Positions 1 to 64,000 of a stretch of DNA of 64,000 nt are shown one piece after another. Positions within the stretch are counted from its first letter, which is position 1. The number at the start of each line of letters is the position of its first letter. The position numbers and the translations under genes are program-made. The DNA is from Verrucosispora sp. NA02020 (GTDB lineage: Bacteria > Actinomycetota > Actinomycetes > Mycobacteriales > Micromonosporaceae): NCBI RefSeq assembly GCF_013364215.1, contig NZ_CP054923.1, forward strand, positions 5,518,001 through 5,582,000, given 5' to 3'. Below the pieces are notes generated by a model. It made no database searches, was not told where the DNA came from, and was given only the letters and a program-made list of their open reading frames with translations.

Positions 1-562
1 GGTAGTTACGGCCGTAGACGCCCCACTGGGTGAAGTAGCCGACCACCTTCTGGCCGCTCGGCGGCGGCGTGGTCGGGGGCGGGGTGGTGGGCGGTGGAGT
101 CGTGGGCGGAGCGGTGGTCGGCGGGGTGGTGGTGGGCGGCGTCGTGGTGGGCGGCGGGGTGCCACCGCCGCAGGCCACGCCGTTGACCGTGCAGTTCAAC
201 GGCGCCCGGTACGCACCGGTGCCGTTGTAGCCCCAGCTGAAGGAGGCGCCCGGGGCCAGTCCGCCGGCCCAGCTCTTCTTGACGGCCACGTAGCGGTTGC
301 CGTTACGGGTGACGTCGGCGTCCCAGGAGCTGCTGACGCTGGTGCCCGAGGGCAGCTCGAACTCGATGCGCCAGGTGCTGACGGTGGCGGTCGAGCCGTT
401 GGTGACGGTGACCCGCGTCTCGTGACCGGTCCCCCAGTCCGACACCCGGTTGAACGAGGTGGTCACGCTTCCGGCGCCGAACGCCGAGGCCATCGGGACC
501 GTGGCGACGGTCACCGCGACCACGGCGCCGACCCAGAGGGCCCGGCGGAGCGATCTCTTCAT
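1..562 (-). CDS. Secreted chitinase with N-terminal CBM2 (5' part, 3' end outside window)
   Basis: The visible 187 residues start at ATG (560-562), with a GGAG-type ribosome site just upstream. Order of parts: a signal peptide with basic start (MKRSLRR) and hydrophobic core up to about residue 27; a family 2 carbohydrate-binding module (about 28-130) with the usual tryptophans and two cysteines (NCTVNGVAC); a Thr/Pro linker of repeated PPTT units; then the start of a catalytic domain reading KVVGYFTQWGVYGRNY. That opening is typical of GH18 chitinases, so export and hydrolysis of chitin are inferred. The catalytic DxDxE motif lies beyond the window edge, so activity cannot be checked here. 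A short inverted repeat at 583-593 precedes the gene. The CBM2 and linker are certain; the GH18 call rests on about 16 residues. Confidence 0.85.
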   Translation of the reverse strand, partial: MKRSLRRALWVGAVVAVTVATVPMASAFGAGSVTTSFNRVSDWGTGHETRVTVTNGSTATVSTWRIEFELPSGTSVSSSWDADVTRNGNRYVAVKKSWAGGLAPGASFSWGYNGTGAYRAPLNCTVNGVACGGGTPPPTTTPPTTTPPTTAPPTTPPPTTPPPTTPPPSGQKVVGYFTQWGVYGRNY

Positions 563-582
563 GTGGCGTCTCCAAACAGTTA

Positions 583-593
583 GGAAACTTTCC
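583..593. promoter_or_regulatory. Inverted repeat GGAAA-C-TTTCC upstream of chitinase
   Basis: A perfect 5-bp inverted repeat with a one-base centre lies 21 bp upstream of the chitinase start, within the likely 5' untranslated region. I recall similar GGAAAnTTTCC sequences in front of extracellular glycoside hydrolase genes of Micromonospora-type organisms. Operator function is inferred. A transcript-level role is equally possible. Confidence 0.4.
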
Positions 594-844
594 AAAAGGA
601 TGAGGAGACGCTACTCACACGACACCACTTCGTCAAGATGTGCATCTTTCGATCTTCGGAGGACGGAAGCCCCCGGCTGAACCCCCCAGGGCTGGATCTC
701 GTGCTTGAGATGGCCCGAGACGCTGCACACATGGCGGGCCGAGGTTGACGCCAGGCAGCGCGCTACGTCACCAGCGACGAGTCACGCGGAGAGCTGCGCC
801 AGCCGTGGCCGGAGCAGGCGGGAGTGCGCCGACAGTGAGCTCTT

Positions 845-1624
845 TCATCCTGGGTTTCGGCTGGTCTGGACGTGATGCAGGGCGAGGATGGCTTGGATGA
901 TCGCGGTGGCGCGTCGGGCAGCAGCGGAGTTTGGTCAGGACTTTCCAGCCTTTGAGGGTGGCGACGGTGCGTTCGCCGACGGCCCGGATCTTGGCGTGGT
1001 GGCGGTTGACGGTCTTCTGCCGACGGGACAGTCGGGACCGGTGACGGTGCCGCTCGAACGGAGTGCGGATGCTGTCACCGGCGCCCTGGTACGCCTTGTC
1101 GGCGAAGGTCATCACGTTCGCGCTGTTCAGTGCGTCGATTAGGCCGTTGGTGCGGGCGGCGGCCAGGTCATGGGCCGCACCAGGCAGGGCAGGCGACGCC
1201 CAGATCAGACGTCCGGCGCAGTCGGCGATGACCTGGACGTTCACTCCGTGGCGCTTATGTTTCCCGGAGTAGTACGGCCGCTGATCCGCGATCCGGTCGA
1301 TGGGGATGAGGGTGCCGTCGAGAATCGCGTACGCGAGCCGGCCGATGTGCCGGATGGCCGCGTTCAGGTCCTGGGCGTGTGCCGCGAGCAGGTCGATGGC
1401 TTCCCGGACGTATCGCCAGGCCGTGGTGACGCTGATCGCAAAGCCGCAGGCCGACGAGCGATGGTGTCGCCGTTGCGGAGATGGGCCAGGGCGAGTAGGG
1501 CCTGCCGGTCGGCGTCGAGACGCCACCACCGCCCTCGGCGGCGGGTGCGTTCGGCGCGGATGAGGTCGGCAAGGTGGCTCAGGGTGCGGCTGGACAACGC
1601 GACCGCAGACGGGTAAGACAGCAC
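845..1624 (-). pseudogene. IS5-like family DDE transposase, broken by two frameshifts
   Basis: The protein starts at GTG (1622-1624) with MLSYPSAVALSSRTLSHLAD and continues to LALAHLRNGDTIAR. Near 1448-1453 one base appears lost, and the sense frame moves to the one reading GFAISVTTAWRYVREAIDLL. DDE residues are visible: D in ILDGTLIPID, D in FADKAYQGAG, E in GERTVATLKGW. Near 905-916 a second shift occurs; the restored frame would read ATAIIQAILALHH and stop at 845-847. Intact relatives are single proteins of roughly 260 residues, so two independent shifts suggest decay rather than programmed frameshifting. The element's ends are not certain. A GAGGCTCTCGGTAAG-like left end near 1683 and a GAGCTC at about 837 are candidates. 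Confidence 0.85.
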
Positions 1625-1674
1625 AGCGAGGCTCCCGGTTGGGGCATCGGATCTTGGTCGACTGCTGTCTTACC
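1612..1674. repeat. 12-bp inverted repeat over transposase start
   Basis: GGTAAGACAGCA (1612-1623) is perfectly complementary to TGCTGTCTTACC (1663-1674), with a 39-nt spacer. The left arm covers codons 1-4 of the transposase pseudogene, including its GTG start. A shorter GAGGCTC/GAGCCTC pair (1628-1634 and 1677-1683) interleaves with it. In transcripts that read in from outside the element the hairpin would hide the start codon, a known way of limiting transposase synthesis in other IS elements. Here that is an inference. Confidence 0.5.
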
Positions 1675-1898
1675 GAGAGCCTCGTCCTATGTCGACACCT
1701 ACCTCCACCACACCCACCGTGACCAGGCCTATCACGATGAAAATGGCTCAGTCATCCAATACCCCCACTACGGTCGAGCGGGCTAATTCGGCAGGCGCGG
1801 CGTGGTGGAGGCAAGAAGTCGGGGCCACCTCATCGACGCGTGCACCGGCACGATTGGCAATCCCTCGAACGACATGCCGCTGGATCACAATCGCCTCT

Positions 1899-2143
1899 AC
1901 CGGTTCGAGCATCAAGCCCCGGCACCGTGCCACGGTGCCGGGGCACGGTGCCGGGGCACGGTGCCGGGGCACGGTGCCGGGGCACGGTGCCGGGGCACGG
2001 TGCCGGGGCACGGTGCCGGGGCACGGTGCCGGGGCACGGTGCCGGGGCACGGTGCCGGGGCACGGTGCCGGGGCACGGTGCCGGGGCACGGTGCCGGGGC
2101 ACGGTGCCGGGGCACGGTGCCGGGGCTTGATGCTCGAACCGGT
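1899..2143. repeat. 33-bp-armed palindrome with 15 tandem 13-bp units at its apex
   Basis: The left arm (1899-1931) begins ACCGGTTCGAGCATCAAGCC. The right arm (2111-2143) is its exact reverse complement. Between and overlapping them are 15 uninterrupted copies of CACGGTGCCGGGG (1931-2125; 15 x 13 = 195 bp). Each unit contains GGCACGGTGCC, itself a near-palindrome with one central mismatch, identical to the arm apex. The simplest reading is an ancestral intergenic hairpin whose loop-proximal sequence was amplified by slippage. No credible gene overlaps it; the long open frames across it merely translate the repeat (units such as RGTVPGHGAGARC). Confidence 0.9.
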
Positions 2144-2312
2144 CCCACCGATGGAGCGGCTGGTACAACCGCCATGGACCTGGCCTACCTGCCGCCCAAC
2201 GAGCCAACCAATGCGCTCATCACCCCAGCCGGCAAGTTCTGTCAGAGCCCAGGCCTTCACCAGACTCGGGGCGGATCAAAAGAGCCGTCACTCGGACAGC
2301 CTCAAATTAGGT

Positions 2313-2885
2313 TTAGGCTGCTGAAGCTTCGTTTGGCTCGATACGGTTAGGTTCAAGTCGACTATTCGAATGCCCATCCTCCCTCAACTGCTCTGCGTCA
2401 TCGCCTTTAACAGCTGCCGCTCGCTGCTGATGCCGACTCGCAAAGAACCACAGAGAACCAACCGCCACCAAAAGGACCACGTGGACAGCGGGACTACTGC
2501 CTCCTTCATGGAGCCAACCTCCCCACCCCTGCATGACTCCTATGGGTAGGCTAACCTCCGCATTATTGCTCGGCGCGATGGCAAACGACAACGAGACAAG
2601 CAAGGCGACCGAGAAGATAAAGCCAGCGATGTACGTCATCTTGGATCGCTGGGAACGCTTTCGTATCCCCACGGTGAGTGAGTACAAGACTAAGCTACTC
2701 AAGGATGCGATCCCAAACATCGGCAGGATCGGCAGACGTGGAGAGCTGACGGCTACTACCACATTCCTCAAATCGAACACTGCACCTGCCTGCAATCCAA
2801 TAACTTGGATACCGAGGAGGCCAACAATAAAGATGAACACAGCCCCGACGGCCATTCCGCAAGCGCCCCAAGCCGCACTCTTCAC
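2313..2885 (-). CDS. Four-helix membrane protein of unknown function
   Basis: I do not recognise this 190-residue protein. It has four hydrophobic segments (about 10-34, 57-77, 86-107 and 137-157), separated by short loops. A basic KRSQRSK stretch follows the second, and a hydrophilic charged C-terminal tail (KGDDAEQLREDGHSNS) ends the protein. An ATG lies 21 bp further upstream, but the GTG at 2883-2885 is preferred because GAGG (2893-2896) stands seven bases in front of it. The gene follows two secreted-protein genes on the same strand and is probably the last of a four-gene operon. Base composition and codon use are clearly less GC-rich than in the flanking chromosome, which suggests acquisition. 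Confidence 0.65.
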   Translation of the reverse strand: MKSAAWGACGMAVGAVFIFIVGLLGIQVIGLQAGAVFDLRNVVVAVSSPRLPILPMFGIASLSSLVLYSLTVGIRKRSQRSKMTYIAGFIFSVALLVSLSFAIAPSNNAEVSLPIGVMQGWGGWLHEGGSSPAVHVVLLVAVGSLWFFASRHQQRAAAVKGDDAEQLREDGHSNSRLEPNRIEPNEASAA

Positions 2886-2892
2886 TCGGCAA

Positions 2893-2896
2893 CCTC
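2893..2896 (-). promoter_or_regulatory. Ribosome binding site deciding the start of the membrane protein
   Basis: Minus-strand GAGG lies 7 nt upstream of GTG 2883-2885. It overlaps codons that would belong to the protein if the upstream ATG (2904-2906) were used, so it favours the shorter 190-residue form. Confidence 0.5.
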
Positions 2897-2933
2897 TTCG
2901 ATGCATCGACGACCGTGATCGCTATTCACTGCA

Positions 2934-3347
2934 TCACCAATATACCCAACAGCTGATAGGAGCTGAACCGCCAACACCGCTGGCTGTCCAGTAGCACTTG
3001 CTATATAGACTGGAGTACCGCTGATGGGAGAGGTAAACAAAAGCAGGGGAGTCGCCGGATGCGCGACCAACCTCGCTATATCCAGGGGCATCGTAATAGC
3101 TGACAATCACACTTCTCCCCACGCCCAGATCCGTACCCACTTGGCCACCTGTGATGCTCGAACGAAGCCCAGAATAACGAGGCTGCGATTCGGGGGTCCT
3201 GACCTTATTGGCATACTGGTAACTCGCTGCATGCGCAGCAGGAATAGCGATGCTTGACACCACGGAGAACAGAGTAACGAATATTCCCAACCGTGCAATA
3301 ATCTGTGGGCGGCGGGTGTCGAACGAGTACTGGTGGGAATCCATCAC
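2934..3347 (-). CDS. Small secreted two-cysteine protein, paralogue of the 3976-4449 product
   Basis: The 137-residue product has a hydrophobic signal segment (about residues 18-37) and a likely cleavage after PAAHA, followed by ASYQYANKV. The mature part shares a pattern with the gene at 3976-4449: AASY-YAN, T-E-Q-R-SG-R-SITGG, a YY..PGY-G-A block, and KCYW followed by a final cysteine about 13 residues on. Only those two cysteines are present in the mature form, so one disulfide is plausible. The chain ends in aromatic residues (CWVYW). The start is GTG 3345-3347 with AGGG six bases upstream; ATG 3342-3344 is the alternative. The preceding gene stops 8 bp upstream. I know no family with this signature. 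Export is well supported; function is unknown. Confidence 0.7.
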   Translation of the reverse strand: MMDSHQYSFDTRRPQIIARLGIFVTLFSVVSSIAIPAAHAASYQYANKVRTPESQPRYSGLRSSITGGQVGTDLGVGRSVIVSYYDAPGYSEVGRASGDSPAFVYLSHQRYSSLYSKCYWTASGVGGSAPISCWVYW

Positions 3348-3355
3348 GGCGAACC

Positions 3356-3943
3356 CTATCGCCCCTCGGAAGGGATAGGGGAAAAGCGGAAGGAACTTCC
3401 GTCGCTCCTCCGCACTTCTGATCCTTTCCAGCCGGATGTCGCCTTCGAGCGGACGGTCAAGAGATTCGCGCCTGGAACGACCCTCCCTTTCTGCCTGGGG
3501 TCGTAGCTCTCCGCACCGAGCTCGGTAGGATCAATATCGGCTGGTAGCAGATACGCCTCCGCAGTCTGGCCGTCGCCACCAGCAACGAGCCCCAGCCCCT
3601 TCTTGTAGAAGTCAGTCACGTAAGTGCATGTTGATGCTGACACCTCGTTGCCACCACTGATCTGGAGGATCAAACATACCTGCGAAGTTCCAGCACGACC
3701 GACCCAGTAATTCGCAACGTCGTCTCTCCCGAGATACCGCACTGATTCTTGCGAGACGTTACCGAGTTTGTCGAGCTCAACGCTTGCAGGCACGCGATCT
3801 TGAACGGATTGCTGAACGGCGAGCACCGGCAGCATTTCTTCGATACTCGTTCGAGAATCGTCTCCTGCGATCGCTGGAAGCGCCGTCGACAGCACGATCA
3901 ACCCCGCTACACCAGCCGTTGCAATAGTGGTTGCAGTTCTCAT
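3356..3943 (-). CDS. Secreted protein of unknown function
   Basis: The 195-residue reading starts at ATG 3941-3943 (MRTATTIATAGVAG), giving a normal signal peptide with cleavage near ALPAIAG. A longer in-frame extension exists but would bury the signal sequence. The mature part is polar and holds two cysteines (SQVCLILQ and SASTCTYV), about 14 residues apart, within a segment reading DDVANYWVGRAGTSQVC. It ends without a membrane anchor. The gene lies between the two paralogous small secreted genes on the same strand, separated by 32 and 8 bp, so all are probably cotranscribed. Composition is lower in GC than the core chromosome. I cannot assign a family. Confidence 0.65.
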   Translation of the reverse strand: MRTATTIATAGVAGLIVLSTALPAIAGDDSRTSIEEMLPVLAVQQSVQDRVPASVELDKLGNVSQESVRYLGRDDVANYWVGRAGTSQVCLILQISGGNEVSASTCTYVTDFYKKGLGLVAGGDGQTAEAYLLPADIDPTELGAESYDPRQKGRVVPGANLLTVRSKATSGWKGSEVRRSDGSSFRFSPIPSEGR

Positions 3944-3975
3944 TGAGGATTCCAATCGTGTGTTCTCGAGGAACT

Positions 3976-4449
3976 CTAGTTCCGGGAAGCGCAGGTGATT
4001 TTCAAGTTTCCGATGTTTTGGTTTGTAAAAGGCCAGTCCCAATAGCACTTCTGTCGTGCGTCTGTCACCCGAGCATGGGTCATGCTGGTGTTTCCTGCTG
4101 ATTTAGCAAGACCAATTGTTCGGTAGCCAGGATGCGCGTAGTACGTTTCGATTACGTTGATTGCGGGAGCACCGTCAGCACTGAAGCTTGTCTCTGCGAA
4201 ACCGCCCGTAATCGAAGGTCGCACCCCCGAGTCGCGAACTTGAAATTCCGCAGTGGACAATTGGTTCGCATAGTAGTAATAACTAGCAGCATGCGCTAGT
4301 GGAGCCGCGAGGAGTGCTATAGAGACAGCGAGCGCCACGACCACCGAGCAGTTTCTTAGATTCCTTACGATCGACCCCACCGACGTTGTAGAAATTTGCA
4401 AACTAGCAGCTGACTGGCCGGTACCCACATCCACCCCATTCTTTGCCAC
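3976..4449 (-). CDS. Secreted two-cysteine protein, paralogue of the 2934-3347 product
   Basis: The 157-residue product begins at GTG 4447-4449, chosen because AGGGA lies five bases upstream; a GTG at 4465-4467 would add six residues. A hydrophobic stretch ending LLAAPLAHA gives a signal peptide with a long N-region. GTG at about residue 24, just before GSIVRNLRNC, is a third possible start but has no ribosome site. The mature chain (ASYYYYANQLSTAEFQVRDSG) matches the paralogue in SITGG, YYAHPGY and KCYW...C. As the first gene of the low-GC cluster it is preceded by an AT-rich region with a possible TATAGT -10 box. Function unknown; export likely. Confidence 0.65.
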   Translation of the reverse strand: MAKNGVDVGTGQSAASLQISTTSVGSIVRNLRNCSVVVALAVSIALLAAPLAHAASYYYYANQLSTAEFQVRDSGVRPSITGGFAETSFSADGAPAINVIETYYAHPGYRTIGLAKSAGNTSMTHARVTDARQKCYWDWPFTNQNIGNLKITCASRN

Positions 4450-4498
4450 ACGGTTCCCTGCTCTCACGCCTCGGCACCCCTATCTAGAATGATCACGA

Positions 4499-4504
4499 AC
4501 TATA
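4499..4504 (-). promoter_or_regulatory. Possible -10 element for the low-GC secreted-protein cluster
   Basis: Minus-strand TATAGT lies about 50 bp upstream of the first gene's preferred start, in a locally AT-rich stretch. No convincing -35 hexamer at 17-19 bp was found, so this is only a candidate. Confidence 0.25.
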
Positions 4505-4540
4505 CAGTAGATTCATTGATTTCGCTAGACGAATGGGCTT

Positions 4541-4700
4541 GCCACTGAGTGCCCTACGTCGACCTCGACATCCGCCAGCTGCGCCGCTCCCACGCTCTGA
4601 ACTGGATCAACGCCAGGGCATCCCAGCTCTTCGAAGTGGAGCGGGGTTGATGACGGGCGACCACACGGATATGACGGACCCGCAGCTCGGCGGGGACTGA
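4541..4700 (+). other. Short coding remnant: two overlapping mini-frames
   Basis: An open stretch translates as VPYVDLDIRQLRRSHALNW and continues to end QLFEVERG, stopping at a TGA that overlaps an ATG opening a 16-codon frame (MTGDHTDMTDPQLGGD). The stop-start overlap looks like translational coupling in a real operon, and the amphipathic Arg/Leu composition looks coding. No start or upstream part is present. I read it as the tail of a deleted gene, perhaps from a mobile element, but cannot name it. The rest of 4450-4930 holds no other gene. Confidence 0.3.
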
Positions 4701-4731
4701 TATGTAGATGCCATGGAGAATCTGTCTCGGT

Positions 4732-4761
4732 TTCATGAAGTTCTCATGTAGATTTCATGAA
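4732..4761. repeat. Two TTCATGAA palindromes 22 bp apart
   Basis: The 8-bp palindrome TTCATGAA occurs at 4732-4739 and 4754-4761, spaced about two helical turns, roughly 170 bp upstream of the betaine importer operon. AT-rich palindromes are rare in this chromosome. They could be a regulator site or a leftover of the adjacent acquired segment. Confidence 0.4.
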
Positions 4762-4930
4762 TGCTCGAGTCAGCCGGCTAAACCGTGCGCACTCGGTACG
4801 CCCAGTGGGCAACGAGATGGCAACGAGGTTGCCGACCACAGAAGTCGCCCGGGTAGGCTCGAGGCTCGCTCATCTGGGACTGTCCTGAATTCGGCCAGCC
4901 CACGGCGCGAAAGATTGTCAATGCCTTTGG

Positions 4931-6298
4931 ATGGAGACCGTGTCCGCACTCAGAGTGAACTCCCTGTACAAGGTCTACGGGAACCGCGCCGACAAGGCGA
5001 TGGAAATCCTCAGGAACAGCGCAGGCAGGGACGAGGAACTGGCAGGTCTACCGGTCACGGCTGCGGTCGTCGACGCGAACTTCGAGGTCAGACGCGGCGA
5101 GATCTTCGTGGTCATGGGCCTGTCCGGCTCGGGGAAGTCCACCCTGATCCGGATGCTCAACGGGCTGCTGCCCGCCACGCACGGCACGGTGGAGGTCGAC
5201 GGGGTCGACATCACCACGCTCAAGCCCGCCGCGCTACGCAAGCTACGCCGCGAGAAGATCAGCATGGTCTTCCAGCACTTCGCGCTCCAGCCGCACCGGT
5301 CGGTGCTGGACAACGCCGGCTACGCGCTTGAGGTCGCGGGCATGCCCCGCGCCGAGCGCCGGGAGAAGGCGCTGCAGGCGCTCCGGATGGTCGACCTGGA
5401 CAAGTGGGCGGACAAGCTGCCGCAGGAACTGTCCGGCGGCATGCGCCAGCGGGTCGGTCTGGCCCGCGCGCTCGCCGCCGGCACCGACATCATGCTCATG
5501 GACGAGGCCTTCTCCGCGCTCGATCCGCTCATCCGCCGCGAGGTGCAGGACCAGCTCCTCGAACTACAGGCCGAGCTCGGCAAGACGATCGTGTTCATCA
5601 CGCACGACCTCAACGAGGCGATGCGCCTCGGCGACCGGATCGCGGTCATGCGTGCCGGCCGGATCGTCCAGATCGGCACCGCCGAGGAGATCCTCACCGA
5701 CCCGTCCAACGACTACGTCGCCCAGTTCGTCGCCGACGTCGACCGGACCAGGATCCTCACCGCGGCGGCGGTCATGGAACGGCCGCTCGGCGTCGTGGAC
5801 GTGAACTCCGGCCCGCGGGTGGCCGCTCGCGTGCTGCGTGAGACCCAGACGTCAGCCGTCTACATCACCGGCCGCGACAAGCGGTACCTGGGCACCGTGA
5901 CCGCCGACGACGCCACCCGGGCGGTCCGGGACGGAATGACCAACCTCCAGGAGATCGTGTCGACCGAGTACGCCCGAATGGTCGACGACACGACGCCGGT
6001 GGCCGACATCTTCGCGCCCTGTGCCGAGAGCCCGGCGCCCGTCGCCGTGGTCGACGCAGCCGGGCGGCTCGCCGGCGTGATTCCACGGGTCACGCTGTTG
6101 AGCGCCCTGGGCAGCATCAGCGCTGACATCGGCGAGCACACCGCCACGCCGGAGCCCGCCGGGACGACGCCGACCGCCGACGCGGTCCAGGCGGGCGGAA
6201 CGGCCGACACGACGCCGCCCGGAAGCGACACCGCACCGCAGGTACCGGTCCAGGTGGTTGCCGAGCCATCGGTCCGCCTCACGGGAGGATCCGCGTGA
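4931..6298 (+). CDS. proV: Glycine betaine/proline ABC importer, ATP-binding subunit
   Basis: The 455-residue cytoplasmic ATPase powers uptake of compatible solutes with the permease and binding protein encoded next. Walker A is GLSGSGKST at 63-71, the ABC signature LSGGMRQR at 167-174, Walker B IMLMDEAFSALD at 187-198 and the H-loop ITHDL at 223-227. These positions and the FQHFALQPHRSV segment match the ProV/OpuAA family. A C-terminal region (about 275-395) corresponds to the paired CBS modules that sense ionic strength in OpuA. It is followed by a Thr/Pro-rich tail of some 50 residues. ATG 4931 lacks a clear ribosome site; GTG 4940 is an alternative. The last bases overlap proW. Confidence 0.95.
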   Translation: METVSALRVNSLYKVYGNRADKAMEILRNSAGRDEELAGLPVTAAVVDANFEVRRGEIFVVMGLSGSGKSTLIRMLNGLLPATHGTVEVDGVDITTLKPAALRKLRREKISMVFQHFALQPHRSVLDNAGYALEVAGMPRAERREKALQALRMVDLDKWADKLPQELSGGMRQRVGLARALAAGTDIMLMDEAFSALDPLIRREVQDQLLELQAELGKTIVFITHDLNEAMRLGDRIAVMRAGRIVQIGTAEEILTDPSNDYVAQFVADVDRTRILTAAAVMERPLGVVDVNSGPRVAARVLRETQTSAVYITGRDKRYLGTVTADDATRAVRDGMTNLQEIVSTEYARMVDDTTPVADIFAPCAESPAPVAVVDAAGRLAGVIPRVTLLSALGSISADIGEHTATPEPAGTTPTADAVQAGGTADTTPPGSDTAPQVPVQVVAEPSVRLTGGSA

Positions 6299-7182
6299 AC
6301 CGCGCCGACGGCCTCGACGACATGCTGCCGTACATCCGGATCGGCGACGCGTTCAAGACCGCCGTCGACTGGTCGAGAGAACATCTGTCCGCTGTCTTCG
6401 ACGGCATCGCCGCCACCGTCGACGCGCTGGTCGAGCCGCTCGTCGACCTACTGACCGCGCCACCGGCGATCGTCATGGTGCTGATCTTCGCCGGCCTCGG
6501 CTGGTGGCTGCGGAGCTGGAAGTTCGGCCTGGGCACCTTGCTCGGACTCGGCATGGTGGCCGGGATGCCGATCTGGGACCAGACCATGAGCACCCTGGCA
6601 CTGGTCCTGGTGGCCAGCGGCCTCGCCCTGCTGCTGGCCATACCCGTGGGCATCTTCATTTCGGAGAGCCGCCGTGCCTCGGCAGTCGTCCGGCCGATCC
6701 TCGACCTGATGCAGACGATGCCCGCGTTCGTCTACCTGATCCCGGCCATCTTCTACTTCGGCGTCGGCGTAGTGCCCGGCGCGCTGGCCACCGTGGTGTT
6801 CAGCATGCCGCCCGGCGTACGCCTGACCGAGTTGGGCCTGCGCCAGGTCGACCGGGAGGTCGTCGAGGCCGGCGAGGCGTTCGGCGCTTCGCCGTGGAAG
6901 ATCCTGCTGCGTACCAAGCTGCCGCTGGCCCTGCCCACCATCATGACCGGCGTCAACCAGGTCATCATGCTGGCGCTGTCGATGGTCGTCATCGCCGGCA
7001 TGGTCGGTGCCGGCGGTCTCGGTGAGGTGATCACGACGGCACTCTTCCGGGCCCAGGTCGGCGCGGGCTTCGAGGGCGGCATCGCCGTGGTGATCCTGGC
7101 GGTGGTGCTCGACCGTCTCACCGATTCGATCGGCGCGCGTACCGCGTCCGCGAAGGCGCAACGCGCCATGCAACGAGCCTGA
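6295..7182 (+). CDS. proW: Glycine betaine/proline ABC importer, permease subunit
   Basis: The 295-residue membrane protein is the channel partner of the preceding ATPase. GTG 6295-6297 overlaps the proV stop (GTGA), and GGAGGA stands just upstream, so the two are translationally coupled. The N-terminal 60 residues are soluble. Hydrophobic segments follow from about residue 58, with the binding-protein-dependent permease loop EAGEAFGASPWKILLRTKLPLALP, which contacts the ATPase (EAA motif), near 195-220. The region QTMPAFVYLIPAIFYFGVG matches ProW. Length is ordinary for single-domain ProW. It is the second gene of proVWX. Confidence 0.94.
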   Translation: MNRADGLDDMLPYIRIGDAFKTAVDWSREHLSAVFDGIAATVDALVEPLVDLLTAPPAIVMVLIFAGLGWWLRSWKFGLGTLLGLGMVAGMPIWDQTMSTLALVLVASGLALLLAIPVGIFISESRRASAVVRPILDLMQTMPAFVYLIPAIFYFGVGVVPGALATVVFSMPPGVRLTELGLRQVDREVVEAGEAFGASPWKILLRTKLPLALPTIMTGVNQVIMLALSMVVIAGMVGAGGLGEVITTALFRAQVGAGFEGGIAVVILAVVLDRLTDSIGARTASAKAQRAMQRA

Positions 7183-7281
7183 TCCCCCGTCCTGACCCAC
7201 GCAGGGAAGTCCCGTTGCCGGTGCCCTGCCTCGCTACCGCGAGTTCCGCCGGTGCACAGCAACGAGGGAAGGAAACTCCAC

Positions 7282-8184
7282 ATGTGGAGCAGAAAACTGG
7301 TGCGCCGGGTCGCGCTGGCGGCCACCGCCGCCCTGGCGCTGACCGGTGCCGCGGCCTGCGGCAACTCCGACGAGTCTGCCGGCGGTGACAACAAGAAGAT
7401 CACCATCGGCTACATGTCCTGGGACGAGGCCATCGCCGCCTCGTACCTCTGGAAGAACCTGCTGGAGGAGAAGGGCTACGAGGTCGAGCTGAAGAATATC
7501 GAGGCCGGAATCGTCTACCAGGGTCTGGCGACCGGCGACATCGACCTCTTCCTCGACAGCTGGCTGCCGCAGACGCACGCCGACTACATGAAGGAGTACG
7601 GCGACAAGCTCGAGAAGCTCGGCGTCTGGTACGACAACGCCAGCCTGAGCATCGCCGTGCCCGAGTACGTCAGCGACGTCAACTCGCTGGAGGACCTGGC
7701 CGCCAACGCCGACACCTTCAACGGCGAGATCATCGGCATCGAGGCTGGCGCCGGCCTGACCGCCGCCACCCAGGACAAGGTCATCCCGGAGTACGGTCTG
7801 ACCGGCAAGCTGAGCCTGAAGACCTCGTCGACCCCGGCCATGCTGGCCGCGCTGGACGGCGCGATCAAGGCCCAGAAGCCGATCGTGGTGACCCTGTGGC
7901 ACCCGCACTGGGCCTACGCGAACTACCAGCTGAAGGACCTGGCGGACCCGAAGGGCACCCTCGGCGCAACCGAGGAGATCAACACCCTGGCCCGTGAGGG
8001 CTTCAGCGCGGACTTCCCCGAGGTCGCCGAGATGCTGAAGAAGTTCAAGATGGACAACCAGCAGCTCGGCTCGCTGGAAGACCTGATGTTCAACGTGCAC
8101 CAGGACGACGAGGAGAAGGCCGTGGAGGAGTGGCTGAAGGCCAACCCGGACTACGCCGGCACGGTCGACGCCGCCACCTCCTGA
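7282..8184 (+). CDS. proX: Glycine betaine-binding lipoprotein of the ABC importer
   Basis: The 300-residue substrate-binding protein starts at ATG 7282 after a GAAGGAAA site. The lipobox LTGAAAC puts the lipidated cysteine at about residue 26. The mature chain opens KKITIGYMSWDEAIAASYLWKNLLEEKGY and has FLDSWLPQTHADY and VTLWHPHWAYANY. Tryptophans and aromatic residues at those places form the cage that holds quaternary amines in OpuAC/ProX proteins. It sits 99 bp after proW and closes the operon. Related lipoproteins can prefer proline betaine or choline; sequence alone does not separate these. Confidence 0.94.
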   Translation: MWSRKLVRRVALAATAALALTGAAACGNSDESAGGDNKKITIGYMSWDEAIAASYLWKNLLEEKGYEVELKNIEAGIVYQGLATGDIDLFLDSWLPQTHADYMKEYGDKLEKLGVWYDNASLSIAVPEYVSDVNSLEDLAANADTFNGEIIGIEAGAGLTAATQDKVIPEYGLTGKLSLKTSSTPAMLAALDGAIKAQKPIVVTLWHPHWAYANYQLKDLADPKGTLGATEEINTLAREGFSADFPEVAEMLKKFKMDNQQLGSLEDLMFNVHQDDEEKAVEEWLKANPDYAGTVDAATS

Positions 8185-8207
8185 CCCGGCACTGAGCGTT
8201 TCGCCGC

Positions 8208-8236
8208 GGTGGTGGGGCCCACGTGGCCCCGCCACC
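8208..8236. terminator. Hairpin after proX
   Basis: GGTGGTGGGGCC (8208-8219) pairs with GGCCCCGCCACC (8225-8236) with one G-T pair and a 5-nt loop, 23 bp after the proX stop. There is no U-run, as is usual for actinomycete hairpins. It ends 20 bp before the next gene. Confidence 0.6.
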
Positions 8237-8256
8237 GGCGGCGGTAGCCTCGCGAC

Positions 8257-8748
8257 ATGACGGTCTTCGACACCCCCATCGACGCGCTCGCCGGCGGTCC
8301 GGCCGACCTCTCGCAGTACCGCGGTCGTACGCTGCTGGTGGTCAACGTGGCATCCCGCTGCGGCCTCACCCCGCAATACGCCGGCCTGCAGAAACTCCAG
8401 GACGAGTACGCCGGCCGGGGGCTGGTGGTGCTCGGTGTGCCGTGCAACCAGTTCGCCGGCCAGGAACCGGGCAGCGCCGCCGAGATCAGCGAGTTCTGCC
8501 AGGTCAACTACGGGGTCACCTTCCCGCTCACGGAGAAGGTCGACGTCAACGGCGCGGACCGCCACCCGCTCTACGCGGCGCTGGTGGACACCTCCGATGC
8601 CGACGGTCACACCGGCGACGTCCGCTGGAACTTCGAGAAGTTCCTGGTCGCCCCGGACGGCACCGTCGCCGCCCGGTTCGCCCCCACCGTCACCCCCGAC
8701 GACCCCACCCTGCGCGCCGCCGTCGAGAAAACCCTCCCCACCCCCTGA
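8257..8748 (+). CDS. Glutathione peroxidase family thiol peroxidase
   Basis: The 163-residue protein has a thioredoxin-like fold and reduces hydroperoxides. The peroxidatic cysteine is C35 in VASRCGLTPQY. The family motif CNQFAGQEPG (about 63-72) supplies the glutamine, and WNFEKFL supplies the tryptophan-asparagine of the active site. C81 in EFCQVNYG could act as a resolving cysteine. Bacteria of this type lack glutathione, so thioredoxin or mycothiol is the more likely reductant (inference). It is a single gene, 72 bp after the osmolyte operon on the same strand. Confidence 0.93.
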   Translation: MTVFDTPIDALAGGPADLSQYRGRTLLVVNVASRCGLTPQYAGLQKLQDEYAGRGLVVLGVPCNQFAGQEPGSAAEISEFCQVNYGVTFPLTEKVDVNGADRHPLYAALVDTSDADGHTGDVRWNFEKFLVAPDGTVAARFAPTVTPDDPTLRAAVEKTLPTP

Positions 8749-8786
8749 CCCGCCATCCCCCACCCCCGACGGTGTGCGTCACCGGA

Positions 8787-8847
8787 GTTGACCAAGGAGT
8801 TTGCACGCTCAGACCTGCCTCTTCCGTGACCAAACTTCTTGATCAAC
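8787..8847. repeat. Dispersed palindrome (GTTGATCAAG family), copy 1
   Basis: GTTGACCAAGGAGTTTG (8787-8803) is complementary at 15 of 17 positions to CAAACTTCTTGATCAAC (8831-8847), with a 27-nt loop. A second member occurs at 60057-60111 with the same core. It lies downstream of the peroxidase gene. The rest of the 8749-9150 gap shows no gene. Confidence 0.6.
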
Positions 8848-9150
8848 GCGGGGGTCGGCGTGTGGGCGGGATGCTTGCGCCCGCGGACGGGAGCGGACCC
8901 TCTCCGGGGACACCGGAGGCACGGACGGTCCTGAGACGCGCGGACAGGTCACCCGGCGCGCACAGTCATACACTCAGCCCCGGCGATCATGGAGTTGCGG
9001 CAGGAGTTATGCCTTGAAAGTGCCGGTTCGGGTACGCCACAAGTCCATGATCGGCGGGGTGGACCGGATCCGGCGCGAACCCGGGGTCGGTGGCCTGCGG
9101 CGGGGGTAGGTTCGGACGTGACGGGTCGACGTGTGGCGGGAGGATCTGGC

Positions 9151-9822
9151 GTGTCGGTCGTGGGTCTGATCGGGAGCGGACACATCGGGGGCACCGTCGC
9201 ACGGCTGGCGGTGGCCGCCGGGTACGAGGTGGTGGTCAGCAACTCGCGCGGACCGGAGACGCTGACCGACCTGGTCGACGAGTTGGGCTCGGGTGCCAGC
9301 GCGGGCACCGCTGACGCCGCCGCCGAGGCCGGTGACCTGGTAGTGGTCACCATCCCGCTCAAGGCGTACCGGTCGGTGCCGGTCGCGCCGTTGGCCGGCA
9401 AGGTCGTCATCGACACCAACAACTACTATCCGCAGCGCGACGGCCGGTTCCCTGAACTGGACGAGGGCACCGCCACCAGCAGCGAGCTGTTGCAACGTCA
9501 CCTGCCCGAGTCGCGCGTGGTGAAGGCGTTCAACAACATCCACTTCAGGCACCTGTCCTCCCTGGCCCGACCGGCCGGCGCGGCCGACCGCAGCGCGCTG
9601 CCCATCGCCGGGGACGACGCCGAGGCCAAGGCCGTCGTCACCGCGTTCCTCGACCGCATCGGCTACGACGCGGTGGACGCCGGCGCCCTCGCCGAGAGCT
9701 GGCGGTTCCAGCCGGACACCCCGGCCTACGGCACGGTCTATTCCGCCGACCCGGCCAACTGGCAGCAGGAGGCCCCCGGCGACGCTGACAAGCTGCGCGC
9801 GGCGCTGGCCCAGGCCGGCTGA
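9151..9822 (+). CDS. NADP-binding oxidoreductase of the F420-dependent reductase type
   Basis: The 223-residue protein begins at GTG 9151, selected because GGAGGA lies at 9139-9144; longer in-frame starts have no ribosome site. The N-terminus VVGLIGSGHIGGTVARLAVAAGY is a classic Rossmann dinucleotide fold, followed by VVVSNSRGPETL. The conserved VIDTNNYYP and VKAFNNIHF segments match the NADPH:F420 reductase-like family (coenzyme F420 dinucleotide oxidoreductases). Actinomycetes make F420, so hydride exchange between NADPH and F420 or another acceptor is plausible, but the acceptor is not determined by sequence. It is transcribed alone and converges on the acetyltransferase gene. Confidence 0.85.
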   Translation: MSVVGLIGSGHIGGTVARLAVAAGYEVVVSNSRGPETLTDLVDELGSGASAGTADAAAEAGDLVVVTIPLKAYRSVPVAPLAGKVVIDTNNYYPQRDGRFPELDEGTATSSELLQRHLPESRVVKAFNNIHFRHLSSLARPAGAADRSALPIAGDDAEAKAVVTAFLDRIGYDAVDAGALAESWRFQPDTPAYGTVYSADPANWQQEAPGDADKLRAALAQAG

Positions 9823-9873
9823 CCCGTCAGCCCCCGCCGGCCGCCGGCACGGGTGGCGGCCCCGGCTCCAGGT

Positions 9874-10446
9874 TCATCCGTCGCTAGCTGCCGCGCCCTC
9901 GCGGCGGGCCCGCCACTCCGGCGCCAGCACCGACCAAACCTCCAGGTCGACCCGCCCGGACGGACGGGACAACACCTCCCGGAGTACGCCGTCGCGCCGC
10001 ATCCCGAGCCGACGCGCCACCGCGATGCTGCGCACGTTGCCCGCGTTGGTACGCCACTCGACCCGGTGCAGGCCACGCTCGACCAATGCCCAGTCGATGA
10101 TGCGTTCGACCGCGCGGGTCACCAGGCCGCGCCCCTCGGCTGCCGGTTCCAGCCAGCAGCCCGCCTCGCAGACCCCGGTCGCCGCGTCGAACGACACCAG
10201 CAGTACCCCGCCGACCAGCCGGTCGCCGAGCCAGATCCCCCAGATCCCGCCGCCGTCCCGGGCCCACCGGTCCGCGTAGCGCTGCAACACCTGCCGCGCC
10301 CCGTCCAGGTCGCTCGCCACGAAGGACGGCCCCACCCAGGGTGCGATGTGCTCCCGGGCCCGGTCGAGGTTGGCCAGGAACTCCTCGGCGTGCCACGGAT
10401 CGAGCGGACGCAGTTGCGCGTCCCCGGTCAGGGCGATGGCGAACAT
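9874..10446 (-). CDS. GNAT family N-acetyltransferase (RimJ/RimL type)
   Basis: The 190-residue protein starts at ATG 10444-10446 with GGAGG about seven bases upstream; a longer frame lacks such a site. It reads LRPLDPWHAEEFLANLDRAREHIAPWV, then IWLGDRLVGGVLL, then the acyl-CoA-binding part GCWLEPAAEGRGLVTRAVERIIDWA and the C-terminal NVRSIAVARRLGMRRDGVLRE. This arrangement is that of RimJ/RimL-like enzymes that acetylate protein N-termini or antibiotics. The pyrophosphate loop is EGRGL in place of the usual Q/RxxGxG/A. The substrate is not known. It converges with the oxidoreductase gene 51 bp away. Confidence 0.87.
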   Translation of the reverse strand: MFAIALTGDAQLRPLDPWHAEEFLANLDRAREHIAPWVGPSFVASDLDGARQVLQRYADRWARDGGGIWGIWLGDRLVGGVLLVSFDAATGVCEAGCWLEPAAEGRGLVTRAVERIIDWALVERGLHRVEWRTNAGNVRSIAVARRLGMRRDGVLREVLSRPSGRVDLEVWSVLAPEWRARREGAAASDG

Positions 10447-10508
10447 CAAGGTGCCTCCACTCGTTGCGTCGCGACGGTCCGTGTGGGCCGGGGGCCAAGC
10501 AGGGCCGG

Positions 10509-10960
10509 TCACGCGCCGAGTTGATCATCTGACGACTGGCGGCCGCGCCTGATCGCCTCGTCGTAGACGCCCGTGTCGATCGCGTCCGCGGTCAACTCGT
10601 CCAACGCCTCACGACGCGCCCTCGACCGCCGTTCCTTGTACGCGAGCACGTCATGCAGTGCGAGGCGGCGACTGGAACGGCGAGAGCCTCGCTCACCACC
10701 TCTGGCACGTCGACCGGCTCTGCCCCGTCGACGATGAGTTGCAGTCGCCGTCCTCGGAGCGGTCGCCGAGCGAAACGCCGGAGCTCCTCACCGCAGGGTT
10801 CCAGCCCGCCTGCGGGCACCACCGTCACAAGGTCCTCCAGCCAGCCTGGTCCTGCCCCCAGCCACCGAAACGAAATAACGATAGCTCCGGCGAACTCGGC
10901 GGCTTCTCTGGCGGCAGAAGGGCCGACCGCCCGGACGCCTGCGGCCTTACCGCGCGAGCA
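10509..10960 (-). pseudogene. Probable degraded gene, C-terminal part readable
   Basis: In the 650 bp between the acetyltransferase and the DUF2203 gene the only coding-like text is on the minus strand. One frame gives LHDVLAYKERRSRARREALD and continues as a charged helix to a stop at 10509-10511. A different frame upstream gives PLRGRRLQLIVDGAEPVDVP. The charged, helical end resembles the tail of small antitoxin-like or regulatory proteins, and a frame change near 10660-10690 would join the two. No start codon with ribosome site was found. It may be a broken gene or chance. Nothing else is visible in this gap. Confidence 0.3.
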
Positions 10961-11097
10961 ACGCCCACATCGGCACACACCGCCACCGAACAGCCGCCGT
11001 TTCGTCCACCCTGGTCGATGACCAACCACTGTCGACGATGGCATGTGCGCGAGCTGGGGCAGACGCCTCCGGCAACGGCGTGCCCGGGCCACACCGG

Positions 11098-11466
11098 TCA
11101 CAGTGGGCGGCGGCCGGCGAAGCCGCAGTCGGCGCGGTGGTACCAGCGCACGTCGCTGTCGCCTTCCAACCAGCACCAGAGCACCTGACGGCCGTCCCGT
11201 TCGCCGGGGAAGTCGAGCAGCACCGGCGCGAGGCTCTTGATCTCGATGCCGTGCTGCCGGATGTCGTCGAGTGTGGCGTGCAGCCGGGCCTCCAGCGCCT
11301 TCACCTCGGCGCGCCCGCCGAGCGCGCTCAGCCCGTGGGAGGCCAGGTCGGTCTGCAACTCGGCCAGGTCGGCCCGGACCCGGATCAGTTCGTCGATGCG
11401 GGGACGCAGGGTGGCTACCAGGTGCCGGGCCTGGGCGAGTGTGAACACCGCGACAGTATGCGGCAC
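11098..11466 (-). CDS. DUF2203 family protein
   Basis: This 122-residue protein matches the DUF2203 pattern: an N-terminal helical segment TLAQARHLVATLRPRIDELIRVRADLAEL and a middle LEARLHATLDDIRQHGIEIKSLAPVLLDFPGERDGRQVLWCWLEGDSDV, ending WYHRADCGFAGRRPL. The sequence VLLDFPGERDG and the WYHR..GFAGR end are the family hallmarks. The function of the family is not established. The start is GTG 11464-11466; a GTG six codons downstream (VFTLAQ) is also possible. It lies on the same strand as proC, 72 bp downstream of it. Confidence 0.85.
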   Translation of the reverse strand: MPHTVAVFTLAQARHLVATLRPRIDELIRVRADLAELQTDLASHGLSALGGRAEVKALEARLHATLDDIRQHGIEIKSLAPVLLDFPGERDGRQVLWCWLEGDSDVRWYHRADCGFAGRRPL

Positions 11467-11538
11467 GCCGGTCGCCGGAAGGAGCCCGCTGCCGACCTGC
11501 GCCGCCGGGGCGTCGTCACCGCGTACCGGCGGTGCCGT

Positions 11539-12357
11539 TCACTCGGCCTGGGCGGCCAGCTCGCGGGCCCGGTCGCGGGCCGCTTCGAGGGCGGCCAGCA
11601 GCGCCGCGCGTACGCCGTGGTTCTCCAGCTCTCGGATGGCGGAGATGGTGGTGCCGGCGGGTGAGGTGACCGCCTCGCGGAGCTTCACGGGATGTTCGCC
11701 GGAGTCCCGCAGCATCACCGCCGAGCCGATCGCGGTCTGCACGATCAGGTCGTGCGCCACCTGCCGGGGCAGGCCGAGCAGGATGCCGGCGTCGGTCATC
11801 GCCTCGACCAGCAGATAGAAGTACGCCGGGCCGGAGCCGGAGAGCGCGGTGACCGCGTCCTGCTGGGTCTCGGGCACCCGGATCGTCGCGCCGAGCGGCG
11901 TGAACATCTCCTCGGCCAGCGACAGGTGTGTGCCGGTGGCGTGCGCCCCGGCGGAGATGGCGGTCATCGCCTGGTCCACCAGGGCCGGGGTGTTGGTCAT
12001 CACCCGGACCACCGGGGTGCCCTCGGGCAGCCGGCGGCTGAAGAAGCTGCTGGGCAGGCCCGCGCAGAGCGAGATGACCAGCTTCTCGGCGGGCACCTTG
12101 GGCCCGATCTCGTCCAGCAGGGCGGCGGCGTCCTGCGGCTTGACCGAGACGGCGAGCACGTCGGCCTCGTCGACGGCGGTGAGGTTGTCCACCACCCGGA
12201 CGCCGTAGCGGGCGGCGAGTTCCTCGGCGCGTGCCGGCCGCCGGGCGGTGGCCAGCAGCCGGTCCACCGGCCAGCCGGACCGCAGCAGGCCGGAGAGCAT
12301 CAGCTCGCCGATCTTGCCCGCGCCGATCACCGCGACGGTGTGCACCCCGGCTGACAC
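11539..12357 (-). CDS. proC: Pyrroline-5-carboxylate reductase
   Basis: The 272-residue cytoplasmic enzyme reduces 1-pyrroline-5-carboxylate to proline with NAD(P)H. The N-terminus HTVAVIGAGKIGELMLSGLLRSGW is the dinucleotide-binding fold; NPAL-type residues appear as VVRVMTNTPALVDQAMT. The family signature is ALSGSGPAYFYLLVEAMTDAGILLGLPRQVA, followed by LREAVTSPAGTTISAIRELENHGVR. Length is normal. The start is GTG 12355-12357. It lies downstream of the phosphofructokinase gene on the same strand, separated by a strong hairpin. Confidence 0.96.
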   Translation of the reverse strand: MSAGVHTVAVIGAGKIGELMLSGLLRSGWPVDRLLATARRPARAEELAARYGVRVVDNLTAVDEADVLAVSVKPQDAAALLDEIGPKVPAEKLVISLCAGLPSSFFSRRLPEGTPVVRVMTNTPALVDQAMTAISAGAHATGTHLSLAEEMFTPLGATIRVPETQQDAVTALSGSGPAYFYLLVEAMTDAGILLGLPRQVAHDLIVQTAIGSAVMLRDSGEHPVKLREAVTSPAGTTISAIRELENHGVRAALLAALEAARDRARELAAQAE

Positions 12358-12382
12358 CTGACGTACCCCCTTCGGGAGCCGG

Positions 12383-12414
12383 CGTCGCGGCGGACCTGCT
12401 GGTCCGCCGCGACG
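12383..12414. terminator. Hairpin after phosphofructokinase gene
   Basis: CGTCGCGGCGGACC (12383-12396) pairs perfectly with GGTCCGCCGCGACG (12401-12414) around a TGCT loop, 13 bp past the stop of the phosphofructokinase gene on the minus strand. It separates that gene from proC. Confidence 0.75.
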
Positions 12415-12426
12415 TCGGGACGACGA

Positions 12427-13455
12427 TCAGCTGCCGAAGAAGACCTCGGCCTCGGCGTACCGCTCCAGCGGAACGGTCTTCAGCTCGCGGGTGGCGTCGG
12501 CGAGCGGGACGCGGACGATGTCCGTGCTCTGCATCGCGACCATCTTGCCCCAGTCACCCTCGTGCACGGCGTCGATCGCCTGCAGGCCGAGCCGGGTGGC
12601 GAGCACCCGGTCGAAGGCGGTCGGCGTGCCACCGCGCTGGATGTGCCCGAGCACGACGGTGCGGGCCTCCTTGCCGGTCTTGGCCTCCAGCTGCTCGGCC
12701 AGCCACTGGCCGATGCCGCCGAGCCGGACGTGACCGAACGAGTCGAGCTCCTGGTTCTGCAGGACCATCTGGCCCTCCAGCGGCTGGGCTCCCTCGGCGA
12801 CCACGACGATCGGGGCGTACTGGTGCTGGAAGCGCTTCTCGACGTAGCCGGCGACCTGCTCGACGTCGAACTGCCGCTCCGGCAGCAGGATCACGTTGGC
12901 GCCACCGGCCAGGCCGGCGTGCAGGGCGATCCAGCCGGCGTGCCGGCCCATCACCTCGACGACCAGGGTGCGGTGGTGGCTCTCGGCGGTGGTGTGCAGC
13001 CGGTCGATCGCCTCCATCGCGATGTTCACCGCGGTGTCGAAGCCGAAGGTGTAGTCGGTGGCGCCGAGGTCGTTGTCGATGGTCTTCGGCACGCCGATGA
13101 CCTTGACGTCCAGCTCGTGCAGCTTGGTGGCGACACCGAGGGTGTCCTCGCCGCCGATGGCGATCAACGCGTCGACGCCCTGTGCGGCCAGGTTGTCCTT
13201 GATCCGCTCGACGCCGTTCTCGATCTTGAAGGGGTTGGTCCGCGAGGAGCCGAGGATGGTGCCGCCGCGCGGCAGGATCCCCCGGACCTCCGCGATGCCC
13301 AGCGGACGGGACAGACCCTCCAGCGGGCCCTTCCAGCCGTCCCGGAACCCTACGAACTCATGGCCGTAGCTGGCGACGCCCTTACGGACCACCGCCCGGA
13401 TGACCGCGTTGAGACCCGGGCAGTCGCCGCCGCCGGTGAGCACGCCGATACGCAT
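12427..13455 (-). CDS. pfkA: 6-phosphofructokinase with pyrophosphate-type active-site residues
   Basis: The 342-residue enzyme phosphorylates fructose 6-phosphate in glycolysis. MRIGVLTGGGDCPGLNAVIR is the phosphoryl-donor loop; PKTIDND (123-129) and MGRHAGWIA are substrate-binding motifs. Two residues that decide the donor can be read at canonical numbering: D104 in GGEDT (ATP enzymes have glycine, GGDG) and K124 in PKTIDND. Asp104 with Lys124 is the signature of pyrophosphate-dependent enzymes such as that of Amycolatopsis methanolica, so PPi use, and hence reversibility, is inferred. The start ATG 13453-13455 has AGGAGGAT upstream. The gene is monocistronic, ending in a hairpin. Confidence 0.92.
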   Translation of the reverse strand: MRIGVLTGGGDCPGLNAVIRAVVRKGVASYGHEFVGFRDGWKGPLEGLSRPLGIAEVRGILPRGGTILGSSRTNPFKIENGVERIKDNLAAQGVDALIAIGGEDTLGVATKLHELDVKVIGVPKTIDNDLGATDYTFGFDTAVNIAMEAIDRLHTTAESHHRTLVVEVMGRHAGWIALHAGLAGGANVILLPERQFDVEQVAGYVEKRFQHQYAPIVVVAEGAQPLEGQMVLQNQELDSFGHVRLGGIGQWLAEQLEAKTGKEARTVVLGHIQRGGTPTAFDRVLATRLGLQAIDAVHEGDWGKMVAMQSTDIVRVPLADATRELKTVPLERYAEAEVFFGS

Positions 13456-13636
13456 GATCCGCTCATCCTCCTGGGAGCAATTCGGTCAAGCCCGATCAAG
13501 CCCCAGGATAAGTGTCAGGTCAGACCTCGGCACCGTTGCCGGCCCGGGGCGGGCCGTCCCCCCGAACTGTAGTCGCCGCACCGGCCCACCTCACACCGCG
13601 CCCCGGTTACCAGCCAGTAAGCGTCGTCACCGCCAG

Positions 13637-14155
13637 TCAGCAGGTATCGTCACCGGCGGACGCCGGACCACCGCCCGAGCCCGAGCCGCCCTGCCCCAGC
13701 AGGCCGACCGAACGGCCGTCCCGGGCGTCCCAGCACCGGGCCTCGGTGACGTGCACCGCGATCAGCGTCAAACCGCTCGTCGCCACCCCGTCGGGGAACC
13801 ACCCGGTGAGCCCCGGGTGCCACAACCGTTCGGCCCGCGCCCGGTCGTAGTCGTCCCGGGCCGTACCGGACATCGACACCCAGACCCGCCCGTCCGGGTC
13901 GTGGAAGCCCACCGCCACCTCCGCGTTGACCCGCAACTGGCGGACGGTCGACGACCCGGCGTCCGCGAAGAACCACAACTCGCCGTCGAAGTCCGCGCGT
14001 TGCAGCGCCATCGGACGGCCGACGAGCCGGCCGTCGAGGGAGGTCGTGGTGAGCGTGCAGACTTCGGCCGCCCTGATCAACTCGGTGATCCGGCGCCGGG
14101 CGTCCCGGACGGTCAACACCTCGTCACGCTCCCTCACCTCGGCACCGTTGGCCAC
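13637..14155 (-). CDS. Pyridoxamine 5'-phosphate oxidase-like flavin-binding stress protein
   Basis: The product of about 172 residues contains DARRRITELIRAAEVCTLTTTSLDGRLVGRPM, DGELWFFADAGSSTVRQLRVNAEVAVGF and VWVSMSGTARDDYDR, the split-barrel fold of general stress protein 26-like FMN-binding proteins. Catalytic residues of true PNP oxidases are not evident, so binding of FMN, F420 or haem is possible. The start at GTG 14153-14155 is tentative; a GTG at VLTVRDARR is preceded by GGGAG and would shorten it by 12 residues. It follows the exoribonuclease gene by 61 bp on the same strand. The glycine-rich C-terminus (GQGGSGSGGGPASAGD) is probably disordered. Confidence 0.82.
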   Translation of the reverse strand: MANGAEVRERDEVLTVRDARRRITELIRAAEVCTLTTTSLDGRLVGRPMALQRADFDGELWFFADAGSSTVRQLRVNAEVAVGFHDPDGRVWVSMSGTARDDYDRARAERLWHPGLTGWFPDGVATSGLTLIAVHVTEARCWDARDGRSVGLLGQGGSGSGGGPASAGDDTC

Positions 14156-14216
14156 ACCGATGCCCGGGGCAGAACGGGCCAAACCACCGATCGACCGCAC
14201 TGCGGGGACACCGGCG

Positions 14217-14714
14217 CTACGAACCGGTGATCGCCCGCCAGCGGGCCAGGTTGTGCCGGGCGTCGACCAGGGCGTCGTGACGGGCCGCGTCGGCGTTCGG
14301 CAACCGTGGCCGCCCCCGCTCGTCCCAGAGCTGTCGCAGCTCCTTGGTGTAGCGGGGGATCTCCCGGGGCAGGGCCGGCATGGCGCCCCAGAGCTGCGCC
14401 AGCACCACGTGGTCGTACGCGGCGTACCAGGCCCACAGCTCCAGTTCCTCGCCGGGCCGGTCGCGGATCGGCTCGACCAGGAAGTCGTACAGCTCGTCGC
14501 GGATGCGCTCCCGCGAGCGCCACGCCCGGTCCGCCGGGGAGGGCAGCTTGTCCAGCACGTTGCGGCGGACCCAGGGCACGGCGCGGCTGGCGTCGAACTC
14601 GGTGGAGACCGCGTAGAACTCGCGGTCGTACTCGTCGACGACGCCGATCGAGACCAGCTCGACGGTCCGGCCGTCCTCGATGAATTCGCAGTCGTAGAAG
14701 TAGCGGTAGGCCAT
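14217..14714 (-). CDS. 3'-5' exoribonuclease, Rv2179c type (RNase AS)
   Basis: The 165-residue protein starts MAYRYFYDCEFIEDGRTVELVSIGVVDE. It carries the DEDDh nuclease residues: D and E in YDCEFIEDG, D in WYAAYDHVVLAQLWG, and H..D in ARHDALVDARHNL. Length and text match the actinobacterial RNase AS, a dimeric enzyme that trims adenylated RNA 3' ends. Polyadenylate specificity is family knowledge, not read from this sequence. The start chosen is ATG 14712-14714; an in-frame ATG two codons further upstream is possible. An inverted repeat (14779-14795) precedes the gene. Confidence 0.92.
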   Translation of the reverse strand: MAYRYFYDCEFIEDGRTVELVSIGVVDEYDREFYAVSTEFDASRAVPWVRRNVLDKLPSPADRAWRSRERIRDELYDFLVEPIRDRPGEELELWAWYAAYDHVVLAQLWGAMPALPREIPRYTKELRQLWDERGRPRLPNADAARHDALVDARHNLARWRAITGS

Positions 14715-14778
14715 CCCCGCCATCCTCGCCGACGCCCGACGGGGCCGCTCGACCGGGTCACCCACCCCGGGAGCGTTT

Positions 14779-14795
14779 CCAATCGTCCCGATTGG
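14779..14795. promoter_or_regulatory. Inverted repeat between divergent RNase and Crp genes
   Basis: CCAATCG-TCC-CGATTGG is a perfect 7-bp inverted repeat with a 3-bp centre, placed in the shared upstream region of the RNase (minus) and the Crp/Fnr regulator (plus). Its position suits an operator. The binding protein is unknown. Confidence 0.4.
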
Positions 14796-14977
14796 GGGAC
14801 ATCCGCAGCTCGAAGCTGTCACGGAAGTGATTTGAGGGGTGTACAGCAAGCGACCGGACCGTCATGATCTGATGTGTACCGCTGCCGGACGCCGCACGGG
14901 TGTCAGAACACCTCGTCAAGGGCCGCCAGGCTCACCCGGTGAGCGAGTTTGGTCCTTTACCGGGGAGGGGTGGGGCC

Positions 14978-15670
14978 GTGGAGATGCGCCTGCCGGAGCC
15001 GGGCGACGCGCTCACGGGTGTGGAGATGTTCGCCGGGCTGGAGCCGGAGGTGCGTCAGCGGGTCATCGCCGCTGCGGTGCCCCGGACGTATCGCAAGGGT
15101 CAGTTGCTGTTCGTGGAGAACGACCCCGGCGAGTCGCTCATCGTGCTGCGACGGGGTGCCGTGGCCGTGTTCCGCACCGCGCCGACCGGCGAACGGGCCG
15201 TGCTGTCGGTGATCCGACCGCCGGACGTTCTCGGTGAGGTCTCGTTGCTGGACGCCTCCACCCGGTCCGCGTCCGCGGAGGCGATCGAGGACTGCACCGC
15301 CCTCGCCCTGTCCCGGGGCGCCTTCATGGAGCTGGTGCACTCCAATCCGCGCATCCTGGACGCGGTGATGCGCTCGCTGGGCGCGCTCATCCGCCGACTC
15401 ACCGAGCAGAACGCCGACCACGTCTTCCTCGACCTGCCCGGTCGGGTCGCCAAGACGCTGGTCCGGCTCGCCGGGGAGAGTCAGGCTCCGATGATCACCA
15501 TCGAGCTGAACCAGAGCCAGCTCGCCGAGATGGCCGGCGGCTCACGACAGAGCGTCAACCAGGCGATCGGGTCCTTCGCCAACCGTGGCTGGCTGCGTAC
15601 CGAGGGTCGACGGATCGTCGTCACCGACGTGCCGGCCCTGCGCCGCCGGGCGGGCATGAGCGACCGCTGA
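14978..15670 (+). CDS. Crp/Fnr family transcriptional regulator
   Basis: The 230-residue regulator starts at GTG 14978, chosen because GGGGAGGGG lies seven bases upstream. Residues up to about 120 form a cyclic-nucleotide-binding domain: VEMFAGLEPEVRQRVIAAAVPRTYRKGQLLFVENDPGESLIVLRRGAVAVF, then VLGEVSLLDASTRSASAEA. That last segment occupies the place of the phosphate-binding cassette (GE...R.A). A dimer helix follows, then a winged HTH with IELNQSQLAEMAGGSRQSVNQAIGSF. It is similar to actinobacterial Crp, which binds cAMP. It is transcribed alone, ending in a 40-bp palindrome. Its targets are unknown; a cyclase-domain protein is encoded nearby at 16128. Confidence 0.93.
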   Translation: MEMRLPEPGDALTGVEMFAGLEPEVRQRVIAAAVPRTYRKGQLLFVENDPGESLIVLRRGAVAVFRTAPTGERAVLSVIRPPDVLGEVSLLDASTRSASAEAIEDCTALALSRGAFMELVHSNPRILDAVMRSLGALIRRLTEQNADHVFLDLPGRVAKTLVRLAGESQAPMITIELNQSQLAEMAGGSRQSVNQAIGSFANRGWLRTEGRRIVVTDVPALRRRAGMSDR

Positions 15671-15697
15671 CCCAGCGCGACGACGCGGGCACGACGA

Positions 15698-15737
15698 ACG
15701 GGCGGGGCCGGGGACGATCGTCCCCGGCCCCGCCCGT
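15698..15737. terminator. 40-bp perfect palindrome, bidirectional terminator
   Basis: ACGGGCGGGGCCGGGGACGA (15698-15717) is followed directly by its exact reverse complement (15718-15737). It lies between the convergent ends of the Crp gene (15670) and the small minus-strand gene (15750), where it can stop both transcripts. Confidence 0.8.
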
Positions 15738-15749
15738 GCACCGTCCAGG

Positions 15750-15959
15750 TCAGGGCTTGGTGCTGCCCGGACCGGCCCAGTCCGTACCGCCCGGACCGGC
15801 CCAGTCGGTGCCGTCCTTGCCCGACCCCGGCACCTCGCCGACGATGCCCTGCGCCTGCAGGAGCGCGAGGGTCGCGGCGTCCACGTCCACCGAGTCACCG
15901 GCCGGATGGGTGACTCCGTTACCGTCGGTCCAGTCACTCTTCAACATGACGTACACCAT
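15750..15959 (-). CDS. Small acidic protein with GTDWAGPG repeats
   Basis: This 69-residue protein begins MVYVMLKSDWTDGNGVTHPA, with GGGGGACA upstream of ATG 15957-15959. The segment GDSVDVDAATLALLQAQGIVGEV resembles a short domain with a helix that could bind another protein. The C-terminus contains two perfect copies of GTDWAGPG followed by STKP, preceded by KD. I do not recognise a family. There is no signal peptide. It is transcribed away from the large cyclase gene, sharing a 168-bp upstream region. Being conserved-looking and with a good ribosome site, it is probably real. Confidence 0.6.
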   Translation of the reverse strand: MVYVMLKSDWTDGNGVTHPAGDSVDVDAATLALLQAQGIVGEVPGSGKDGTDWAGPGGTDWAGPGSTKP

Positions 15960-16127
15960 GAGGCTGTCCCCCTGCTCAGCGTGTCCACTTGATCGGCTGC
16001 CTGAATCTAGCCGTTCGGTACGCGTCGGACCGCCCGGAGGAGTGTCCACAAGCCAACAGCCCGGTACCCGACAGTCCACCGGGCAGCGATACTCGGACCT
16101 GCGCCCCCGGGCGTCGGGGGCTCGCCA

Positions 16128-19100
16128 GTGGAGGGTGTCATCGCCGCACAGTGTGATCGCTGTGGACGCACCGCCGCCGACGGCGACCGCTTCTGCGGTG
16201 GCTGCGGTGCGGAGCTCGGCGCCGTCTGCCCGCACTGCCTGAACCCGCTCGCCGCCGACGTGGCCTTCTGCACCTCCTGCGGCACGCCCCGGGCCGGCAG
16301 CGACCGCCCCGCCCCGCTCCCCCAGGAGGACCGCCGCCGGGTCAGCGTCCTCTTCGTCGACCTGATCGATTTCACGCCGTACGTCGAGCGGGCCGACCCG
16401 GAGCTGGTCCGGGGCATGCAGACCGGGTTCTTCTCCGCCGCCCGCCGGGTGGTCGGGCAGTACGGCGGGGTGGTGGAGAAGTACATCGGCGACGCGGTGA
16501 TGGCCCTGTTCGGCGCACCGGTGGCCACCGAGACCGACGCGTTGCGCTGCGTCCGCGCCGGTCTGGAGCTGCAACGGGTGCTGACCCGGTTCACCCCCAC
16601 CGGCACCGACGGCCTGCGCTTCCGGGTCGGGGTGGCGACCGGTGAGGCGCTCGTCGACGTGGCGGCGGCCCGCGACGGCGGGCAGGCGATCGTCGCCGGC
16701 GACGTGGTGAACACCGCCTCCCGCCTGCAGTCGGTCGCCCCGCCCGGCGGGGTGCTGGTGGACGGGACCACGCACGCGCTCACCCGGGACACCATCCGCT
16801 ACGACGAGCAGCCCCCGGTCACGCTGCGCGGCCGGTCCGCACCGACCGAGGTCTGGCTGGCCCTGTCCGCGGTACGCCAGCAGGCCACCGACCGGGAGCC
16901 GGACACCACGCCGCTGATCGACCGCGAGCACGAGCTGGGCATGCTCGTCAACGCGCTGCACCGCAGCCTGCGCGACCGCCGCCCGCAGGTGGTCACCGTC
17001 TTCGGCCGGGCCGGCATCGGCAAGAGCCGGCTGGTACGCGAGCTGCACCGGCACACCGGCCGGCTGGTGGACGAGCCGCTGACCTGGCGGATCGGCCGCT
17101 GCCCGCCGTTCGGGGAGAACGTCACGTTCGCCGCGCTGGCCGACGTCGTCAAGGCCGAGGCGGGCATCCTGGACACCGATCCGGCCACCAGCGCCGCGCA
17201 GCGGCTCGCCGGGGCGGTCGCCGAGCTGGTCGGTCCCGGCGAGCGCGACCGGGTCGCCGACGCGCTGCGTCCGCTGGTCGGGCTGGCCGGTACGCCGCTG
17301 CCGGCCGAGGAGGCCGAGTCGGCCTGGCGGCGTTTCCTGCTGGCACTGGCCGCCCGCCGACCGACCGTGCTGGTCTTCGAGGACCTGCACTGGGCCGACG
17401 ACGCCATGCTGCGCTTCGTGGAACTGCTCGGCGCGGCCGCCCGGGACGTGCCGCTGCTGCTGCTCTGCACCGCCCGTCCCGAGCTGGTCGACCGCGATCC
17501 GAGCTGGGCGGGGACGATCACCGGCTCGGTGACCATCACCCTGCCGCCGCTGCGGGACACCGGCATCGCCGCGTTGTACGCGCACATGTTCGGCCAGGCC
17601 GCCTTCTCGGCCGACCTGTTGACCCCGCTGATCGAGGTGGCCGGCGGCAACCCGCTCTACGCGCACGAGTACGTCCGGATGCTGATCGAGCAGGGCGCGT
17701 TGCGGCAGTCGGGGCGCGGCTGGTCGCTGGAGAAGCACCTGGACCTGCCGATGCCGGAGAGCGTGCACGCGGTCATCGCCAACCGGGTCGACCTGCTCGA
17801 CCCGAAGGACCGGGCGGTGCTGCTGGCCGCGGCGGTGGTGGGCGTGCAGTTCTGGCCCGGCGCGGTGGCCGCCGCCGTCGGGCAGCCGGTGGAGGCGGTC
17901 GAGCGCGCGTTGCGCCGGCTGGAGCAGCGGGACTTCGTGCACGAGCAGGCCGCGTCCACGATGGCCGGCCAGCCGGAGTACCGCTTCCGGCACGTGCTGG
18001 TCCGCGACGTGTGCTACCAGCGGCTGCCGCGGACCGAGCGGGTGGCCCGGCACGACCGGACGGCCGACTGGCTGGACACCCTGTCGCAGAGCCGGGACAC
18101 CGACCTGGCCGAGGTGCTGGCCCACCACCGCTGGGCGGCGCACGAGATCGCCCGATCCCTGGACCTGGAAACCCGCCGCTACGCCGGTCCGGCCCGGGCC
18201 GCGCTGCACCGGGCCGCCCGCCGGGCGTACGCGCTGCACGGGTTGGACGCCGCCGCCAGCCACGCGGCCCGCGCGCTCGGTCTCGCCGACGACTCCGATC
18301 CGGTCGGCCGGCTGCAACTGGAACTGCTCAGCACCGAGATCTCGTTCTACCGCGACGGCAACGCGTTCCTCTCCGGCGGCGGGCCGGAGCAGGTGCAGAC
18401 ACTCGCCGACCGGCTGCTGGCCTGCGGCGACGAGGCGTGCGCGGCACGGGCCTGGACGCTGCTCGGTCAGGCGGCCTGGCTGCGGGCCGACCGGCAGGCC
18501 GCCCTGGTCTGCCTGGACCGGGCGGTGCGGCTGTTCGAGCCGCTGCCGGACAGCGCCCAGAAGGCCGACGCCTTCGCCGAGTTGGGCCGGCTGCACATGC
18601 TCAACTACGAACGCGATCCGGCGGTGGCGGCGGCGGCCACGGCCGCCGAGATCGGCGAGCGGCTCGGGCTGGCCGAGATCCGTACCAACGCGCGGATCAC
18701 TGCGGCCACCGCCCGGTACCAGGCCGGTGACCGGGCCGGACTGGACGACCTGCACGCCCTCGCCGAGTTCAGCCGCGCCGGGCAGCTCCTGGCACTGCCC
18801 CGGGCCACCCAGAACCTCGCGTACGCGGTGCGTGAGGAGGGCGACTGGCTGCGCTCGGACGCGCTGCTCTCGGCGGCACCGGCGCGCACCGCCAGCGGAC
18901 AGACGCTGACCACCAGCTACTCGGGTGAGGCGATGCGGGCCTGGTTCGAGGGGGACTTCCCGCGCCTGCTCGCCGCCGCCGAGGCGTTCGTCGACACCCC
19001 CACGGGCAGTTGGGACATGCAGGTACGCGGGCTGCGGTCGTGCCTGCTGGTGCTGCGGGGCCAGCCGGTGCCGCCGGCCGCCGGGGCGACCCGGCCGCCC

Positions 19101-19697
19101 GGTGACGCCACCGAGGCCCCCGGCGACGACGTGGCCGCCGCGCTGGACACCGCCCGACGCAGCGGCTTCCATCGCCTGCACTGGACCATGGTGGCGATGG
19201 GCGCGCTGTGCCGGGCGTTGCAGGAGCGCACCGACGAGGCCGCCGCGCTCGTCGACGAGTTGGCCGAGGCGTGGACGAGCGTTCCCGCGCTGGCCAGCGG
19301 GGAGTGGATCGCCGCCGCCGGCTGGGCGGCCACCCTGGCCGGACGCAAGCCGGCGGCCCGGGTCCGGGCCATGCTCGACCAGGTGGGACACCGTACGCCC
19401 TGGTCGGAGGCGACGCTGCGGACCGTGAGCGGCGCGCTGGCCGGTGCCGACGGCGACCACCGGCGCGCCGCCGAGCTGCACCTGGCGGCCGCCGAGATCT
19501 ACGCCGGGATCCCCGACGTGACCGACCGGATGTTGGCGCTGACCTTCGCGGTGCGGGAGTTCACGGCGGCGGACGACCCGGCGGCGAGCAGCGGACCGCT
19601 GACCGAGGTACGCGCGTTCGCGCACCGCAACGGCGCGCCCGGCCTGCTCCGGCTGGCCCATCCACCGGAGACGGGCGCCCGGACGTTGGCCTCCTGA
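16128..19697 (+). CDS. Zinc-ribbon/adenylate cyclase/AAA ATPase/TPR multidomain regulator
   Basis: The 1189-residue protein starts at GTG 16128. Two zinc ribbons come first (CDRCG...CGGCG and CPHC...CTSCG, about residues 8-55). A class III nucleotide cyclase domain follows (about 70-240): metal aspartates in VLFVDLIDFT and KYIGDAVMALFG, and the NTASR segment with catalytic Asn and Arg, so it looks active. A STAND-type ATPase comes next with Walker A GRAGIGKS and Walker B LVFEDLHWADD. The C-terminal half is helical repeats of TPR type. Such proteins are common in actinobacteria, and their ligands are mostly unknown. Cyclic AMP production feeding the nearby Crp/Fnr protein is an attractive but untested inference. 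Confidence 0.9.
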   Translation: MEGVIAAQCDRCGRTAADGDRFCGGCGAELGAVCPHCLNPLAADVAFCTSCGTPRAGSDRPAPLPQEDRRRVSVLFVDLIDFTPYVERADPELVRGMQTGFFSAARRVVGQYGGVVEKYIGDAVMALFGAPVATETDALRCVRAGLELQRVLTRFTPTGTDGLRFRVGVATGEALVDVAAARDGGQAIVAGDVVNTASRLQSVAPPGGVLVDGTTHALTRDTIRYDEQPPVTLRGRSAPTEVWLALSAVRQQATDREPDTTPLIDREHELGMLVNALHRSLRDRRPQVVTVFGRAGIGKSRLVRELHRHTGRLVDEPLTWRIGRCPPFGENVTFAALADVVKAEAGILDTDPATSAAQRLAGAVAELVGPGERDRVADALRPLVGLAGTPLPAEEAESAWRRFLLALAARRPTVLVFEDLHWADDAMLRFVELLGAAARDVPLLLLCTARPELVDRDPSWAGTITGSVTITLPPLRDTGIAALYAHMFGQAAFSADLLTPLIEVAGGNPLYAHEYVRMLIEQGALRQSGRGWSLEKHLDLPMPESVHAVIANRVDLLDPKDRAVLLAAAVVGVQFWPGAVAAAVGQPVEAVERALRRLEQRDFVHEQAASTMAGQPEYRFRHVLVRDVCYQRLPRTERVARHDRTADWLDTLSQSRDTDLAEVLAHHRWAAHEIARSLDLETRRYAGPARAALHRAARRAYALHGLDAAASHAARALGLADDSDPVGRLQLELLSTEISFYRDGNAFLSGGGPEQVQTLADRLLACGDEACAARAWTLLGQAAWLRADRQAALVCLDRAVRLFEPLPDSAQKADAFAELGRLHMLNYERDPAVAAAATAAEIGERLGLAEIRTNARITAATARYQAGDRAGLDDLHALAEFSRAGQLLALPRATQNLAYAVREEGDWLRSDALLSAAPARTASGQTLTTSYSGEAMRAWFEGDFPRLLAAAEAFVDTPTGSWDMQVRGLRSCLLVLRGQPVPPAAGATRPPGDATEAPGDDVAAALDTARRSGFHRLHWTMVAMGALCRALQERTDEAAALVDELAEAWTSVPALASGEWIAAAGWAATLAGRKPAARVRAMLDQVGHRTPWSEATLRTVSGALAGADGDHRRAAELHLAAAEIYAGIPDVTDRMLALTFAVREFTAADDPAASSGPLTEVRAFAHRNGAPGLLRLAHPPETGARTLAS

Positions 19698-19712
19698 CCG
19701 ACGCCAGGCGGC

Positions 19713-20417
19713 TCAGGCGGCCAGCGGGGCCGCCGGTGCCGGGGTGGGCGCGGGCTTGAGCTTCTGCGCGTACACGTCGACGTACTCGCGGCCGGAGAGC
19801 TCCATCAGCTCGTACATGATCTCGTCGGTGACGGCGCGCTCGACGAACCGGTCACCGGACATGCCGGCGTACCGGGAGAAGTCCAGCGGCGGGCCGAAGC
19901 GGATGCGGACCCGCGCGAGCTTCGGGACGAGCGTGCCCGGTGGCTGGATCTCGTCCAGGTTGAGCATCACCACCGGCACCACCGGCGCGCCGCTCTCCAG
20001 CGCCAGCCGGGCCACGCCGGTCTTGCCCCGGTAGAGCCGCCCGTCGGGTGACCGGGTGCCCTCCGGGTAGATGCCCGCGATGCCGCCGGCGCGCAGCACG
20101 GTGAGCTGGGTGTCCAGCGCGGCGCGGGCGGCCTGGCCGCCGGAGCGGTCCACCGGGATGGTGCCGGTGCCGACGAAGAACATCTTGGTCAGCCAGCCCT
20201 TGAGTCCCTTGCCGGTGAAGTACTCGGCCTTGGCCACGAAGGTGACCTTCCGCGGCACGATCAGCGGCGTGAAGATCGAGTCGGAGAAGGAGAGGTGGTT
20301 GCTGGCCAGGATCACCGGGCCGGTCGCCGGTACGTGGTGCAGGCCCTCCACCTGCGGCCGGAAGATCACTCTCAGCAGCGGGCCGAGGAACACGTACTTC
20401 AAGAGCCAGTACAGCAC
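19713..20417 (-). CDS. plsC: 1-acyl-sn-glycerol-3-phosphate acyltransferase
   Basis: The 234-residue membrane-associated enzyme acylates lysophosphatidate to phosphatidate in phospholipid synthesis. The catalytic NHxxxxD motif is NHLSFSD near residue 40, and glycerol-phosphate binding is by YPEGTRS near 118. A hydrophobic N-terminus (LLKYVFLGPLLRVIF) anchors it. The C-terminal tail is Pro/Ala-rich. The start is GTG 20415-20417 with AAGGA upstream. It converges with the cyclase gene across only 15 bp. An orthologue lies in the equivalent mycobacterial region as remembered (Rv2182c). Confidence 0.93.
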   Translation of the reverse strand: MLYWLLKYVFLGPLLRVIFRPQVEGLHHVPATGPVILASNHLSFSDSIFTPLIVPRKVTFVAKAEYFTGKGLKGWLTKMFFVGTGTIPVDRSGGQAARAALDTQLTVLRAGGIAGIYPEGTRSPDGRLYRGKTGVARLALESGAPVVPVVMLNLDEIQPPGTLVPKLARVRIRFGPPLDFSRYAGMSGDRFVERAVTDEIMYELMELSGREYVDVYAQKLKPAPTPAPAAPLAA

Positions 20418-20756
20418 CGGCGTCCTTTCGGCGAGGCGGTCGTCGCGACGGCACGGCCGGGCCGGGCGGTCGTGGCAGGAAGCCTACGAAGCTCCACCGC
20501 CCGCCACAACGTCCGGCGGGCGACCCGCCCGCCGCCGGAGCGTGGTCGGCGCCCGTGTCCCCTGGCACGCTCCGAGCAAGAACGGACATAGAGGCACGGC
20601 CGCGACCAGCGGCACGGACACCGACTTCGTACCCCACGCCACAAGGCACTCCCCGAACCGACCCCGGACGTGTCACGATTCAGAGCACGGCGTGCGGGGG
20701 TGCGTCGAGGGGCTGGACGCGGGGCGCGCCGGCGGCGCGATGAGGAGGATGGTCCG

Positions 20757-21605
20757 GTGTCAGCGGGTGGGGCCCGCCGGGGACGGCGGGACAACGGGCT
20801 CGACGCCAGCGAGTACGCCATCGCCGGCGATGTCGACCCGCGCGTCGGTGAGCACCTGCTCGACGTGCTGGCCGCCGGCGGCATCGCCGCGTATCTGCAA
20901 CCCTCGGCCGATCTGAACCCGGTCACCCGCACCACCACGGTCCCGGCCCGGCCGGTCGACCGGCTCTACGTGGACCGTTCGCATCTGAGCACCGCTCGGG
21001 ACTACCTCAGTCAGCTCGCCGACGAGACCGGCACGGCCCGCGCCGAGGAACCGGACATCGACGCCGAGTGGGAACGGATCGTCGCCGGTTTCCACAACTC
21101 GCCGGGCAGCGGGGACCACCCGTGGCCCGCCGCCGAGAACGTGGACGACCAGCCCGACGGGGGCAGCAGCACGATCACCACCCCCCGGCCGACGCCCGAG
21201 GAGCCGGCCGGACCGACCGCCACCGACGTCCGCCGGCTGCCGTACGCCGCCGACGTCTCCGGCGTCTCGGTGGGCCGTGGCCCGCGCGACGGCGACGGTC
21301 CGTCGCTGCTGGAGGGCCTGGACACGTTCGGTGCCGACCTGCCGGACCACCCCGACGACGACGAACGCTACGTCCCGCCGCCGCCTCCGCCCCTGCCCCG
21401 GGTGTCGAAGTACGCCGTGGCGGGCGTCCTCGCCGTGATGCTCGGCTTCGTGTTGTTCCTCTTCCCGGACCTGCTCCCCGCCGACCCGAGCATCGTGACG
21501 CTGCTCGGCTTCACCGGCATCCTGGCCGGATTCGTCACGCTGGTGTGGCGGCTGCGCCCCGGCGACGCCGAGGACCGGGGGCCGGACGACGGCGCGGTCG
21601 TCTGA
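20757..21605 (+). CDS. Membrane protein with N-terminal DUF2007-like domain
   Basis: The 282-residue protein begins at GTG 20757 after AGGAGGA. Its first 90 residues (YAIAGDVDPRVGEHLLDVLAAGGIAAYLQP...VDRLYVDRSHLSTARDYLSQL) look like the small ferredoxin-like fold often called putative signal-transducing protein (DUF2007). A long disordered, acidic and Pro-rich stretch follows, with eight prolines at PPPPPPLP. Two membrane helices close the chain (about 220-240 and 248-268), with a polar tail. It is upstream of otsA by 185 bp on the same strand. The role is unknown. Confidence 0.75.
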   Translation: MSAGGARRGRRDNGLDASEYAIAGDVDPRVGEHLLDVLAAGGIAAYLQPSADLNPVTRTTTVPARPVDRLYVDRSHLSTARDYLSQLADETGTARAEEPDIDAEWERIVAGFHNSPGSGDHPWPAAENVDDQPDGGSSTITTPRPTPEEPAGPTATDVRRLPYAADVSGVSVGRGPRDGDGPSLLEGLDTFGADLPDHPDDDERYVPPPPPPLPRVSKYAVAGVLAVMLGFVLFLFPDLLPADPSIVTLLGFTGILAGFVTLVWRLRPGDAEDRGPDDGAVV

Positions 21606-21790
21606 GCCGACCGGCAACTCCCACCGACCGCGTACGGTAGCCGCCCGGATACCGGGACGCGCACGCCCACACCAGGGGGCGTAACAGTGGTGTAACTTAC
21701 TGTCAGTAGGAATACCGCAGTACGTCACGTCACCCGCCGACTGCCCGGTTGTTCCTGTTCTCGTGGGCGGTCACTCCCCTGCTGATCGGA

Positions 21791-23215
21791 ATGCCCGAGA
21801 TGCGACAGAGTTCTCTCGTGGTGGTGGCCAACCGCCTCCCCATCGACGACAACGTGGCGCTCGACGGCGCCTGTGAGTGGCGCCGCAGCCCAGGCGGGCT
21901 GGTGAGTGCGCTACACCCACTGTTACGACACACCCCGGCGACATGGGTCGGTTGGGCGGGCGGGACAGGCCCCGCACCCAGCCTGCCGGACGTCGACGGG
22001 GTGCGGATGCACGCCGTACCGCTGACCGGCGAGGACCTGCGCGACCACTACGAGGGGTTCGCCAACGCGACCCTCTGGCCGATCTATCACGACGCGGTCG
22101 AGCAGCCGGAACACCACCGACGGTGGTGGGACGCGTACCAGCGGGTCAACCAGCGGTTCGCGGAGGCCACCGCCGAGGTCGCCGAGACCGGCGCGGTGGT
22201 CTGGGTGCAGGACTACCACCTGCAACTGGTGCCGGGGCTGCTCCGCACGCTCCGACCCGACCTGCGCATCGGCTTCTTCCTGCACGTGCCGTTCCCGCCG
22301 CCGGAGCTGTTCATGCAGCTCCCCCGCCGCGCCGAACTGCTCCAGGGCATGCTCGGCGCCGACCTGGTCGGTTTCCAACGGGCCCAGGCCGCGCACAACT
22401 TCGCCCAACTGGTCTCGAAGGTGCTGGGCCTGCCGGCCACCGACCGGCGGATCGCGGTCGAGGACCGGGTGGTCCGCATCGGGGCGTTCCCGGTCAGCAT
22501 CGACACCGCCGAGATGGCCGCGCTGGCCGGTCGGCCGGCGGTGGCGGACCGGGCCCGGCGACTGCGGCACGACCTCGGCAGCCCGGACCAGGTCATCCTC
22601 AGCGTCGACCGGATGGACTACACCAAGGGCATCGAACAGCGGCTCAAGGCGTACAGCGAGCTGCTGGCCGGTGGCCACGTCAAGGTCCGCGACACCGTGC
22701 TGGTGCAGGTCGCCGTGCCCAGCCGGGAGCGGGTCGGTCAGTACCAGATCCTCCGCGACCGGGTGGAACGCGAGGTCGGACGGATCAACGGCGAGTTCGG
22801 CCGGGTCGGCGAGCCCGCGATCCACTACCTGACCCAGCCGTTCGACCGGGCCGAACTGGCCGCGCTCTACCGGGTCGCCGACGTGATGGCGGTGACCCCG
22901 CTGCGGGACGGCATGAACCTGGTCGCCAAGGAGTACCTCGCCGCCCGGGTGGACGACGCGGGCGCGCTGCTGCTCAGCGAGTTCGCCGGAGCAGCCGCCG
23001 AGCTGCCGCAGGCGTACCTGGTCAACCCGCACGACCTGGAAGGGCTCAAGCAGGGCCTGCTCGCGGCGCTGCGGGCCGACCCGGCGGACGTCCGGGCCCG
23101 GATGCGGGCCATGCGCGAGCACCTGCACGAACACGACATCCGGGCCTGGGCCCGGTCCTATCTCTCCACCCTGGACCAGAGCGGCGAGCTGGTCACCCAC
23201 CTCACCAGCGGCTGA
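21791..23215 (+). CDS. otsA: Trehalose-6-phosphate synthase
   Basis: The 474-residue GT20 enzyme joins glucose from a nucleotide sugar to glucose 6-phosphate for trehalose synthesis. Motifs in order: LVVVANRLPID, GLVSALHPLL, WVGWAGG, VWVQDYHLQLVP, GFFLHVPFPPPELF, SVDRMDYTKGI, VPSRERV and TPLRDGMNLVAKEY, all normal for active OtsA. Two ATGs (21791 and 21800) are possible; the upstream region up to 21749 is also open but has no better ribosome site. Trehalose and the betaine importer are both osmoprotective. No phosphatase gene (otsB) is next to it, and a hairpin ends the transcript. Confidence 0.95.
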   Translation: MPEMRQSSLVVVANRLPIDDNVALDGACEWRRSPGGLVSALHPLLRHTPATWVGWAGGTGPAPSLPDVDGVRMHAVPLTGEDLRDHYEGFANATLWPIYHDAVEQPEHHRRWWDAYQRVNQRFAEATAEVAETGAVVWVQDYHLQLVPGLLRTLRPDLRIGFFLHVPFPPPELFMQLPRRAELLQGMLGADLVGFQRAQAAHNFAQLVSKVLGLPATDRRIAVEDRVVRIGAFPVSIDTAEMAALAGRPAVADRARRLRHDLGSPDQVILSVDRMDYTKGIEQRLKAYSELLAGGHVKVRDTVLVQVAVPSRERVGQYQILRDRVEREVGRINGEFGRVGEPAIHYLTQPFDRAELAALYRVADVMAVTPLRDGMNLVAKEYLAARVDDAGALLLSEFAGAAAELPQAYLVNPHDLEGLKQGLLAALRADPADVRARMRAMREHLHEHDIRAWARSYLSTLDQSGELVTHLTSG

Positions 23216-23226
23216 GGCGGGTGACT

Positions 23227-23254
23227 CCGGCCCGGTCCCCGCGGACCGGGCCGG
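23227..23254. terminator. Bidirectional hairpin between otsA and hydrolase
   Basis: CCGGCCCGGTCC (23227-23238) pairs perfectly with GGACCGGGCCGG (23243-23254) around CCGC, between two convergent genes. Confidence 0.75.
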
Positions 23255-23266
23255 GAGCTCGCGCGT

Positions 23267-24091
23267 TCAGGGACGGTCGTCGCGGGCCGGGCCCTTGTCC
23301 AGCCAGTCCAGGATCGCGTCGATCGGCTCCTGCCACCGCGCGTCGAGCATCAGGTCGTGCCCCATGCCGGGGAAGAGCAGCGGTGCCGAGTCGTACCGGC
23401 GGGCCGCCCCGGTCAGCGCCGACGGCGGCACCACCCGGTCGTCCGGACTGCCCAGCACCAGCACCGGCGGGCGGCCCACCGGCGGCTCCGGCTCGGCTCC
23501 GGTCAGCAGCCGCCACTGCGCCCGCCGGGCCGCCCGCCCCAACCGACCGGTGTAGCGCCGCGCGTCGGCGTCGGGCAGCTCGTCGCTGAACAACTGGCGG
23601 CGGTGCAGACGCAGCCCACCGCCGAAGACCGCCGGCAGCGTGCCGAGCGGGTTGCGCCGCAGCGCGGCGCCGAACGTCGCCCACCCGCCGAGCACCGGTG
23701 CCACCAGCACCGCCGCCCGGGCCGGATACCGGGCCAGGGCGTGCGCGACCACCAGTGCCCCGGCACCGTGCCCCACCAGCACCGCCTGGCGTGGCAGGCC
23801 CGCCGCCACCTGCACCACGTCGTGGGCGTACGCGCGCAGCGTCGCGTCCGGCGCCGGACCGCTGTCGCCGTGCCCGCGCAGGCTCACCGCGTACGCCGGG
23901 AACCCCCGCGCGGCGGCGTGCCCGAGCCAGTGTTCGGCGTACACCCAGGCACCGTGCCCGAAGCCGGGCACGAACAACAGGGGTGGCCGCCCCTCCTCCA
24001 ACTCGGGCGTGGCGCCGAGCACCTCACGGCGCACCGGACGCACCGGCCGCGCCCACTCCCAGCTCCGCATCACCCGCACCCGGTCGCTCAC
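23267..24091 (-). CDS. Alpha/beta hydrolase
   Basis: The protein of about 274 residues has the alpha/beta hydrolase landmarks: oxyanion region LLFVPGFGHGAWVY, YAVSLRGHGDSG, the nucleophile elbow region VLVGHGAGALVV, the acid segment VLGSPDDRVVPP and the histidine FPGMGHDLML. In the elbow G-H-G-A-G the usual serine is replaced by alanine (GHGAG rather than GHSxG), so a normal serine hydrolase mechanism is doubtful. The start GTG 24089-24091 lies inside an 80-bp tandem repeat; ATG 24068-24070 is the alternative. It follows the monooxygenase gene on the same strand. Confidence 0.8.
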   Translation of the reverse strand: MSDRVRVMRSWEWARPVRPVRREVLGATPELEEGRPPLLFVPGFGHGAWVYAEHWLGHAAARGFPAYAVSLRGHGDSGPAPDATLRAYAHDVVQVAAGLPRQAVLVGHGAGALVVAHALARYPARAAVLVAPVLGGWATFGAALRRNPLGTLPAVFGGGLRLHRRQLFSDELPDADARRYTGRLGRAARRAQWRLLTGAEPEPPVGRPPVLVLGSPDDRVVPPSALTGAARRYDSAPLLFPGMGHDLMLDARWQEPIDAILDWLDKGPARDDRP

Positions 24092-24276
24092 GCCGCCGCC
24101 TCGCTTCGCTCCCCGACAGCGCGAGACACACCCGCCCTGAACCCAATGGCTCGCTCGCCACGCTCGCTCACGCCGCCGCCTCGCTTCGCTCCCCGACAGC
24201 GCGAGACACACCCGCCCTGAACCCAATGGCTCGCTCGCTACGCTCGCTCACGCCGCCGCCTCGCTTCGCTCGCTCA
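24091..24276. repeat. 80-bp tandem duplication with a third partial copy
   Basis: The block CGCCGCCGCCTCGCTTCGCT starts at 24091, 24171 and 24251. The first two 80-bp units differ at one noticeable place (GCTCGCCACG versus GCTCGCTACG). The third is cut after about 25 bp, close to the monooxygenase stop. Each unit contains GCTCGCTnnnnCTCGCTCAC, whose complement GTGAGCGAGCG is a start-codon-like sequence. The hydrolase start lies at the edge of the first unit. Confidence 0.85.
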
Positions 24277-25683
24277 CTTGGCCTCCAGGTCGCGCAACGC
24301 GCGTTCCAGCACCCGCAGGTAGTCGGCGTGGCCGACCTCGAACCAGTGCCGGGTCGAGTCCTTGACCTGACCCGAGTAACGCTCACCGGCACCGGCCCGG
24401 ACCCGTGCGGCGAACGCCGTCGCCCGGTCCGGCCGGGTGGTCCGCAGTCGCAGCAGCCGGGCGAAGAGCACGGCCTGCCAGTGCGACAGGGCGAACACGC
24501 CGGAGTCCGGTTGGACCAGGCCGGTCACCGCGAGGGTGGGGTGCTCCGGCACGAACGCGTTGAGCCACAACCGGGGACGACCCACGCCCTCGTCGTCGCC
24601 GAGGAGCTTTCCGTCCAGGAACTCGAAGCGCGGCAGGTAACCGGTGGCGAAGACGACCACCTCCGGGTCGATCTGCCGACCGTCGGTCAGCTCCACCGAA
24701 TGCGAGTGGAACCGGGTCACGTCCGGCACCGGCGCGATCGCACCGTGGCCGACGTAGTAGACGAGTTGGCTGTTGGCGATCGGGTGCGTCTCGTACACCC
24801 GGTGGTCGGGCCGGGGCAGGCCGAAACGGGTCAGGTCACCGACGGTCAGCCGCAACGTGCGGTGGTAGAGCCACTGGCGTACCCGCAGCGGCACCCGCAA
24901 CGCCAGCAACGTGTCGTTGACCTGGTCGGCGGGGCGGCCGAAGACGTACTTCGGGGCATACCAGTAGCCCCGGCGGGTGGAGTGCCAGCAGCGTGCGGCC
25001 TGTTGGGCGGCCTCCACCGCGATGTCGCACCCGGTGTTGCCGGCGCCCACCACCAGCACCCGCTTGCCGCGCAACTGGGCCGGGTCCTTGTAGGACGACG
25101 CGTGCATCACCTCGCCCCGGAACTGTTCCAACCCCTCGTAGCGGGGCAGCTTCGGCGACCAGTTGTGTCCGTTGGCGATCACCACGGCGGCGTACCGGGA
25201 GGTGCGCTCCGGGCCGTACCCGCCGGTGCTGCGGGTGGTGACGTCCCAGCGGTCGTCGCCGACCGGTTCGACCCGCACCACCTCCGTGCCGAACCAGATG
25301 TGCCGGCGCAGGTCGAAGTGGTCGGCGTACCGCTCGAAGTAGGACAGCACCCGGCTGTGGTGCGGGTAGTCGGGCCAGTCGTCGGGCATCGGGAAGTCGG
25401 GGAACTGGGTGAACGGCCGCGACGAGATCAGGTGCGTGCTGGCGTACACCGGGCTGCGGTCGTGCCGCCAGTTCCAGGCACCGCCGATGCCCGTCTCACG
25501 CTCGTAGCAGTCGACGCCGAAGCCGTGCTCGGCGAGGTTCTTGACGGCGGTCAGGCCGCTGGCGCCGGCGCCGATGACGCAGACGGTGTCGCCCCGGTCG
25601 GAGACCGGACTGCCGTCACGGCTGCGGGCGAGGGGGGTCGTCTCCGGTTCGGACCGACCGTGGTGCTCGGTGGGGGTGGGCAC
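24274..25683 (-). CDS. Flavin-containing monooxygenase
   Basis: The 469-residue protein has an FAD-binding GAGASGL motif near residue 38 and a second, NADPH-binding motif GAGNTG near 213. The FMO fingerprint and the FATGY motif appear as HASSYKDP, LVVGAGNTGCDIAVEA and VVVFATGYLPRFEF. The family oxygenates soft nucleophiles or performs Baeyer-Villiger reactions; the substrate cannot be inferred. The N-terminal 30 residues are polar and variable. The start is GTG 25681-25683 after AAGGAGA. It is upstream of the hydrolase gene on the same strand, with the tandem repeat between them. The pair may act on the same substrate (monooxygenation to an ester, then hydrolysis), though the hydrolase nucleophile is odd. 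Confidence 0.92.
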   Translation of the reverse strand: MPTPTEHHGRSEPETTPLARSRDGSPVSDRGDTVCVIGAGASGLTAVKNLAEHGFGVDCYERETGIGGAWNWRHDRSPVYASTHLISSRPFTQFPDFPMPDDWPDYPHHSRVLSYFERYADHFDLRRHIWFGTEVVRVEPVGDDRWDVTTRSTGGYGPERTSRYAAVVIANGHNWSPKLPRYEGLEQFRGEVMHASSYKDPAQLRGKRVLVVGAGNTGCDIAVEAAQQAARCWHSTRRGYWYAPKYVFGRPADQVNDTLLALRVPLRVRQWLYHRTLRLTVGDLTRFGLPRPDHRVYETHPIANSQLVYYVGHGAIAPVPDVTRFHSHSVELTDGRQIDPEVVVFATGYLPRFEFLDGKLLGDDEGVGRPRLWLNAFVPEHPTLAVTGLVQPDSGVFALSHWQAVLFARLLRLRTTRPDRATAFAARVRAGAGERYSGQVKDSTRHWFEVGHADYLRVLERALRDLEAK

Positions 25684-25774
25684 CGGGGTCTCCTTCGTCT
25701 CCGCACGGGTGCCGGGTCGCGCGAAATCCTCTCCACTCCGGAGCGGGATGTCCAGCCCGCCGGAGCGCCGCCGG

Positions 25775-26479
25775 TCAGTCGGCGGCGGGTATCAGCAGGT
25801 CGACCAGGATCGGAAAATGATCGCTGGCACGGCGGGTCAGCGGGGTGTCCAGCACGTCGTAGTCGACCACGGTGATCCGGGGGTCGACGAAGAGGGCGTC
25901 GATGCGCCGCCGGGGGTTCGCGCAGGAGTAGGTGAGCCGGTCGGTGCGGTCCGCGGCCACCGCCGTGTCGGTCAGCCCCTCCGCGACGGTCCGCCACGCC
26001 GGTTCGCCCGGCTCCTCGTTGAGGTCGGCGGCGGCGATCACCGGGTACGGCGCGGCGGCCAGGTCCCGCCGGAACAGCTCCGCCTGGCCGGGCCGCTCGG
26101 TCGGGTCGGTGGACAGGTGCGAGCCGGCCACGGTGAACCGGGCGGACCGGCCCACCACGCAGTCGGCGAACGCGGCGCCGCGCAGGTGCCGCCCGGGGGT
26201 GAGCGGGAACCGCCGGCACCGGGCGTCGGTCACCCGTACCCGCAGGTCGGTGAGGACCAGGTTGCCCAGGGCGGGCAACCCACCGGCGGCGACCACCAGG
26301 CCGAACGACTCGGCCAACGCGGCCGACTTCTCCCGCCACCGGAAGCGACGCGGGCCCTCCTGGACCACCACCACGTCCGGCGCCGTCGTGCGGACCACCT
26401 CGGCCAGCGCGGCGGTGTCGTCGCGCTGGCCGTGCACGTTGTACGACACGACGCGCACCGGCACTCCGGGAGCACCCAT
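25775..26479 (-). CDS. Endonuclease/exonuclease/phosphatase family protein
   Basis: The 234-residue protein begins at ATG 26477-26479, just at the stop of the upstream glucokinase gene. It has VRVVSYNVHGQ (the metal/Asn site), PDVVVVQEGP (catalytic Glu), GSHLSTDPTERPGQAE, IAAADLNEEPGEPAW (Asp-Leu-Asn) and the C-terminal RRASDHFPILVDL (Ser-Asp-His). Those are the family's full active-site set. The family includes DNase I-like nucleases and phosphodiesterases; which substrate applies is unknown. The gene is probably cotranscribed with the glucokinase gene. Confidence 0.88.
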   Translation of the reverse strand: MGAPGVPVRVVSYNVHGQRDDTAALAEVVRTTAPDVVVVQEGPRRFRWREKSAALAESFGLVVAAGGLPALGNLVLTDLRVRVTDARCRRFPLTPGRHLRGAAFADCVVGRSARFTVAGSHLSTDPTERPGQAELFRRDLAAAPYPVIAAADLNEEPGEPAWRTVAEGLTDTAVAADRTDRLTYSCANPRRRIDALFVDPRITVVDYDVLDTPLTRRASDHFPILVDLLIPAAD

Positions 26480-26480
26480 G

Positions 26481-27428
26481 TCAGATCCGTCGGGCGAGGT
26501 CGGCCGCGCCGATGACGCCGGCCGAGTTGCCCAGCTCGGCGGGGCGGATGTCGGCCACCGGCAACCGGCTGCGCTGCGCCAACGCATCGGTGAACGAGCG
26601 TCGGGTCGGGCCCATCAGCAGGTCACCGGCGTCGATGACGCCGCCGCCGACGACCAGGACCTGCGGGTCGAGGATCTGCGCCATGTCCGCCAGGCTGGTG
26701 CCGAGCCAGCGCCCGACCTGGGCGAACGCCTCGGCCGACACCGGGTCACCGCCCTTGGCCGCGGCGGTCACCATCGGACCGGTGATCGCCTCGGCCTCGC
26801 CGTCGGCCAGTTCCAGCAGCGCGGTGGCGCGGTGCGGTTCCTGCCGGGCGGCGGCGCGGGCGAAGCGGACCAGGGCGCTGCCGCTGGCGTACTGCTCGAT
26901 GCAGCCCAGCCGTCCGCAGCCGCACTGGTGGCCGTCGGGCACGGTGAGCATGTGACCGAGTTCGGCGGCGATGCCGTTGGCGCCCCGGACCAGCTCACCG
27001 CCGAGCACGATGCCGCCGCCGACACCGGTGCCGATGGTGAACATGACCATCGAGTCCTCGGCCTGCCGGGCGGCGCCGTAACGGAACTCGGCCCAGGCGG
27101 CCACGTTCCCGTCGTTCTCCACGATCACCGGCAGCCCGACGGCCGCGCTGACGTACGCGCGCAGCGGCTCGTCGCGCCAGGCCAGGTTGGGGGCGAACAG
27201 GACGGTCGAGCGGCCGGCGTCGATCCAGCCCGCCGCGCCGATGCCGACCGCCTGGATCTCGTGTCCGGAGGCGAGCTCGGTGACCAGTTCGATGATGACG
27301 TCCCGCGTCTTACCGACGTCGTCGGCGGGGGTGTCCCGTCGGGTCTGCACGAGAACCCTGCCGGTGTCGTCGACGACACCGCCGGCCACCTTCGTGCCAC
27401 CGACGTCGACTCCGATGGTCAGCGTCAC
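26481..27428 (-). CDS. glkA: ROK family glucokinase
   Basis: The 315-residue kinase phosphorylates glucose with ATP or polyphosphate. GVDVGGTKVAGGVVD is the phosphate-1 motif, NDGNVAAWAE carries the catalytic Asp, and GTGVGGGIVLGG is phosphate-2. The ROK signature includes AAELGHMLTVPDGHQCGCGRLGCIEQYASGSAL with zinc ligands H and C-x-C-x4-C. The start GTG 27426-27428 has GGGGAGTGG upstream. In streptomycetes the orthologue also takes part in glucose repression; that is family knowledge. It leads a probable operon with the endonuclease-like gene. Confidence 0.94.
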   Translation of the reverse strand: MTLTIGVDVGGTKVAGGVVDDTGRVLVQTRRDTPADDVGKTRDVIIELVTELASGHEIQAVGIGAAGWIDAGRSTVLFAPNLAWRDEPLRAYVSAAVGLPVIVENDGNVAAWAEFRYGAARQAEDSMVMFTIGTGVGGGIVLGGELVRGANGIAAELGHMLTVPDGHQCGCGRLGCIEQYASGSALVRFARAAARQEPHRATALLELADGEAEAITGPMVTAAAKGGDPVSAEAFAQVGRWLGTSLADMAQILDPQVLVVGGGVIDAGDLLMGPTRRSFTDALAQRSRLPVADIRPAELGNSAGVIGAADLARRI

Positions 27429-27496
27429 CGCTGCCACTCCCCTCTGCTGTGCCACCCCGCGCACCTGCCCTCGCCGGTGGTACGGGTCCTCCCTGG

Positions 27497-28273
27497 TCAG
27501 GCCCCGTCGCCTGGCTCGCCCTGCGGCCCGTTGCCCGGAACGGCCTCCGCCTCCGGTGCGGGCTCGCCACCCGGTGCGGGCGTACCGTCGGGCACCCGCG
27601 AGGCGGGCACCACCGGGCGGTCGCCCGGCGTGCGGCGTGCGGTCGGCCCGACCGGCCCGGCGGCGTCGACGGGCGTGGCGACCGGTGCGGCGCCGTCCTC
27701 CGCCCGTGTGGCGGCGGACCAGACGTCCCGCTCCGGTGCCGGCTGAGAATCATGCCCGGTACGGGTCGCCTCGCGCCACACGTGATCACTGTCCGGGCTG
27801 CGCCCGGCGGTCGTGGACGGGCCTGCGGTGGGCGCCGGGGGGTCGGACGGGGACCCGGCGGGGTCGGGGTCGGGACGGGACGGAGCGAAGGGCGGTGCGG
27901 TGGGGTCGGAGCGCGGGTCGGCCGGGGTGAAGGCCCGCAGGAAGCTGGCCAGACCGGCGGCGAGGTCGCCGGCACCGGTGGCAAGCCGTTCGGCGAACTC
28001 CGGACTCGGGTCACGCAACGCGCTGATACCTCGACAGACCGGACAGACGCAGCATTCCGCAGCACCGGTGGCGAAACCGGCACCGGCGGTTTCGGTGCGC
28101 CCACCCCGGTCACCGGGGGCGTCCTTGTGACCGAGGACACTGGTCACCATCCCACCGAGCGGGCCGAACGGCCCGGCGCCGGGGTTCGCGGCGGCCAGCC
28201 GTACGCCGGCCAGCAGAGTGGCGACCAGCCGCTCCGCCTCTTCCCGGGCCGTACCCGGATCTGTCGCACCCAT
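27497..28273 (-). CDS. DUF5304-like protein with long disordered tail
   Basis: The 258-residue protein has a conserved first 110 residues (TAREEAERLVATLLAGVRLAAAN, then CCVCPVCRGISALRDPSPEFAERLATGAGDLAAGL). A CxxC pair within CCVCPVC may bind a metal. The remaining 140 residues are a Pro/Ala/Asp-rich, probably disordered tail. Relatives in actinobacteria sit beside the SRPBCC protein and acyl-CoA ligase genes as here. Its role is not established. The start ATG 28271-28273 is reasonable. The tail translated from repeated GC-rich codons makes exact length uncertain across strains. Confidence 0.78.
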   Translation of the reverse strand: MGATDPGTAREEAERLVATLLAGVRLAAANPGAGPFGPLGGMVTSVLGHKDAPGDRGGRTETAGAGFATGAAECCVCPVCRGISALRDPSPEFAERLATGAGDLAAGLASFLRAFTPADPRSDPTAPPFAPSRPDPDPAGSPSDPPAPTAGPSTTAGRSPDSDHVWREATRTGHDSQPAPERDVWSAATRAEDGAAPVATPVDAAGPVGPTARRTPGDRPVVPASRVPDGTPAPGGEPAPEAEAVPGNGPQGEPGDGA

Positions 28274-28313
28274 GCTGGGCTCCTCTACCGTGGCGACCGG
28301 GTCGCCGGACGCG

Positions 28314-28769
28314 TCACTGCGCCGAACCGAGTGTTTCTACCCGGCGCTTGAGCTGCTTCAACGCAGCATCCATGATCATCTTCTCGGCTTTGCGGCGGAA
28401 CATCCCGAGCATTCCGACCGCGAGTTCCACCTCGAGCGTGTACGTCACGGTGGTGCCCCCGTCGGCGTCGACCACCAGGTCGTACGAGCCGCGCTGGGAC
28501 CTCTGCATCTTCGAGGGCGCCACCAGGTGCCACTCGATGTGGGACAGGTCCTCGGAGTAGCCGTACTCGAGCACGTACTCGTCGGCCATCACCCCGGCGT
28601 CGAGGACGAACCGGACCTGGCTGGCATAGCCGTCCTCGTACTCCTCGACGACCTCGGCCTGCCGCACCGCCTCGGCCCACTCGGGATAGCTCGGAAAGTC
28701 ACAGATCACCGCCACCACCCGGTCCGGTGGCGCGCCGATGGTGATCGACTGGGTGGAGGAGTCCGCCAT
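28314..28769 (-). CDS. SRPBCC family (cyclase/dehydrase-like) protein
   Basis: The 151-residue protein carries the START-like fold: IGAPPDRVVAVICDFPSYPEWAEAVRQAEVVEE, then a beta-rich middle (ASQVRFVLDAG, HIEWHLVAPS, GSYDLVVDADGGTTVTYTLEVEL) and a long C-terminal helix AEKMIMDAALKQLKRRVETL. These proteins bind hydrophobic ligands. The neighbouring acyl-CoA ligase, divergently transcribed 136 bp away, and the DUF5304 gene 40 bp downstream on its own strand, match the mycobacterial order (Rv2184c-Rv2187 as remembered). A lipid-related role is inferred. Confidence 0.88.
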   Translation of the reverse strand: MADSSTQSITIGAPPDRVVAVICDFPSYPEWAEAVRQAEVVEEYEDGYASQVRFVLDAGVMADEYVLEYGYSEDLSHIEWHLVAPSKMQRSQRGSYDLVVDADGGTTVTYTLEVELAVGMLGMFRRKAEKMIMDAALKQLKRRVETLGSAQ

Positions 28770-28905
28770 GGGGGGAGGCTACCCGTCCCGTGCAGGGCCC
28801 GCGCCGCGCCGCCCCACCTGCGATGTGCTCCTACGCCGGTCAGACGGTAGGTTTCACTCCAGCCGCCAGGCGGCAGACCCGGCCAGCGAGCACGAGGGAG
28901 TGCAG

Positions 28906-30705
28906 GTGCGCGAGTTCTCCGTCCCGCCGATCGTCACGGTCGGCGATTCCGCCAACCTGACCGACCCGGTCTGGGACAACGCCGAAGCCGCCCCGGACCT
29001 GGTCCAGTTCGTCCGACGGGACGGCTCCGGCGGATGGGTCGACGTGACCTGCCGGCAGTTCCGCGACGAGGTGGTGGCGGTGGCCCGGGGCCTGGTCGCG
29101 GCCGGGGTCCGGCCCGGTGACCGGGTCGCGCTGATGAGCCGCACGCGGTACGAGTGGACCCTGGTCGACTACGCCATCTGGGCGGCCGGCGCGGTCACCG
29201 TGCCGATCTACGAGACCTCCAGCGCCGAGCAGGCCGCCTGGATCCTGGCCGACTCCGGCGCGGTCGGCGTCGTGGTGGAGACCACCGCGCACGCCACCCT
29301 GGTGGCCGGCGTCCGCGACGACCTGCCCGACCTGGCCCACCTCTGGCAGATCGACCTCGGCGGGGTGGACGACCTGGTCGCCGCCGGCCAGGCGGTGGAA
29401 CCGACCGAGATCGACCGCCGACGCGCGGACCTGCGCTCCTCGGACGTCGCCACGATCATCTACACCAGCGGCACCACCGGCCGACCCAAGGGCTGCGTGC
29501 TGACCCACCGCAACATGTACGCCGACATCGCCAACGCCGTCCCGGTGCTGCCGAACCTGTTCCGCCCGAACGCGTCGACCCTGCTGTTCCTGCCGCTGGC
29601 GCACTCCTTCGCCCGGCTCATCCAGATCGGCGTGGTGCACGCCCGGGTCACCATGGCGCACTGCGCCGACCCCAAGCACCTGGTCGCCGAGTTGCAGGAG
29701 GTCAAGCCGACCTTCGTGCTCTCCGTGCCCCGGGTCTTCGAGAAGGTCTACAACGGCGCGAAGCAGAAGGCCGAGGCCGCCGGCAAGGGCAAGATCTTCG
29801 CGCGGGCCGAGGCGGTCGCCATCGCGTACAGCGAGGCGCTGGAGACCTCGTCCGGGCCGGGCCTGGGCCTACGCCTGCAGCACGCGCTCTTCGACAAGCT
29901 GGTCTACGGCAAGCTGCGGGCCGCGCTGGGCGGCCGGTGCCGGGACGCGATCTCCGGCGGCGCGCCGCTGGGTGCGCGGCTGGGGCACTTCTTCCGGGGC
30001 GTCGGGGTGACCGTCTGCGAGGGGTACGGCCTGACCGAGACCTCCCCCGCCGCCTCGGCGAACCTGCCGGACTTCACCCGCATCGGCACCGTCGGTCGGC
30101 CGCTGCCCGGTGTGACCATCCGGATCGCCGACGACGGCGAGGTCCTCATCGCCGGTGAGCTGATTTTCCAGGGGTACTGGCACAACGACGCGGCCACCGC
30201 CGAGGCGATCACCGCCGACGGCTGGTTCCACACCGGTGACCTCGGCTCGCTCGACGGCGACGGCTACCTGACCATCACCGGTCGAAAGAAGGAGATCATC
30301 GTGACGGCCGGCGGCAAGAACGTCGCCCCGGCCGTGCTGGAGGACCAGGTCCGGGCACACCGCCTGGTCAGCCAGTGCCTGGTGGTGGGCGACCGGCAGC
30401 CGTTCATCGCCGCGCTGGTCACCCTCGACGAGGAGGCCCTGCCGGCCTGGCTGGAGTCGGCCGGGCTGCCGGCCGGGACCGACGTCGAGTCGCTGCGCGA
30501 GAACGAGGCGTTGCGGGCCGAGATCCAGGCCGCGGTGGACCGGGCCAACCAGTCGGTCTCCAAGGCCGAGGCGATCAAGGTGTTCCGGATCCTGCCCCGC
30601 GACTTCACCGAGGCCACCGGCGAGCTGACGCCGTCGATGAAGGTCAAGCGTCAGGTCGTCCACAAGACGTACGCGGCGGAGATCGCCGACATCTACGGCG
30701 CCTGA
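28906..30705 (+). CDS. fadD15: Long-chain fatty-acid-CoA ligase
   Basis: The 599-residue AMP-forming enzyme activates fatty acids. The ATP loop is TIIYTSGTTGRPKGCVLTHRN, followed by FLPLAHSFAR, GYGLTETSPAAS and the hinge region GWFHTGDLGSLDGDGYLTITGRKKEIIVTAGGKNVAP. The C-terminal lysine expected for adenylation lies in TPSMKVKRQ. The start is GTG 28906, because GGGAG stands five or six bases upstream. Domain order and length match FadD15/FAA1-type enzymes. It is divergent from the SRPBCC gene and is followed after 14 bp by a sensor kinase gene. Confidence 0.95.
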   Translation: MREFSVPPIVTVGDSANLTDPVWDNAEAAPDLVQFVRRDGSGGWVDVTCRQFRDEVVAVARGLVAAGVRPGDRVALMSRTRYEWTLVDYAIWAAGAVTVPIYETSSAEQAAWILADSGAVGVVVETTAHATLVAGVRDDLPDLAHLWQIDLGGVDDLVAAGQAVEPTEIDRRRADLRSSDVATIIYTSGTTGRPKGCVLTHRNMYADIANAVPVLPNLFRPNASTLLFLPLAHSFARLIQIGVVHARVTMAHCADPKHLVAELQEVKPTFVLSVPRVFEKVYNGAKQKAEAAGKGKIFARAEAVAIAYSEALETSSGPGLGLRLQHALFDKLVYGKLRAALGGRCRDAISGGAPLGARLGHFFRGVGVTVCEGYGLTETSPAASANLPDFTRIGTVGRPLPGVTIRIADDGEVLIAGELIFQGYWHNDAATAEAITADGWFHTGDLGSLDGDGYLTITGRKKEIIVTAGGKNVAPAVLEDQVRAHRLVSQCLVVGDRQPFIAALVTLDEEALPAWLESAGLPAGTDVESLRENEALRAEIQAAVDRANQSVSKAEAIKVFRILPRDFTEATGELTPSMKVKRQVVHKTYAAEIADIYGA

Positions 30706-30719
30706 CTACGATCCGTCAC

Positions 30720-32414
30720 GTGCCCGCCTCGACATCGGCCCTGGCCCGTTCCCACCCGCTCGCCGCGGCGGCGCGGGTGGTCGTGCTCGCGCTGGTCGCC
30801 GTCCTCACCCTGCTCGCCACCCGCGACGTGGCCCAACTCTGGTGGATCGCCCTGCTGGCGATCGCCGGACTGCCCGCGCTGCTGGCACCCCAGCACCGCC
30901 TGGTCGGGCCGCTGAGCCGGGTGGCCGAGGTGATGGTGCTCGGCCTGGCCGCGAGCCAGGTCGCGGCGGTCGCCACCGTCGGCGGCCACATCGGCGGGCT
31001 GGGCGCCTCCGCGGTGCTGCCCTACCTCGCCGTGCCGGTCACCGTGACCGCCCTGCGGCGACGCTTCCGCGAGGGCGCCACGCTGATCGCGGTCGTCGCC
31101 GGGACCCTGCTGGTCGCCGGGGCGCTGACCGAGGTCGGCGGGGTACGCCAGCTCAGCCAACCCGGCTACCTGGCGGTCTGCGCCCAATGGCTGATCCTCG
31201 CCGCGCTCGGGCTCTACGCGGCCAGCACCCTGCACCGGGTGATGCAGGTCCGGCAGGAGGGCAAACCGCAGCCGTACGCCGAGGCGACCCGCCTGCTCAC
31301 CCAGCTCCGTACGGTGGCCCGGCAACTGCCCGGGGCGACCCTCGATCCGGGCGGCATCTCCGAGCACCTGCTGGAGGAGTTGCGCACGGTGGCCCGGACC
31401 GACCGGGGTGCGGTGCTCTCCGCCAGTGGCGGCGGGCGGCTGGTGGTGCTCGCCCAGATCGGGGCCGACCGGGTCGACTGGGAGACCACGCTCGACGCCG
31501 ACTCGGCCATCGCCGACGCCTGGGCCAGCCAGCAGCCGCAGACCGCGGCCCGCTCGCAGTCCCGCACGCACCGGGGCAACGATGTCTCCGCGCTGATCGT
31601 GCCGCTGGTCGCCGGGCTGCGTACGGTCGGGCTGGTGGTGCTGGAGGCCGACGCCGGGCAGGCGTACCCGCCGTCGGTGGTGTCCCAGGTGACCGCGCTG
31701 ACCGGTCCGGCGGCGCTGCGCCTGGAGGCGGCGCTCCTCTTCGACGAGGTGCGGTCGCTGGCCACCAACGAGGAACGGCAGCGACTGGCCCGGGAGATCC
31801 ACGACGGGGTGGCGCAGGAACTCGTGATGGTCGGCTACGGCATCGACAACGCCCTGGCCACCGTGCACGACGACGCCGAGGAGACCGCCGACTCGCTGCG
31901 GACGCTGCGCCACGAGGTCACCCGGGTCATCACCGAGCTGCGGCTGAGCCTGTTCGAGCTGCGCAGCGAGGTCGACCGGCACGGCGGCCTGGCCGCCGCC
32001 ATCGCCGAGTACGCGCGGACGGTCGGCGCCTCCGGCGGGCTGCGGGTGCACCTGTCGCTGGACGAGTCCACCGCGCGGCTGCCCGCCGCGACCGAGGCGG
32101 AGCTGCTGCGCATCGCCCAGGAGGCGGTCACCAACGCGCGTAAGCACGCGGGAGCGTCCAATCTCTGGGTCACCTGCGAGGTGGATCCCCCGTACGCACA
32201 GATCGAAGTGTCGGATGACGGTCACGGCATAGGTGACCAGCGCTCGGACGGGCACTATGGTCTTGCGATCATGGCCGAGAGAGCGGAACGTATCCGAGGC
32301 CGGTTGGAGATCAGGCCGCGACAGCCCAGCGGGACGACCGTAGCGGTGGTGGTCGGGTCGTCCCCCCGGCGCGATAACGTTCGCGGTAGCGGCGCAGCAG
32401 CAGAAGGGGAGTAA
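30720..32414 (+). CDS. Sensor histidine kinase, NarL/DesK type
   Basis: The 564-residue kinase starts at GTG 30720 with six hydrophobic segments in the first 165 residues, then a GAF-like sensing region (about 205-335). The dimerisation and phosphoacceptor segment is ERQRLAREIHDGVAQELVMVGYG with H361. The ATPase domain has ELLRIAQEAVTNARKHAGAS (N box) and VSDDGHGI. A HisKA_3 kinase pairs with LuxR-type regulators, and one starts 8 bp downstream. The MASE-like membrane part has no signal I can name. Signal and targets unknown. Confidence 0.93.
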   Translation: MPASTSALARSHPLAAAARVVVLALVAVLTLLATRDVAQLWWIALLAIAGLPALLAPQHRLVGPLSRVAEVMVLGLAASQVAAVATVGGHIGGLGASAVLPYLAVPVTVTALRRRFREGATLIAVVAGTLLVAGALTEVGGVRQLSQPGYLAVCAQWLILAALGLYAASTLHRVMQVRQEGKPQPYAEATRLLTQLRTVARQLPGATLDPGGISEHLLEELRTVARTDRGAVLSASGGGRLVVLAQIGADRVDWETTLDADSAIADAWASQQPQTAARSQSRTHRGNDVSALIVPLVAGLRTVGLVVLEADAGQAYPPSVVSQVTALTGPAALRLEAALLFDEVRSLATNEERQRLAREIHDGVAQELVMVGYGIDNALATVHDDAEETADSLRTLRHEVTRVITELRLSLFELRSEVDRHGGLAAAIAEYARTVGASGGLRVHLSLDESTARLPAATEAELLRIAQEAVTNARKHAGASNLWVTCEVDPPYAQIEVSDDGHGIGDQRSDGHYGLAIMAERAERIRGRLEIRPRQPSGTTVAVVVGSSPRRDNVRGSGAAAEGE

Positions 32415-32421
32415 CCCGAGG

Positions 32422-33090
32422 ATGACCACAAGCCCGACACCGGCCACTCGTACCAAGGTCCTCCTTGTCGACGATCACGACCTGATCCGTAAGGGCCTGC
32501 GCCACGCCTTCGAGCGTGACCGGCAGTTCGAGGTCGTCGGCGAGGCGGCGACGGCGGCCGAGGGCGTACGGCAGGCCGGCGCGCTGCAGCCGGACGTGGT
32601 GATCATGGATCTGCGACTCCCCGACGGCAGCGGCCTGGAGGCCACCCGCGCGCTGCGCAAGTCCAGCGCCACCATGGGCATCGTGGTGCTCACCATGTAC
32701 GCGGGCGACGACCAGCTCTTCGGCGCCCTGGAGGCCGGGGCCAGCGCCTTCGTGCCGAAGACCGCGCCCGCCGACGAGGTGGTCGCCGCCGCCCGGCACG
32801 CCGCCTCCTCCCCCAGCGCCTTCACCGCCGCCGACCTGGCCGAGGCGATGAAGCGGCGGCTCGCCCCGTCCGGTCCGCAGCTCTCCCCCCGCGAGGGCCA
32901 GGTGCTGCGCCTGCTCGCCGACGGGATGAGCGTCGCCGGCATCGCCAAGCAGCTCTTCGTCAGCGAGTCCACCGCCAAGACCCACATCTCGAAGCTGTAC
33001 GAGAAGCTGGGTGCGGCCAACCGGGCCCAGGCGCTGATGACCGCGCTGCGGCTCGGTCTGCTCGAGGCCCCGGACGCGCCGAAGTTCTGA
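32422..33090 (+). CDS. LuxR/NarL family response regulator
   Basis: The 222-residue regulator has a receiver domain with acidic pair D17-D18, phosphoacceptor D63 in VVIMDLRLPDGSG, threonine in VVLTMYAGDD and lysine in AFVPKTAP, all present. The C-terminal HTH reads LSPREGQVLRLLADGMSVAGIAKQLFVSESTAKTHISKLYEKLGAANRAQAL, a complete LuxR motif (about 153-210). It starts 8 bp after its cognate kinase (H361), with AAGGGGAG upstream of ATG 32422. The pair is a full two-component system with unknown input. Confidence 0.95.
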   Translation: MTTSPTPATRTKVLLVDDHDLIRKGLRHAFERDRQFEVVGEAATAAEGVRQAGALQPDVVIMDLRLPDGSGLEATRALRKSSATMGIVVLTMYAGDDQLFGALEAGASAFVPKTAPADEVVAAARHAASSPSAFTAADLAEAMKRRLAPSGPQLSPREGQVLRLLADGMSVAGIAKQLFVSESTAKTHISKLYEKLGAANRAQALMTALRLGLLEAPDAPKF

Positions 33091-33287
33091 TCCATCCGTC
33101 GCGACTCCCGGCGTCGAGGCCCGTCCTCGCCGCCGGGGCGTCGGGGCGTCGGGTCGCCCCTCGGCAGGAAAACGCATCTCCGCACGTCAATGACCCTCTC
33201 CGTGATCGCGCTATGGCCTCCCGCGCCCAGGCGGGGCAGAATACCGGCCGGGGCGGTGTCGCCCCGGCTGGCGCGAAGGGGTGTGGC

Positions 33288-34097
33288 ATGCAGCGGCCGG
33301 ACTGGTCACCCGAGACGATCGACGTCGAACGACCCAGCGTCGCCCGCATGTACGACTACTATCTCGGTGGCTCGCACAACTTCGCCGCCGACCGGGCAGC
33401 GGCCCGGGCGATGATGGCGCTGGTGCCGGAGGCTCCGCTGATGGCCCAGGCCAACCGCGCCTTCCTGCGCCGGGCCGTGCAGTACCTCACCGCCGCCGGA
33501 GTCCGGCAGTTCCTCGACGTCGGATCGGGCATCCCGACCGTCGGCAACGTGCACGAGATCGCCCAGCGGCACGCCCCCGACTCCCGGGTGGTCTACGTCG
33601 ACGTCGACCCGGTGGCGGTGGCGCACAGCCGGGAGATCCTGGCCGACACCGAGCGGGCCACGGTCGTCCAGGAGGACTTCCGTCATCCCGAGCGGATCCT
33701 CGCGCATCCCGACGTCAACGCCCTGATCGACTTCTCCGAGCCGGTCGCCGTGCTGGTGGTCGCGGTGCTGCACTTCGTACCGGACGACGACCGCCCGGCC
33801 GACCTGCTGCGTACGCTGCGGAAGGCGCTGGCCCCCGGCAGCCACCTGGTGCTCTCGCAGGCCAGCGACGACGGCCGCGACGAGGCCGAGCGGGCCGAGG
33901 CCGAGGAGGTCTACCAGCGCACCGACAGCCCGCTGTGGGTGCGCAGCCGGGCCGAGCTGACCGCGTTCTTCGACGGCTTCGAGCTGGTCGAGCCCGGGGT
34001 GGTGTGGGTGCCGCAGTGGCGTCCGGAGACCCCGGAGAGCGCCGAGAACGCCGAGCAGGCGGTCTTCCTGGGCGGGGTCGGGCGGCTCGGTGGTTGA
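33288..34097 (+). CDS. SAM-dependent methyltransferase, DUF574 family
   Basis: The 269-residue protein begins at ATG 33288 after AAGGGG. It shows the family's actinobacterial start PSVARMYDYYLGGSHNFAADRAAA, then FLDVGSGIPTVGNVHEIAQ (SAM motif I), VVYVDVDPVAVAHSREIL (acidic ribose-binding residues) and VLVVAVLHFVPDDDRP. The family is abundant in Streptomyces and relatives. Its substrates are unknown. It overlaps the next gene by 8 bp and is thus translationally coupled to a GGDEF-EAL protein; I cannot say why. Confidence 0.92.
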   Translation: MQRPDWSPETIDVERPSVARMYDYYLGGSHNFAADRAAARAMMALVPEAPLMAQANRAFLRRAVQYLTAAGVRQFLDVGSGIPTVGNVHEIAQRHAPDSRVVYVDVDPVAVAHSREILADTERATVVQEDFRHPERILAHPDVNALIDFSEPVAVLVVAVLHFVPDDDRPADLLRTLRKALAPGSHLVLSQASDDGRDEAERAEAEEVYQRTDSPLWVRSRAELTAFFDGFELVEPGVVWVPQWRPETPESAENAEQAVFLGGVGRLGG

Positions 34098-35832
34098 GCC
34101 TCCGGACGGCCGTTCCTGCGCCGGCACGTTCGCCCGCGCCTGGGCCAAGGCGGTCTCCGGGACCAGCTACCTGCCGATGCCACACGCCCAGTTGGAGCTG
34201 CTGTTGCAGCAGCTCACCGACCAGCTCGCCGAGGCGCTGCGGGCGGAGCCGCTCGACCTGCGGGTGGGCCACCGGGTCGCCAACGAGTTGGTCGCCGCGC
34301 ACATCGCCTCCGCCGAGGCGCTCGGCCGCACCGTCGAGGTGATCCAGCTCCGGCTGGTCCGCGACCTCGACCTGGTCGCCGACGACATCGAGGACCGGAT
34401 GGCCCGGCTGCTGGCCGCGATCGCCACCGCCTACGCGCGGGCCCTGCACGACCGGACGCTGGACGAGCAGGAGTCGATCCGCCGGGCCGCGCTGACCGCC
34501 CGGGTGGACGCGGAGCGGGCGTTGCGGGCCAGCGAGGCCCGGTTCCGCCACCAGGCCACCCACGACCCGCTGACCGGCCTGCCCAACCGCACGCTGTTCG
34601 CCGAACGGCTGGTCGCCGCGCTCGGCGGCACGGTCGGCGCCGGGCGGCGGGTCGGATTGTGCTTCCTCGACCTGGACCGCTTCAAGCGGGTCAACGACTC
34701 GTACGGTCACTCGGTCGGCGACCGGGCCCTCGTGGCGGCGGCCCGGCGGCTGTCGCGGTCGGTGGAGCCGCACCTGGTGGCCCGGCTCGGCGGGGACGCG
34801 TTCGTGGTGCTGGTGGAGCGCTCCACCGGCACCGGTGACGTGGTCGCGGTCGCCGAGGCGGCCCTCGCCGCGCTCTCCGAGCCGGTGGTGGTCGGCGGGC
34901 ACGACGTGACGGTCACCGCCAGCGTCGGGGTGGTGGAACGGCGGGCCGCCGACACCTCCCCCGACGACCTGCTGCGGGCCGCCGGCAGCACGCTGCACTG
35001 GGCCAAGTCGGCCGGTGGCGGCGGCTGGGCGCTCTACGACGCCGAACGCGACGGCCGCGAGCAGGCCCGTCAGGCGTTGAGCGCGGCGATCCCCGCCGGT
35101 CTGGAGCGCGGCGAGTTCTACCTCGACTACCAGCCGCTGACGTCGCTGCACGACGGTTCGGTGCTCGGTGTGGAGGCGCTGGTGCGCTGGCGTCACCCGG
35201 ACCTGGGGGTGCTGCGACCGAACAGCTTCATCGGGCTGGCCGAGGAGACCGGGCTGATCGTGCCGCTGGGGGCCTGGGTCCTCGCCGAGGCGTGCCGGGA
35301 GGCGGTCGGCTGGACGGCCGCCGCCGGCGCACCGCCGTACGTCAGCGTCAACCTCGCGGTCCGCCAGGTTCGCCGTCCCGGGCTGGTGGAGGAGGTGAGC
35401 GCTCTGCTGCGGCGTACCGGTCTGCCACCGCACCGGCTGCAACTGGAGATCACCGAGAGCACCATGATGAGCAGCGCCGAGGAGCCGGTACGCGCCCTGC
35501 GCACCCTGGCCGACCTGGGCGTCCGCATCGCCATCGACGACTTCGGCACCGGCTACAGCAACCTGGCGTACCTGCGTGACCTGCCGGTGACGGAGCTGAA
35601 GGTGGCCGGCGAGTTCGTCCGGGGGTTGCGCTCACCGGGCGACCGGGCCAATGAGCGCATCCTCGCCTCGCTGGTCTCGCTGGCGCACGCCCTGGACCTG
35701 ACGGTGACCGCCGAGGGGGTAGAGACCGTCGGGCAGGCCGAGCGGCTGCGCGCGATCGGCTGCGACGCCGGCCAGGGCTGGCACTTCGGCCGTCCCGCCC
35801 CCGCCGAGAACATCCTCGCCCGCATCCGCTGA
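34090..35832 (+). CDS. GGDEF-EAL domain protein with degenerate GGDEF
   Basis: The 580-residue protein starts at GTG 34090, inside the end of the methyltransferase gene. An N-terminal helical region (about 30-145) precedes a GGDEF domain (145-310: HDPLTGLPNRTLF, LDLDRFKRVND). The active-site motif reads GGDAF at 234-238, losing the catalytic glutamate. The EAL domain (about 330-575) keeps EAL at 362-364, ITESTMM, DDFGTGYSNLAYL and AEGVET, hence the metal-binding residues. The likely activity is therefore c-di-GMP hydrolysis, with the GGDEF part serving as a GTP sensor or scaffold. There is no transmembrane segment. Confidence 0.93.
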   Translation: MVEPPDGRSCAGTFARAWAKAVSGTSYLPMPHAQLELLLQQLTDQLAEALRAEPLDLRVGHRVANELVAAHIASAEALGRTVEVIQLRLVRDLDLVADDIEDRMARLLAAIATAYARALHDRTLDEQESIRRAALTARVDAERALRASEARFRHQATHDPLTGLPNRTLFAERLVAALGGTVGAGRRVGLCFLDLDRFKRVNDSYGHSVGDRALVAAARRLSRSVEPHLVARLGGDAFVVLVERSTGTGDVVAVAEAALAALSEPVVVGGHDVTVTASVGVVERRAADTSPDDLLRAAGSTLHWAKSAGGGGWALYDAERDGREQARQALSAAIPAGLERGEFYLDYQPLTSLHDGSVLGVEALVRWRHPDLGVLRPNSFIGLAEETGLIVPLGAWVLAEACREAVGWTAAAGAPPYVSVNLAVRQVRRPGLVEEVSALLRRTGLPPHRLQLEITESTMMSSAEEPVRALRTLADLGVRIAIDDFGTGYSNLAYLRDLPVTELKVAGEFVRGLRSPGDRANERILASLVSLAHALDLTVTAEGVETVGQAERLRAIGCDAGQGWHFGRPAPAENILARIR

Positions 35833-35912
35833 GGCACCGCGCCCGGTCCGCCGAGGCACCGCGCCGCGTGCACTCGGTGTCGCGCCGCACGCGCTCGGTG
35901 CCGCGCGCTCGT

Positions 35913-35969
35913 GTGTTAGGAGGGGTCCCCTGCTATACACCAGGCGTTAGCCGGGGGCCCTTCCTTACC
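35913..35969. repeat. Dispersed intergenic repeat, copy 1 (57 bp)
   Basis: The sequence from GTGTTAGGAGGGGTCCCCTG to GGGCCCTTCCTTACC is nearly the reverse complement of 57290-57348. Its ends are partly complementary (AGGAGGGG...CCCTTCCT), so it can fold back on itself. It overlaps the stop codon of the mannosyltransferase gene (35965-35967) and lies between two convergent genes, where it may act as a transcription terminator. Confidence 0.8.
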
Positions 35970-37095
35970 TCGGGTCGGTGAGCAGGTCGGACAGGCGGCG
36001 GGCCTGGGTCTCCCAGCGCCACTCCCGCTCCACCCAGGCGCGGCCGGCCGCCCCGAACTGGCGGGCCAGGTCCCGGTCGGTGAGCAGGGTGACCACCCGG
36101 TCGGTCAGCTCGGCGAGGTCCCGGCCGTCGACCACGTACCCGGTCTCGCCCTCGCGGACCGCGTCGGGCGCGCCGCCGGAGTTGCCGGCCACCACCGGCA
36201 GACCGGCCGCCGACGCCTCCAGGTAGACGATGCCGAGTCCCTCCACGTCCAGCCCCCGGTTGCGGGTGCGGCAGGGCATCGCGTAGACGTCACCGGCCGC
36301 GTAGTGCGCCGGCAGCTCGGCCTCGGGGATCGAACCGGTGAAGACCACGTCCCGCTCCACCCCGGCCTGGCGGGCCAGCCGGGCCAGCGTCGCCCGGTAC
36401 GGGCCGCCACCGACCACCAGCAGCGCGGCGTCGGGCACCCGGCGGCGGATCAGCGGCAGTGCCCGGATCAGCATGTCCTGGCCCTTGCGCGGCACCAGCC
36501 GGGACACGCAGACCACCACCGGCCGGTCGGAGAGCCCCAGCCGGTGGCGTACCCCGCTGCCGTCGACCGCCGGGTGATAGAAGTCCACGTCCACTCCGGG
36601 TGCGAGCCGGCGCAGGTCGGTCAGGCCGTCCAGCGCCCGCGCCAACCGGGTGCGGGTGTACTCGCCGAGGTAGGTCACCACGTCGGCGCCCCGGCCGATG
36701 CGCCGCAGCGCGGTCCGGGCCACCGGGAGCGCCGCCCAGCCCACCTCGTGCCCGTGGGTGAGGGCGACCACCCGCCGTACGCCGGCCCGTCGCCGCAGCC
36801 CGTTGGCGAGCAGCCCGAGCGGGGCGGCCGCGCCGAACCAGATCGTGTCGCAGTCGTAGGCGCGGGCCAGCCGGGCCGCCCGTCGGGCGACCAGCGGGGT
36901 GGGCAGCAGCACCTTGGTGCGTTCGCGCACCACCTCGTACGGCTGGTCGGCGTCGAACTTGTCGGCGTCGGGCCAGCTCGACGCGTAGACCACCACCGAG
37001 CCGGCGGGCTGGTGCACCGCGAGGTTGTGCACGAAGGACTGGATCCCACCCGGCCGGGGCGGGAAGTCGTTCGTGATCAACAGCGTGCGGCTCAT
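35965..37095 (-). CDS. pimB: Phosphatidylinositol-mannoside mannosyltransferase (GT4)
   Basis: The 376-residue GT-B enzyme probably adds the second mannose to phosphatidylinositol monomannoside at the inner membrane face. The N-terminus RTLLITNDFPPRPGGIQSFVHNLA carries the GG loop. ALTHGHEVGWA and RLVPRKGQDMLIRAL follow, and the EX7E motif is EGLGIVYLEASAAGLPVVAG. Donor binding is GSIPEAELPAHYAAGD. It is close to Rv2188c (PimB'). The start ATG 37093-37095 overlaps the stop of the protease gene (ATGA), so the two are coupled. The gene's end lies in a dispersed repeat. Confidence 0.92.
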   Translation of the reverse strand: MSRTLLITNDFPPRPGGIQSFVHNLAVHQPAGSVVVYASSWPDADKFDADQPYEVVRERTKVLLPTPLVARRAARLARAYDCDTIWFGAAAPLGLLANGLRRRAGVRRVVALTHGHEVGWAALPVARTALRRIGRGADVVTYLGEYTRTRLARALDGLTDLRRLAPGVDVDFYHPAVDGSGVRHRLGLSDRPVVVCVSRLVPRKGQDMLIRALPLIRRRVPDAALLVVGGGPYRATLARLARQAGVERDVVFTGSIPEAELPAHYAAGDVYAMPCRTRNRGLDVEGLGIVYLEASAAGLPVVAGNSGGAPDAVREGETGYVVDGRDLAELTDRVVTLLTDRDLARQFGAAGRAWVEREWRWETQARRLSDLLTDPR

Positions 37096-38351
37096 CGGCC
37101 GGCCTCTCGGGCGTAGGCGCGGGCGGCGGCGATCCGCTCCACGGTGGACGGGTGCGTGGCGGAGTAGAGGTACTCCCAGCGGGGCGGGTCCGGGTCGCCG
37201 AGGTTGACCGAGGAGATCCGGCGCTGCATCGCCTCGAACGCGGCCGGGTCTCCGGTCAACGCCAGCGCGTGCGCGTCGGCGCGTGCCTCCAGCCGCCGCG
37301 ACATCAGCGCCTGCATCGGCGTGAACACCAGTCCGGCCACCGTGACCAGGGCGAGCAACAGCGGGAACGCGCGGGGCTGGGCGACCGAGTCCACCCCGGC
37401 CATGCGCAGCAGCGGCGGCCAGGAGCCGATCAGGTAGAGCGCCACCACGGCCGCCGCCGCGCCCAGCGCGCCGGTGAGCGTGAAGATGGGCACGTCCCGG
37501 TCGCGGGCGTGGCCCAGTTCGTGGGCCACCACGGCCTTCACCTCGGCCGGGGTCGCCTCGCGCAGCAGGGTGTCGTAGACCACCACCCGCCGGGTCGGTC
37601 CGATCCCGGAGACGTACGCGTTGACCGCGTTGGTGCGCCGGGACGCGTCGGCCACCAGCACGTCGCGCACGGGTACGCCGTCGCGGTCGGCCAGCTCCAT
37701 CAGCTCGGTGCGCAACGGGCCCGGTTCCATCGGACTGATCCGGTTGAACACCGGCTCGACGAGCACCGGCAGCACGAAGGAGAGCAGCACCACCAGGGTG
37801 GCCGCACCGGCCGCGCCGAACGCCCACCACCAGCGGGGCGCCAGCCGGATCACGGTGTAGAAGCCGAGCAGGGCCACCGCGCCGATCACCGCGCTGACCG
37901 CGTACGACTTGAGCAGGTCCACCGCCCAGCCGCCCCACCCGTTGGTGGCCAGCCCGTACCGGGTGAGCACGCTGTGCCGCCAGGCGGCGAACGGCAGCGT
38001 CAGCAGGTCGGCGACGAGCACCACGGCCAGCCCGCCGAGGATCGCCTGGGCGGTCCAGTGCCCACCGAACGGGCGCCCGGCCAGCTCGACCAGGCGGCTG
38101 CCCAGCGGCGTCAACCCGAGCGCCAGCGCCACCAGCAGGCCGATGCCCAGCGCGGCCCAGCCGCCGGGGCGCAGCGCCGCCCGGAACTCCCGGGCCCGCT
38201 CGACCTGTTCGGTGGGCAGGTCACGCAGCGCCGCGAGCTGGTCGGCGCGGGGGGCCGGCGGACGATGCCACGGGATCAGCACCAGCGCGGCCAGCACCAC
38301 GGTGAGGCCGAGGACGACCAGGGTGAGCACCGCCCAGCCGCGCGGACTCAC
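37092..38351 (-). CDS. M48 family membrane metalloprotease
   Basis: The 419-residue protease has at least six hydrophobic segments. The zinc site is VVAHELGHARDRDVP (HELGH) near residue 285, and the downstream glutamate comes in LEARADAHAL. Preceding text PSGI-like DASRRTNAVNAYVSGIGPTRRVVVYDTLL is typical of the CAAX/Ste24 branch of M48. The C-terminus ends with a substrate-cleft motif SATHPSTVERIAAA. Membrane protein quality control is the usual role. The gene is coupled to pimB by a 4-bp overlap. Confidence 0.92.
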   Translation of the reverse strand: MSPRGWAVLTLVVLGLTVVLAALVLIPWHRPPAPRADQLAALRDLPTEQVERAREFRAALRPGGWAALGIGLLVALALGLTPLGSRLVELAGRPFGGHWTAQAILGGLAVVLVADLLTLPFAAWRHSVLTRYGLATNGWGGWAVDLLKSYAVSAVIGAVALLGFYTVIRLAPRWWWAFGAAGAATLVVLLSFVLPVLVEPVFNRISPMEPGPLRTELMELADRDGVPVRDVLVADASRRTNAVNAYVSGIGPTRRVVVYDTLLREATPAEVKAVVAHELGHARDRDVPIFTLTGALGAAAAVVALYLIGSWPPLLRMAGVDSVAQPRAFPLLLALVTVAGLVFTPMQALMSRRLEARADAHALALTGDPAAFEAMQRRISSVNLGDPDPPRWEYLYSATHPSTVERIAAARAYAREAGR

Positions 38352-38571
38352 CGGGCCGTCCCGCCGTCACCACGGCCGGCACCGGGCCCGACGCCCACCG
38401 TGCGCCTCATCTCGCCGCTCCTGTCGCCATGGGCGCTCATCCTATTGCCCGCCACGACCGGGGCCGCGCCCGCGCCGAGGACCGGGGCCGTGCCCGCGCC
38501 CGCGCCCCCCGGGCATCGCCGCGGAGACCGAGCCGGCCCACCGTCGCGCGCGGTCGCTCGGACCGGCCGGG

Positions 38572-39996
38572 TCAGGAGCGGGCCAGCCGCCGCAGCAGCG
38601 AGTCGGCCCCCAGCGGGTACGCGCCGTGACGGCGTACGCCGTCGGCGACCTCCCGGTCGGAGGAGACCACCACCACCGCGCGACCGGGCGGCTCGGCGCG
38701 GACCAGTCGGCGGATCAGTTCGTCGGCGGTCTCCCCCTTGCGGGAGAAGAGCACCCGCACCCCGCGCGGGGTGGGTGGCAGTCCGTGCATGCGTTCGGCG
38801 CCGTCGAAGACGACGGTGACCTCGTCACCGGTCTGCGCGGCGATGCCGCCGAGGCCGCTGATCAGGCGCTTGCGTTGTTGCTCCAGGGACATCTCGCCGA
38901 AGCCGCGCTTGGTCACGTTGTAGCCGTCGACGACCAGGTGGGCCCGGGGCAGCGCGAGCAGTTGATCCAACCGGCCCGGGTCGTCGGTGTCCTGGGCGCG
39001 GGCGGCGGCACCGGCCGGGGTGGCCGCCGACGAGTCGGCGTAGGTGTCCGCGACGAAGTCGGCCGGCAGTTTGTCGACCGGGTCCAGGGCCAGCTCGCGG
39101 CGCAGCCCGACGGCGGCCTGACCGATGGTCTCCAGCAGCAGCCACAGCCGCGCGTCGTCGACCGAACGGGCCTCCTTGGCGCTGGACCGGGCCACCCCGG
39201 CCGCCGCCTCGGCCTCGGCCAGTCGCGCCCGGGCCCGGCGCAGCTCGGCGTCGGCGTCGGCCGCCGCGCGGGCAGCGCGGCCCCGCTCGGTGGCGAGCAG
39301 TTCGGCCGCCCGGCGCTCGCGGGCCTGGGTCTCCCGGAGCGTACGGGCCAGTTGGCGGGCCTCCTCGCGGAGCTGGCCCATCTCCTCACGGACCCGGGCC
39401 ACCTCGTCGCGCAGCTTGTCGGCCTCGACCCGGGCCACCGCCCGGTCGTGCTCGGCGCGGGTGGCCCGTTGCTCGGCCAGGCGGACCAGCTCGGCGACGA
39501 CCGCGCTGTCCGCCTCGGCCCGGACCGCCGCGCCGCTGGCGTCGATCAGCTCGCGCCAGCCGCGAGGTCGGGCCAGATAGGCCAGGGCCGCCACCTCGAC
39601 CGGGTCGGCGGCGGCGGGTGCGGTCCCCTCCACCACGGCGGTGCCGAGGTCACCGGCGTCGGCCAGGACCCGGGCGGTGACCCGCTGCCGGAACAGCGGG
39701 TCGGCGGCGAGCTGGGCGGCGATAACGGGCGCGCCGAGTCGGGCCCGGCGGTTGGGGGCGAACTTGGCGACCCGGCGCAACGGCACGGGCACCTCGTCGG
39801 AGGGCAGGCTGGGGAGCACGGCGGCGGTGAGCGAGACGATCCGTTGGCGGACCGGCTCGGGCAGGCTCGGCTCCGGCTCCGCCGGCTCTCCAGCGGTCGC
39901 CGCCCCGTCGGCAGAACCCACCTCACCAGCGGCCGGCACCGTGACGACCTGCTCCTCCTGCGGGAGGTTGTCGTCGGACGGCTCGGTGAGGGGCAT
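38572..39996 (-). CDS. NYN-domain RNA-binding protein (YacP type) with coiled coil
   Basis: The 474-residue protein has a helical N-terminus (about 40-165, PVRQRIVSLTAAVLPSLPSDEVPVPLRRVAKF), a long coiled coil (about 160-290, rich in RxxAEHDRAVARVEADKLRDEV), and a C-terminal NYN nuclease-like domain: LVVDGYNVTKRGFGEMSLEQQRKRLI, VTVVFDGAER and VVVSSDREVADGVRRHGAYPL. The metal-binding aspartates are therefore present. PIN-like NYN proteins process RNA. It diverges from the DEDDh nuclease gene with 136 bp between them. Confidence 0.9.
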   Translation of the reverse strand: MPLTEPSDDNLPQEEQVVTVPAAGEVGSADGAATAGEPAEPEPSLPEPVRQRIVSLTAAVLPSLPSDEVPVPLRRVAKFAPNRRARLGAPVIAAQLAADPLFRQRVTARVLADAGDLGTAVVEGTAPAAADPVEVAALAYLARPRGWRELIDASGAAVRAEADSAVVAELVRLAEQRATRAEHDRAVARVEADKLRDEVARVREEMGQLREEARQLARTLRETQARERRAAELLATERGRAARAAADADAELRRARARLAEAEAAAGVARSSAKEARSVDDARLWLLLETIGQAAVGLRRELALDPVDKLPADFVADTYADSSAATPAGAAARAQDTDDPGRLDQLLALPRAHLVVDGYNVTKRGFGEMSLEQQRKRLISGLGGIAAQTGDEVTVVFDGAERMHGLPPTPRGVRVLFSRKGETADELIRRLVRAEPPGRAVVVVSSDREVADGVRRHGAYPLGADSLLRRLARS

Positions 39997-40132
39997 GTGG
40001 CAAGTCTCCCACCGCGACCGGGCCCACCGCCTGGTGAGTGAGCCGATCTCTCATCCTAGACCGGTGGTGACGTACGGGACCCGTGGGACGCCCGGGACCG
40101 GAGTGTCGCACCGGGCGGTTAGCGTGCCGGCG

Positions 40133-41887
40133 ATGGCACAACAGGAGTACCTCCAGCCGGCGCTGGCCGGGCTCGACCCGACCGTCGACGGCGTCGACCC
40201 GGCGCTGCCCCTGTACGCGACGACGTTCGTGGTGGTCGACCTGGAGACCACCGGTGGTGCCCCGGACGGCGGCGGGATCACCGAGATCGGCGCGGTCAAG
40301 GTGCGCGGCGGCGAGGAGCTGGGGGTGTTGGGCACCCTGGTCAACCCCGGAGTCCCGATCCCGCCGTTCATCACCGTGCTGACCGGCATCACCCAGGCGA
40401 TGCTGCTGCCTGCGCCACCGATCGAGCAGGTGCTGCCGAGCCTCCTGGAGTTCGTCTCGGACGCCGTGCTGGTGGCGCACAACGCGCCGTACGACGTCGG
40501 TTTCCTCAAGGCCGCCTGCGCCCGGCACGGCTACCGCTGGCCGAACCCCCGGGTGCTGGACACCGCCGCACTCGCGCGCCGGGTGCTGCTGCGCGACGAG
40601 GTGCCCAACCGCAAGCTCGCCACGCTGGCCGCGTACTTCCGGGCCGGTACCCAGCCGACCCACCGCGCGCTGGACGACGCCCGGGCCACCGTGGACGTCC
40701 TGCACGGGCTCATCGGCCGGCTCGGCGGCCACCGGGTCGACACCGTCGGCGACGCCATCGAGTTCTCCCGCGCGGTCACCCCGACCCAGCGCCGCAAACG
40801 GCACCTCGCCGAGGGCCTGCCCCGGTCCCCGGGTGTCTACATCTTCCGGGCCGCCGACGACCGGCCCCTCTACGTGGGGACCTCCCGGGACATCGCCACC
40901 CGGGTCCGCAGCTACTTCACGGCCGCCGAGAAACGCGCCCGGATGTCGGAGATGCTGGCCGCCGCCGAGCGCGTCGAGGCGGTGGAGTGCGCGCACCCGC
41001 TGGAGGCCGAGGTCCGCGAGCTGCGGCTGATCGGGGCGCACGCGCCGCCGTACAACCGACGGTCGAAGTACCCGGAGCGGATGGTCTGGCTGAAGCTGAC
41101 CGACGGGCCGTACCCCCGGTTGTCGGTGGTCCGGGAGATCTCCCCCGGCGACCGCGCCTACCTCGGCCCGTTCACCTCGCGGCGCACCGCGGAGCTGGCC
41201 GCCGCCGGTTTCCACGACGCGGTGCCGCTGCGCCAGTGCACCCACCGGCTGTCGCTGCGCACGATCACCCCCGCCTGCGCCCTGGCCGAGCTGGGTCGCT
41301 GCCCGGCGCCCTGCGAGCACCGGATCACCCCTCAGGAGTACGACGACCGCGCGGTGCAGCCGTTCGCCACCGCCACCACCGGTGACCCCCAACCGGTGGT
41401 GGACGCCCTGCTCGCCCGGATCGAGACGCTCGCCGCCGCCCAGCGCTACGAGGAGGCCGCGACGCTGCGGTCCCGGCTGGCCGCGGTGCTCCGGGCCACC
41501 GTGCGGATGCAGCGGCTCGCCGCGCTGAGCGGGATCGCCGAGCTGGCCGCCGCCCACCCGGCCGCCGGGGGTGGCTGGGAGCTGGCGCTGGTGCGGCACG
41601 GCCGGCTGGCCGGTGCCGGGGTCTCCCCGGCCGGCGTCCACCCTCGACCGACGCTGGCCACGATCCGGGCCACCGCCGAGACGGTGTCGCCCGGTCACGG
41701 TCCGGTCCCGGCGGCCACCCCGGAGGAGTCGGAACGGATCCTGTCCTGGTTGGAACGTCCGGAGACCCGGCTGGTCGAGATGTCGGACAGTTGGGCCTCC
41801 CCGGTGGCCGGCGCGGGCCGCTTCCGGGACCTGCTGGAGAAGGCCGAGAGCGGCGCATCTCACCAACTCTGGTCCGAACGCTCATGA
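40133..41887 (+). CDS. DEDDh exonuclease fused to UvrC-like nuclease domain
   Basis: The 584-residue protein begins at ATG 40133. Residues 25-200 are a DnaQ-like proofreading exonuclease: FVVVDLETTG, LVAHNAPYDVGFLKA and THRALDDARATVDVL supply the DEDDh residues. Residues about 225-310 are a GIY-YIG domain (SPGVYIFRAADDRPLYVGTSRDIATRVRSYF). A UvrC-like region with CTHRLSLRTITPACALAELGRCPAPCEH follows, giving possible zinc or iron-sulfur cysteines, with a UVR-type region near RYEEAATLRSRLAAVL. The layout resembles the Cho-like protein of actinobacteria. It probably acts in repair. Confidence 0.92.
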   Translation: MAQQEYLQPALAGLDPTVDGVDPALPLYATTFVVVDLETTGGAPDGGGITEIGAVKVRGGEELGVLGTLVNPGVPIPPFITVLTGITQAMLLPAPPIEQVLPSLLEFVSDAVLVAHNAPYDVGFLKAACARHGYRWPNPRVLDTAALARRVLLRDEVPNRKLATLAAYFRAGTQPTHRALDDARATVDVLHGLIGRLGGHRVDTVGDAIEFSRAVTPTQRRKRHLAEGLPRSPGVYIFRAADDRPLYVGTSRDIATRVRSYFTAAEKRARMSEMLAAAERVEAVECAHPLEAEVRELRLIGAHAPPYNRRSKYPERMVWLKLTDGPYPRLSVVREISPGDRAYLGPFTSRRTAELAAAGFHDAVPLRQCTHRLSLRTITPACALAELGRCPAPCEHRITPQEYDDRAVQPFATATTGDPQPVVDALLARIETLAAAQRYEEAATLRSRLAAVLRATVRMQRLAALSGIAELAAAHPAAGGGWELALVRHGRLAGAGVSPAGVHPRPTLATIRATAETVSPGHGPVPAATPEESERILSWLERPETRLVEMSDSWASPVAGAGRFRDLLEKAESGASHQLWSERS

Positions 41888-41893
41888 GCAACT

Positions 41894-41905
41894 GTCCGAT
41901 CGGAC
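41894..41905. repeat. 12-bp perfect palindrome GTCCGATCGGAC
   Basis: It lies 7 bp after the nuclease stop, upstream of the RelA/SpoT homologue, in a 120-bp gap that also has an AT-richer stretch (ACTTACTCTGTTAAGG). It may be an operator for the downstream gene or a weak terminator. Confidence 0.3.
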
Positions 41906-42007
41906 TACGTCGGCTCACTTACTCTGTTAAGGAAGTGCATTCCTGCCCGTTTCGAGGGTCTGCTCCCGGTTGCCGGTCTCCGGCACTCGCGGGGTGGGCG
42001 TCAGGGG

Positions 42008-43798
42008 GTGTCCCAGGTGGACGTCGACGCCGGACATGGCGGAGCCCTGGGCGGTGCGCTCCCGACACAGCCGAGTGAGCTGCCCCTGGCCCGTAGGCTC
42101 CGCTCACTGCTGACCTGGCCCACCGCCGAGGCCGAGCCGGTCGGCCATCTGGTCCGCACCCACCGTGCCATCCACACCGGCACCGACCCGGCCGTGCTGC
42201 GCCGGGCGTACACCATCGCGGAGAACATGCACCGGGGGCAGTTCCGCAAGAGCGGGGAGCCGTTCATCACGCACCCGCTCGCGGTCGCCGAGATCTGCGC
42301 CGACCTGGGCATGGACACCACCACCCTGGTCGCGGCGCTGCTGCACGACACGGTGGAGGACACCCGCTACACGTTGCAGGCGCTGGCCGAGGACTTCGGC
42401 CACGAGGTGGCGCATCTGGTCGACGGGGTGACCAAGTTCGACAAGGCGTTCTACGGTAAGGCCGCCGAGGCGGAGACCATCCGCAAGATGATCATCGCAG
42501 CCGGCAAGGACGTCCGGGTGCTGGTCATCAAGCTCGCCGACCGCCTGCACAACATGCGGACCCTGGGCGTACGCTCGGCCGCCTCGCGGGAGCGGATCGC
42601 CCGTAAGACGCAGGAGGTGCTGGTACCCCTCTGCGACCGGCTCGGCATCCAGACCCTGAAACGGGAGCTGGACGACGTGGTGCTGCTGCACCTGGAGCCG
42701 GACGAGCACTCCCGCATCGCCCGGCACGTGCACGACCGCCCCGGATGGGACAGCTACCTCGCCGAGGTGGTGACCCAGTCCCGGGTGGCGTTGCGCCGGG
42801 GCCGGGTCGACGCCACGGTGGCCCCTCGCCCCCGCCACCTCTACTCGATCTGGAAGGACACCGTGTCCGGCGGGCACACCGTCCCGTACGACCTGCCCCG
42901 GATCACCGTCGTGGTGGACGGCCCGGCCACCGACTGTTACGCCGCCCTCGGCGCGATCCACGGGCTGTGGCGCCCGGTGCCGGGCCGGTTCAAGGACTTC
43001 ATCGCCTCGCCGAAGAACAATCTGTACCGCTCCCTGCACACCACCGTCTGCGGCCCCAAGAACCGCACCGTCGAGGTGCTGATCCGCACCGAGGAGATGC
43101 ACCGGTCCGCCGAGTACGGCGTGGTGGCCGACTTCCGCTTCCCGCGCTCCGGTGGTGCCCGCGCCGAGCAGCTCGACTGGCTGCGCCGGGTGCTCAACTG
43201 GGAGCAGGACGCCGCCGACCCGGCGCAGTTCCTCCAGTCGCTGCGCTGCGACCTGTCCGAGGCGCAGATCCAGGTGGTCGCCGAGGGCCGACAGGTCGTG
43301 CTGCCGGGCGGGGCCACCCCGGTCGACCTGGCGTACGAACTCGGCACCGACCGGGGTGACCGGTGCCTGGCCGCCCGGATCAACGGCCGGCTGGTGCCGC
43401 TCTCCTCCGAGCTGGAGGAGGGCGACGTGGTCGAGATCTTCACCGAGACCGACGCGGAGAGCGGCCTGGACGCCGAGGTCGCCCCGCGCGGCCCCCGCCG
43501 GGAATGGCTCGGCTTCGTCAAGTCGCCGCACGCGCAGATGCAGATCAACCGGTGGTTCGCCGACCACAGCGAGCCCGGCATCTCGATCAGCGACAAGGTG
43601 CGCCTCGGCCGGGCCACCATCGGGCTGGCCCTGCGTCAGCACAACCGGGGCCTGGCCAGCGACCTGCCGCTGCTGCGGCTCTCCGAGGAACTCGGCTACC
43701 CGGACCTGGAGACCCTGCTGGTCGCGGTCTTCGACCGGGTGATCGAACCGGACACCGTGGTACGCCAGCTCATCGACCTGGTCGACCACCGGCAGTGA
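42008..43798 (+). CDS. RelA/SpoT homologue without ACT domain
   Basis: The 596-residue protein starts at GTG 42008. The HD hydrolase domain shows HRGQFRKSGEPFITHPLAVAEI and LLHDTVEDT (H113-D114). The synthetase domain has RPRHLYSIWKD, PYDLPRITVVVDG, GRFKDFIASPKNNLYRSLHTTV and VEVLIRTEEMHRSAEYG, keeping the catalytic Asp and Glu. A Lys common in RPKHLYS is replaced by Arg. A TGS domain follows (PGGATPVDLAYELGTDRGD), and the chain ends about 115 residues later without the ACT domain of long RelA proteins. Streptomyces carries a second such homologue (RshA), which this probably matches. (p)ppGpp turnover is expected; synthetic activity is less certain. Confidence 0.9.
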   Translation: MSQVDVDAGHGGALGGALPTQPSELPLARRLRSLLTWPTAEAEPVGHLVRTHRAIHTGTDPAVLRRAYTIAENMHRGQFRKSGEPFITHPLAVAEICADLGMDTTTLVAALLHDTVEDTRYTLQALAEDFGHEVAHLVDGVTKFDKAFYGKAAEAETIRKMIIAAGKDVRVLVIKLADRLHNMRTLGVRSAASRERIARKTQEVLVPLCDRLGIQTLKRELDDVVLLHLEPDEHSRIARHVHDRPGWDSYLAEVVTQSRVALRRGRVDATVAPRPRHLYSIWKDTVSGGHTVPYDLPRITVVVDGPATDCYAALGAIHGLWRPVPGRFKDFIASPKNNLYRSLHTTVCGPKNRTVEVLIRTEEMHRSAEYGVVADFRFPRSGGARAEQLDWLRRVLNWEQDAADPAQFLQSLRCDLSEAQIQVVAEGRQVVLPGGATPVDLAYELGTDRGDRCLAARINGRLVPLSSELEEGDVVEIFTETDAESGLDAEVAPRGPRREWLGFVKSPHAQMQINRWFADHSEPGISISDKVRLGRATIGLALRQHNRGLASDLPLLRLSEELGYPDLETLLVAVFDRVIEPDTVVRQLIDLVDHRQ

Positions 43799-43851
43799 CC
43801 GGCCGGCCGTCCCGCGACGCGCGCCCGGCGTACGGCCACTAGCCTGGAACC

Positions 43852-44394
43852 ATGATCCCCCGCTCGCGCCGCGCCGCACGCGCCGTCGCGTACCAGGTCT
43901 TCTACCGGCTGCCCCTGCCGGTACGTCGTCAACTGGTCCGGATGGCGGTACCCAAGTACATCGTCGGCGCCGTCACACTGCTGCGCGACAGCGAGGCCGA
44001 CGGTGCCGGTCGGCTGCTGCTGCTGCGCCAGCCACCGGGGCGCGGGTGGACGCTGCCCGCCGGTCTGCTGCAACGCGGCGAGAACCCGGCGGTGGGTGCG
44101 GCCCGCGAACTGCACGAGGAGACCGGCGTCCGACTCGCCCCGGCCCGGCTGACCCCGGCCACACCGAACGCGATCGTGCACGCCAAGGGCTGGGTCGACA
44201 TGGTCTTCACCGCCGAGGTGCCGGCGTCGACCACCGCGCTGGAGGTGGACGGGGCGGAGGTCTTCGAGGCCGTCTGGCATCCGCTGGACGACCTGCCCAA
44301 GCTGACCTGGCCCACCGCCCGGCTGCTCGCCTACTACGGCATCGGCCCGCTGACCGACCGGTTCCCGCCCCCACTCCCCGACACCGCGCCGTGA
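43852..44394 (+). CDS. NUDIX hydrolase
   Basis: The 180-residue protein contains a complete Nudix box, GLLQRGENPAVGAARELHEETGV (GX5EX7REUXEEXGU). It has an N-terminal amphipathic stretch rich in arginine (RSRRAARAVAYQVFYRLPLPVRRQLVRMAV). The substrate, a nucleoside diphosphate derivative, is not known. The stop overlaps the start of the nucleotidyltransferase gene (GTGA), so the two are coupled. Together they may handle a nucleotide sugar; this is inference. Confidence 0.9.
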   Translation: MIPRSRRAARAVAYQVFYRLPLPVRRQLVRMAVPKYIVGAVTLLRDSEADGAGRLLLLRQPPGRGWTLPAGLLQRGENPAVGAARELHEETGVRLAPARLTPATPNAIVHAKGWVDMVFTAEVPASTTALEVDGAEVFEAVWHPLDDLPKLTWPTARLLAYYGIGPLTDRFPPPLPDTAP

Positions 44395-45266
44395 GCGGCC
44401 CGGACGCCGGTCCGACCGGCGCACCGGCGGGCGGGATCTGCGCGGTGGTGCTCGCCGCCGGCGAGGGCACCCGGCTGCGCCCGCTGACCGAGCGGGTGCC
44501 CAAGGCGCTCTGCCCGGTGGGCAACGTACCGCTGCTCGACCGGGCCCTGGCCCGGCTCGCCGGTCTCGGCCTGACCGGGCCGGAGACGGTCGCCGTCAAC
44601 GCCAGCTATCTCGGCGAGCAGGTCGTCGAGCAGGTCGGTACGCGCGCCCACCTCTCCGTCGAGCCCGACGGTCCGCTCGGCACCGCCGGTGGGGTGGGCC
44701 GGCTGCGGGACTGGATCGCCGGGCGGGGCGTCCTGGTCGGCAACGCCGACGCGTACCTGGCCGATCCGGCCGCACCACCCGGGCCGGACATCGCCGCGCT
44801 GCTGCACGACTGGGACGGTGACTCCGTACGCCTGCTCGGCCGACCCGCGCCGGACCTCACCGCGCCGGGCACCTTCGACGGCCACGTCTTCACCGGCTTC
44901 TCGCTGCTCCCCTGGCGGCTGGTCCGGGACCTGCCGCCGGTCTTCGGCGACCTGGTCCGCGCGGTCTGGCGACCGGCCGAGGCCGACGGCCGGCTGACGG
45001 TGGTCCCCTACCCGGGAACCTTCGTCGACACCGGCACCCCGGCCGACTACCTCGCCGCCAACCTGCACGCCGCCGGCGACGACAGCCTGGTCGACCCGAC
45101 CGCATCCGTCACCGGCGGCTGCCACCGCAGCGTGGTCGGCGCGGGTGCCACCGTGGCCGGCGAGGTGACCCGCAGCGTCGTCTGGCCGGGCGCCACCGTC
45201 GACGCCGGTGAACGCCTGCACGAGGTGATCCGCACCGCCACCGGCCTCACCGTCCCGGCTGCCTGA
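44391..45266 (+). CDS. Sugar-1-phosphate nucleotidylyltransferase family protein
   Basis: The 291-residue protein starts at GTG 44391 within the stop of the NUDIX gene. It shows ICAVVLAAGEGTRLRPLTERVPKALCPVGNVPLLDRALARL, the NTP-binding motif of sugar-nucleotide pyrophosphorylases, then SVEPDGPLGTAGGVGRLRDW, VGNADAYL and YPGTFVDTGTPADYLAANLHA. The C-terminus has hexapeptide-like turns (SVTGGCHRSVVGAGATVAGEVTRSVVWPGATV). The closest known groups are glucose-1-phosphate and mannose-1-phosphate transferases or MurNAc-phosphate uridylyltransferase; which applies is uncertain. Confidence 0.88.
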   Translation: MSGPDAGPTGAPAGGICAVVLAAGEGTRLRPLTERVPKALCPVGNVPLLDRALARLAGLGLTGPETVAVNASYLGEQVVEQVGTRAHLSVEPDGPLGTAGGVGRLRDWIAGRGVLVGNADAYLADPAAPPGPDIAALLHDWDGDSVRLLGRPAPDLTAPGTFDGHVFTGFSLLPWRLVRDLPPVFGDLVRAVWRPAEADGRLTVVPYPGTFVDTGTPADYLAANLHAAGDDSLVDPTASVTGGCHRSVVGAGATVAGEVTRSVVWPGATVDAGERLHEVIRTATGLTVPAA

Positions 45267-45414
45267 CCCTGCTTCCTCCGGTTCCTTCCCCGGGGCCGGT
45301 CGGATCGGTCGGGTCTGTCCGCCCGATCGGAGCGTGCGGCAGCGGTACTCCGGGGCGGGTCCGGCAGGCAGGCCATAGCATGGGCAGCGACGCCGACGAA
45401 CGGAGAGACCTGCC

Positions 45415-45702
45415 GTGATCACCGCGATCGTCCTGATCGACTGCGCCACCGACTCGATCCCCGAGGTGGCCGAGGCGCTGGCCGACCTGCCCGGGGTCAG
45501 CGAGGTCTACTCGGTGGCCGGACACGTCGACCTGATCGCCATGGTCCGGGTCCGCCAGTTCGAGGAGATCGCGCAGATCATCGCCGGCAGCATCTCCAAG
45601 GTGCCCGGAGTGCTCAACACCGAGTCGCACATCGCGTTCCGCGCGTACTCCCGGCACGACCTGGAGGAGGCGTTCGCGATCGGCCTGGGCGCCACCGACT
45701 GA
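45415..45702 (+). CDS. Stand-alone Lrp/AsnC ligand-binding (RAM) domain
   Basis: The 95-residue protein is only the C-terminal domain of Lrp/AsnC regulators: ITAIVLIDCATDSIPEVAEALADLPGVSEVYSVAGHVDLIAMVRVRQFEEIAQIIAGSISKVPGV. There is no HTH. It should form a ring-like dimer assembly that may bind an amino acid and modify full-length family members. GTG 45415 has GGAGAGA upstream. It is followed by a 260-bp gap with a strong palindrome (45782-45852). Confidence 0.92.
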   Translation: MITAIVLIDCATDSIPEVAEALADLPGVSEVYSVAGHVDLIAMVRVRQFEEIAQIIAGSISKVPGVLNTESHIAFRAYSRHDLEEAFAIGLGATD

Positions 45703-45781
45703 CGCGCCACCACGCTGCCGGTCCCGGCGCCGAGGTGCTTCGCGGCCCTTCGCGCTGGGGAGACCGAGGTCCTGCGCGGCC

Positions 45782-45852
45782 CCTTTGCTCTGCTTCAACC
45801 CACGCAACGGTTCGCGCCGAAGAGCAGTGCGTCGGTTGAAGCAGAGCAAAGG
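45782..45852. repeat. 19-bp-armed palindrome
   Basis: CCTTTGCTCTGCTTCAACC (45782-45800) is exactly complementary to GGTTGAAGCAGAGCAAAGG (45834-45852), with a 33-nt loop containing CACGCAACGG. AT content is high for this chromosome. It lies between the RAM-domain gene and the DUF4142 gene, which converge. It could be a terminator or a member of a mobile palindrome family. The rest of the gap shows no gene. Confidence 0.75.
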
Positions 45853-45962
45853 CCGGACAGAGAACTAGCTGGAGTCTTCAGCCGAGCGGTCCGCTTCCTG
45901 CCACGACGGGACGAGCCGGTCCATCCCGGAGGACGGACCGGCTCGCCGTGTTCACCGCCGGA

Positions 45963-46649
45963 TCAGCTCTCCTGCGGCACCGGGACCTCGGTGACACCCG
46001 GCGCCGGGGACTCGGTGGTGCCACCCGGGGTCTCCTCGGTGACGCCCGGAGCCGGGGTGGTGCCACCCGGAGCCGGCACCGTGCCACCCGGGCCCGGCGT
46101 ACCGCTGGCGCTGGTCTGCGGGACTGGGATGCCCAGTTCCTCGGCCAGCGTCACCAGGGCGTCGTAGTGCGCCTGCAGCACCGGCAGCGCGGTCTGCGCG
46201 AGCTGGACCACCTGCGGCTCGGTGCCCTGCGAGATCTCCGTCTGGGTCGCCTGGATGGCCTGCAGGTGACCGGCCAGACCCTGGGTCACCCAGAGCCGGT
46301 CGAACTCCTCACCACTGGCGTTGTTCAGCTGGTCGAGAGCCGTCCGCTGATCAGGGGTGGGCTCGTTCGGCAACTGGACGTTGAGCTGCCCGGCCACGTC
46401 CTGCACCGACTGGTCCAGCTCGGTGTGGTCCGTGACGAACTGCTGCGCCAGCTCCTTGACCTGCTCGTTCTCGGCCTTCTGCTGAGCCAGCTCACCTGCG
46501 GCGATCTCGTACAGGTTGACCTGGTGCACCGCCTGCAGGTACTGCGTGTCCTGTTCCGAAGGCTGCGCCGCCGCCTGCGCTGCCGCAGCGGGCGCGACAC
46601 CCACCAGCACCAGTGCGGCCAGCAGGCCGAGGCGTTTGATACCCAACAT
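45963..46649 (-). CDS. Secreted DUF4142 protein
   Basis: The 228-residue protein has a signal peptide (KRLGLLAALVLVGVAPAAAAQA) and the DUF4142 helical domain (DTQYLQAVHQVNLYEIAAGELAQQKAENEQVKELAQQFVTDHTELDQSVQDVAGQL, LDQLNNASGEEFDRLWVTQGLAGHLQAI). The C-terminal tail of Gly/Pro/Thr (TPGPGGTVPAPGGTTPAPG) is like a cell-wall linker without an anchor motif. Family function is not established. It lies just downstream of the qcrB terminator, upstream of which the operon begins. Confidence 0.85.
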   Translation of the reverse strand: MLGIKRLGLLAALVLVGVAPAAAAQAAAQPSEQDTQYLQAVHQVNLYEIAAGELAQQKAENEQVKELAQQFVTDHTELDQSVQDVAGQLNVQLPNEPTPDQRTALDQLNNASGEEFDRLWVTQGLAGHLQAIQATQTEISQGTEPQVVQLAQTALPVLQAHYDALVTLAEELGIPVPQTSASGTPGPGGTVPAPGGTTPAPGVTEETPGGTTESPAPGVTEVPVPQES

Positions 46650-46763
46650 GCTTCCTCCCCGTTGAGACGTTGGACCGCACGGATACCCGGCTGGCCGGGG
46701 TTATTCCTGCGATCCGACGACGGGCGGGAAGCTCCGGCGGCGGGGTGGAAGGCCCACAACGGG

Positions 46764-46799
46764 CGTGGCGCCCGCCGGATCTCTCCGGCGGGCGCCACG
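46764..46799. terminator. 16-bp perfect hairpin after qcrB
   Basis: CGTGGCGCCCGCCGGA (46764-46779) pairs exactly with TCCGGCGGGCGCCACG (46784-46799) around TCTC, 17 bp after the qcrB stop on the minus strand. It closes the respiratory operon. Confidence 0.85.
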
Positions 46800-46816
46800 T
46801 CACGCGGTGACGGAAC

Positions 46817-48442
46817 TCAGCGGCGGGACTCGCCGCTGCCGATCTCCTCGCGCTCCGCGCGCGGCTCGACGGGCGGGTGACCCGGCGACACCGGCGCCTC
46901 GGCCGGCTTCTCGATCGGGTAGAAGAAGCCCCGGATCGCCGGCCCGAGCGCACCGAGCCGGTTCATCTTCTTCGGCACCACCCAGCCCGCGTAGTCCAGC
47001 TCGGTGTGTCCGTGCTCGTCCGGTGCGGTCAGCGGCTGGTGCACCTCGACGAACCGACCGTCCGGCAGGCGCCGGATGATGCCGGTCTCCACACCGTGGG
47101 CCAGGACCTCCCGGTCGTGCTGTTGCAGACCGAGGCAGATCCGGTAGGTCACGTAGTACGCCAGCGGCGGAAGGAGCAGCAGACCGATCCGGCCCGCCCA
47201 GGTCATCGCGTTCAGGCTGATGTGGAACTTGTCGGCGATGACGTCGTTCGCGCCGGAGAGCGTCAGGATCACGTAGAACGTGATGGCCATGGCGCCCAGG
47301 CCGGTCCGGAACGGCACGTCGCGGGGACGCTGGAGCAGGTTGTGGCTCCGGTAGTCCTTCAGGTAGCGGGCCTCCATGAACGGATAGAGCGTGGAGAGCC
47401 CGACCAGGATGCCCGGTAGCACCACCGTCGGCCAGAACAGCGGTGGAATCACGTACCCGTCGCCGATGGGTATGTTGATCTCCCAGTCCGGCATCAACCG
47501 CGTCGAGCCGTCCAGGAACATCACGTACCAGTCGGGCTGGCTGGCCGCCGAGACCACCCACGCCTCGTACGGGCCGAACAGCCAGAGCGGGTTGATCTGG
47601 ATCAGGCCACCCATCAGCGCGATCACGCCGAAGACGACCATGAAGAAGCCGCCCTGCTTGATCGCGTACCGGGGGAACATCCGCTCGCCCACGACGTTGT
47701 TGTTCGTCCGGCCCGGACCCGGCCACTGGGTGTGCTTCTGCTTGAAGACCAACCCGAGGTGGACGCTGATCAACGCGACCAGCAGACCCGGGATGAGCAG
47801 CACGTGGGCGATGAAGAACCGGCTGATGATGATCGTGCCGGGGAACTCGCCGTCGAAGACCGCGGCGGTGACCCAGGTGCCGATCACCGGGATGGAGAGC
47901 ATGATCGCCGAGGCGATCCGCAGACCGGTGCCGGAGAGGCCGTCGTCCGGAAGCGAGTAGCCGGTGAAGCCGGCCAGGAAGCCCACCCAGAACAGCAGCG
48001 AACCGATGATCCAGTTGGTCTCACGCGGCTTGCGGAACGCACCGGTGAAGAAGATCCGGAGCATGTGCACCACGATCGCCGCCATGAACAGCAGCGCGGC
48101 CCAGTGGTGCATCTGCCGCATGATCAGGCCGCCCCGGACGTCGAACGAGATGTCCAGCGTCGAGGCGTACGCGGCCGACATCGGCGTACCCCTCAGTGGG
48201 GCGTAGCTGCCGTTGTAGATGACCTCGGTCATCGTCGGCTCGAAGAAGAAGGTCAGGAAGACACCGGTCAGCAGCAGGACGATGAACGAGAAGAGCGCGA
48301 TCTCGCCCAGCAGGAACGACCAGTGGTCCGGGAAGACCTTGTTGAGCAGCTTGCGCAGGGGGGTGGCCACCTGGAAGCGGTCGTCGACCGCCCGGGCGGT
48401 GTTGCCCGGAACCGCTGCTACGTCAAACTTGCGCCGCTTCAC
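46817..48442 (-). CDS. qcrB: Cytochrome bc1 complex cytochrome b subunit
   Basis: The 541-residue membrane subunit oxidises menaquinol together with QcrA and QcrC. The start GTG 48440-48442 overlaps the qcrA stop. Haem-ligating histidines appear in GGLIMRQMHHWAALLFMAAIVVHMLRIFF and IAHVLLIPGLLVALISVHLGLVF; the quinone-site motif is PDWYVMF (PDWY). Eight to nine hydrophobic segments and a C-terminal cytoplasmic extension of about 140 residues match actinobacterial QcrB. It is the target class of telacebec in mycobacteria. The gene ends in a strong hairpin. Confidence 0.96.
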   Translation of the reverse strand: MKRRKFDVAAVPGNTARAVDDRFQVATPLRKLLNKVFPDHWSFLLGEIALFSFIVLLLTGVFLTFFFEPTMTEVIYNGSYAPLRGTPMSAAYASTLDISFDVRGGLIMRQMHHWAALLFMAAIVVHMLRIFFTGAFRKPRETNWIIGSLLFWVGFLAGFTGYSLPDDGLSGTGLRIASAIMLSIPVIGTWVTAAVFDGEFPGTIIISRFFIAHVLLIPGLLVALISVHLGLVFKQKHTQWPGPGRTNNNVVGERMFPRYAIKQGGFFMVVFGVIALMGGLIQINPLWLFGPYEAWVVSAASQPDWYVMFLDGSTRLMPDWEINIPIGDGYVIPPLFWPTVVLPGILVGLSTLYPFMEARYLKDYRSHNLLQRPRDVPFRTGLGAMAITFYVILTLSGANDVIADKFHISLNAMTWAGRIGLLLLPPLAYYVTYRICLGLQQHDREVLAHGVETGIIRRLPDGRFVEVHQPLTAPDEHGHTELDYAGWVVPKKMNRLGALGPAIRGFFYPIEKPAEAPVSPGHPPVEPRAEREEIGSGESRR

Positions 48443-49536
48443 GGCCGCTCCCAGAAGTCGGGCCCGACGGGTTCGGTGTAATCGGACGTCGCCACGAAGT
48501 AGCCCTCGGAGTCCACCTCGATCGGCAACTGCGGCAGCCGCCGGCTGGCCGGACCGAAGATGGGCTTGGCGTTGTCGGTGATCAGGAACTGCGACTGGTG
48601 ACACGGGCAGAGCAGGCGGTTCGTCTGCTGCTCGTAGAGGCTCGCCGGGCAGCCGGCGTGCGTGCAGATCTTCGAGTAGGCGGCGTAGTTGCCCCACATG
48701 TAGTCGCCGTGGCCCTCGCGCTCGTTGTTGCGGCGCGAGGTCTCGGCGTCGGCGTCCCGCAGGTGGATCAGCAGGGTGGGCGAGTCGGCGTGCAGGTTGC
48801 TGACCCCGTGCTCGATCCCCGGGAAGACGGTGATCTGGCCGCCGGCGCTGATGTCGGCGGGGCGGATCGGCCGGCCGTCCTCACGGACCAGGCGGATCTT
48901 CTGGCCGTCCTGCGGGGCGAAGCCGGTGGTCATCATCTGGTCGTTCTCGTGCGGGTCGGAGATCAGGCCACCGACCAGCGGCGCCGCGGCGACCGCACCG
49001 ACCGGCACCAGACCGGCCAGCAGCGACATGCCGAGCAGCGGGCGGCGCTTCACGCCGAGCTCGTCGGCCATGTAGAGCATGGTCTGCCCGGTGATCGTTC
49101 GGTCCTCGCTGGCCACCACGCCCTCGTGCCGGTCCTGGATCGACACCTCCTTGGGCAGCAGCTTCTTGCCCCAGGTCAGGATGCCGAAGCCGATGCCCAG
49201 CAGGGCGATGCCGAGGGTCGTGCCGAGCAGCGGGGTGAAGTACTTGTCCCCGCCACGGCCCGGCTGGTACTCCCAGGGCCACCAGATGTAGACCGCCAGG
49301 AAGGCCGTCGCGGCCAGGCCGGTGACCAGGAACATCCCGGCGACCGTACGGACCAGCCGGCGCTCGGCCTTGCTGCCCGGCGCGACCTGCTCCTCGTAGT
49401 GGACGATCTCGATGTCGTCCCGACGGGCGCCCTCGCGGACGATGTCGAACCGGCTCAGTGCCGGGTCGTTCACGTCCACCGTCTCTCGGCCCGCGTGGGC
49501 TGGCTGCTCGGTGTGGGTGCTGGTTCGCTCGGTCAC
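48439..49536 (-). CDS. qcrA: Cytochrome bc1 complex Rieske iron-sulfur subunit
   Basis: The 365-residue subunit has a polar N-terminus, three hydrophobic segments (about 65-90, 105-130, 170-195) and a Rieske domain. Cluster ligands are CTHAGC and CPCH, and the conserved disulfide cysteines are in the same two loops. The start GTG 49534-49536 overlaps the qcrC stop by 4 bp; a longer in-frame start six codons upstream lies within qcrC. The three-helix architecture is typical of actinobacteria rather than the one-helix Rieske of proteobacteria. Confidence 0.96.
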   Translation of the reverse strand: MTERTSTHTEQPAHAGRETVDVNDPALSRFDIVREGARRDDIEIVHYEEQVAPGSKAERRLVRTVAGMFLVTGLAATAFLAVYIWWPWEYQPGRGGDKYFTPLLGTTLGIALLGIGFGILTWGKKLLPKEVSIQDRHEGVVASEDRTITGQTMLYMADELGVKRRPLLGMSLLAGLVPVGAVAAAPLVGGLISDPHENDQMMTTGFAPQDGQKIRLVREDGRPIRPADISAGGQITVFPGIEHGVSNLHADSPTLLIHLRDADAETSRRNNEREGHGDYMWGNYAAYSKICTHAGCPASLYEQQTNRLLCPCHQSQFLITDNAKPIFGPASRRLPQLPIEVDSEGYFVATSDYTEPVGPDFWERP

Positions 49537-50369
49537 GACTTGCCCGCAATCCACAGGCTGGCGAAGACGAGTGCGACGATGCCGATCAGGAAGATCGCGA
49601 CGCCCTCGGTGGAGGGTCCGTACCGGCCCAGGTTGAACCCGCCCGGGTCACCGTCCGACTTCAGCGTCTGCTGGATGTAGGCGATGATGTCGGCCTTCTG
49701 CTCCGGCGTGATCTGGTTGTCACCGAAGACCGGCATGTTCTGCGGGCCGCTCAGCATCGCGGCGTAGATCTGCCGGTCGGTGGCGGGCGCGAGGCTCGGT
49801 GCGTACTTGCCGGAGGAGAGGGCGCCGCCGCCGCCGCTGAAGGCGTGGCACTGCGAGCAGTTGATCCGGTACAGCTCGCCGCCGACCGCGATGTTGCCGT
49901 CGGAGTGCAGGTTGTCGCCGGCCGGCACGACCGGGCCGCCACCGAGCTCCTGGACGTACGCGGCGAGCTGGTCGATCTCGTCCGGGGTGAACACCGCGGG
50001 CTTGCGGGCCGCCTGGGCCTCCTGCCGGGCCATCGGCATCCGGCCCGAGCTGACCTGGAACTCGACCGAGGCCCCGCCGACGCCGATGAGGCTCGGCCCG
50101 CGCCCCTCGACACCCTGCGCGTTGCGACCGTGGCAGGTCACACAGCTCACGTCGAACAGCGCCCTGCCGTCCGCGGCGGCGCTGCTCAGCGGCGGGTTTT
50201 CCTGCGCCGACGCGCTCGGGGCGAGGACGGTGTAGGCGCCGCCGGCCAGCATCAGCGCGGCGACCAGCCGGACCGCGGCACCCAGCCGACGGCGGCCCCT
50301 GCTGGGCGCCACGGGCCGCCCGCGCAGCCGCGCGAGCAGGCCGCGTCGGCGGTCGTTGTCAGAAGTCAT
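49533..50369 (-). CDS. qcrC: Cytochrome bc1 complex dihaem cytochrome c subunit
   Basis: The 278-residue subunit has an N-terminal signal-type hydrophobic segment (about 31-52), two haem-binding motifs CVTCH (76-80) and CSQCH (171-175), and a C-terminal anchor (about 250-275). The dihaem form substitutes for soluble cytochrome c in the bc1-aa3 supercomplex, passing electrons to CtaC directly. The gene follows ctaE by 72 bp and overlaps qcrA by 4 bp. ATG 50367-50369 is the start. Confidence 0.96.
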   Translation of the reverse strand: MTSDNDRRRGLLARLRGRPVAPSRGRRRLGAAVRLVAALMLAGGAYTVLAPSASAQENPPLSSAAADGRALFDVSCVTCHGRNAQGVEGRGPSLIGVGGASVEFQVSSGRMPMARQEAQAARKPAVFTPDEIDQLAAYVQELGGGPVVPAGDNLHSDGNIAVGGELYRINCSQCHAFSGGGGALSSGKYAPSLAPATDRQIYAAMLSGPQNMPVFGDNQITPEQKADIIAYIQQTLKSDGDPGGFNLGRYGPSTEGVAIFLIGIVALVFASLWIAGKS

Positions 50370-50441
50370 GACCTGTGTCCTTAACCGGTTGGACCTTGTC
50401 TCAGGGGGTGGAGCAACGGCACGGCGCGAGACACGCCAAGA

Positions 50442-51041
50442 TCACTGAAGCCAGTAGATCATGGCGTAGAGCCCGATCCAGACCACGTCGACGAAGTGCC
50501 AGTAGTACGACACGACGATCGCCGAGGTGGCCTGGGCCGGCGTGAACCGGCCCATGGTGGTGCGGATCATAAAGATCACGAAGGCGACCAGACCTCCCGC
50601 CACGTGCAGGCCGTGGAAGCCGGTGGTCAGGTAGAACATCGACCCGTAGCCGTCTGCGTTGATCTTGATGCCGTGGTGGACCAGCTCCCGGTACTCGTTG
50701 AGCTGGCCGAGCAGGAAGATCAGGCCCATCACGAAGGTGATCGTGAACCAGCGCCGCAGCGCGTGCACGTCACCCCGCTCGGCGGCGAACACGCCGATCT
50801 GGCAGGTCACCGAGGACAGCACCAGGATCGTCGTGAACGTCGTCGCGTACGGGATGTTCAGGACCTCGGTGTGCATCGCCCACTGCTCCGGCGCCGCCGC
50901 GCGGATGGAGAAGTACATGGCGAACAGCGCCGCGAAGAACATGAGCTCGCTGGAGAGCCAGACGATCGTCCCGACGCTGACCATGTTGGGCCGCGTCAGA
51001 GAGTGGATCCGGCTCTTGTCAATGGCTGGGGCCGCAGTCAC
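50442..51041 (-). CDS. ctaE: Cytochrome c oxidase subunit III
   Basis: The 199-residue membrane protein has five hydrophobic segments. Conserved text: [47 protein letters not shown] and [19 protein letters not shown]. The start GTG 51039-51041 ([18 protein letters not shown]) is preferred from the usual family N-terminus. An in-frame GTG 24 bp upstream (51063-51065) is equally without a ribosome site, so leaderless translation is possible. It begins the ctaE-qcrCAB run, whose genes all read leftwards. It is divergent from the ctaG-like gene. Confidence 0.94.
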
Positions 51042-51149
51042 GCGGTCATTATTGCCGTTGACCACGGCCGGCGATCAGCGGGGGGTGAAACCCGTGGTCC
51101 GAGTGGCCCGATCGGTACCGTCCGGTTCGCCTGACCTAGGCTGATTGGC

Positions 51150-52163
51150 GTGCTGGAAACCGACCCGATCACGCTGGCCGTATCGGCCGCGCCGCAGCTG
51201 ACGGCGGGCGCGATCAGCCCGGCGACGGCCCCGGTGACGGGTGGCGCCGGGTGGCTCGCGGCCGACGCCGGCCCGCCGCCCTTCCAGATCACCGCCGTGG
51301 TCACCGAGGCCAGGCTGGACAATTGGCTCGCCGTCGTCCTGGTCGTCGCCGCCGCCCTCTACCTCTACGGAGTGCACCGGCTGCGGCTGCGCGGGGACCG
51401 CTGGCCGATCGCCCGGACGGTCTTCTTCCTCGGGCCCGGCCTGGGCGGCATCGCCTCGGTCACGGTCAGCGGACTGCACGCGTACGACACCACGCTGCTG
51501 TCGGTGCACATGGTGCAGCACATGGTGCTCTCCATGATCGCGCCGATCTTCCTGGCGCTGGGCGCGCCGGTGACGCTGGCCCTGCGTACGCTGCCGACCC
51601 GCCCCCGCAAGCGCCTCCTGGCGGTGCTGCACAGCAGGGTCGTACGGATCTGGACGTTCCCGCTGGTGGCGTTCGCCATCTTCGTGGTGAACCCGTTCGC
51701 GCTGTACTTCACCGACCTGTACCGCTACACCCTGGAGAACGTCTGGGCGCACGAGGTGGTGCACGCCCACTTCATCATGACCGGCTGCCTCTTCTTCTGG
51801 CCGCTGGTCGGCCTGGACCCGCTGCCCGGACGCTGGCCGTACCCTGGCCGGGCCCTGCTGATGCTGCTGTCGGTGCCGTTCCACACCGTGCTCGGACTGA
51901 CCGTCATGCAGAGCAGCACCCTGTTCGGCGGCGACTGGTACCCCTCGCTCGGGCTGACCTGGGCCGACCCGTGGGACGACCAGGTGCTCGCCGGAGGCAT
52001 CCTCTGGGCCGGCGGCGAGTTCGTCAGCGTGACGATGCTCGGCGTCCTGGTGGTGCAGTGGATGCGCTCGGCCGAACGGGAGGCCCGCCGGGTCGACCGC
52101 GAACTGGACCGCCAGGAGGCCCGCCAACGTGCGGCGGAGACCGCCGCCGGCTCCCCCACCTGA
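51150..52163 (+). CDS. Cytochrome c oxidase assembly protein, caa3-CtaG type
   Basis: The 337-residue polytopic protein has about seven hydrophobic segments and an extracytoplasmic loop with histidines (SVHMVQHMVLSMIAPIFLALGAPV and EVVHAHFIMTGCLFFWPLVGLDPLP), a pattern of caa3_CtaG proteins involved in copper delivery to cytochrome oxidase. The C-terminal tail is charged (SAEREARRVDRELDRQEARQR). It is divergent from ctaE with a 108-bp intergenic region. An assembly role is inferred from family and location. Confidence 0.92.
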   Translation: MLETDPITLAVSAAPQLTAGAISPATAPVTGGAGWLAADAGPPPFQITAVVTEARLDNWLAVVLVVAAALYLYGVHRLRLRGDRWPIARTVFFLGPGLGGIASVTVSGLHAYDTTLLSVHMVQHMVLSMIAPIFLALGAPVTLALRTLPTRPRKRLLAVLHSRVVRIWTFPLVAFAIFVVNPFALYFTDLYRYTLENVWAHEVVHAHFIMTGCLFFWPLVGLDPLPGRWPYPGRALLMLLSVPFHTVLGLTVMQSSTLFGGDWYPSLGLTWADPWDDQVLAGGILWAGGEFVSVTMLGVLVVQWMRSAEREARRVDRELDRQEARQRAAETAAGSPT

Positions 52164-52257
52164 GCCGGTCGGCGGGGCACGCGGGGCGGCGTGTCCCGGC
52201 GGTCGGCACGACCGGTACGATCGGCGGCGCAGCTACGAGGTGGGAGCAAGTCTGACC

Positions 52258-52338
52258 ATGAGCGAGCGCGAGCGAGTCATCGGACTCGGTGCGGTGGTGC
52301 CAGCGGACGGCACGGAGCGAAGCGGAGTGTCGGCATGA
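52258..52338 (+). other. 26-codon leader frame made by a GAGCGAGCG repeat, coupled to the receiver gene
   Basis: The frame (MSERERVIGLGAVVPADGTE and six more residues) starts at ATG 52258, with GGTGGGAG upstream, and stops at TGA 52336-52338. That stop overlaps the ATG of the receiver gene (ATGA). The DNA consists of ATGAGCGAGCGCGAGCGAG and a related second element CGGAGCGAAGCGGAG. Similar start-codon-like repeats recur in actinomycete genomes and in the tandem units at 24091-24276. It may simply be a repeat. Translation would provide coupling. Confidence 0.4.
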
Positions 52339-52730
52339 GTGAGCGTCTGTGCACCGTCCTGCTCTACAGCGACGACCCGCAGGTGCGGGACAGGATGCGG
52401 CTCGCCGTGGGCACCCGCCCGGCGTCCGACCTGCGCGTCGAGTTCGTCGAGGCGTCCACCTACGCCGAGTGCGTCCGCGTGGTCGACGACTTCGAGATCG
52501 ACCTGATGCTGCTCGACGGTGAGGCCAGCCCCGGTGGCGGTCTCGGCATCGCCCGGCAGATCAAGGACGACTACGAGAACTCCCCGCCGACCTGCGTGGT
52601 GATCGCCCGTGCCGCCGACCGCTGGCTGGCCGCGTACGCCGAGGTCGACGCCACCCTGGTCCACCCGCTCGACCCGGTGACCACCGCCGCCACGGTGGCC
52701 GAGGTCCTGCGGACGCACGCCCCCGCCTGA
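52335..52730 (+). CDS. Pseudo-receiver domain protein upstream of trpD
   Basis: The 131-residue protein has the CheY-like fold: [13 protein letters not shown] with acidic pair D13-D14 and the candidate phosphoacceptor D61 in [15 protein letters not shown]. The conserved Ser/Thr is missing (VVIARAAD; alanines 91 and 93), and the conserved lysine is replaced by histidine (TLVHPLDP, H110). Phosphorylation-dependent switching is thus unlikely. It has no output domain. It lies 88 bp upstream of trpD, an arrangement I recall from other actinobacteria. A regulatory partnership with tryptophan synthesis is possible. Confidence 0.88.
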
Positions 52731-52818
52731 CGCACGCCCGACTCCGGCACCGCCACGGCGCCGGGCGAGCCGGCGCCGGTCCCGTCCCACCCGCACTCGT
52801 CTGCTCGGGAGGCCCGTC

Positions 52819-53862
52819 ATGGGCGATCGGACCTGGCCACACCTGCTCACCGCGCTGCTGCGCGGCGAGGAACTCTCCGCCGCCGACACCGCCTGGGCGA
52901 TGGGCGAGATCATGTCCGGCTCGGCCGCGCCGGCCCAGATCGCCGGTTTCGCCGTGGCGCTGCGCGCCAAGGGCGAGACACCGGCCGAGGTGACCGGGCT
53001 GGTGGAGGCGATGCTCGGCCAGGCCGTCCCGGTCGAGCTGCCCGAGGAGGTACGCGCCACCGCGCTGGACGTGGTCGGCACCGGTGGCGACCTGGCGCAC
53101 ACCGTGAACATCTCCACGATGACCGCCCTGGTGGTCGCCGGAACGGGCGTCCGCGTCGTCAAGCACGGCAACCGGGCCGCCTCCTCCTCCTGCGGCACCG
53201 CGGACCTGCTGGAGTTCCTCGGCATCCCGCTGGACCTCGGTCCGGAGGGGGTGGCCCGCTGCGTCGAGCAGGCCGGTATCGGCTTCTGCTTCGCCGCCCG
53301 CTTCCACCCCGGCATGCGGCACGCCGGCCCGGTACGCCGCGAGTTGGGCGTACCCACCGCCTTCAACTTCCTCGGCCCGCTCACCAACCCGGCCCGTCCC
53401 CGCGCCGGTGCGGTCGGCTGCTTCGACTCGTCCATGGCACCGGTGATGGCCGCCGTCTTCGCCGCCCGGGGCGACTCGGTGATCGTGATGCGCGGCGAGG
53501 ACGGCCTCGACGAGTTCACCACCGCCGCACCCACCCGCTTCTGGATCGCGCAGAACGGCACCGTCAGGGAGACCGTGGTGGACGCCACGGAGCTCGGGGT
53601 ACCCCGGGCCACCCTCAGCGACCTGCGCGGCGGTGACGCCGCCTACAACGCCGACGTGGCCCGTCGGCTGCTCGCCGGCGAACCCGGGCCGGTACGCGAC
53701 GCCGTGCTGGTCAACGCCGCCGCCGCCCTGGCCACCCAGGGTCCGCTGGACGGCGACCTGACCGACGCCCTGCGCGCCGGCCTGGACCGGGCCGCCGAGT
53801 CGATCGACTCCGGCGACGCCGCCCGTACGCTCGACCGCTGGATCGAGGTCGCCACCGCCTGA
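52819..53862 (+). CDS. trpD: Anthranilate phosphoribosyltransferase
   Basis: The 347-residue enzyme links anthranilate and PRPP in tryptophan synthesis. The PRPP-binding motif is [39 protein letters not shown] follows, and [11 protein letters not shown] and [13 protein letters not shown] complete the family set. The magnesium-binding Asp-Glu is in EDGLDE. Length is normal. The start is ATG 52819 after GGGAGG. It is not clustered with other trp genes here; it lies within the respiratory block as in mycobacteria. Confidence 0.96.
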
Positions 53863-53979
53863 CCCGACCCCCGTCCAGGCCGGTCGGCCGAGTGCGGAAA
53901 CGTCGGACGGCCGTGGAAAACTACAGTCGAGTAGTTCCCCACACGACCGCCGGCCGGCACGCGCGGGAGGAGACGCCCC

Positions 53980-54183
53980 ATGTTGGTACGTGAGCTGCAC
54001 TGTGAGACCTGCGACGGCATGCGGGCCTTCGAGATGCCGCCCTGTGCCGATGGTCACGGCCCCGACTGTCCCGAACTCCTCTGCACCGGATGCGGCACGG
54101 CGATCTTCGTCGCCCCCTACGCCTCGCTCTCGCGGGCCACGCCGCCCGCCCGCCGGGCGCTGCACCCACGCCACGCCGCCTGA
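53980..54183 (+). CDS. Small zinc-ribbon-like protein
   Basis: The 67-residue protein reads MLVRELHCETCDGMRAFEMP, then CADGHGPDCPELLCTGCG, with a CxxC near the start and a CxxC near the end (CTGCG), a zinc ribbon pattern. GGGAGGAG stands upstream of ATG 53980. The family is unknown to me. It is located between trpD and ctaF, ending in a bidirectional terminator. A role in oxidase assembly or metal handling is only a guess. Confidence 0.7.
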   Translation: MLVRELHCETCDGMRAFEMPPCADGHGPDCPELLCTGCGTAIFVAPYASLSRATPPARRALHPRHAA

Positions 54184-54236
54184 CACCCCACCCACGTCAC
54201 CCCGCCCGACGTGGCCGACCCCGGACACGGACACGG

Positions 54237-54269
54237 GAAAGCCCGCCTCCCTCAGGGAGGCGGGCTTTC
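54237..54269. terminator. Bidirectional terminator between small zinc-ribbon gene and ctaF
   Basis: GAAAGCCCGCCTCCC (54237-54251) pairs exactly with GGGAGGCGGGCTTTC (54255-54269) around TCA. The stem ends in A/T pairs on both sides, giving U-tracts in either direction. Confidence 0.9.
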
Positions 54270-54287
54270 ACCAGGTCGCTGTGCCGG

Positions 54288-54716
54288 TCAGTGCTCGGCG
54301 GTGCGCCGGGTGCCGCTGTAGTACTCGAACAGCAGGCCGCAGGTGGCGAGGACCACTGCGAGCATGCCGGCGACCAGCAGCCAGAGCTGCCAGAACACCA
54401 GGCCGAGGCCGGCGATGGCGGCGGCCAGGGCCAGCCCGAACGGCCAGTAGCTGCCGGGGCTGAAGAAGCCGATCTCGCCCGCGCCGTCGGCGATCTCACC
54501 GTCGGGACGGTCCTCGGGACGCAGGTCGATCCGGCGGGAGACGAACCAGAAGAAGCCGCCGCACATCGAGCAGAGCAGGAACGACAGCAGCAGGGCCACG
54601 GTGCCGATCCACTCGACCCGACCGCCCGAGTCGGCGAACGTCCAGCCGCCGTAGAGGGCGGTCGCGAAGAGCAGGAACGCGGCGATGATGAGGAAGATGC
54701 GCCACTCGGTCTTCAT
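54288..54716 (-). CDS. ctaF: Cytochrome c oxidase subunit IV (actinobacterial CtaF)
   Basis: The 142-residue membrane protein has four hydrophobic segments (about 5-27, 34-55, 87-107, 110-130) and matches CtaF of actinobacterial aa3 oxidases, e.g. MKTEWRIFLIIAAFLLFATALYGGWTF and FFSPGSYWPFGLALAAAIAG. It follows ctaC by 11 bp on the same strand. It is accessory to the bc1-aa3 supercomplex. Confidence 0.92.
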   Translation of the reverse strand: MKTEWRIFLIIAAFLLFATALYGGWTFADSGGRVEWIGTVALLLSFLLCSMCGGFFWFVSRRIDLRPEDRPDGEIADGAGEIGFFSPGSYWPFGLALAAAIAGLGLVFWQLWLLVAGMLAVVLATCGLLFEYYSGTRRTAEH

Positions 54717-54727
54717 CCGGCGTTACC

Positions 54728-55699
54728 TCAGCTTCCCGCGCCGGCCGTGGTGTTGGCCTGGTTGAAGTTGTCCTGGGTACGGCGCGTCTCGAACGGCTTC
54801 GTGGTGATCGCGTACGGCTCCTCGCCGATGGCGGTCAGCGCGTCCTGGGTCGAAGCCCCGTCCTGCTTGGCGGCGAGGAACCGGTCGAAGTTCTCCGGCG
54901 AGACGACCCGCAGCTCGAAGTTCATGAAGGCGTGGTAGCTGCCGCACAGCTCGGCGCAGCGGCCCACGTACGCGCCCTCGGACTCCAGCGAGGAGACCTC
55001 GAAGACGTTACGGATGCTGCCCGGCATCACGTCCCGCTTGAACAGCATCTCCGGCACCCAGAAGGAGTGGATGACGTCGCGGCTGGTCTCCTCGAACCGG
55101 ATGGACCGGTTGCTCGGCAGCACCAGGATCGGGATGACCTCGCTGGTGCCCAGCACCGAGGCGGTGGTCTCGGCGTCCACTCCCTGGCCGTCGCGGTAGT
55201 TGAACTGCCAGTTCCACTTGAAGGCGACCACCTCGACGGTGACGTCGGGGTTGTTCGTGGTCTTCACCACGTCGGTCTGCACGACCGCGGTGTAGTAGAA
55301 GAGCACGGCCACGACCAGCACCGGCGCGATGGTGTAGAGGAACTCCATCGGCAGGTTGTAGCGGGTCTGCACGGGCAGCTCGTTGCCGCGCTTGCGGTAA
55401 CGCACCACGCACCAGAAGATCAGGCCCCAGACGAAGACGCCGACCACCAGCGCGGCGATGCACGAGGCGATCCACAGGTCGTACATCCGCCGGGATTCCG
55501 GCGTGATGCCGCCCTGGGGCCAACCGAAGCCGCCGAACGCCGCGCCGACGTCACAGCCCGTGAGCAGGACCAGCAGCGCCGCCCCGCCGAAGCCGAGCCC
55601 GGCAAGACGCCCGGCGCGACGCCCCCGACGCCCGACGGCTCCTGGGGATGCGCTGCTCCGCACGGCCGTCGGCCGTACCTCCGAACTCCTTGCGACCAC
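54728..55699 (-). CDS. ctaC: Cytochrome c oxidase subunit II
   Basis: The protein of about 323 residues is a lipoprotein (VLLTGC) with two membrane helices and a CuA domain. Copper ligands are in GRCAELCGSYHAFM and in the HSFWVPEML segment; the tryptophan-rich WNWQFNY block lies before them. The start GTG 55697-55699 has GGGAGG upstream, but GTG 55661-55663 with a standard signal-peptide spacing is an alternative. The C-terminal 60 residues lack the cytochrome c domain of caa3 types, as expected since QcrC carries the haems. Confidence 0.94.
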   Translation of the reverse strand: MVARSSEVRPTAVRSSASPGAVGRRGRRAGRLAGLGFGGAALLVLLTGCDVGAAFGGFGWPQGGITPESRRMYDLWIASCIAALVVGVFVWGLIFWCVVRYRKRGNELPVQTRYNLPMEFLYTIAPVLVVAVLFYYTAVVQTDVVKTTNNPDVTVEVVAFKWNWQFNYRDGQGVDAETTASVLGTSEVIPILVLPSNRSIRFEETSRDVIHSFWVPEMLFKRDVMPGSIRNVFEVSSLESEGAYVGRCAELCGSYHAFMNFELRVVSPENFDRFLAAKQDGASTQDALTAIGEEPYAITTKPFETRRTQDNFNQANTTAGAGS

Positions 55700-55894
55700 C
55701 TGGTCCTGCCTCCCTAGCGCGCCGCGGTGCTTCCTCGGTCGGGCCGGCTCCGCCGAGCGGAACCACCACACCAGCGGCAAAGGCGTCACCGACGGTCGCA
55801 GATTACTCGACCATGACGGGCTCGACCCGGTTGGGGTCACTCTCCGCCCTGGACGGGGGATCTTGCGTCGACCGAGGCGATAGCGTGGGCAGAC

Positions 55895-57046
55895 GTGATT
55901 CCTTCCCCGGTCTACCTGGACGCGGCCACCGCCGCGCCGCTGCATCCGGTCGCCCGGCAGGCGCTGCTGGCCGCCCTCGACGACGGTTGGGCCGACCCGG
56001 ATCGGCTCTACACCCAGGCCCGCCGCGCCCGCCAGCTGCTCGACGCCGCCCGCGAGGCGACGGCGGACACCCTCGGCGTACGCCCCGACGAGCTCTCCTT
56101 CACCCCCAGCGGTACGAGCGCGGCGCACGCGGCCGTGCTGGGCGGCCTGGCCGGTCGTCGACGTGTCGGGGCGGGGCTGGTGCACTCGGCGATCGAGCAC
56201 TCGGCGGTGCTGCACGCGGCCGAGCAGCACGTGGCGCGGGGCGGCACCGCGAGCGAGGTGCCGGTCGACCGGTCCGGCCGGCTGGACCCGGTGGCCTGGT
56301 CGGCGGCGGTGGCACGGCCCGAGGTGGCGCTGGCCGCGCTGATCGCCGCCAGTCACGAGGTGGGCACCGTGCAGCCGGTCGAGGAGGCGGCAGTGGCCTG
56401 CGCCGAGGCCGGGGTGCCGTTGTACGTCGATGCCGCCCAGGTCGTGGGGCGGGTACCGGTGCCGGCCGGCTGGTCGGTGTTGACCGCGAGTGCCCGCAAG
56501 TGGGGCGGTCCGCCGGGCGTCGGGCTGCTGGTGGTCCGCAAGGGCACCCGCTGGGAGTCGCCGTGGCCGTCGGACGAGCACGAGTCGGGGCGTACGCCCG
56601 GCACGGTCAACCTGCCGGCGGTCGTCGCGGCGGCGGCGAGCCTGCGCGCGGCGGCGGCCGACGCCGACGTCGAGGCGGCCCGGCTGACGCCGCTGGTGGA
56701 CCGGATCCGGGCCCGCGTGGCGGCCGACGTGCCGGACGTGGAGGTGGTCGGCGATCCGGTGCGCCGGCTGCCGCACCTGGTCACCTTCTCCTGTCTCTAT
56801 GTCGACGGCGAGGCGCTGCTGCACGCGCTGGACCGGCGGGGCTTCGCGGTGTCGTCGGGCTCGTCCTGCACCTCGTCGACGTTGCGCCCGTCGCACGTGC
56901 TGGAGGCGATGGGGGTGCTGTCGCACGGCAACGTCCGGGTCTCACTGCACCGGGGCACCACCGAGGCGGACGTGGACCGCTTCCTCACCGAGTTGCCGCA
57001 GATCGTGGCCGACCTGCGGGCCGAGGCGGGGGTGGTGGGGCTGTGA
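55895..57046 (+). CDS. Cysteine desulfurase
   Basis: The 383-residue PLP enzyme of class V aminotransferase fold (NifS/IscS-like) mobilises sulfur from cysteine. VYLDAATAAPLHP starts the fold; ASHEVGTVQPVEE and YVDAAQVVGRVP hold His/Asp for PLP; the Schiff-base lysine is in ASARKWGGPPG; the catalytic cysteine is in SSGSSCTSS. The start is GTG 55895, 195 bp from divergent ctaC. Its last bases overlap the TusA gene, so sulfur transfer to TusA is a natural inference. Confidence 0.93.
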   Translation: MIPSPVYLDAATAAPLHPVARQALLAALDDGWADPDRLYTQARRARQLLDAAREATADTLGVRPDELSFTPSGTSAAHAAVLGGLAGRRRVGAGLVHSAIEHSAVLHAAEQHVARGGTASEVPVDRSGRLDPVAWSAAVARPEVALAALIAASHEVGTVQPVEEAAVACAEAGVPLYVDAAQVVGRVPVPAGWSVLTASARKWGGPPGVGLLVVRKGTRWESPWPSDEHESGRTPGTVNLPAVVAAAASLRAAAADADVEAARLTPLVDRIRARVAADVPDVEVVGDPVRRLPHLVTFSCLYVDGEALLHALDRRGFAVSSGSSCTSSTLRPSHVLEAMGVLSHGNVRVSLHRGTTEADVDRFLTELPQIVADLRAEAGVVGL

Positions 57047-57267
57047 CGACCCCCGACGAGGTGCTCGACTGTCTCGGTCAGCGGTGCCCGCTGCCGGTGA
57101 TCGCGCTGGCCCGCCGACTGCCGTCCCTGCCGGTCGGCGCGGTGATCCGGGTGCTCGCCGACGATCCGGCGGCGGCGGTGGACATCCCGGCCTGGTGCCG
57201 GATGCGCCAGCAGGAGTTCCTCGGCGCCGCCCCCGGCCCCGGCTACGACGTCCGCCGCTCCGCGTGA
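57043..57267 (+). CDS. TusA-type sulfurtransferase
   Basis: The 74-residue protein contains the active-site motif CLGQRCPLPVIALAR (the CPxP motif with the persulfide-carrying cysteine), then the SirA/TusA fold. GTG 57043 overlaps the stop of the desulfurase gene by 4 bp. It probably accepts sulfur from that enzyme and passes it on for tRNA thiolation or cofactor synthesis. The exact acceptor is unknown. Confidence 0.92.
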   Translation: MTTPDEVLDCLGQRCPLPVIALARRLPSLPVGAVIRVLADDPAAAVDIPAWCRMRQQEFLGAAPGPGYDVRRSA

Positions 57268-57289
57268 AAGGCGGCATCCACCGGCCGCT

Positions 57290-57348
57290 GTGAAAGGAAG
57301 GGCACCTTATTAACGCCTCGTGCATAGCCGGGGTCCCCTGCTAACACC
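57290..57348. repeat. Dispersed intergenic repeat, copy 2 (59 bp, inverted)
   Basis: From GTGAAAGGAAGGGCACCTTA to CCCCTGCTAACACC this segment is the reverse complement of the element at 35913-35969, with about a dozen differences. It lies just after the TusA gene and overlaps the start of the gap before the next convergent gene (57352). Hairpin potential suggests a terminator role. Confidence 0.8.
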
Positions 57349-57351
57349 GCA

Positions 57352-57642
57352 CTAACACTGCGACGGCGCGTCGATCCAGAGCAGTCGCAGCCGACGACCG
57401 GTGCGGGAGAAGATGCGTAAGGCGGTATCCGGGCTCCGGAAGCGCCCGGTGAAGGCACTGTCCTCGCCACAGACCAGGGCACGGCCGTCAGGGAACGCCA
57501 GGCCCCAGGCGAAGATGCCGCCGTCGGCGCGGTCGCCGTACTCCTCGCAGATCGCGAACCGTCGTGGCGCGCACTCGTCGACCATCTCGGCCAGCATCAG
57601 GTGAAACTCCTCGGGCGAGCCGAGGGGTGGTGAGTCGCCCAC
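57352..57642 (-). CDS. Small protein of unknown function next to an XRE regulator
   Basis: The 96-residue protein (MGDSPPLGSPEEFHLMLAEM, then CAPRRFAICEEYGDRADGGIFAWGLAFPDGRALVCGEDSAFTGRFRSPDTALRIFS) has a beta-rich, soluble look. I do not recognise the family name, but similar small genes accompany XRE/DUF5753 regulators in Micromonosporaceae. It diverges from the regulator with 101 bp between them, which includes AT-rich GCTATACGTATAGC. Confidence 0.7.
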   Translation of the reverse strand: MGDSPPLGSPEEFHLMLAEMVDECAPRRFAICEEYGDRADGGIFAWGLAFPDGRALVCGEDSAFTGRFRSPDTALRIFSRTGRRLRLLWIDAPSQC

Positions 57643-57663
57643 GGGACCTCCTACGACAGGCGT

Positions 57664-57677
57664 TGCTATACGTATAG
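57664..57677. promoter_or_regulatory. Palindrome GCTATACGTATAGC between divergent small genes
   Basis: A perfect 14-bp palindrome in the shared upstream region of the 96-residue gene (minus) and the XRE regulator (plus). It could be the regulator's own operator, with TATAC/GTATA also resembling a -10 box in either direction. Confidence 0.5.
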
Positions 57678-57743
57678 CTCTTTGCCTTGCTCAATGGAAG
57701 CGCCTACGCCATGATGTTCGTGTCGCACGAAGAGAGGCAAGCG

Positions 57744-58592
57744 ATGGCAGCACGTAACGACCCCTCCGCGCTGCGGTGGTTGATTGGCGCGGAGTTGGGC
57801 CGATACCGGCGTGAGGCGGCGATGACACTCACCGAGCTGGCCGACCGCACCGGCATCGGCAAGCCGAAGCTCGGCCACATGGAGACCGGGCGCTACCAGC
57901 AGTTCCCTGACGACATCGCGGCCGTGTTGAGCGCCTGCGGCGGGGACCAGCCTGCGATCGACCGGCTCACCGCGCTCGCCACCCGGTCGGACGCGAAGAC
58001 CTGGTGGGCACCGTGGGCCAACGTGATGCCGGACTGGTTCAAGACGTACGTCGGCCTGGAAGGTCTCGCCGACGGCGCGTTCGTCTTCGAGTCGATGGTG
58101 ATCCCCGGCCTGCTTCAGACAGAGAGTTACGCCCAGGCCCTGACTCTCGGCACCGGCTTCGTCCGTCCCGATCATGCCGAGCGTTTCGTGTCGTTCCGGC
58201 AGACGCGGGCGCATCGGTTGACCGACGACGATCCGCTGACCCTGCACGCGGTGGTCGGCGAGGCCGCGCTACGCCTGCGGGTCAACGGGGACGAGACGCG
58301 GCAGGCCCAGCTCGTCCACCTGGCGGCCATGTCGGAGCTGCCGAACGTCACGGTGCAGGTGCTGCGCCCCGAGGACGGCCCGCATGCCGCTACTCCGTTG
58401 GGCAAGTTCGTTCTGCTGGACTTCGCCCACGTCCGGCCGATCGCCTACACCGAGGTCCTCGACGGGGCGATGTACGTGCAGGACCCGGACGGCGTACGGA
58501 CTTATAAAATGGTGGCCGACAACCTGCGCCAGGTCGCCCTCTCGCCCGCCGAGTCGCGCGCGTTGATCAGGGAGTTGGCCGGCGCGGCCTAG
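57744..58592 (+). CDS. XRE-type helix-turn-helix regulator with DUF5753
   Basis: The 282-residue regulator has an N-terminal HTH (LGRYRREAAMTLTELADRTGIGKPKLGHMETGRYQQ) and a C-terminal DUF5753 domain (MVIPGLLQTESYAQALT, VVGEAALR, LPNVTVQVLRPEDG, FVLLDF). Such pairs with DUF397 proteins are widespread in actinomycetes and resemble BldB-type toxin-antitoxin or developmental switches. ATG 57744 has AGAGAGG upstream. The DUF397 gene follows after 15 bp. Confidence 0.93.
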   Translation: MAARNDPSALRWLIGAELGRYRREAAMTLTELADRTGIGKPKLGHMETGRYQQFPDDIAAVLSACGGDQPAIDRLTALATRSDAKTWWAPWANVMPDWFKTYVGLEGLADGAFVFESMVIPGLLQTESYAQALTLGTGFVRPDHAERFVSFRQTRAHRLTDDDPLTLHAVVGEAALRLRVNGDETRQAQLVHLAAMSELPNVTVQVLRPEDGPHAATPLGKFVLLDFAHVRPIAYTEVLDGAMYVQDPDGVRTYKMVADNLRQVALSPAESRALIRELAGAA

Positions 58593-58607
58593 CCCCGGAG
58601 GCCAACC

Positions 58608-58820
58608 GTGTCCACCCCCGACCTCTCCGCCGCCCGTTGGTTCACCAGCAGCCGCAGCGCCAACAACGGCGACTGCGTCGAGTGCGCGATCCTGCCCGAT
58701 GCGATGGCGGTACGGGACAGCAAGGATCGCTCCGGCCCGGTGCTCGTCTTCTCGTACAGGCAATGGTCGGTCTTCGTCACCGACCTCAGCACGCGTCGCC
58801 GACCGACCGATCTCGGGTAA
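58608..58820 (+). CDS. DUF397 small protein
   Basis: The 70-residue protein is a DUF397 member: AARWFTSSRSANNGDCVECAIL, VRDSKDRSGPVLVFSYRQWSVFVTDL. It pairs with the preceding XRE/DUF5753 regulator. In Streptomyces such pairs affect development or antibiotic production (family knowledge). GTG 58608 is the start, 15 bp after the regulator. Confidence 0.93.
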   Translation: MSTPDLSAARWFTSSRSANNGDCVECAILPDAMAVRDSKDRSGPVLVFSYRQWSVFVTDLSTRRRPTDLG

Positions 58821-58897
58821 CCGTCACGACGATCGGCTCTCGATCCCGTCCGCCGTAGCGGAACCGCTCGGGATCGAGAGCCGAGACACCGTGACGG
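58821..58897. terminator. Bidirectional hairpin between DUF397 and adoK
   Basis: CGGCTCTCGATCCCG (58834-58848) pairs exactly with CGGGATCGAGAGCCG (58869-58883), with a 20-nt loop. An outer CCGTCAC/GTGACGG pair (58821-58827 and 58891-58897) extends the fold. It stands between converging genes. Confidence 0.8.
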
Positions 58898-58905
58898 TGC
58901 GGAGG

Positions 58906-59919
<1,014 letters not shown>

Positions 59920-60056
59920 CTACCGGCCCCACGCTCGCCGAGCGACCAGCCCGCTCAACCTCCCCCACCGCCCACTTACCCACCCACCACCCCAAACCAT
60001 CCCGCCCCCGGCCAACCCACCAACCACACTCCCGTACCCGCACCGACCGCGTTGTC

Positions 60057-60111
60057 GATCAAGAGGTTTTCGCCCTCCCGACCGCCTCCCGGGTGACCAA
60101 ACCTCTTGATC
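60057..60111. repeat. Dispersed palindrome (GTTGATCAAG family), copy 2
   Basis: GATCAAGAGGTTT (60057-60069) pairs exactly with AAACCTCTTGATC (60099-60111), loop 29 nt. The core is the same as at 8787-8847. The surrounding DNA is unusually rich in CCCAcc runs. Confidence 0.65.
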
Positions 60112-60161
60112 AACTCAGACAGGGCGGGGCGGGGCGGGGCGGGGAGAGAGGGGGAATGCGC

Positions 60162-60196
60162 GACGGCGGAACGGCCCAGGGGGCCGTTCCGCCGTC
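60162..60196. terminator. Hairpin after erpA
   Basis: GACGGCGGAACGGCC (60162-60176) pairs exactly with GGCCGTTCCGCCGTC (60182-60196), loop 5 nt, 13 bp after the erpA stop on the minus strand. Confidence 0.85.
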
Positions 60197-60209
60197 GGAG
60201 GTCGGAGAC

Positions 60210-60578
60210 TCAGCTGAAGGAGTCGCCGCAGGCGCAGGAGTTGCCTGCGTTGGGGTTGTCGATGGTGAAGCCCTGGGCGTCGATCCGGTCGGCGAAGTCG
60301 ATGGTGGCGCCGGTCAGGTAGGGGGCGCTCATCCGGTCGACGACCACCTCGACACCGTCGTAGTCGGTGACGACGTCACCGTCGAGCGAACGCTCGTCGA
60401 AGAAGAGCTGATACCGCAGGCCGGAGCAGCCACCCGGCTGCACGGCGACGCGGAGCCGCAGGTCGTCGCGGCCCTCCTGCTCGATCAGGGCCTTGACCTT
60501 CTGCGCCGCGACGTCGGTGAGGACGACGGACGTGGGGGCCTGGGCCTCGGTCGACTCGGTCTGCGCTGGCGTGGTCAC
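60210..60578 (-). CDS. erpA: Iron-sulfur cluster insertion protein
   Basis: The 122-residue A-type carrier hands Fe-S clusters to target proteins. The three conserved cysteines are C51 (QPGGCSGLRY), C115 and C117 (NSCACGDSF). Conserved text SAPYLTGATIDFADRIDAQGFTIDNPNA also fits. ATG 60576-60578 is the start. In this context the quinolinate synthase (NadA), about 1.4 kb away, and Rieske are obvious clients (inference). Confidence 0.95.
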   Translation of the reverse strand: MTTPAQTESTEAQAPTSVVLTDVAAQKVKALIEQEGRDDLRLRVAVQPGGCSGLRYQLFFDERSLDGDVVTDYDGVEVVVDRMSAPYLTGATIDFADRIDAQGFTIDNPNAGNSCACGDSFS

Positions 60579-60762
60579 GTGGAATTCTCCCTGCGCGCGT
60601 TCGAAGAAGTGGTCTTCCCCTGGCCAACGTCGTTCGCCGGTCAGCGATTCCCACAGCGGTCCAGCTTCTGATTGTAGGCCGCCGACGGCCGGGTGACCCG
60701 GCAGCGTGACCGGCCCCTCCGACGCACGCCGGACAGCGGGGCGGTCCGGGGACGACCTGCGG

Positions 60763-61902
60763 TCAGCGGCTCCACTGCCGGGCCAGTCGGGAGCCGAGCT
60801 CCCGCAACCCCTCGGCCGGACGCTCCATCGCCGCCGCCAGCCCGCCGCGCTCCTCGCCGCCGAAGTGCTCCACCAGGCTGTACGCGTCGGTCACGCCGAC
60901 CGACGCCGCCTCGCGCCGACCGGTGCTGACCTGGCCGGCGAGCACGACGCAGGGTACGCCCCGGTCGCGCGCGGCGCCCGCCACCCCGGCCACCACCTTG
61001 CCGCGCAGCGACTGGTGGTCGAACTTGCCCTCGCCGGTGACCACCAGGTCGACCTCGTCGAGCACGCTCTCCAACCCGATCGCCCGGCTGACCAGTCCGA
61101 TGCCGGACTCGCACCGCCCGCCCAGGGCGAGCAGCGCGGCACCGATGCCTCCGGCCGCGCCTCCGCCGGGCAGCGCGCCGAGCCCGCTCGGGCAGCCCGG
61201 CAGGTCGTGTTCGAGCACCTCGGCCCAGCGTCCGAGCGCCGCGTCGAGCAGCAGCACGTCGGCGCGGTCGGCACCCTTCTGCGGCCCGAAGACGTTGCTC
61301 GCGCCGTGCAGCCCGAGCAGCGGGTTGTCGACGTCGGTGGCGGCGATCAGGCGGGCGTCGCGCAGCCGGGGCGCCCCGTCGAGGGTGGCGACGGCGGCCA
61401 GCGCGGCACCGCCGTACGGCAGGGCGTTGCCGGTGTCGTCCAACGGGACCGCACCCAACGCGGTGATCATCCCGGCGCCGCCGTCGTTGGTGCCGGAGCC
61501 GCCCAGCCCGACGACCACCGTCCGGGCGCCCGCCTCGACCGCGGCGGAGATCAGCTGACCCAGCCCGTACGACGTGGTGGCCCTGGGGTCCCGTTCGGCC
61601 GGGTCGAGCAGGTGCAGTCCGCACGCCTGGGCGCTCTCCAGCCAGGCGGTCGCGCCGTCGTCGGTGAGCAGGATCTCACCGGCGACCGCACGGCCCAACG
61701 GGTCGGTCGTCGACACCGGCACCCGTCGTCCCGACAGCGCGCCGGCGAGCACGTCGAGGAAGCCCGGCCCGCCGTCGGCCAGCGGCCTGACCAGCAGATC
61801 GTCCCCGGGTGCGATCTCCCGCCAGCCGTCGGCCACCGCGGCGGCGACCTCGGGTGCCGGCAGCGTGCCGGCGAACTTGTCCGGACAGAGCAGTACGCGC
61901 AT
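60763..61902 (-). CDS. Glycerate kinase
   Basis: The 379-residue enzyme phosphorylates D-glycerate to 2- or 3-phosphoglycerate. It has the N-terminal MRVLLCPDKFAGTLPAPEVAAAVADGWREIAPGDD and the family motif VVGLGGSGTNDGGAGMITALGA, followed by DLVVTGEGKFDHQSLRGKVVAGVA. The start ATG 61900-61902 fits the conserved N-terminus; a 16-residue longer frame lacks homology. It diverges from nadA. Confidence 0.93.
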   Translation of the reverse strand: MRVLLCPDKFAGTLPAPEVAAAVADGWREIAPGDDLLVRPLADGGPGFLDVLAGALSGRRVPVSTTDPLGRAVAGEILLTDDGATAWLESAQACGLHLLDPAERDPRATTSYGLGQLISAAVEAGARTVVVGLGGSGTNDGGAGMITALGAVPLDDTGNALPYGGAALAAVATLDGAPRLRDARLIAATDVDNPLLGLHGASNVFGPQKGADRADVLLLDAALGRWAEVLEHDLPGCPSGLGALPGGGAAGGIGAALLALGGRCESGIGLVSRAIGLESVLDEVDLVVTGEGKFDHQSLRGKVVAGVAGAARDRGVPCVVLAGQVSTGRREAASVGVTDAYSLVEHFGGEERGGLAAAMERPAEGLRELGSRLARQWSR

Positions 61903-61961
61903 GCCTGGCAGTGTGGCAGCCCACACCGGCACAGGCGGCGCGCTGGTCATGCTGTGGGACC

Positions 61962-63146
61962 ATGGTCAGCGTGACGTCGACCTGGACTGAGCCCTCCAAC
62001 ACCGCGACTGCGCTGCTGCTTCTCGGCCGTGGCAGCGATCCCGCCACCGAGCGTGGCGTCGAGTGTCCGGGTGACCTGCCGGCACCGAGCGACCCCGATC
62101 TGGTGTCCCGGGCGGCGGCGGCCAAGGCCGCGCTCGGTGACCGGGTCTTCGTGCTGGGCCACCACTACCAGCGCGACGAGGTGATCCAGTTCGCCGACGT
62201 GACCGGTGACTCGTTCAAGCTGGCTCGCGAGGCCGCCGCCCGGCCGGACGCGGAGTACATCGTCTTCTGCGGCGTGCACTTCATGGCCGAGAGCGCCGAC
62301 ATCCTCACCTCGAAGGCGCAGCAGGTGATCCTGCCGGACCTGGCGGCCGGCTGCTCGATGGCGGACATGGCCGCGCTGCCGCAGGTCGAGAGCGCGTGGG
62401 ACGTCCTGACCGAGCTGGGCATCGCGGCCCGGACCGTCCCGGTGACCTACATGAACTCGTCGGCCGACATCAAGGGCTTCGTCGGCCGCAACGGCGGGGT
62501 GGTCTGCACCTCGTCGAACGCCAAGCGGGCCCTGGAGTGGGCGTACCAGCAGGGCGAGAAGGTGCTCTTCCTGCCCGACCAGCACCTGGGCCGCAACACG
62601 GCGGTGCTGGAGATGGGCTTCTCGCTGGACGACTGCGTGCTCTACGACCCGCACAAGCCGGGCGGTGGGCTGACACCCGAGCAGCTGCGCGACGCGCGGA
62701 TGATCCTGTGGCGGGGGCACTGTTCGGTGCACGGCCGGTTCACCCTCGACAGCGTCAACGACGTCCGCGAGCGGGTCCCCGGCGTGAACGTGCTGGTGCA
62801 CCCGGAGTGCCGGCACGAGGTGGTCAACGCGGCCGACCTGGTCGGTTCGACGGAGTACATCATCCGTACGATCGAGGCGGCTCCGGCCGGTTCGGCATGG
62901 GCGGTCGGCACCGAGCTGAACCTTGTCCGCCGACTCGCGCTGGCGCACCCGGACAAGCAGATCATGTTCCTGGACAAGGCCGTCTGCTACTGCTCGACGA
63001 TGAACCGCATCGATCTGCCGCACCTGGTGTGGGCACTGGAAGAGCTGGTCGCCGGCCGGGTGGTCAACCGGATCACCGTCGACGCCGACACCGCGCACCA
63101 CGCGCGGGTGGCGCTGGACCAGATGCTCGCGCTACCCGGCGCCTGA
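61962..63146 (+). CDS. nadA: Quinolinate synthase
   Basis: The 394-residue enzyme forms quinolinate from iminoaspartate and dihydroxyacetone phosphate using a [4Fe-4S] cluster. Conserved parts: FVLGHHYQRDEVIQFADVTGDSFKLAREA, the cysteine in VFCGVHFMAESADIL, GAGCSMADM-like LAAGCSMADM, YMNSSADIKGF, VLVHPECRHEVV and KAVCYCSTMNRI, giving the cluster cysteines. The start is ATG 61962; a GTG three codons later is possible, and no clear ribosome site exists for either. No nadB or nadC gene follows in this window. Confidence 0.95.
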   Translation: MVSVTSTWTEPSNTATALLLLGRGSDPATERGVECPGDLPAPSDPDLVSRAAAAKAALGDRVFVLGHHYQRDEVIQFADVTGDSFKLAREAAARPDAEYIVFCGVHFMAESADILTSKAQQVILPDLAAGCSMADMAALPQVESAWDVLTELGIAARTVPVTYMNSSADIKGFVGRNGGVVCTSSNAKRALEWAYQQGEKVLFLPDQHLGRNTAVLEMGFSLDDCVLYDPHKPGGGLTPEQLRDARMILWRGHCSVHGRFTLDSVNDVRERVPGVNVLVHPECRHEVVNAADLVGSTEYIIRTIEAAPAGSAWAVGTELNLVRRLALAHPDKQIMFLDKAVCYCSTMNRIDLPHLVWALEELVAGRVVNRITVDADTAHHARVALDQMLALPGA

Positions 63147-63347
63147 TCACTCTCGGCAACCATTGCCGCACACAAAAGTGCCGGATCACCGATAAATGCC
63201 CCCAGGGGTAGTGTGACCGGATCCATTCTCATCACAGAGGGCTATGCTGCCGGGCGGACGAGAACGCGGGCGCGTGCGTTTGGCCGCGACCGCGCCGTGG
63301 GTAGCGACCCGCGGTGACCCACATCGACACGGCAGCACGCACGCGCT

Positions 63348-63352
63348 GGAGG
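63348..63352 (+). promoter_or_regulatory. Ribosome binding site fixing a TTG start
   Basis: GGAGG lies 5 nt upstream of TTG 63358-63360. It identifies this unusual start for murA, because no ATG or GTG with such a site exists nearby. Confidence 0.7.
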
Positions 63353-63357
63353 TTGCG

Positions 63358-64000
63358 TTGACCGACGACGTCCTGGTCGTACACGGAGGCACCCCGCTCG
63401 AAGGGCGGATCCGCGTGCGCGGTGCGAAGAACCTGGTTTCCAAGGCGATGGTCGCCGCCCTGCTCGGCGACAGCCCGAGCCGGTTGTTCGACGTGCCCAG
63501 GATTCGCGACGTGGAGGTGGTCCGGGGCCTGCTCGGGCTGCACGGCGTCAAGGTCACCGACGGCCTCGAGGACGGTGAGCTGGTCTTCGACCCGGCCAAC
63601 GTGGAGAGCGCCAGCACCGACCAGATCAACGTGCACGCCGGATCCAGCCGGATCCCGATCCTGTTCTGCGGGCCGCTGCTGCACCGCCTCGGGCACGCCT
63701 TCATCCCGGACCTGGGTGGCTGCCACATCGGGCCCCGGCCGATCGACTTCCACCTGCAGGCGCTGCGGGAGTTCGGCGCCACCGTCGACAAGACGCCCGA
63801 GGGGCTGCACCTCTCCGCCCCGAACGGCCTGCACGGCACCAAGTTCTCGTTGCCCTACCCGAGCGTCGGCGCGACCGAGCAGGTGCTGCTCACGGCCGTG
63901 ATGGCCGAGGGCGTCACCGAGCTGCGCAACGCCGCCGTCGAGCCGGAGATCATCGACCTGATCTGCATCCTGCAGAAGATGGGCGCGATCATCAAGGTGC
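63358..64000 (+). CDS. murA: UDP-N-acetylglucosamine 1-carboxyvinyltransferase (5' part)
   Basis: The visible 214 residues begin at TTG 63358 (TDDVLVVHGGTPLEGRIRVRGAKNLVSKAMVAALL). The K24-N25 pair in RGAKNL binds PEP and UDP-GlcNAc. The catalytic cysteine C122 is present in DLGGCHIGPRPIDF; mycobacteria carry Asp there and are fosfomycin-resistant, so this enzyme should be sensitive. The first committed step of peptidoglycan synthesis takes place in the cytoplasm. The remainder (about 200 residues) lies outside the window. A 211-bp gap separates it from nadA, with no other gene. Confidence 0.93.
   Translation, partial: MTDDVLVVHGGTPLEGRIRVRGAKNLVSKAMVAALLGDSPSRLFDVPRIRDVEVVRGLLGLHGVKVTDGLEDGELVFDPANVESASTDQINVHAGSSRIPILFCGPLLHRLGHAFIPDLGGCHIGPRPIDFHLQALREFGATVDKTPEGLHLSAPNGLHGTKFSLPYPSVGATEQVLLTAVMAEGVTELRNAAVEPEIIDLICILQKMGAIIKV

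Follow-up and report, generated by a model that had tools for sequence, protein, structure and literature searches.

The window, by which we mean the whole 64,000-nucleotide stretch of DNA analysed here, carries a cluster of four genes on the minus strand, named A to D in the order of their transcription, with a transposase gene beside it:

768-1529, minus strand: open reading frame of an IS5-type transposase (DDE_Tnp_4), a neighbour outside the module
2313-2906, minus strand: gene D, a putative membrane protein with four predicted helices
2934-3347, minus strand: gene C, a putative secreted protein and paralogue of A, with a GTG start
3356-3943 (or 3946), minus strand: gene B, a putative secreted protein of 195 aa
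3976-4467, minus strand: gene A, a putative secreted protein and paralogue of C, with an uncertain GTG start

The intergenic gaps, in the order of transcription, measure 32, 8 and 27 bp, which corrects the range of 8-48 bp given in an earlier note on this DNA; the four minus-strand open reading frames described there are present at the positions it gave. With a GC content of 0.550, against 0.713 for the whole window, the cluster is the window's lowest-GC stretch of 2155 bp in a scan in 100-bp steps, in keeping with that note's remark that its composition falls below that of the flanks. Since genes A and C are poorer in GC than their own locus in the other loci that we read as well, the low GC is partly intrinsic to these genes, and is alone no proof of recent transfer.

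The transposase and the repeat array that the note had placed beside the cluster are both real. An N-terminal part of the IS5-type transposase lies in another frame, at 1364-1624 (element 768-1624), so that the gene may be defective or depend on a frameshift. In the array, at window positions 1899-2143, a 13-bp near-palindromic unit, CACGGTGCCGGGG, stands fifteen times in perfect tandem, bounded by 33-bp ends that are perfect inverted repeats; a 24-bp piece taken from these ends was found nowhere else in the genome at up to 2 mismatches. On the other side of the cluster, between gene A and an ABC transporter gene, a short remnant at 4560-4650 resembles, to the eye, the last part of a coding sequence. 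Homology to two relatives begins at window position 4933, and comparison with these two revealed no clean empty site.

Read by eye, A, B and C each begin with a signal-peptide-like N-terminus with an AxA-type end, which would leave mature proteins of about 102, 170 and 96 aa, respectively, each with two cysteines, as the note had counted them. In gene A, a long N-terminal extension ahead of the signal peptide may be untranslated. A and C share 42% identity (E 2.8e-15), and their mature forms reach a Smith-Waterman score of 136, where the maximum among 1000 shuffles was 60; on this comparison, which goes well beyond the shuffled controls, the two are true paralogues of shared origin, as had been suspected. 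The motifs on which that suspicion was founded (AAS(Y), SITGG, PGY and KCYW...C) are all present in A/C, with CYW...C standing near the C-terminus of the gene A product and the C protein ending in CWVYW. Mature A/C are rich in aromatic residues, F/W/Y making up 14-15 of about 100 positions. Across the A/C alignment only the two cysteines are invariant (24/24 rows), a tryptophan two residues past the first of them being nearly so; with only this pair fixed, A/C appear to diverge fast around a constant cysteine frame. A structure model of C places six strands after the signal helix, at low confidence (mean pLDDT 59.8, pTM 0.38), and comparison of this weak model with solved structures gave no useful match.

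Protein B carries two invariant cysteines, at positions 90 and 106, and across its alignment D49, C90, C106 and P134 are invariant in 17/17 rows; among the exported components of the module it is the best conserved. Protein D contains four hydrophobic segments (18-36, 63-81, 93-111 and 138-156), matching the four membrane helices previously ascribed to it, and loop charge suggests that both of its ends are probably inside.

None of these proteins could be placed in a described family. Pfam and NCBIfam gave nothing near the cut-off for A, B, C or D, PHROGs gave no match for the cluster proteins, and no PADLOC model of a known anti-phage defence system matched credibly among 7 proteins, in agreement with the note's statement that no known signature was recognised. 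A match of A to a PADLOC reverse-transcriptase model (E 0.011) was taken as chance. When 17 A/C members were searched against Pfam, scattered single matches appeared, the best of them to DUF2162 (E 4.9e-4, one member). The protein database held 4 A/C-related, 8 B-related (the window's own included) and 2 D-related proteins, none with a precomputed Pfam domain; the B-like domain is apparently unnamed and may deserve a family of its own. A literature search found no publication describing an A-B-C-D module.

The gene order that the note had seen in a single genome is kept elsewhere. Genome G943, which belongs to another order, has a complete A-B-C-D cluster between its ffh and rimM genes, and its D matches a profile built without it at E 1.7e-19. 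Third-position GC is 0.50-0.57 in this cluster versus 0.73-0.85 in nine other open reading frames (on a rough gene call). In the A/C tree, the window's A pairs with the A of G943 (support 97/93), which argues that both clusters share a distinct A lineage, while A and C positions are not separated over the tree as a whole. Homologues of B, C and D follow each other in the same order, with gaps of 3 and 6 bp, on a 4.8-kb contig of a metagenome-assembled genome (L005) that is binned, not with certainty, as Leucobacter; this was the single locus returned by a scan of genome contigs with the B alignment, and the 625 bp ahead of its B showed no recognisable A-type gene. A-B-C without a firm D occurs in five loci. 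One is in G408, where the A/C alignment, searched against 354 genomes of the family, detected A-like, B-like and C-like genes, co-directional and in that order. Another is on the Agreia plasmid pCOWG, detected by a plasmid tblastn with B, where the A-like and C-like frames are absent from the plasmid's (incomplete) gene table. The remaining three, also co-directional, are in G808, G794 and G770; in G794 there is also a doubtful D-like frame (E 2.2e-4, and 0.0018 in a second test), which overlaps with gene C. Finally, G852 has A-B, and G913 has an A divergent from B-C.

To count such loci we called a match to A/C firm where it persisted with the signal peptide left out of the profile, the window itself being included. 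This gave 11 loci (the window, the Leucobacter contig, G408, pCOWG, G808, G794, G770, G943, G852, G913 and G630), whose rows, except that of G630, themselves belong to the mature-only profile. Among 199 genomes of the family of G808, the A/C profile matched 8, five of them firmly (G808, G794, G943, G852 and G913); in two further families it matched 1/22 and 3/149 genomes. B is adjacent or fused to A/C in 11/11 firm loci, a count that is biased because some of the loci were found with B. Among the 12 genomes first found by the A/C profile (E <= 0.001), four are firm (G408, G943, G852 and G913), and B is adjacent in 4/4; a further one, G746, is tentative and likewise has a B domain. Seven weaker candidates (G252, G280, G384, G832, G856, G866 and G1052; E 3.6e-4 to 9.1e-4) failed with the mature-only profile and were rejected as A/C carriers; four of these seven still match the full profile, mainly in its signal-peptide part (best G1052, E 3.3e-6), and in none of the seven did a firm B adjoin (one 63-aa frame reached E 0.015). 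The earlier note overlooked the constancy of B, which is found at every firm locus and, in other proteins, also without A/C.

The closest tie between these proteins is a fusion. G630 contains two adjacent genes whose products each have a B domain at the N-terminus and an A/C domain at the C-terminus. For the first product (309 aa), profiles built without it give E 1.5e-23 to B and 3.6e-9 to A/C, and the mature-only A/C profile, again without it, gives 1.2e-8. The second (a 393-aa frame) matches B at E 7e-28 and is weak to A/C once it is itself left out of the profile (4.8e-3; nothing at 0.05 with the A10 profile; 0.031 mature-only), and ends in the same Cys-Trp-Trp...Cys motif. By these matches, B-A/C fusion is firm in one genome, in one gene of G630. 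A fusion in the reverse order, in G746, is tentative: the C-terminal half of the protein (L101 5501-6400) is a B domain by profile (E 1.9e-8), its N-terminal half matches A/C at E 1e-8 with the signal peptide and 0.0079 without it, and both cysteine pairs appear lost. A sigma-factor-like gene lies, by eye, in the same region of G746. The strongest case for B and A/C belonging to one complex is the G630 fusion, which also speaks against B as an antidote and makes B look like a structural partner, and B and A/C probably act together outside the membrane.

A structural role of another kind would also suit such a fusion. A/C could be the subunits of a surface layer, coat or appendage, with B as assembly factor and D as anchor, and their diversification would then be surface variation that serves adhesion or the evasion of phages and predators. 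Besides the fusion, which fits subunits of one assembly, the aromatic-rich mature A/C and the dispensability of D agree with this, as does the first predicted extracytoplasmic loop of D, which contains a conserved GLQAGAVFDL stretch and is the protein's best conserved part (mean pairwise identity 0.52 among four D sequences, against 0.15-0.36 in the cytoplasmic parts). However, conservation is lacking in the second such loop (0.27 among the same four), no wall-binding or anchoring family was matched, and the module is rare among relatives, so that we consider a surface or coat module somewhat unlikely.

B ranges more widely than its partners. The B profile matched 2/354 genomes of the family and a wider profile (A5) 19/394 genomes of the class, the own genome counted in both. 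A/C lies beside or is fused to B in 5/19 of the latter (G000, G808, G794, G770 and G630), and in the other 14/19 the B domain, mostly part of a longer protein, had no A/C within about 1.5 kb. Another genome, G156, likewise carries a B domain (E 2.7e-19) without A/C. Longer actinobacterial proteins of this type (L015-L035) share the B domain with the module, with significant A5 matches, and differ from it in having no A/C within about 1.5 kb. In three other actinobacterial loci (L021, L028 and L029) there are two B-like domains per protein or in tandem genes, with a hydrophobic segment ahead by eye. Two of the A-B-C loci have a second B-related, lipoprotein-like gene just upstream, on the opposite strand in G808 (L050 4881-5297) and on the same strand in pCOWG (L012 4850-5287). 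Because B domains occur without A/C, B may serve more generally outside the cytoplasm, for instance as a sensing domain, and the module might then be one for signalling, with B binding a ligand, A/C acting as secreted ligands or co-receptors and D as relay or anchor. The many longer proteins in which B follows, by eye, a hydrophobic segment fit this, and several of them have an Arg-rich N-terminal part that presumably recalls anti-sigma proteins. By contrast, B of the A-B-C loci has just a signal-peptide-like segment, the open reading frames of window positions 1-7500, read by eye, showed no sigma factor or kinase, and A/C diverge fast; we regard a sensing role for the module as unlikely.

The distribution of D bears on the suggestion, made in the earlier note, of a toxin/immunity or bacteriocin layout. 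All genomic relatives of D that we found adjoin A/B/C genes, and in a search of 221 genomes of the class, a sample without some of the known loci, the own genome was the sole match. A homologous D is present in just 3/11 firm A/C loci (the window, the Leucobacter contig and G943), which is odd for an obligatory immunity gene. The classical form of the suggestion, in which A and C are toxins, D is their dedicated immunity protein and B an accessory, matches the layout in the window and in G943. Moreover, a four-helix membrane gene unrelated to D in sequence lies downstream of the G630 fusion genes, and unrelated immunity genes therefore remain conceivable where the D homologue is missing; against this, no membrane gene was recognised directly 3' of C in the open-reading-frame lists of G408, G808 and G913. 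We judge a classical toxin/immunity pair quite unlikely. The broader likeness to a bacteriocin layout has gained from the patchy spread, the plasmid carriage and the divergence of A/C, and has lost by the rarity of D and the fusion of B with A/C.

Several loci lie near genes of plasmids and mobile elements. The plasmid pCOWG, typed in PLSDB as non-mobilizable, carries a type IV conjugative DNA-transfer gene, about 5 kb from A-B-C, together with an SCO6880 family gene, a MobF relaxase, a restriction enzyme and a zeta toxin. An N-6 DNA methylase is encoded about 1.3 kb from the cluster genes in G808, a Mutator-type transposase about 4 kb from them in G794, and SSB and ParB genes are close to A-B of G852. 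Two further plasmids, pYJN5-2 (Paenarthrobacter; L098 5866-7365) and pAD51 (Arthrobacter), both conjugative by their typing, have next to IS21 genes a row of three: a B-like gene (E 1.5e-21), a gene for a small secreted protein with two cysteines, of which 113/127 residues are matched on the second of them, and one for a four-helix membrane protein. This operon resembles ours in the kind of its genes, B-like gene included, but its secreted and membrane proteins are unrelated in sequence, with no match to the A/C or D profile; it is possibly the same kind of module with other partners. A tblastn with the window's C and the A of G943 returned no plasmid, the known pCOWG copies being missed as well.

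These neighbours raise the possibility of a conjugation accessory, for mating contact or entry exclusion, that persists on chromosomes too. In its favour are the conjugative DNA-transfer gene near A-B-C on pCOWG, the B-like genes on two conjugative-typed plasmids, and the SSB and ParB genes near A-B in G852. Nevertheless, six B queries in tblastn added no plasmid beyond pCOWG, pAD51 and pYJN5-2, and no transfer gene was seen in the open-reading-frame lists of the window, G943, G808, G408, G770, G630 and G746, which were read mostly by eye, with few frames searched against Pfam. A function in conjugation is very unlikely in our estimation.

Two kinds of bacteriocin invite comparison. Lactococcin 972 folds as a beta-sandwich and is not known to have an invariant Cys pair; the present module differs in having such a pair, and in combining paralogous proteins with B. 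Mediterrocin, of the lactococcin 972 family (PF09683), has a Sec-type signal peptide and an 89-aa mature protein, and clusters of this type include a membrane protein and mobile elements, the partners being a seven-helix DUF1430 protein and an ABC protein (PMC12345188). The likeness, at most one of working, extends to the Sec-type signal, the short mature protein (96-102 aa in A/C), the membrane partner and the mobile elements, while D differs from DUF1430 in having four helices and no Pfam family above the cut-off. No ABC gene lies inside the A-B-C-D cluster. As 0/17 A/C members matched PF09683 at E up to 0.5, with the own genome giving no match either, and the partner genes differ, we do not file the module under lactococcin 972. 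Two-peptide (class IIb) bacteriocins likewise combine, in one operon, a pair of related small secreted proteins with a small membrane protein, and are exported with double-glycine leaders by a dedicated ABC exporter. The clustering of the related secreted pair A/C with the membrane protein D recalls them; in contrast, A/C have signal-peptide-like N-termini, about 100 aa and a Cys pair, and the cluster is without a dedicated ABC exporter. The ABC gene at 4931 is encoded on the opposite strand and, to the eye, resembles a glycine-betaine importer.

The recurrence of these genes together across orders, the B-A/C fusion and the lack of a match to curated families support the view, first put forward in the earlier note, of a possible undescribed system: A-B-C-D is an undescribed, patchily distributed accessory module. 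As a model of its working, we propose that the module spreads between actinobacteria and that A, B and C would be exported via the general (Sec) pathway. A/C would be small, disulfide-stapled, beta-rich paralogues that form one extracellular complex with B, in which B would be the constant scaffold, or hub, and A/C the diversifying business ends. The complex would act on the envelope of competing bacteria in the manner of a bacteriocin, and D, where present, would hold it at the producer's membrane or protect the producer. Export, disulfides, beta structure and the topology of D are here deduced from sequence features; gene order and fusion make an A-B-C complex reasonable to infer, while antagonism is conjectured from where the genes occur, what surrounds them and how they diverge, and the part given to D is a conjecture too. 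We regard this specific proposal, in which an extracellular complex would serve antagonism between bacteria and D would anchor it or shield the producer, as a tentative possibility. Put more broadly, and with about the same probability, the module may be a new kind of actinobacterial extracellular weapon or surface machine in which a B hub assembles interchangeable, fast-diverging, disulfide-stapled A/C proteins; it would travel on plasmids as well as chromosomal islands, and exchange or fusion of its partners and of the four-helix membrane gene would have rebuilt it.

Three protein families and the module that they form together are without a match in the curated libraries searched, yet their order is kept across actinobacterial orders and on a plasmid, and the fusion predicts that A, B and C meet in one extracellular complex. 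What is new here are the protein families and the gene arrangement, and the activity may be of a known kind. Should the module prove antibacterial, it would add a new class of secreted system for antagonism to a bacterial group already noted for its antibiotics; should it prove structural, it would be a new surface assembly.
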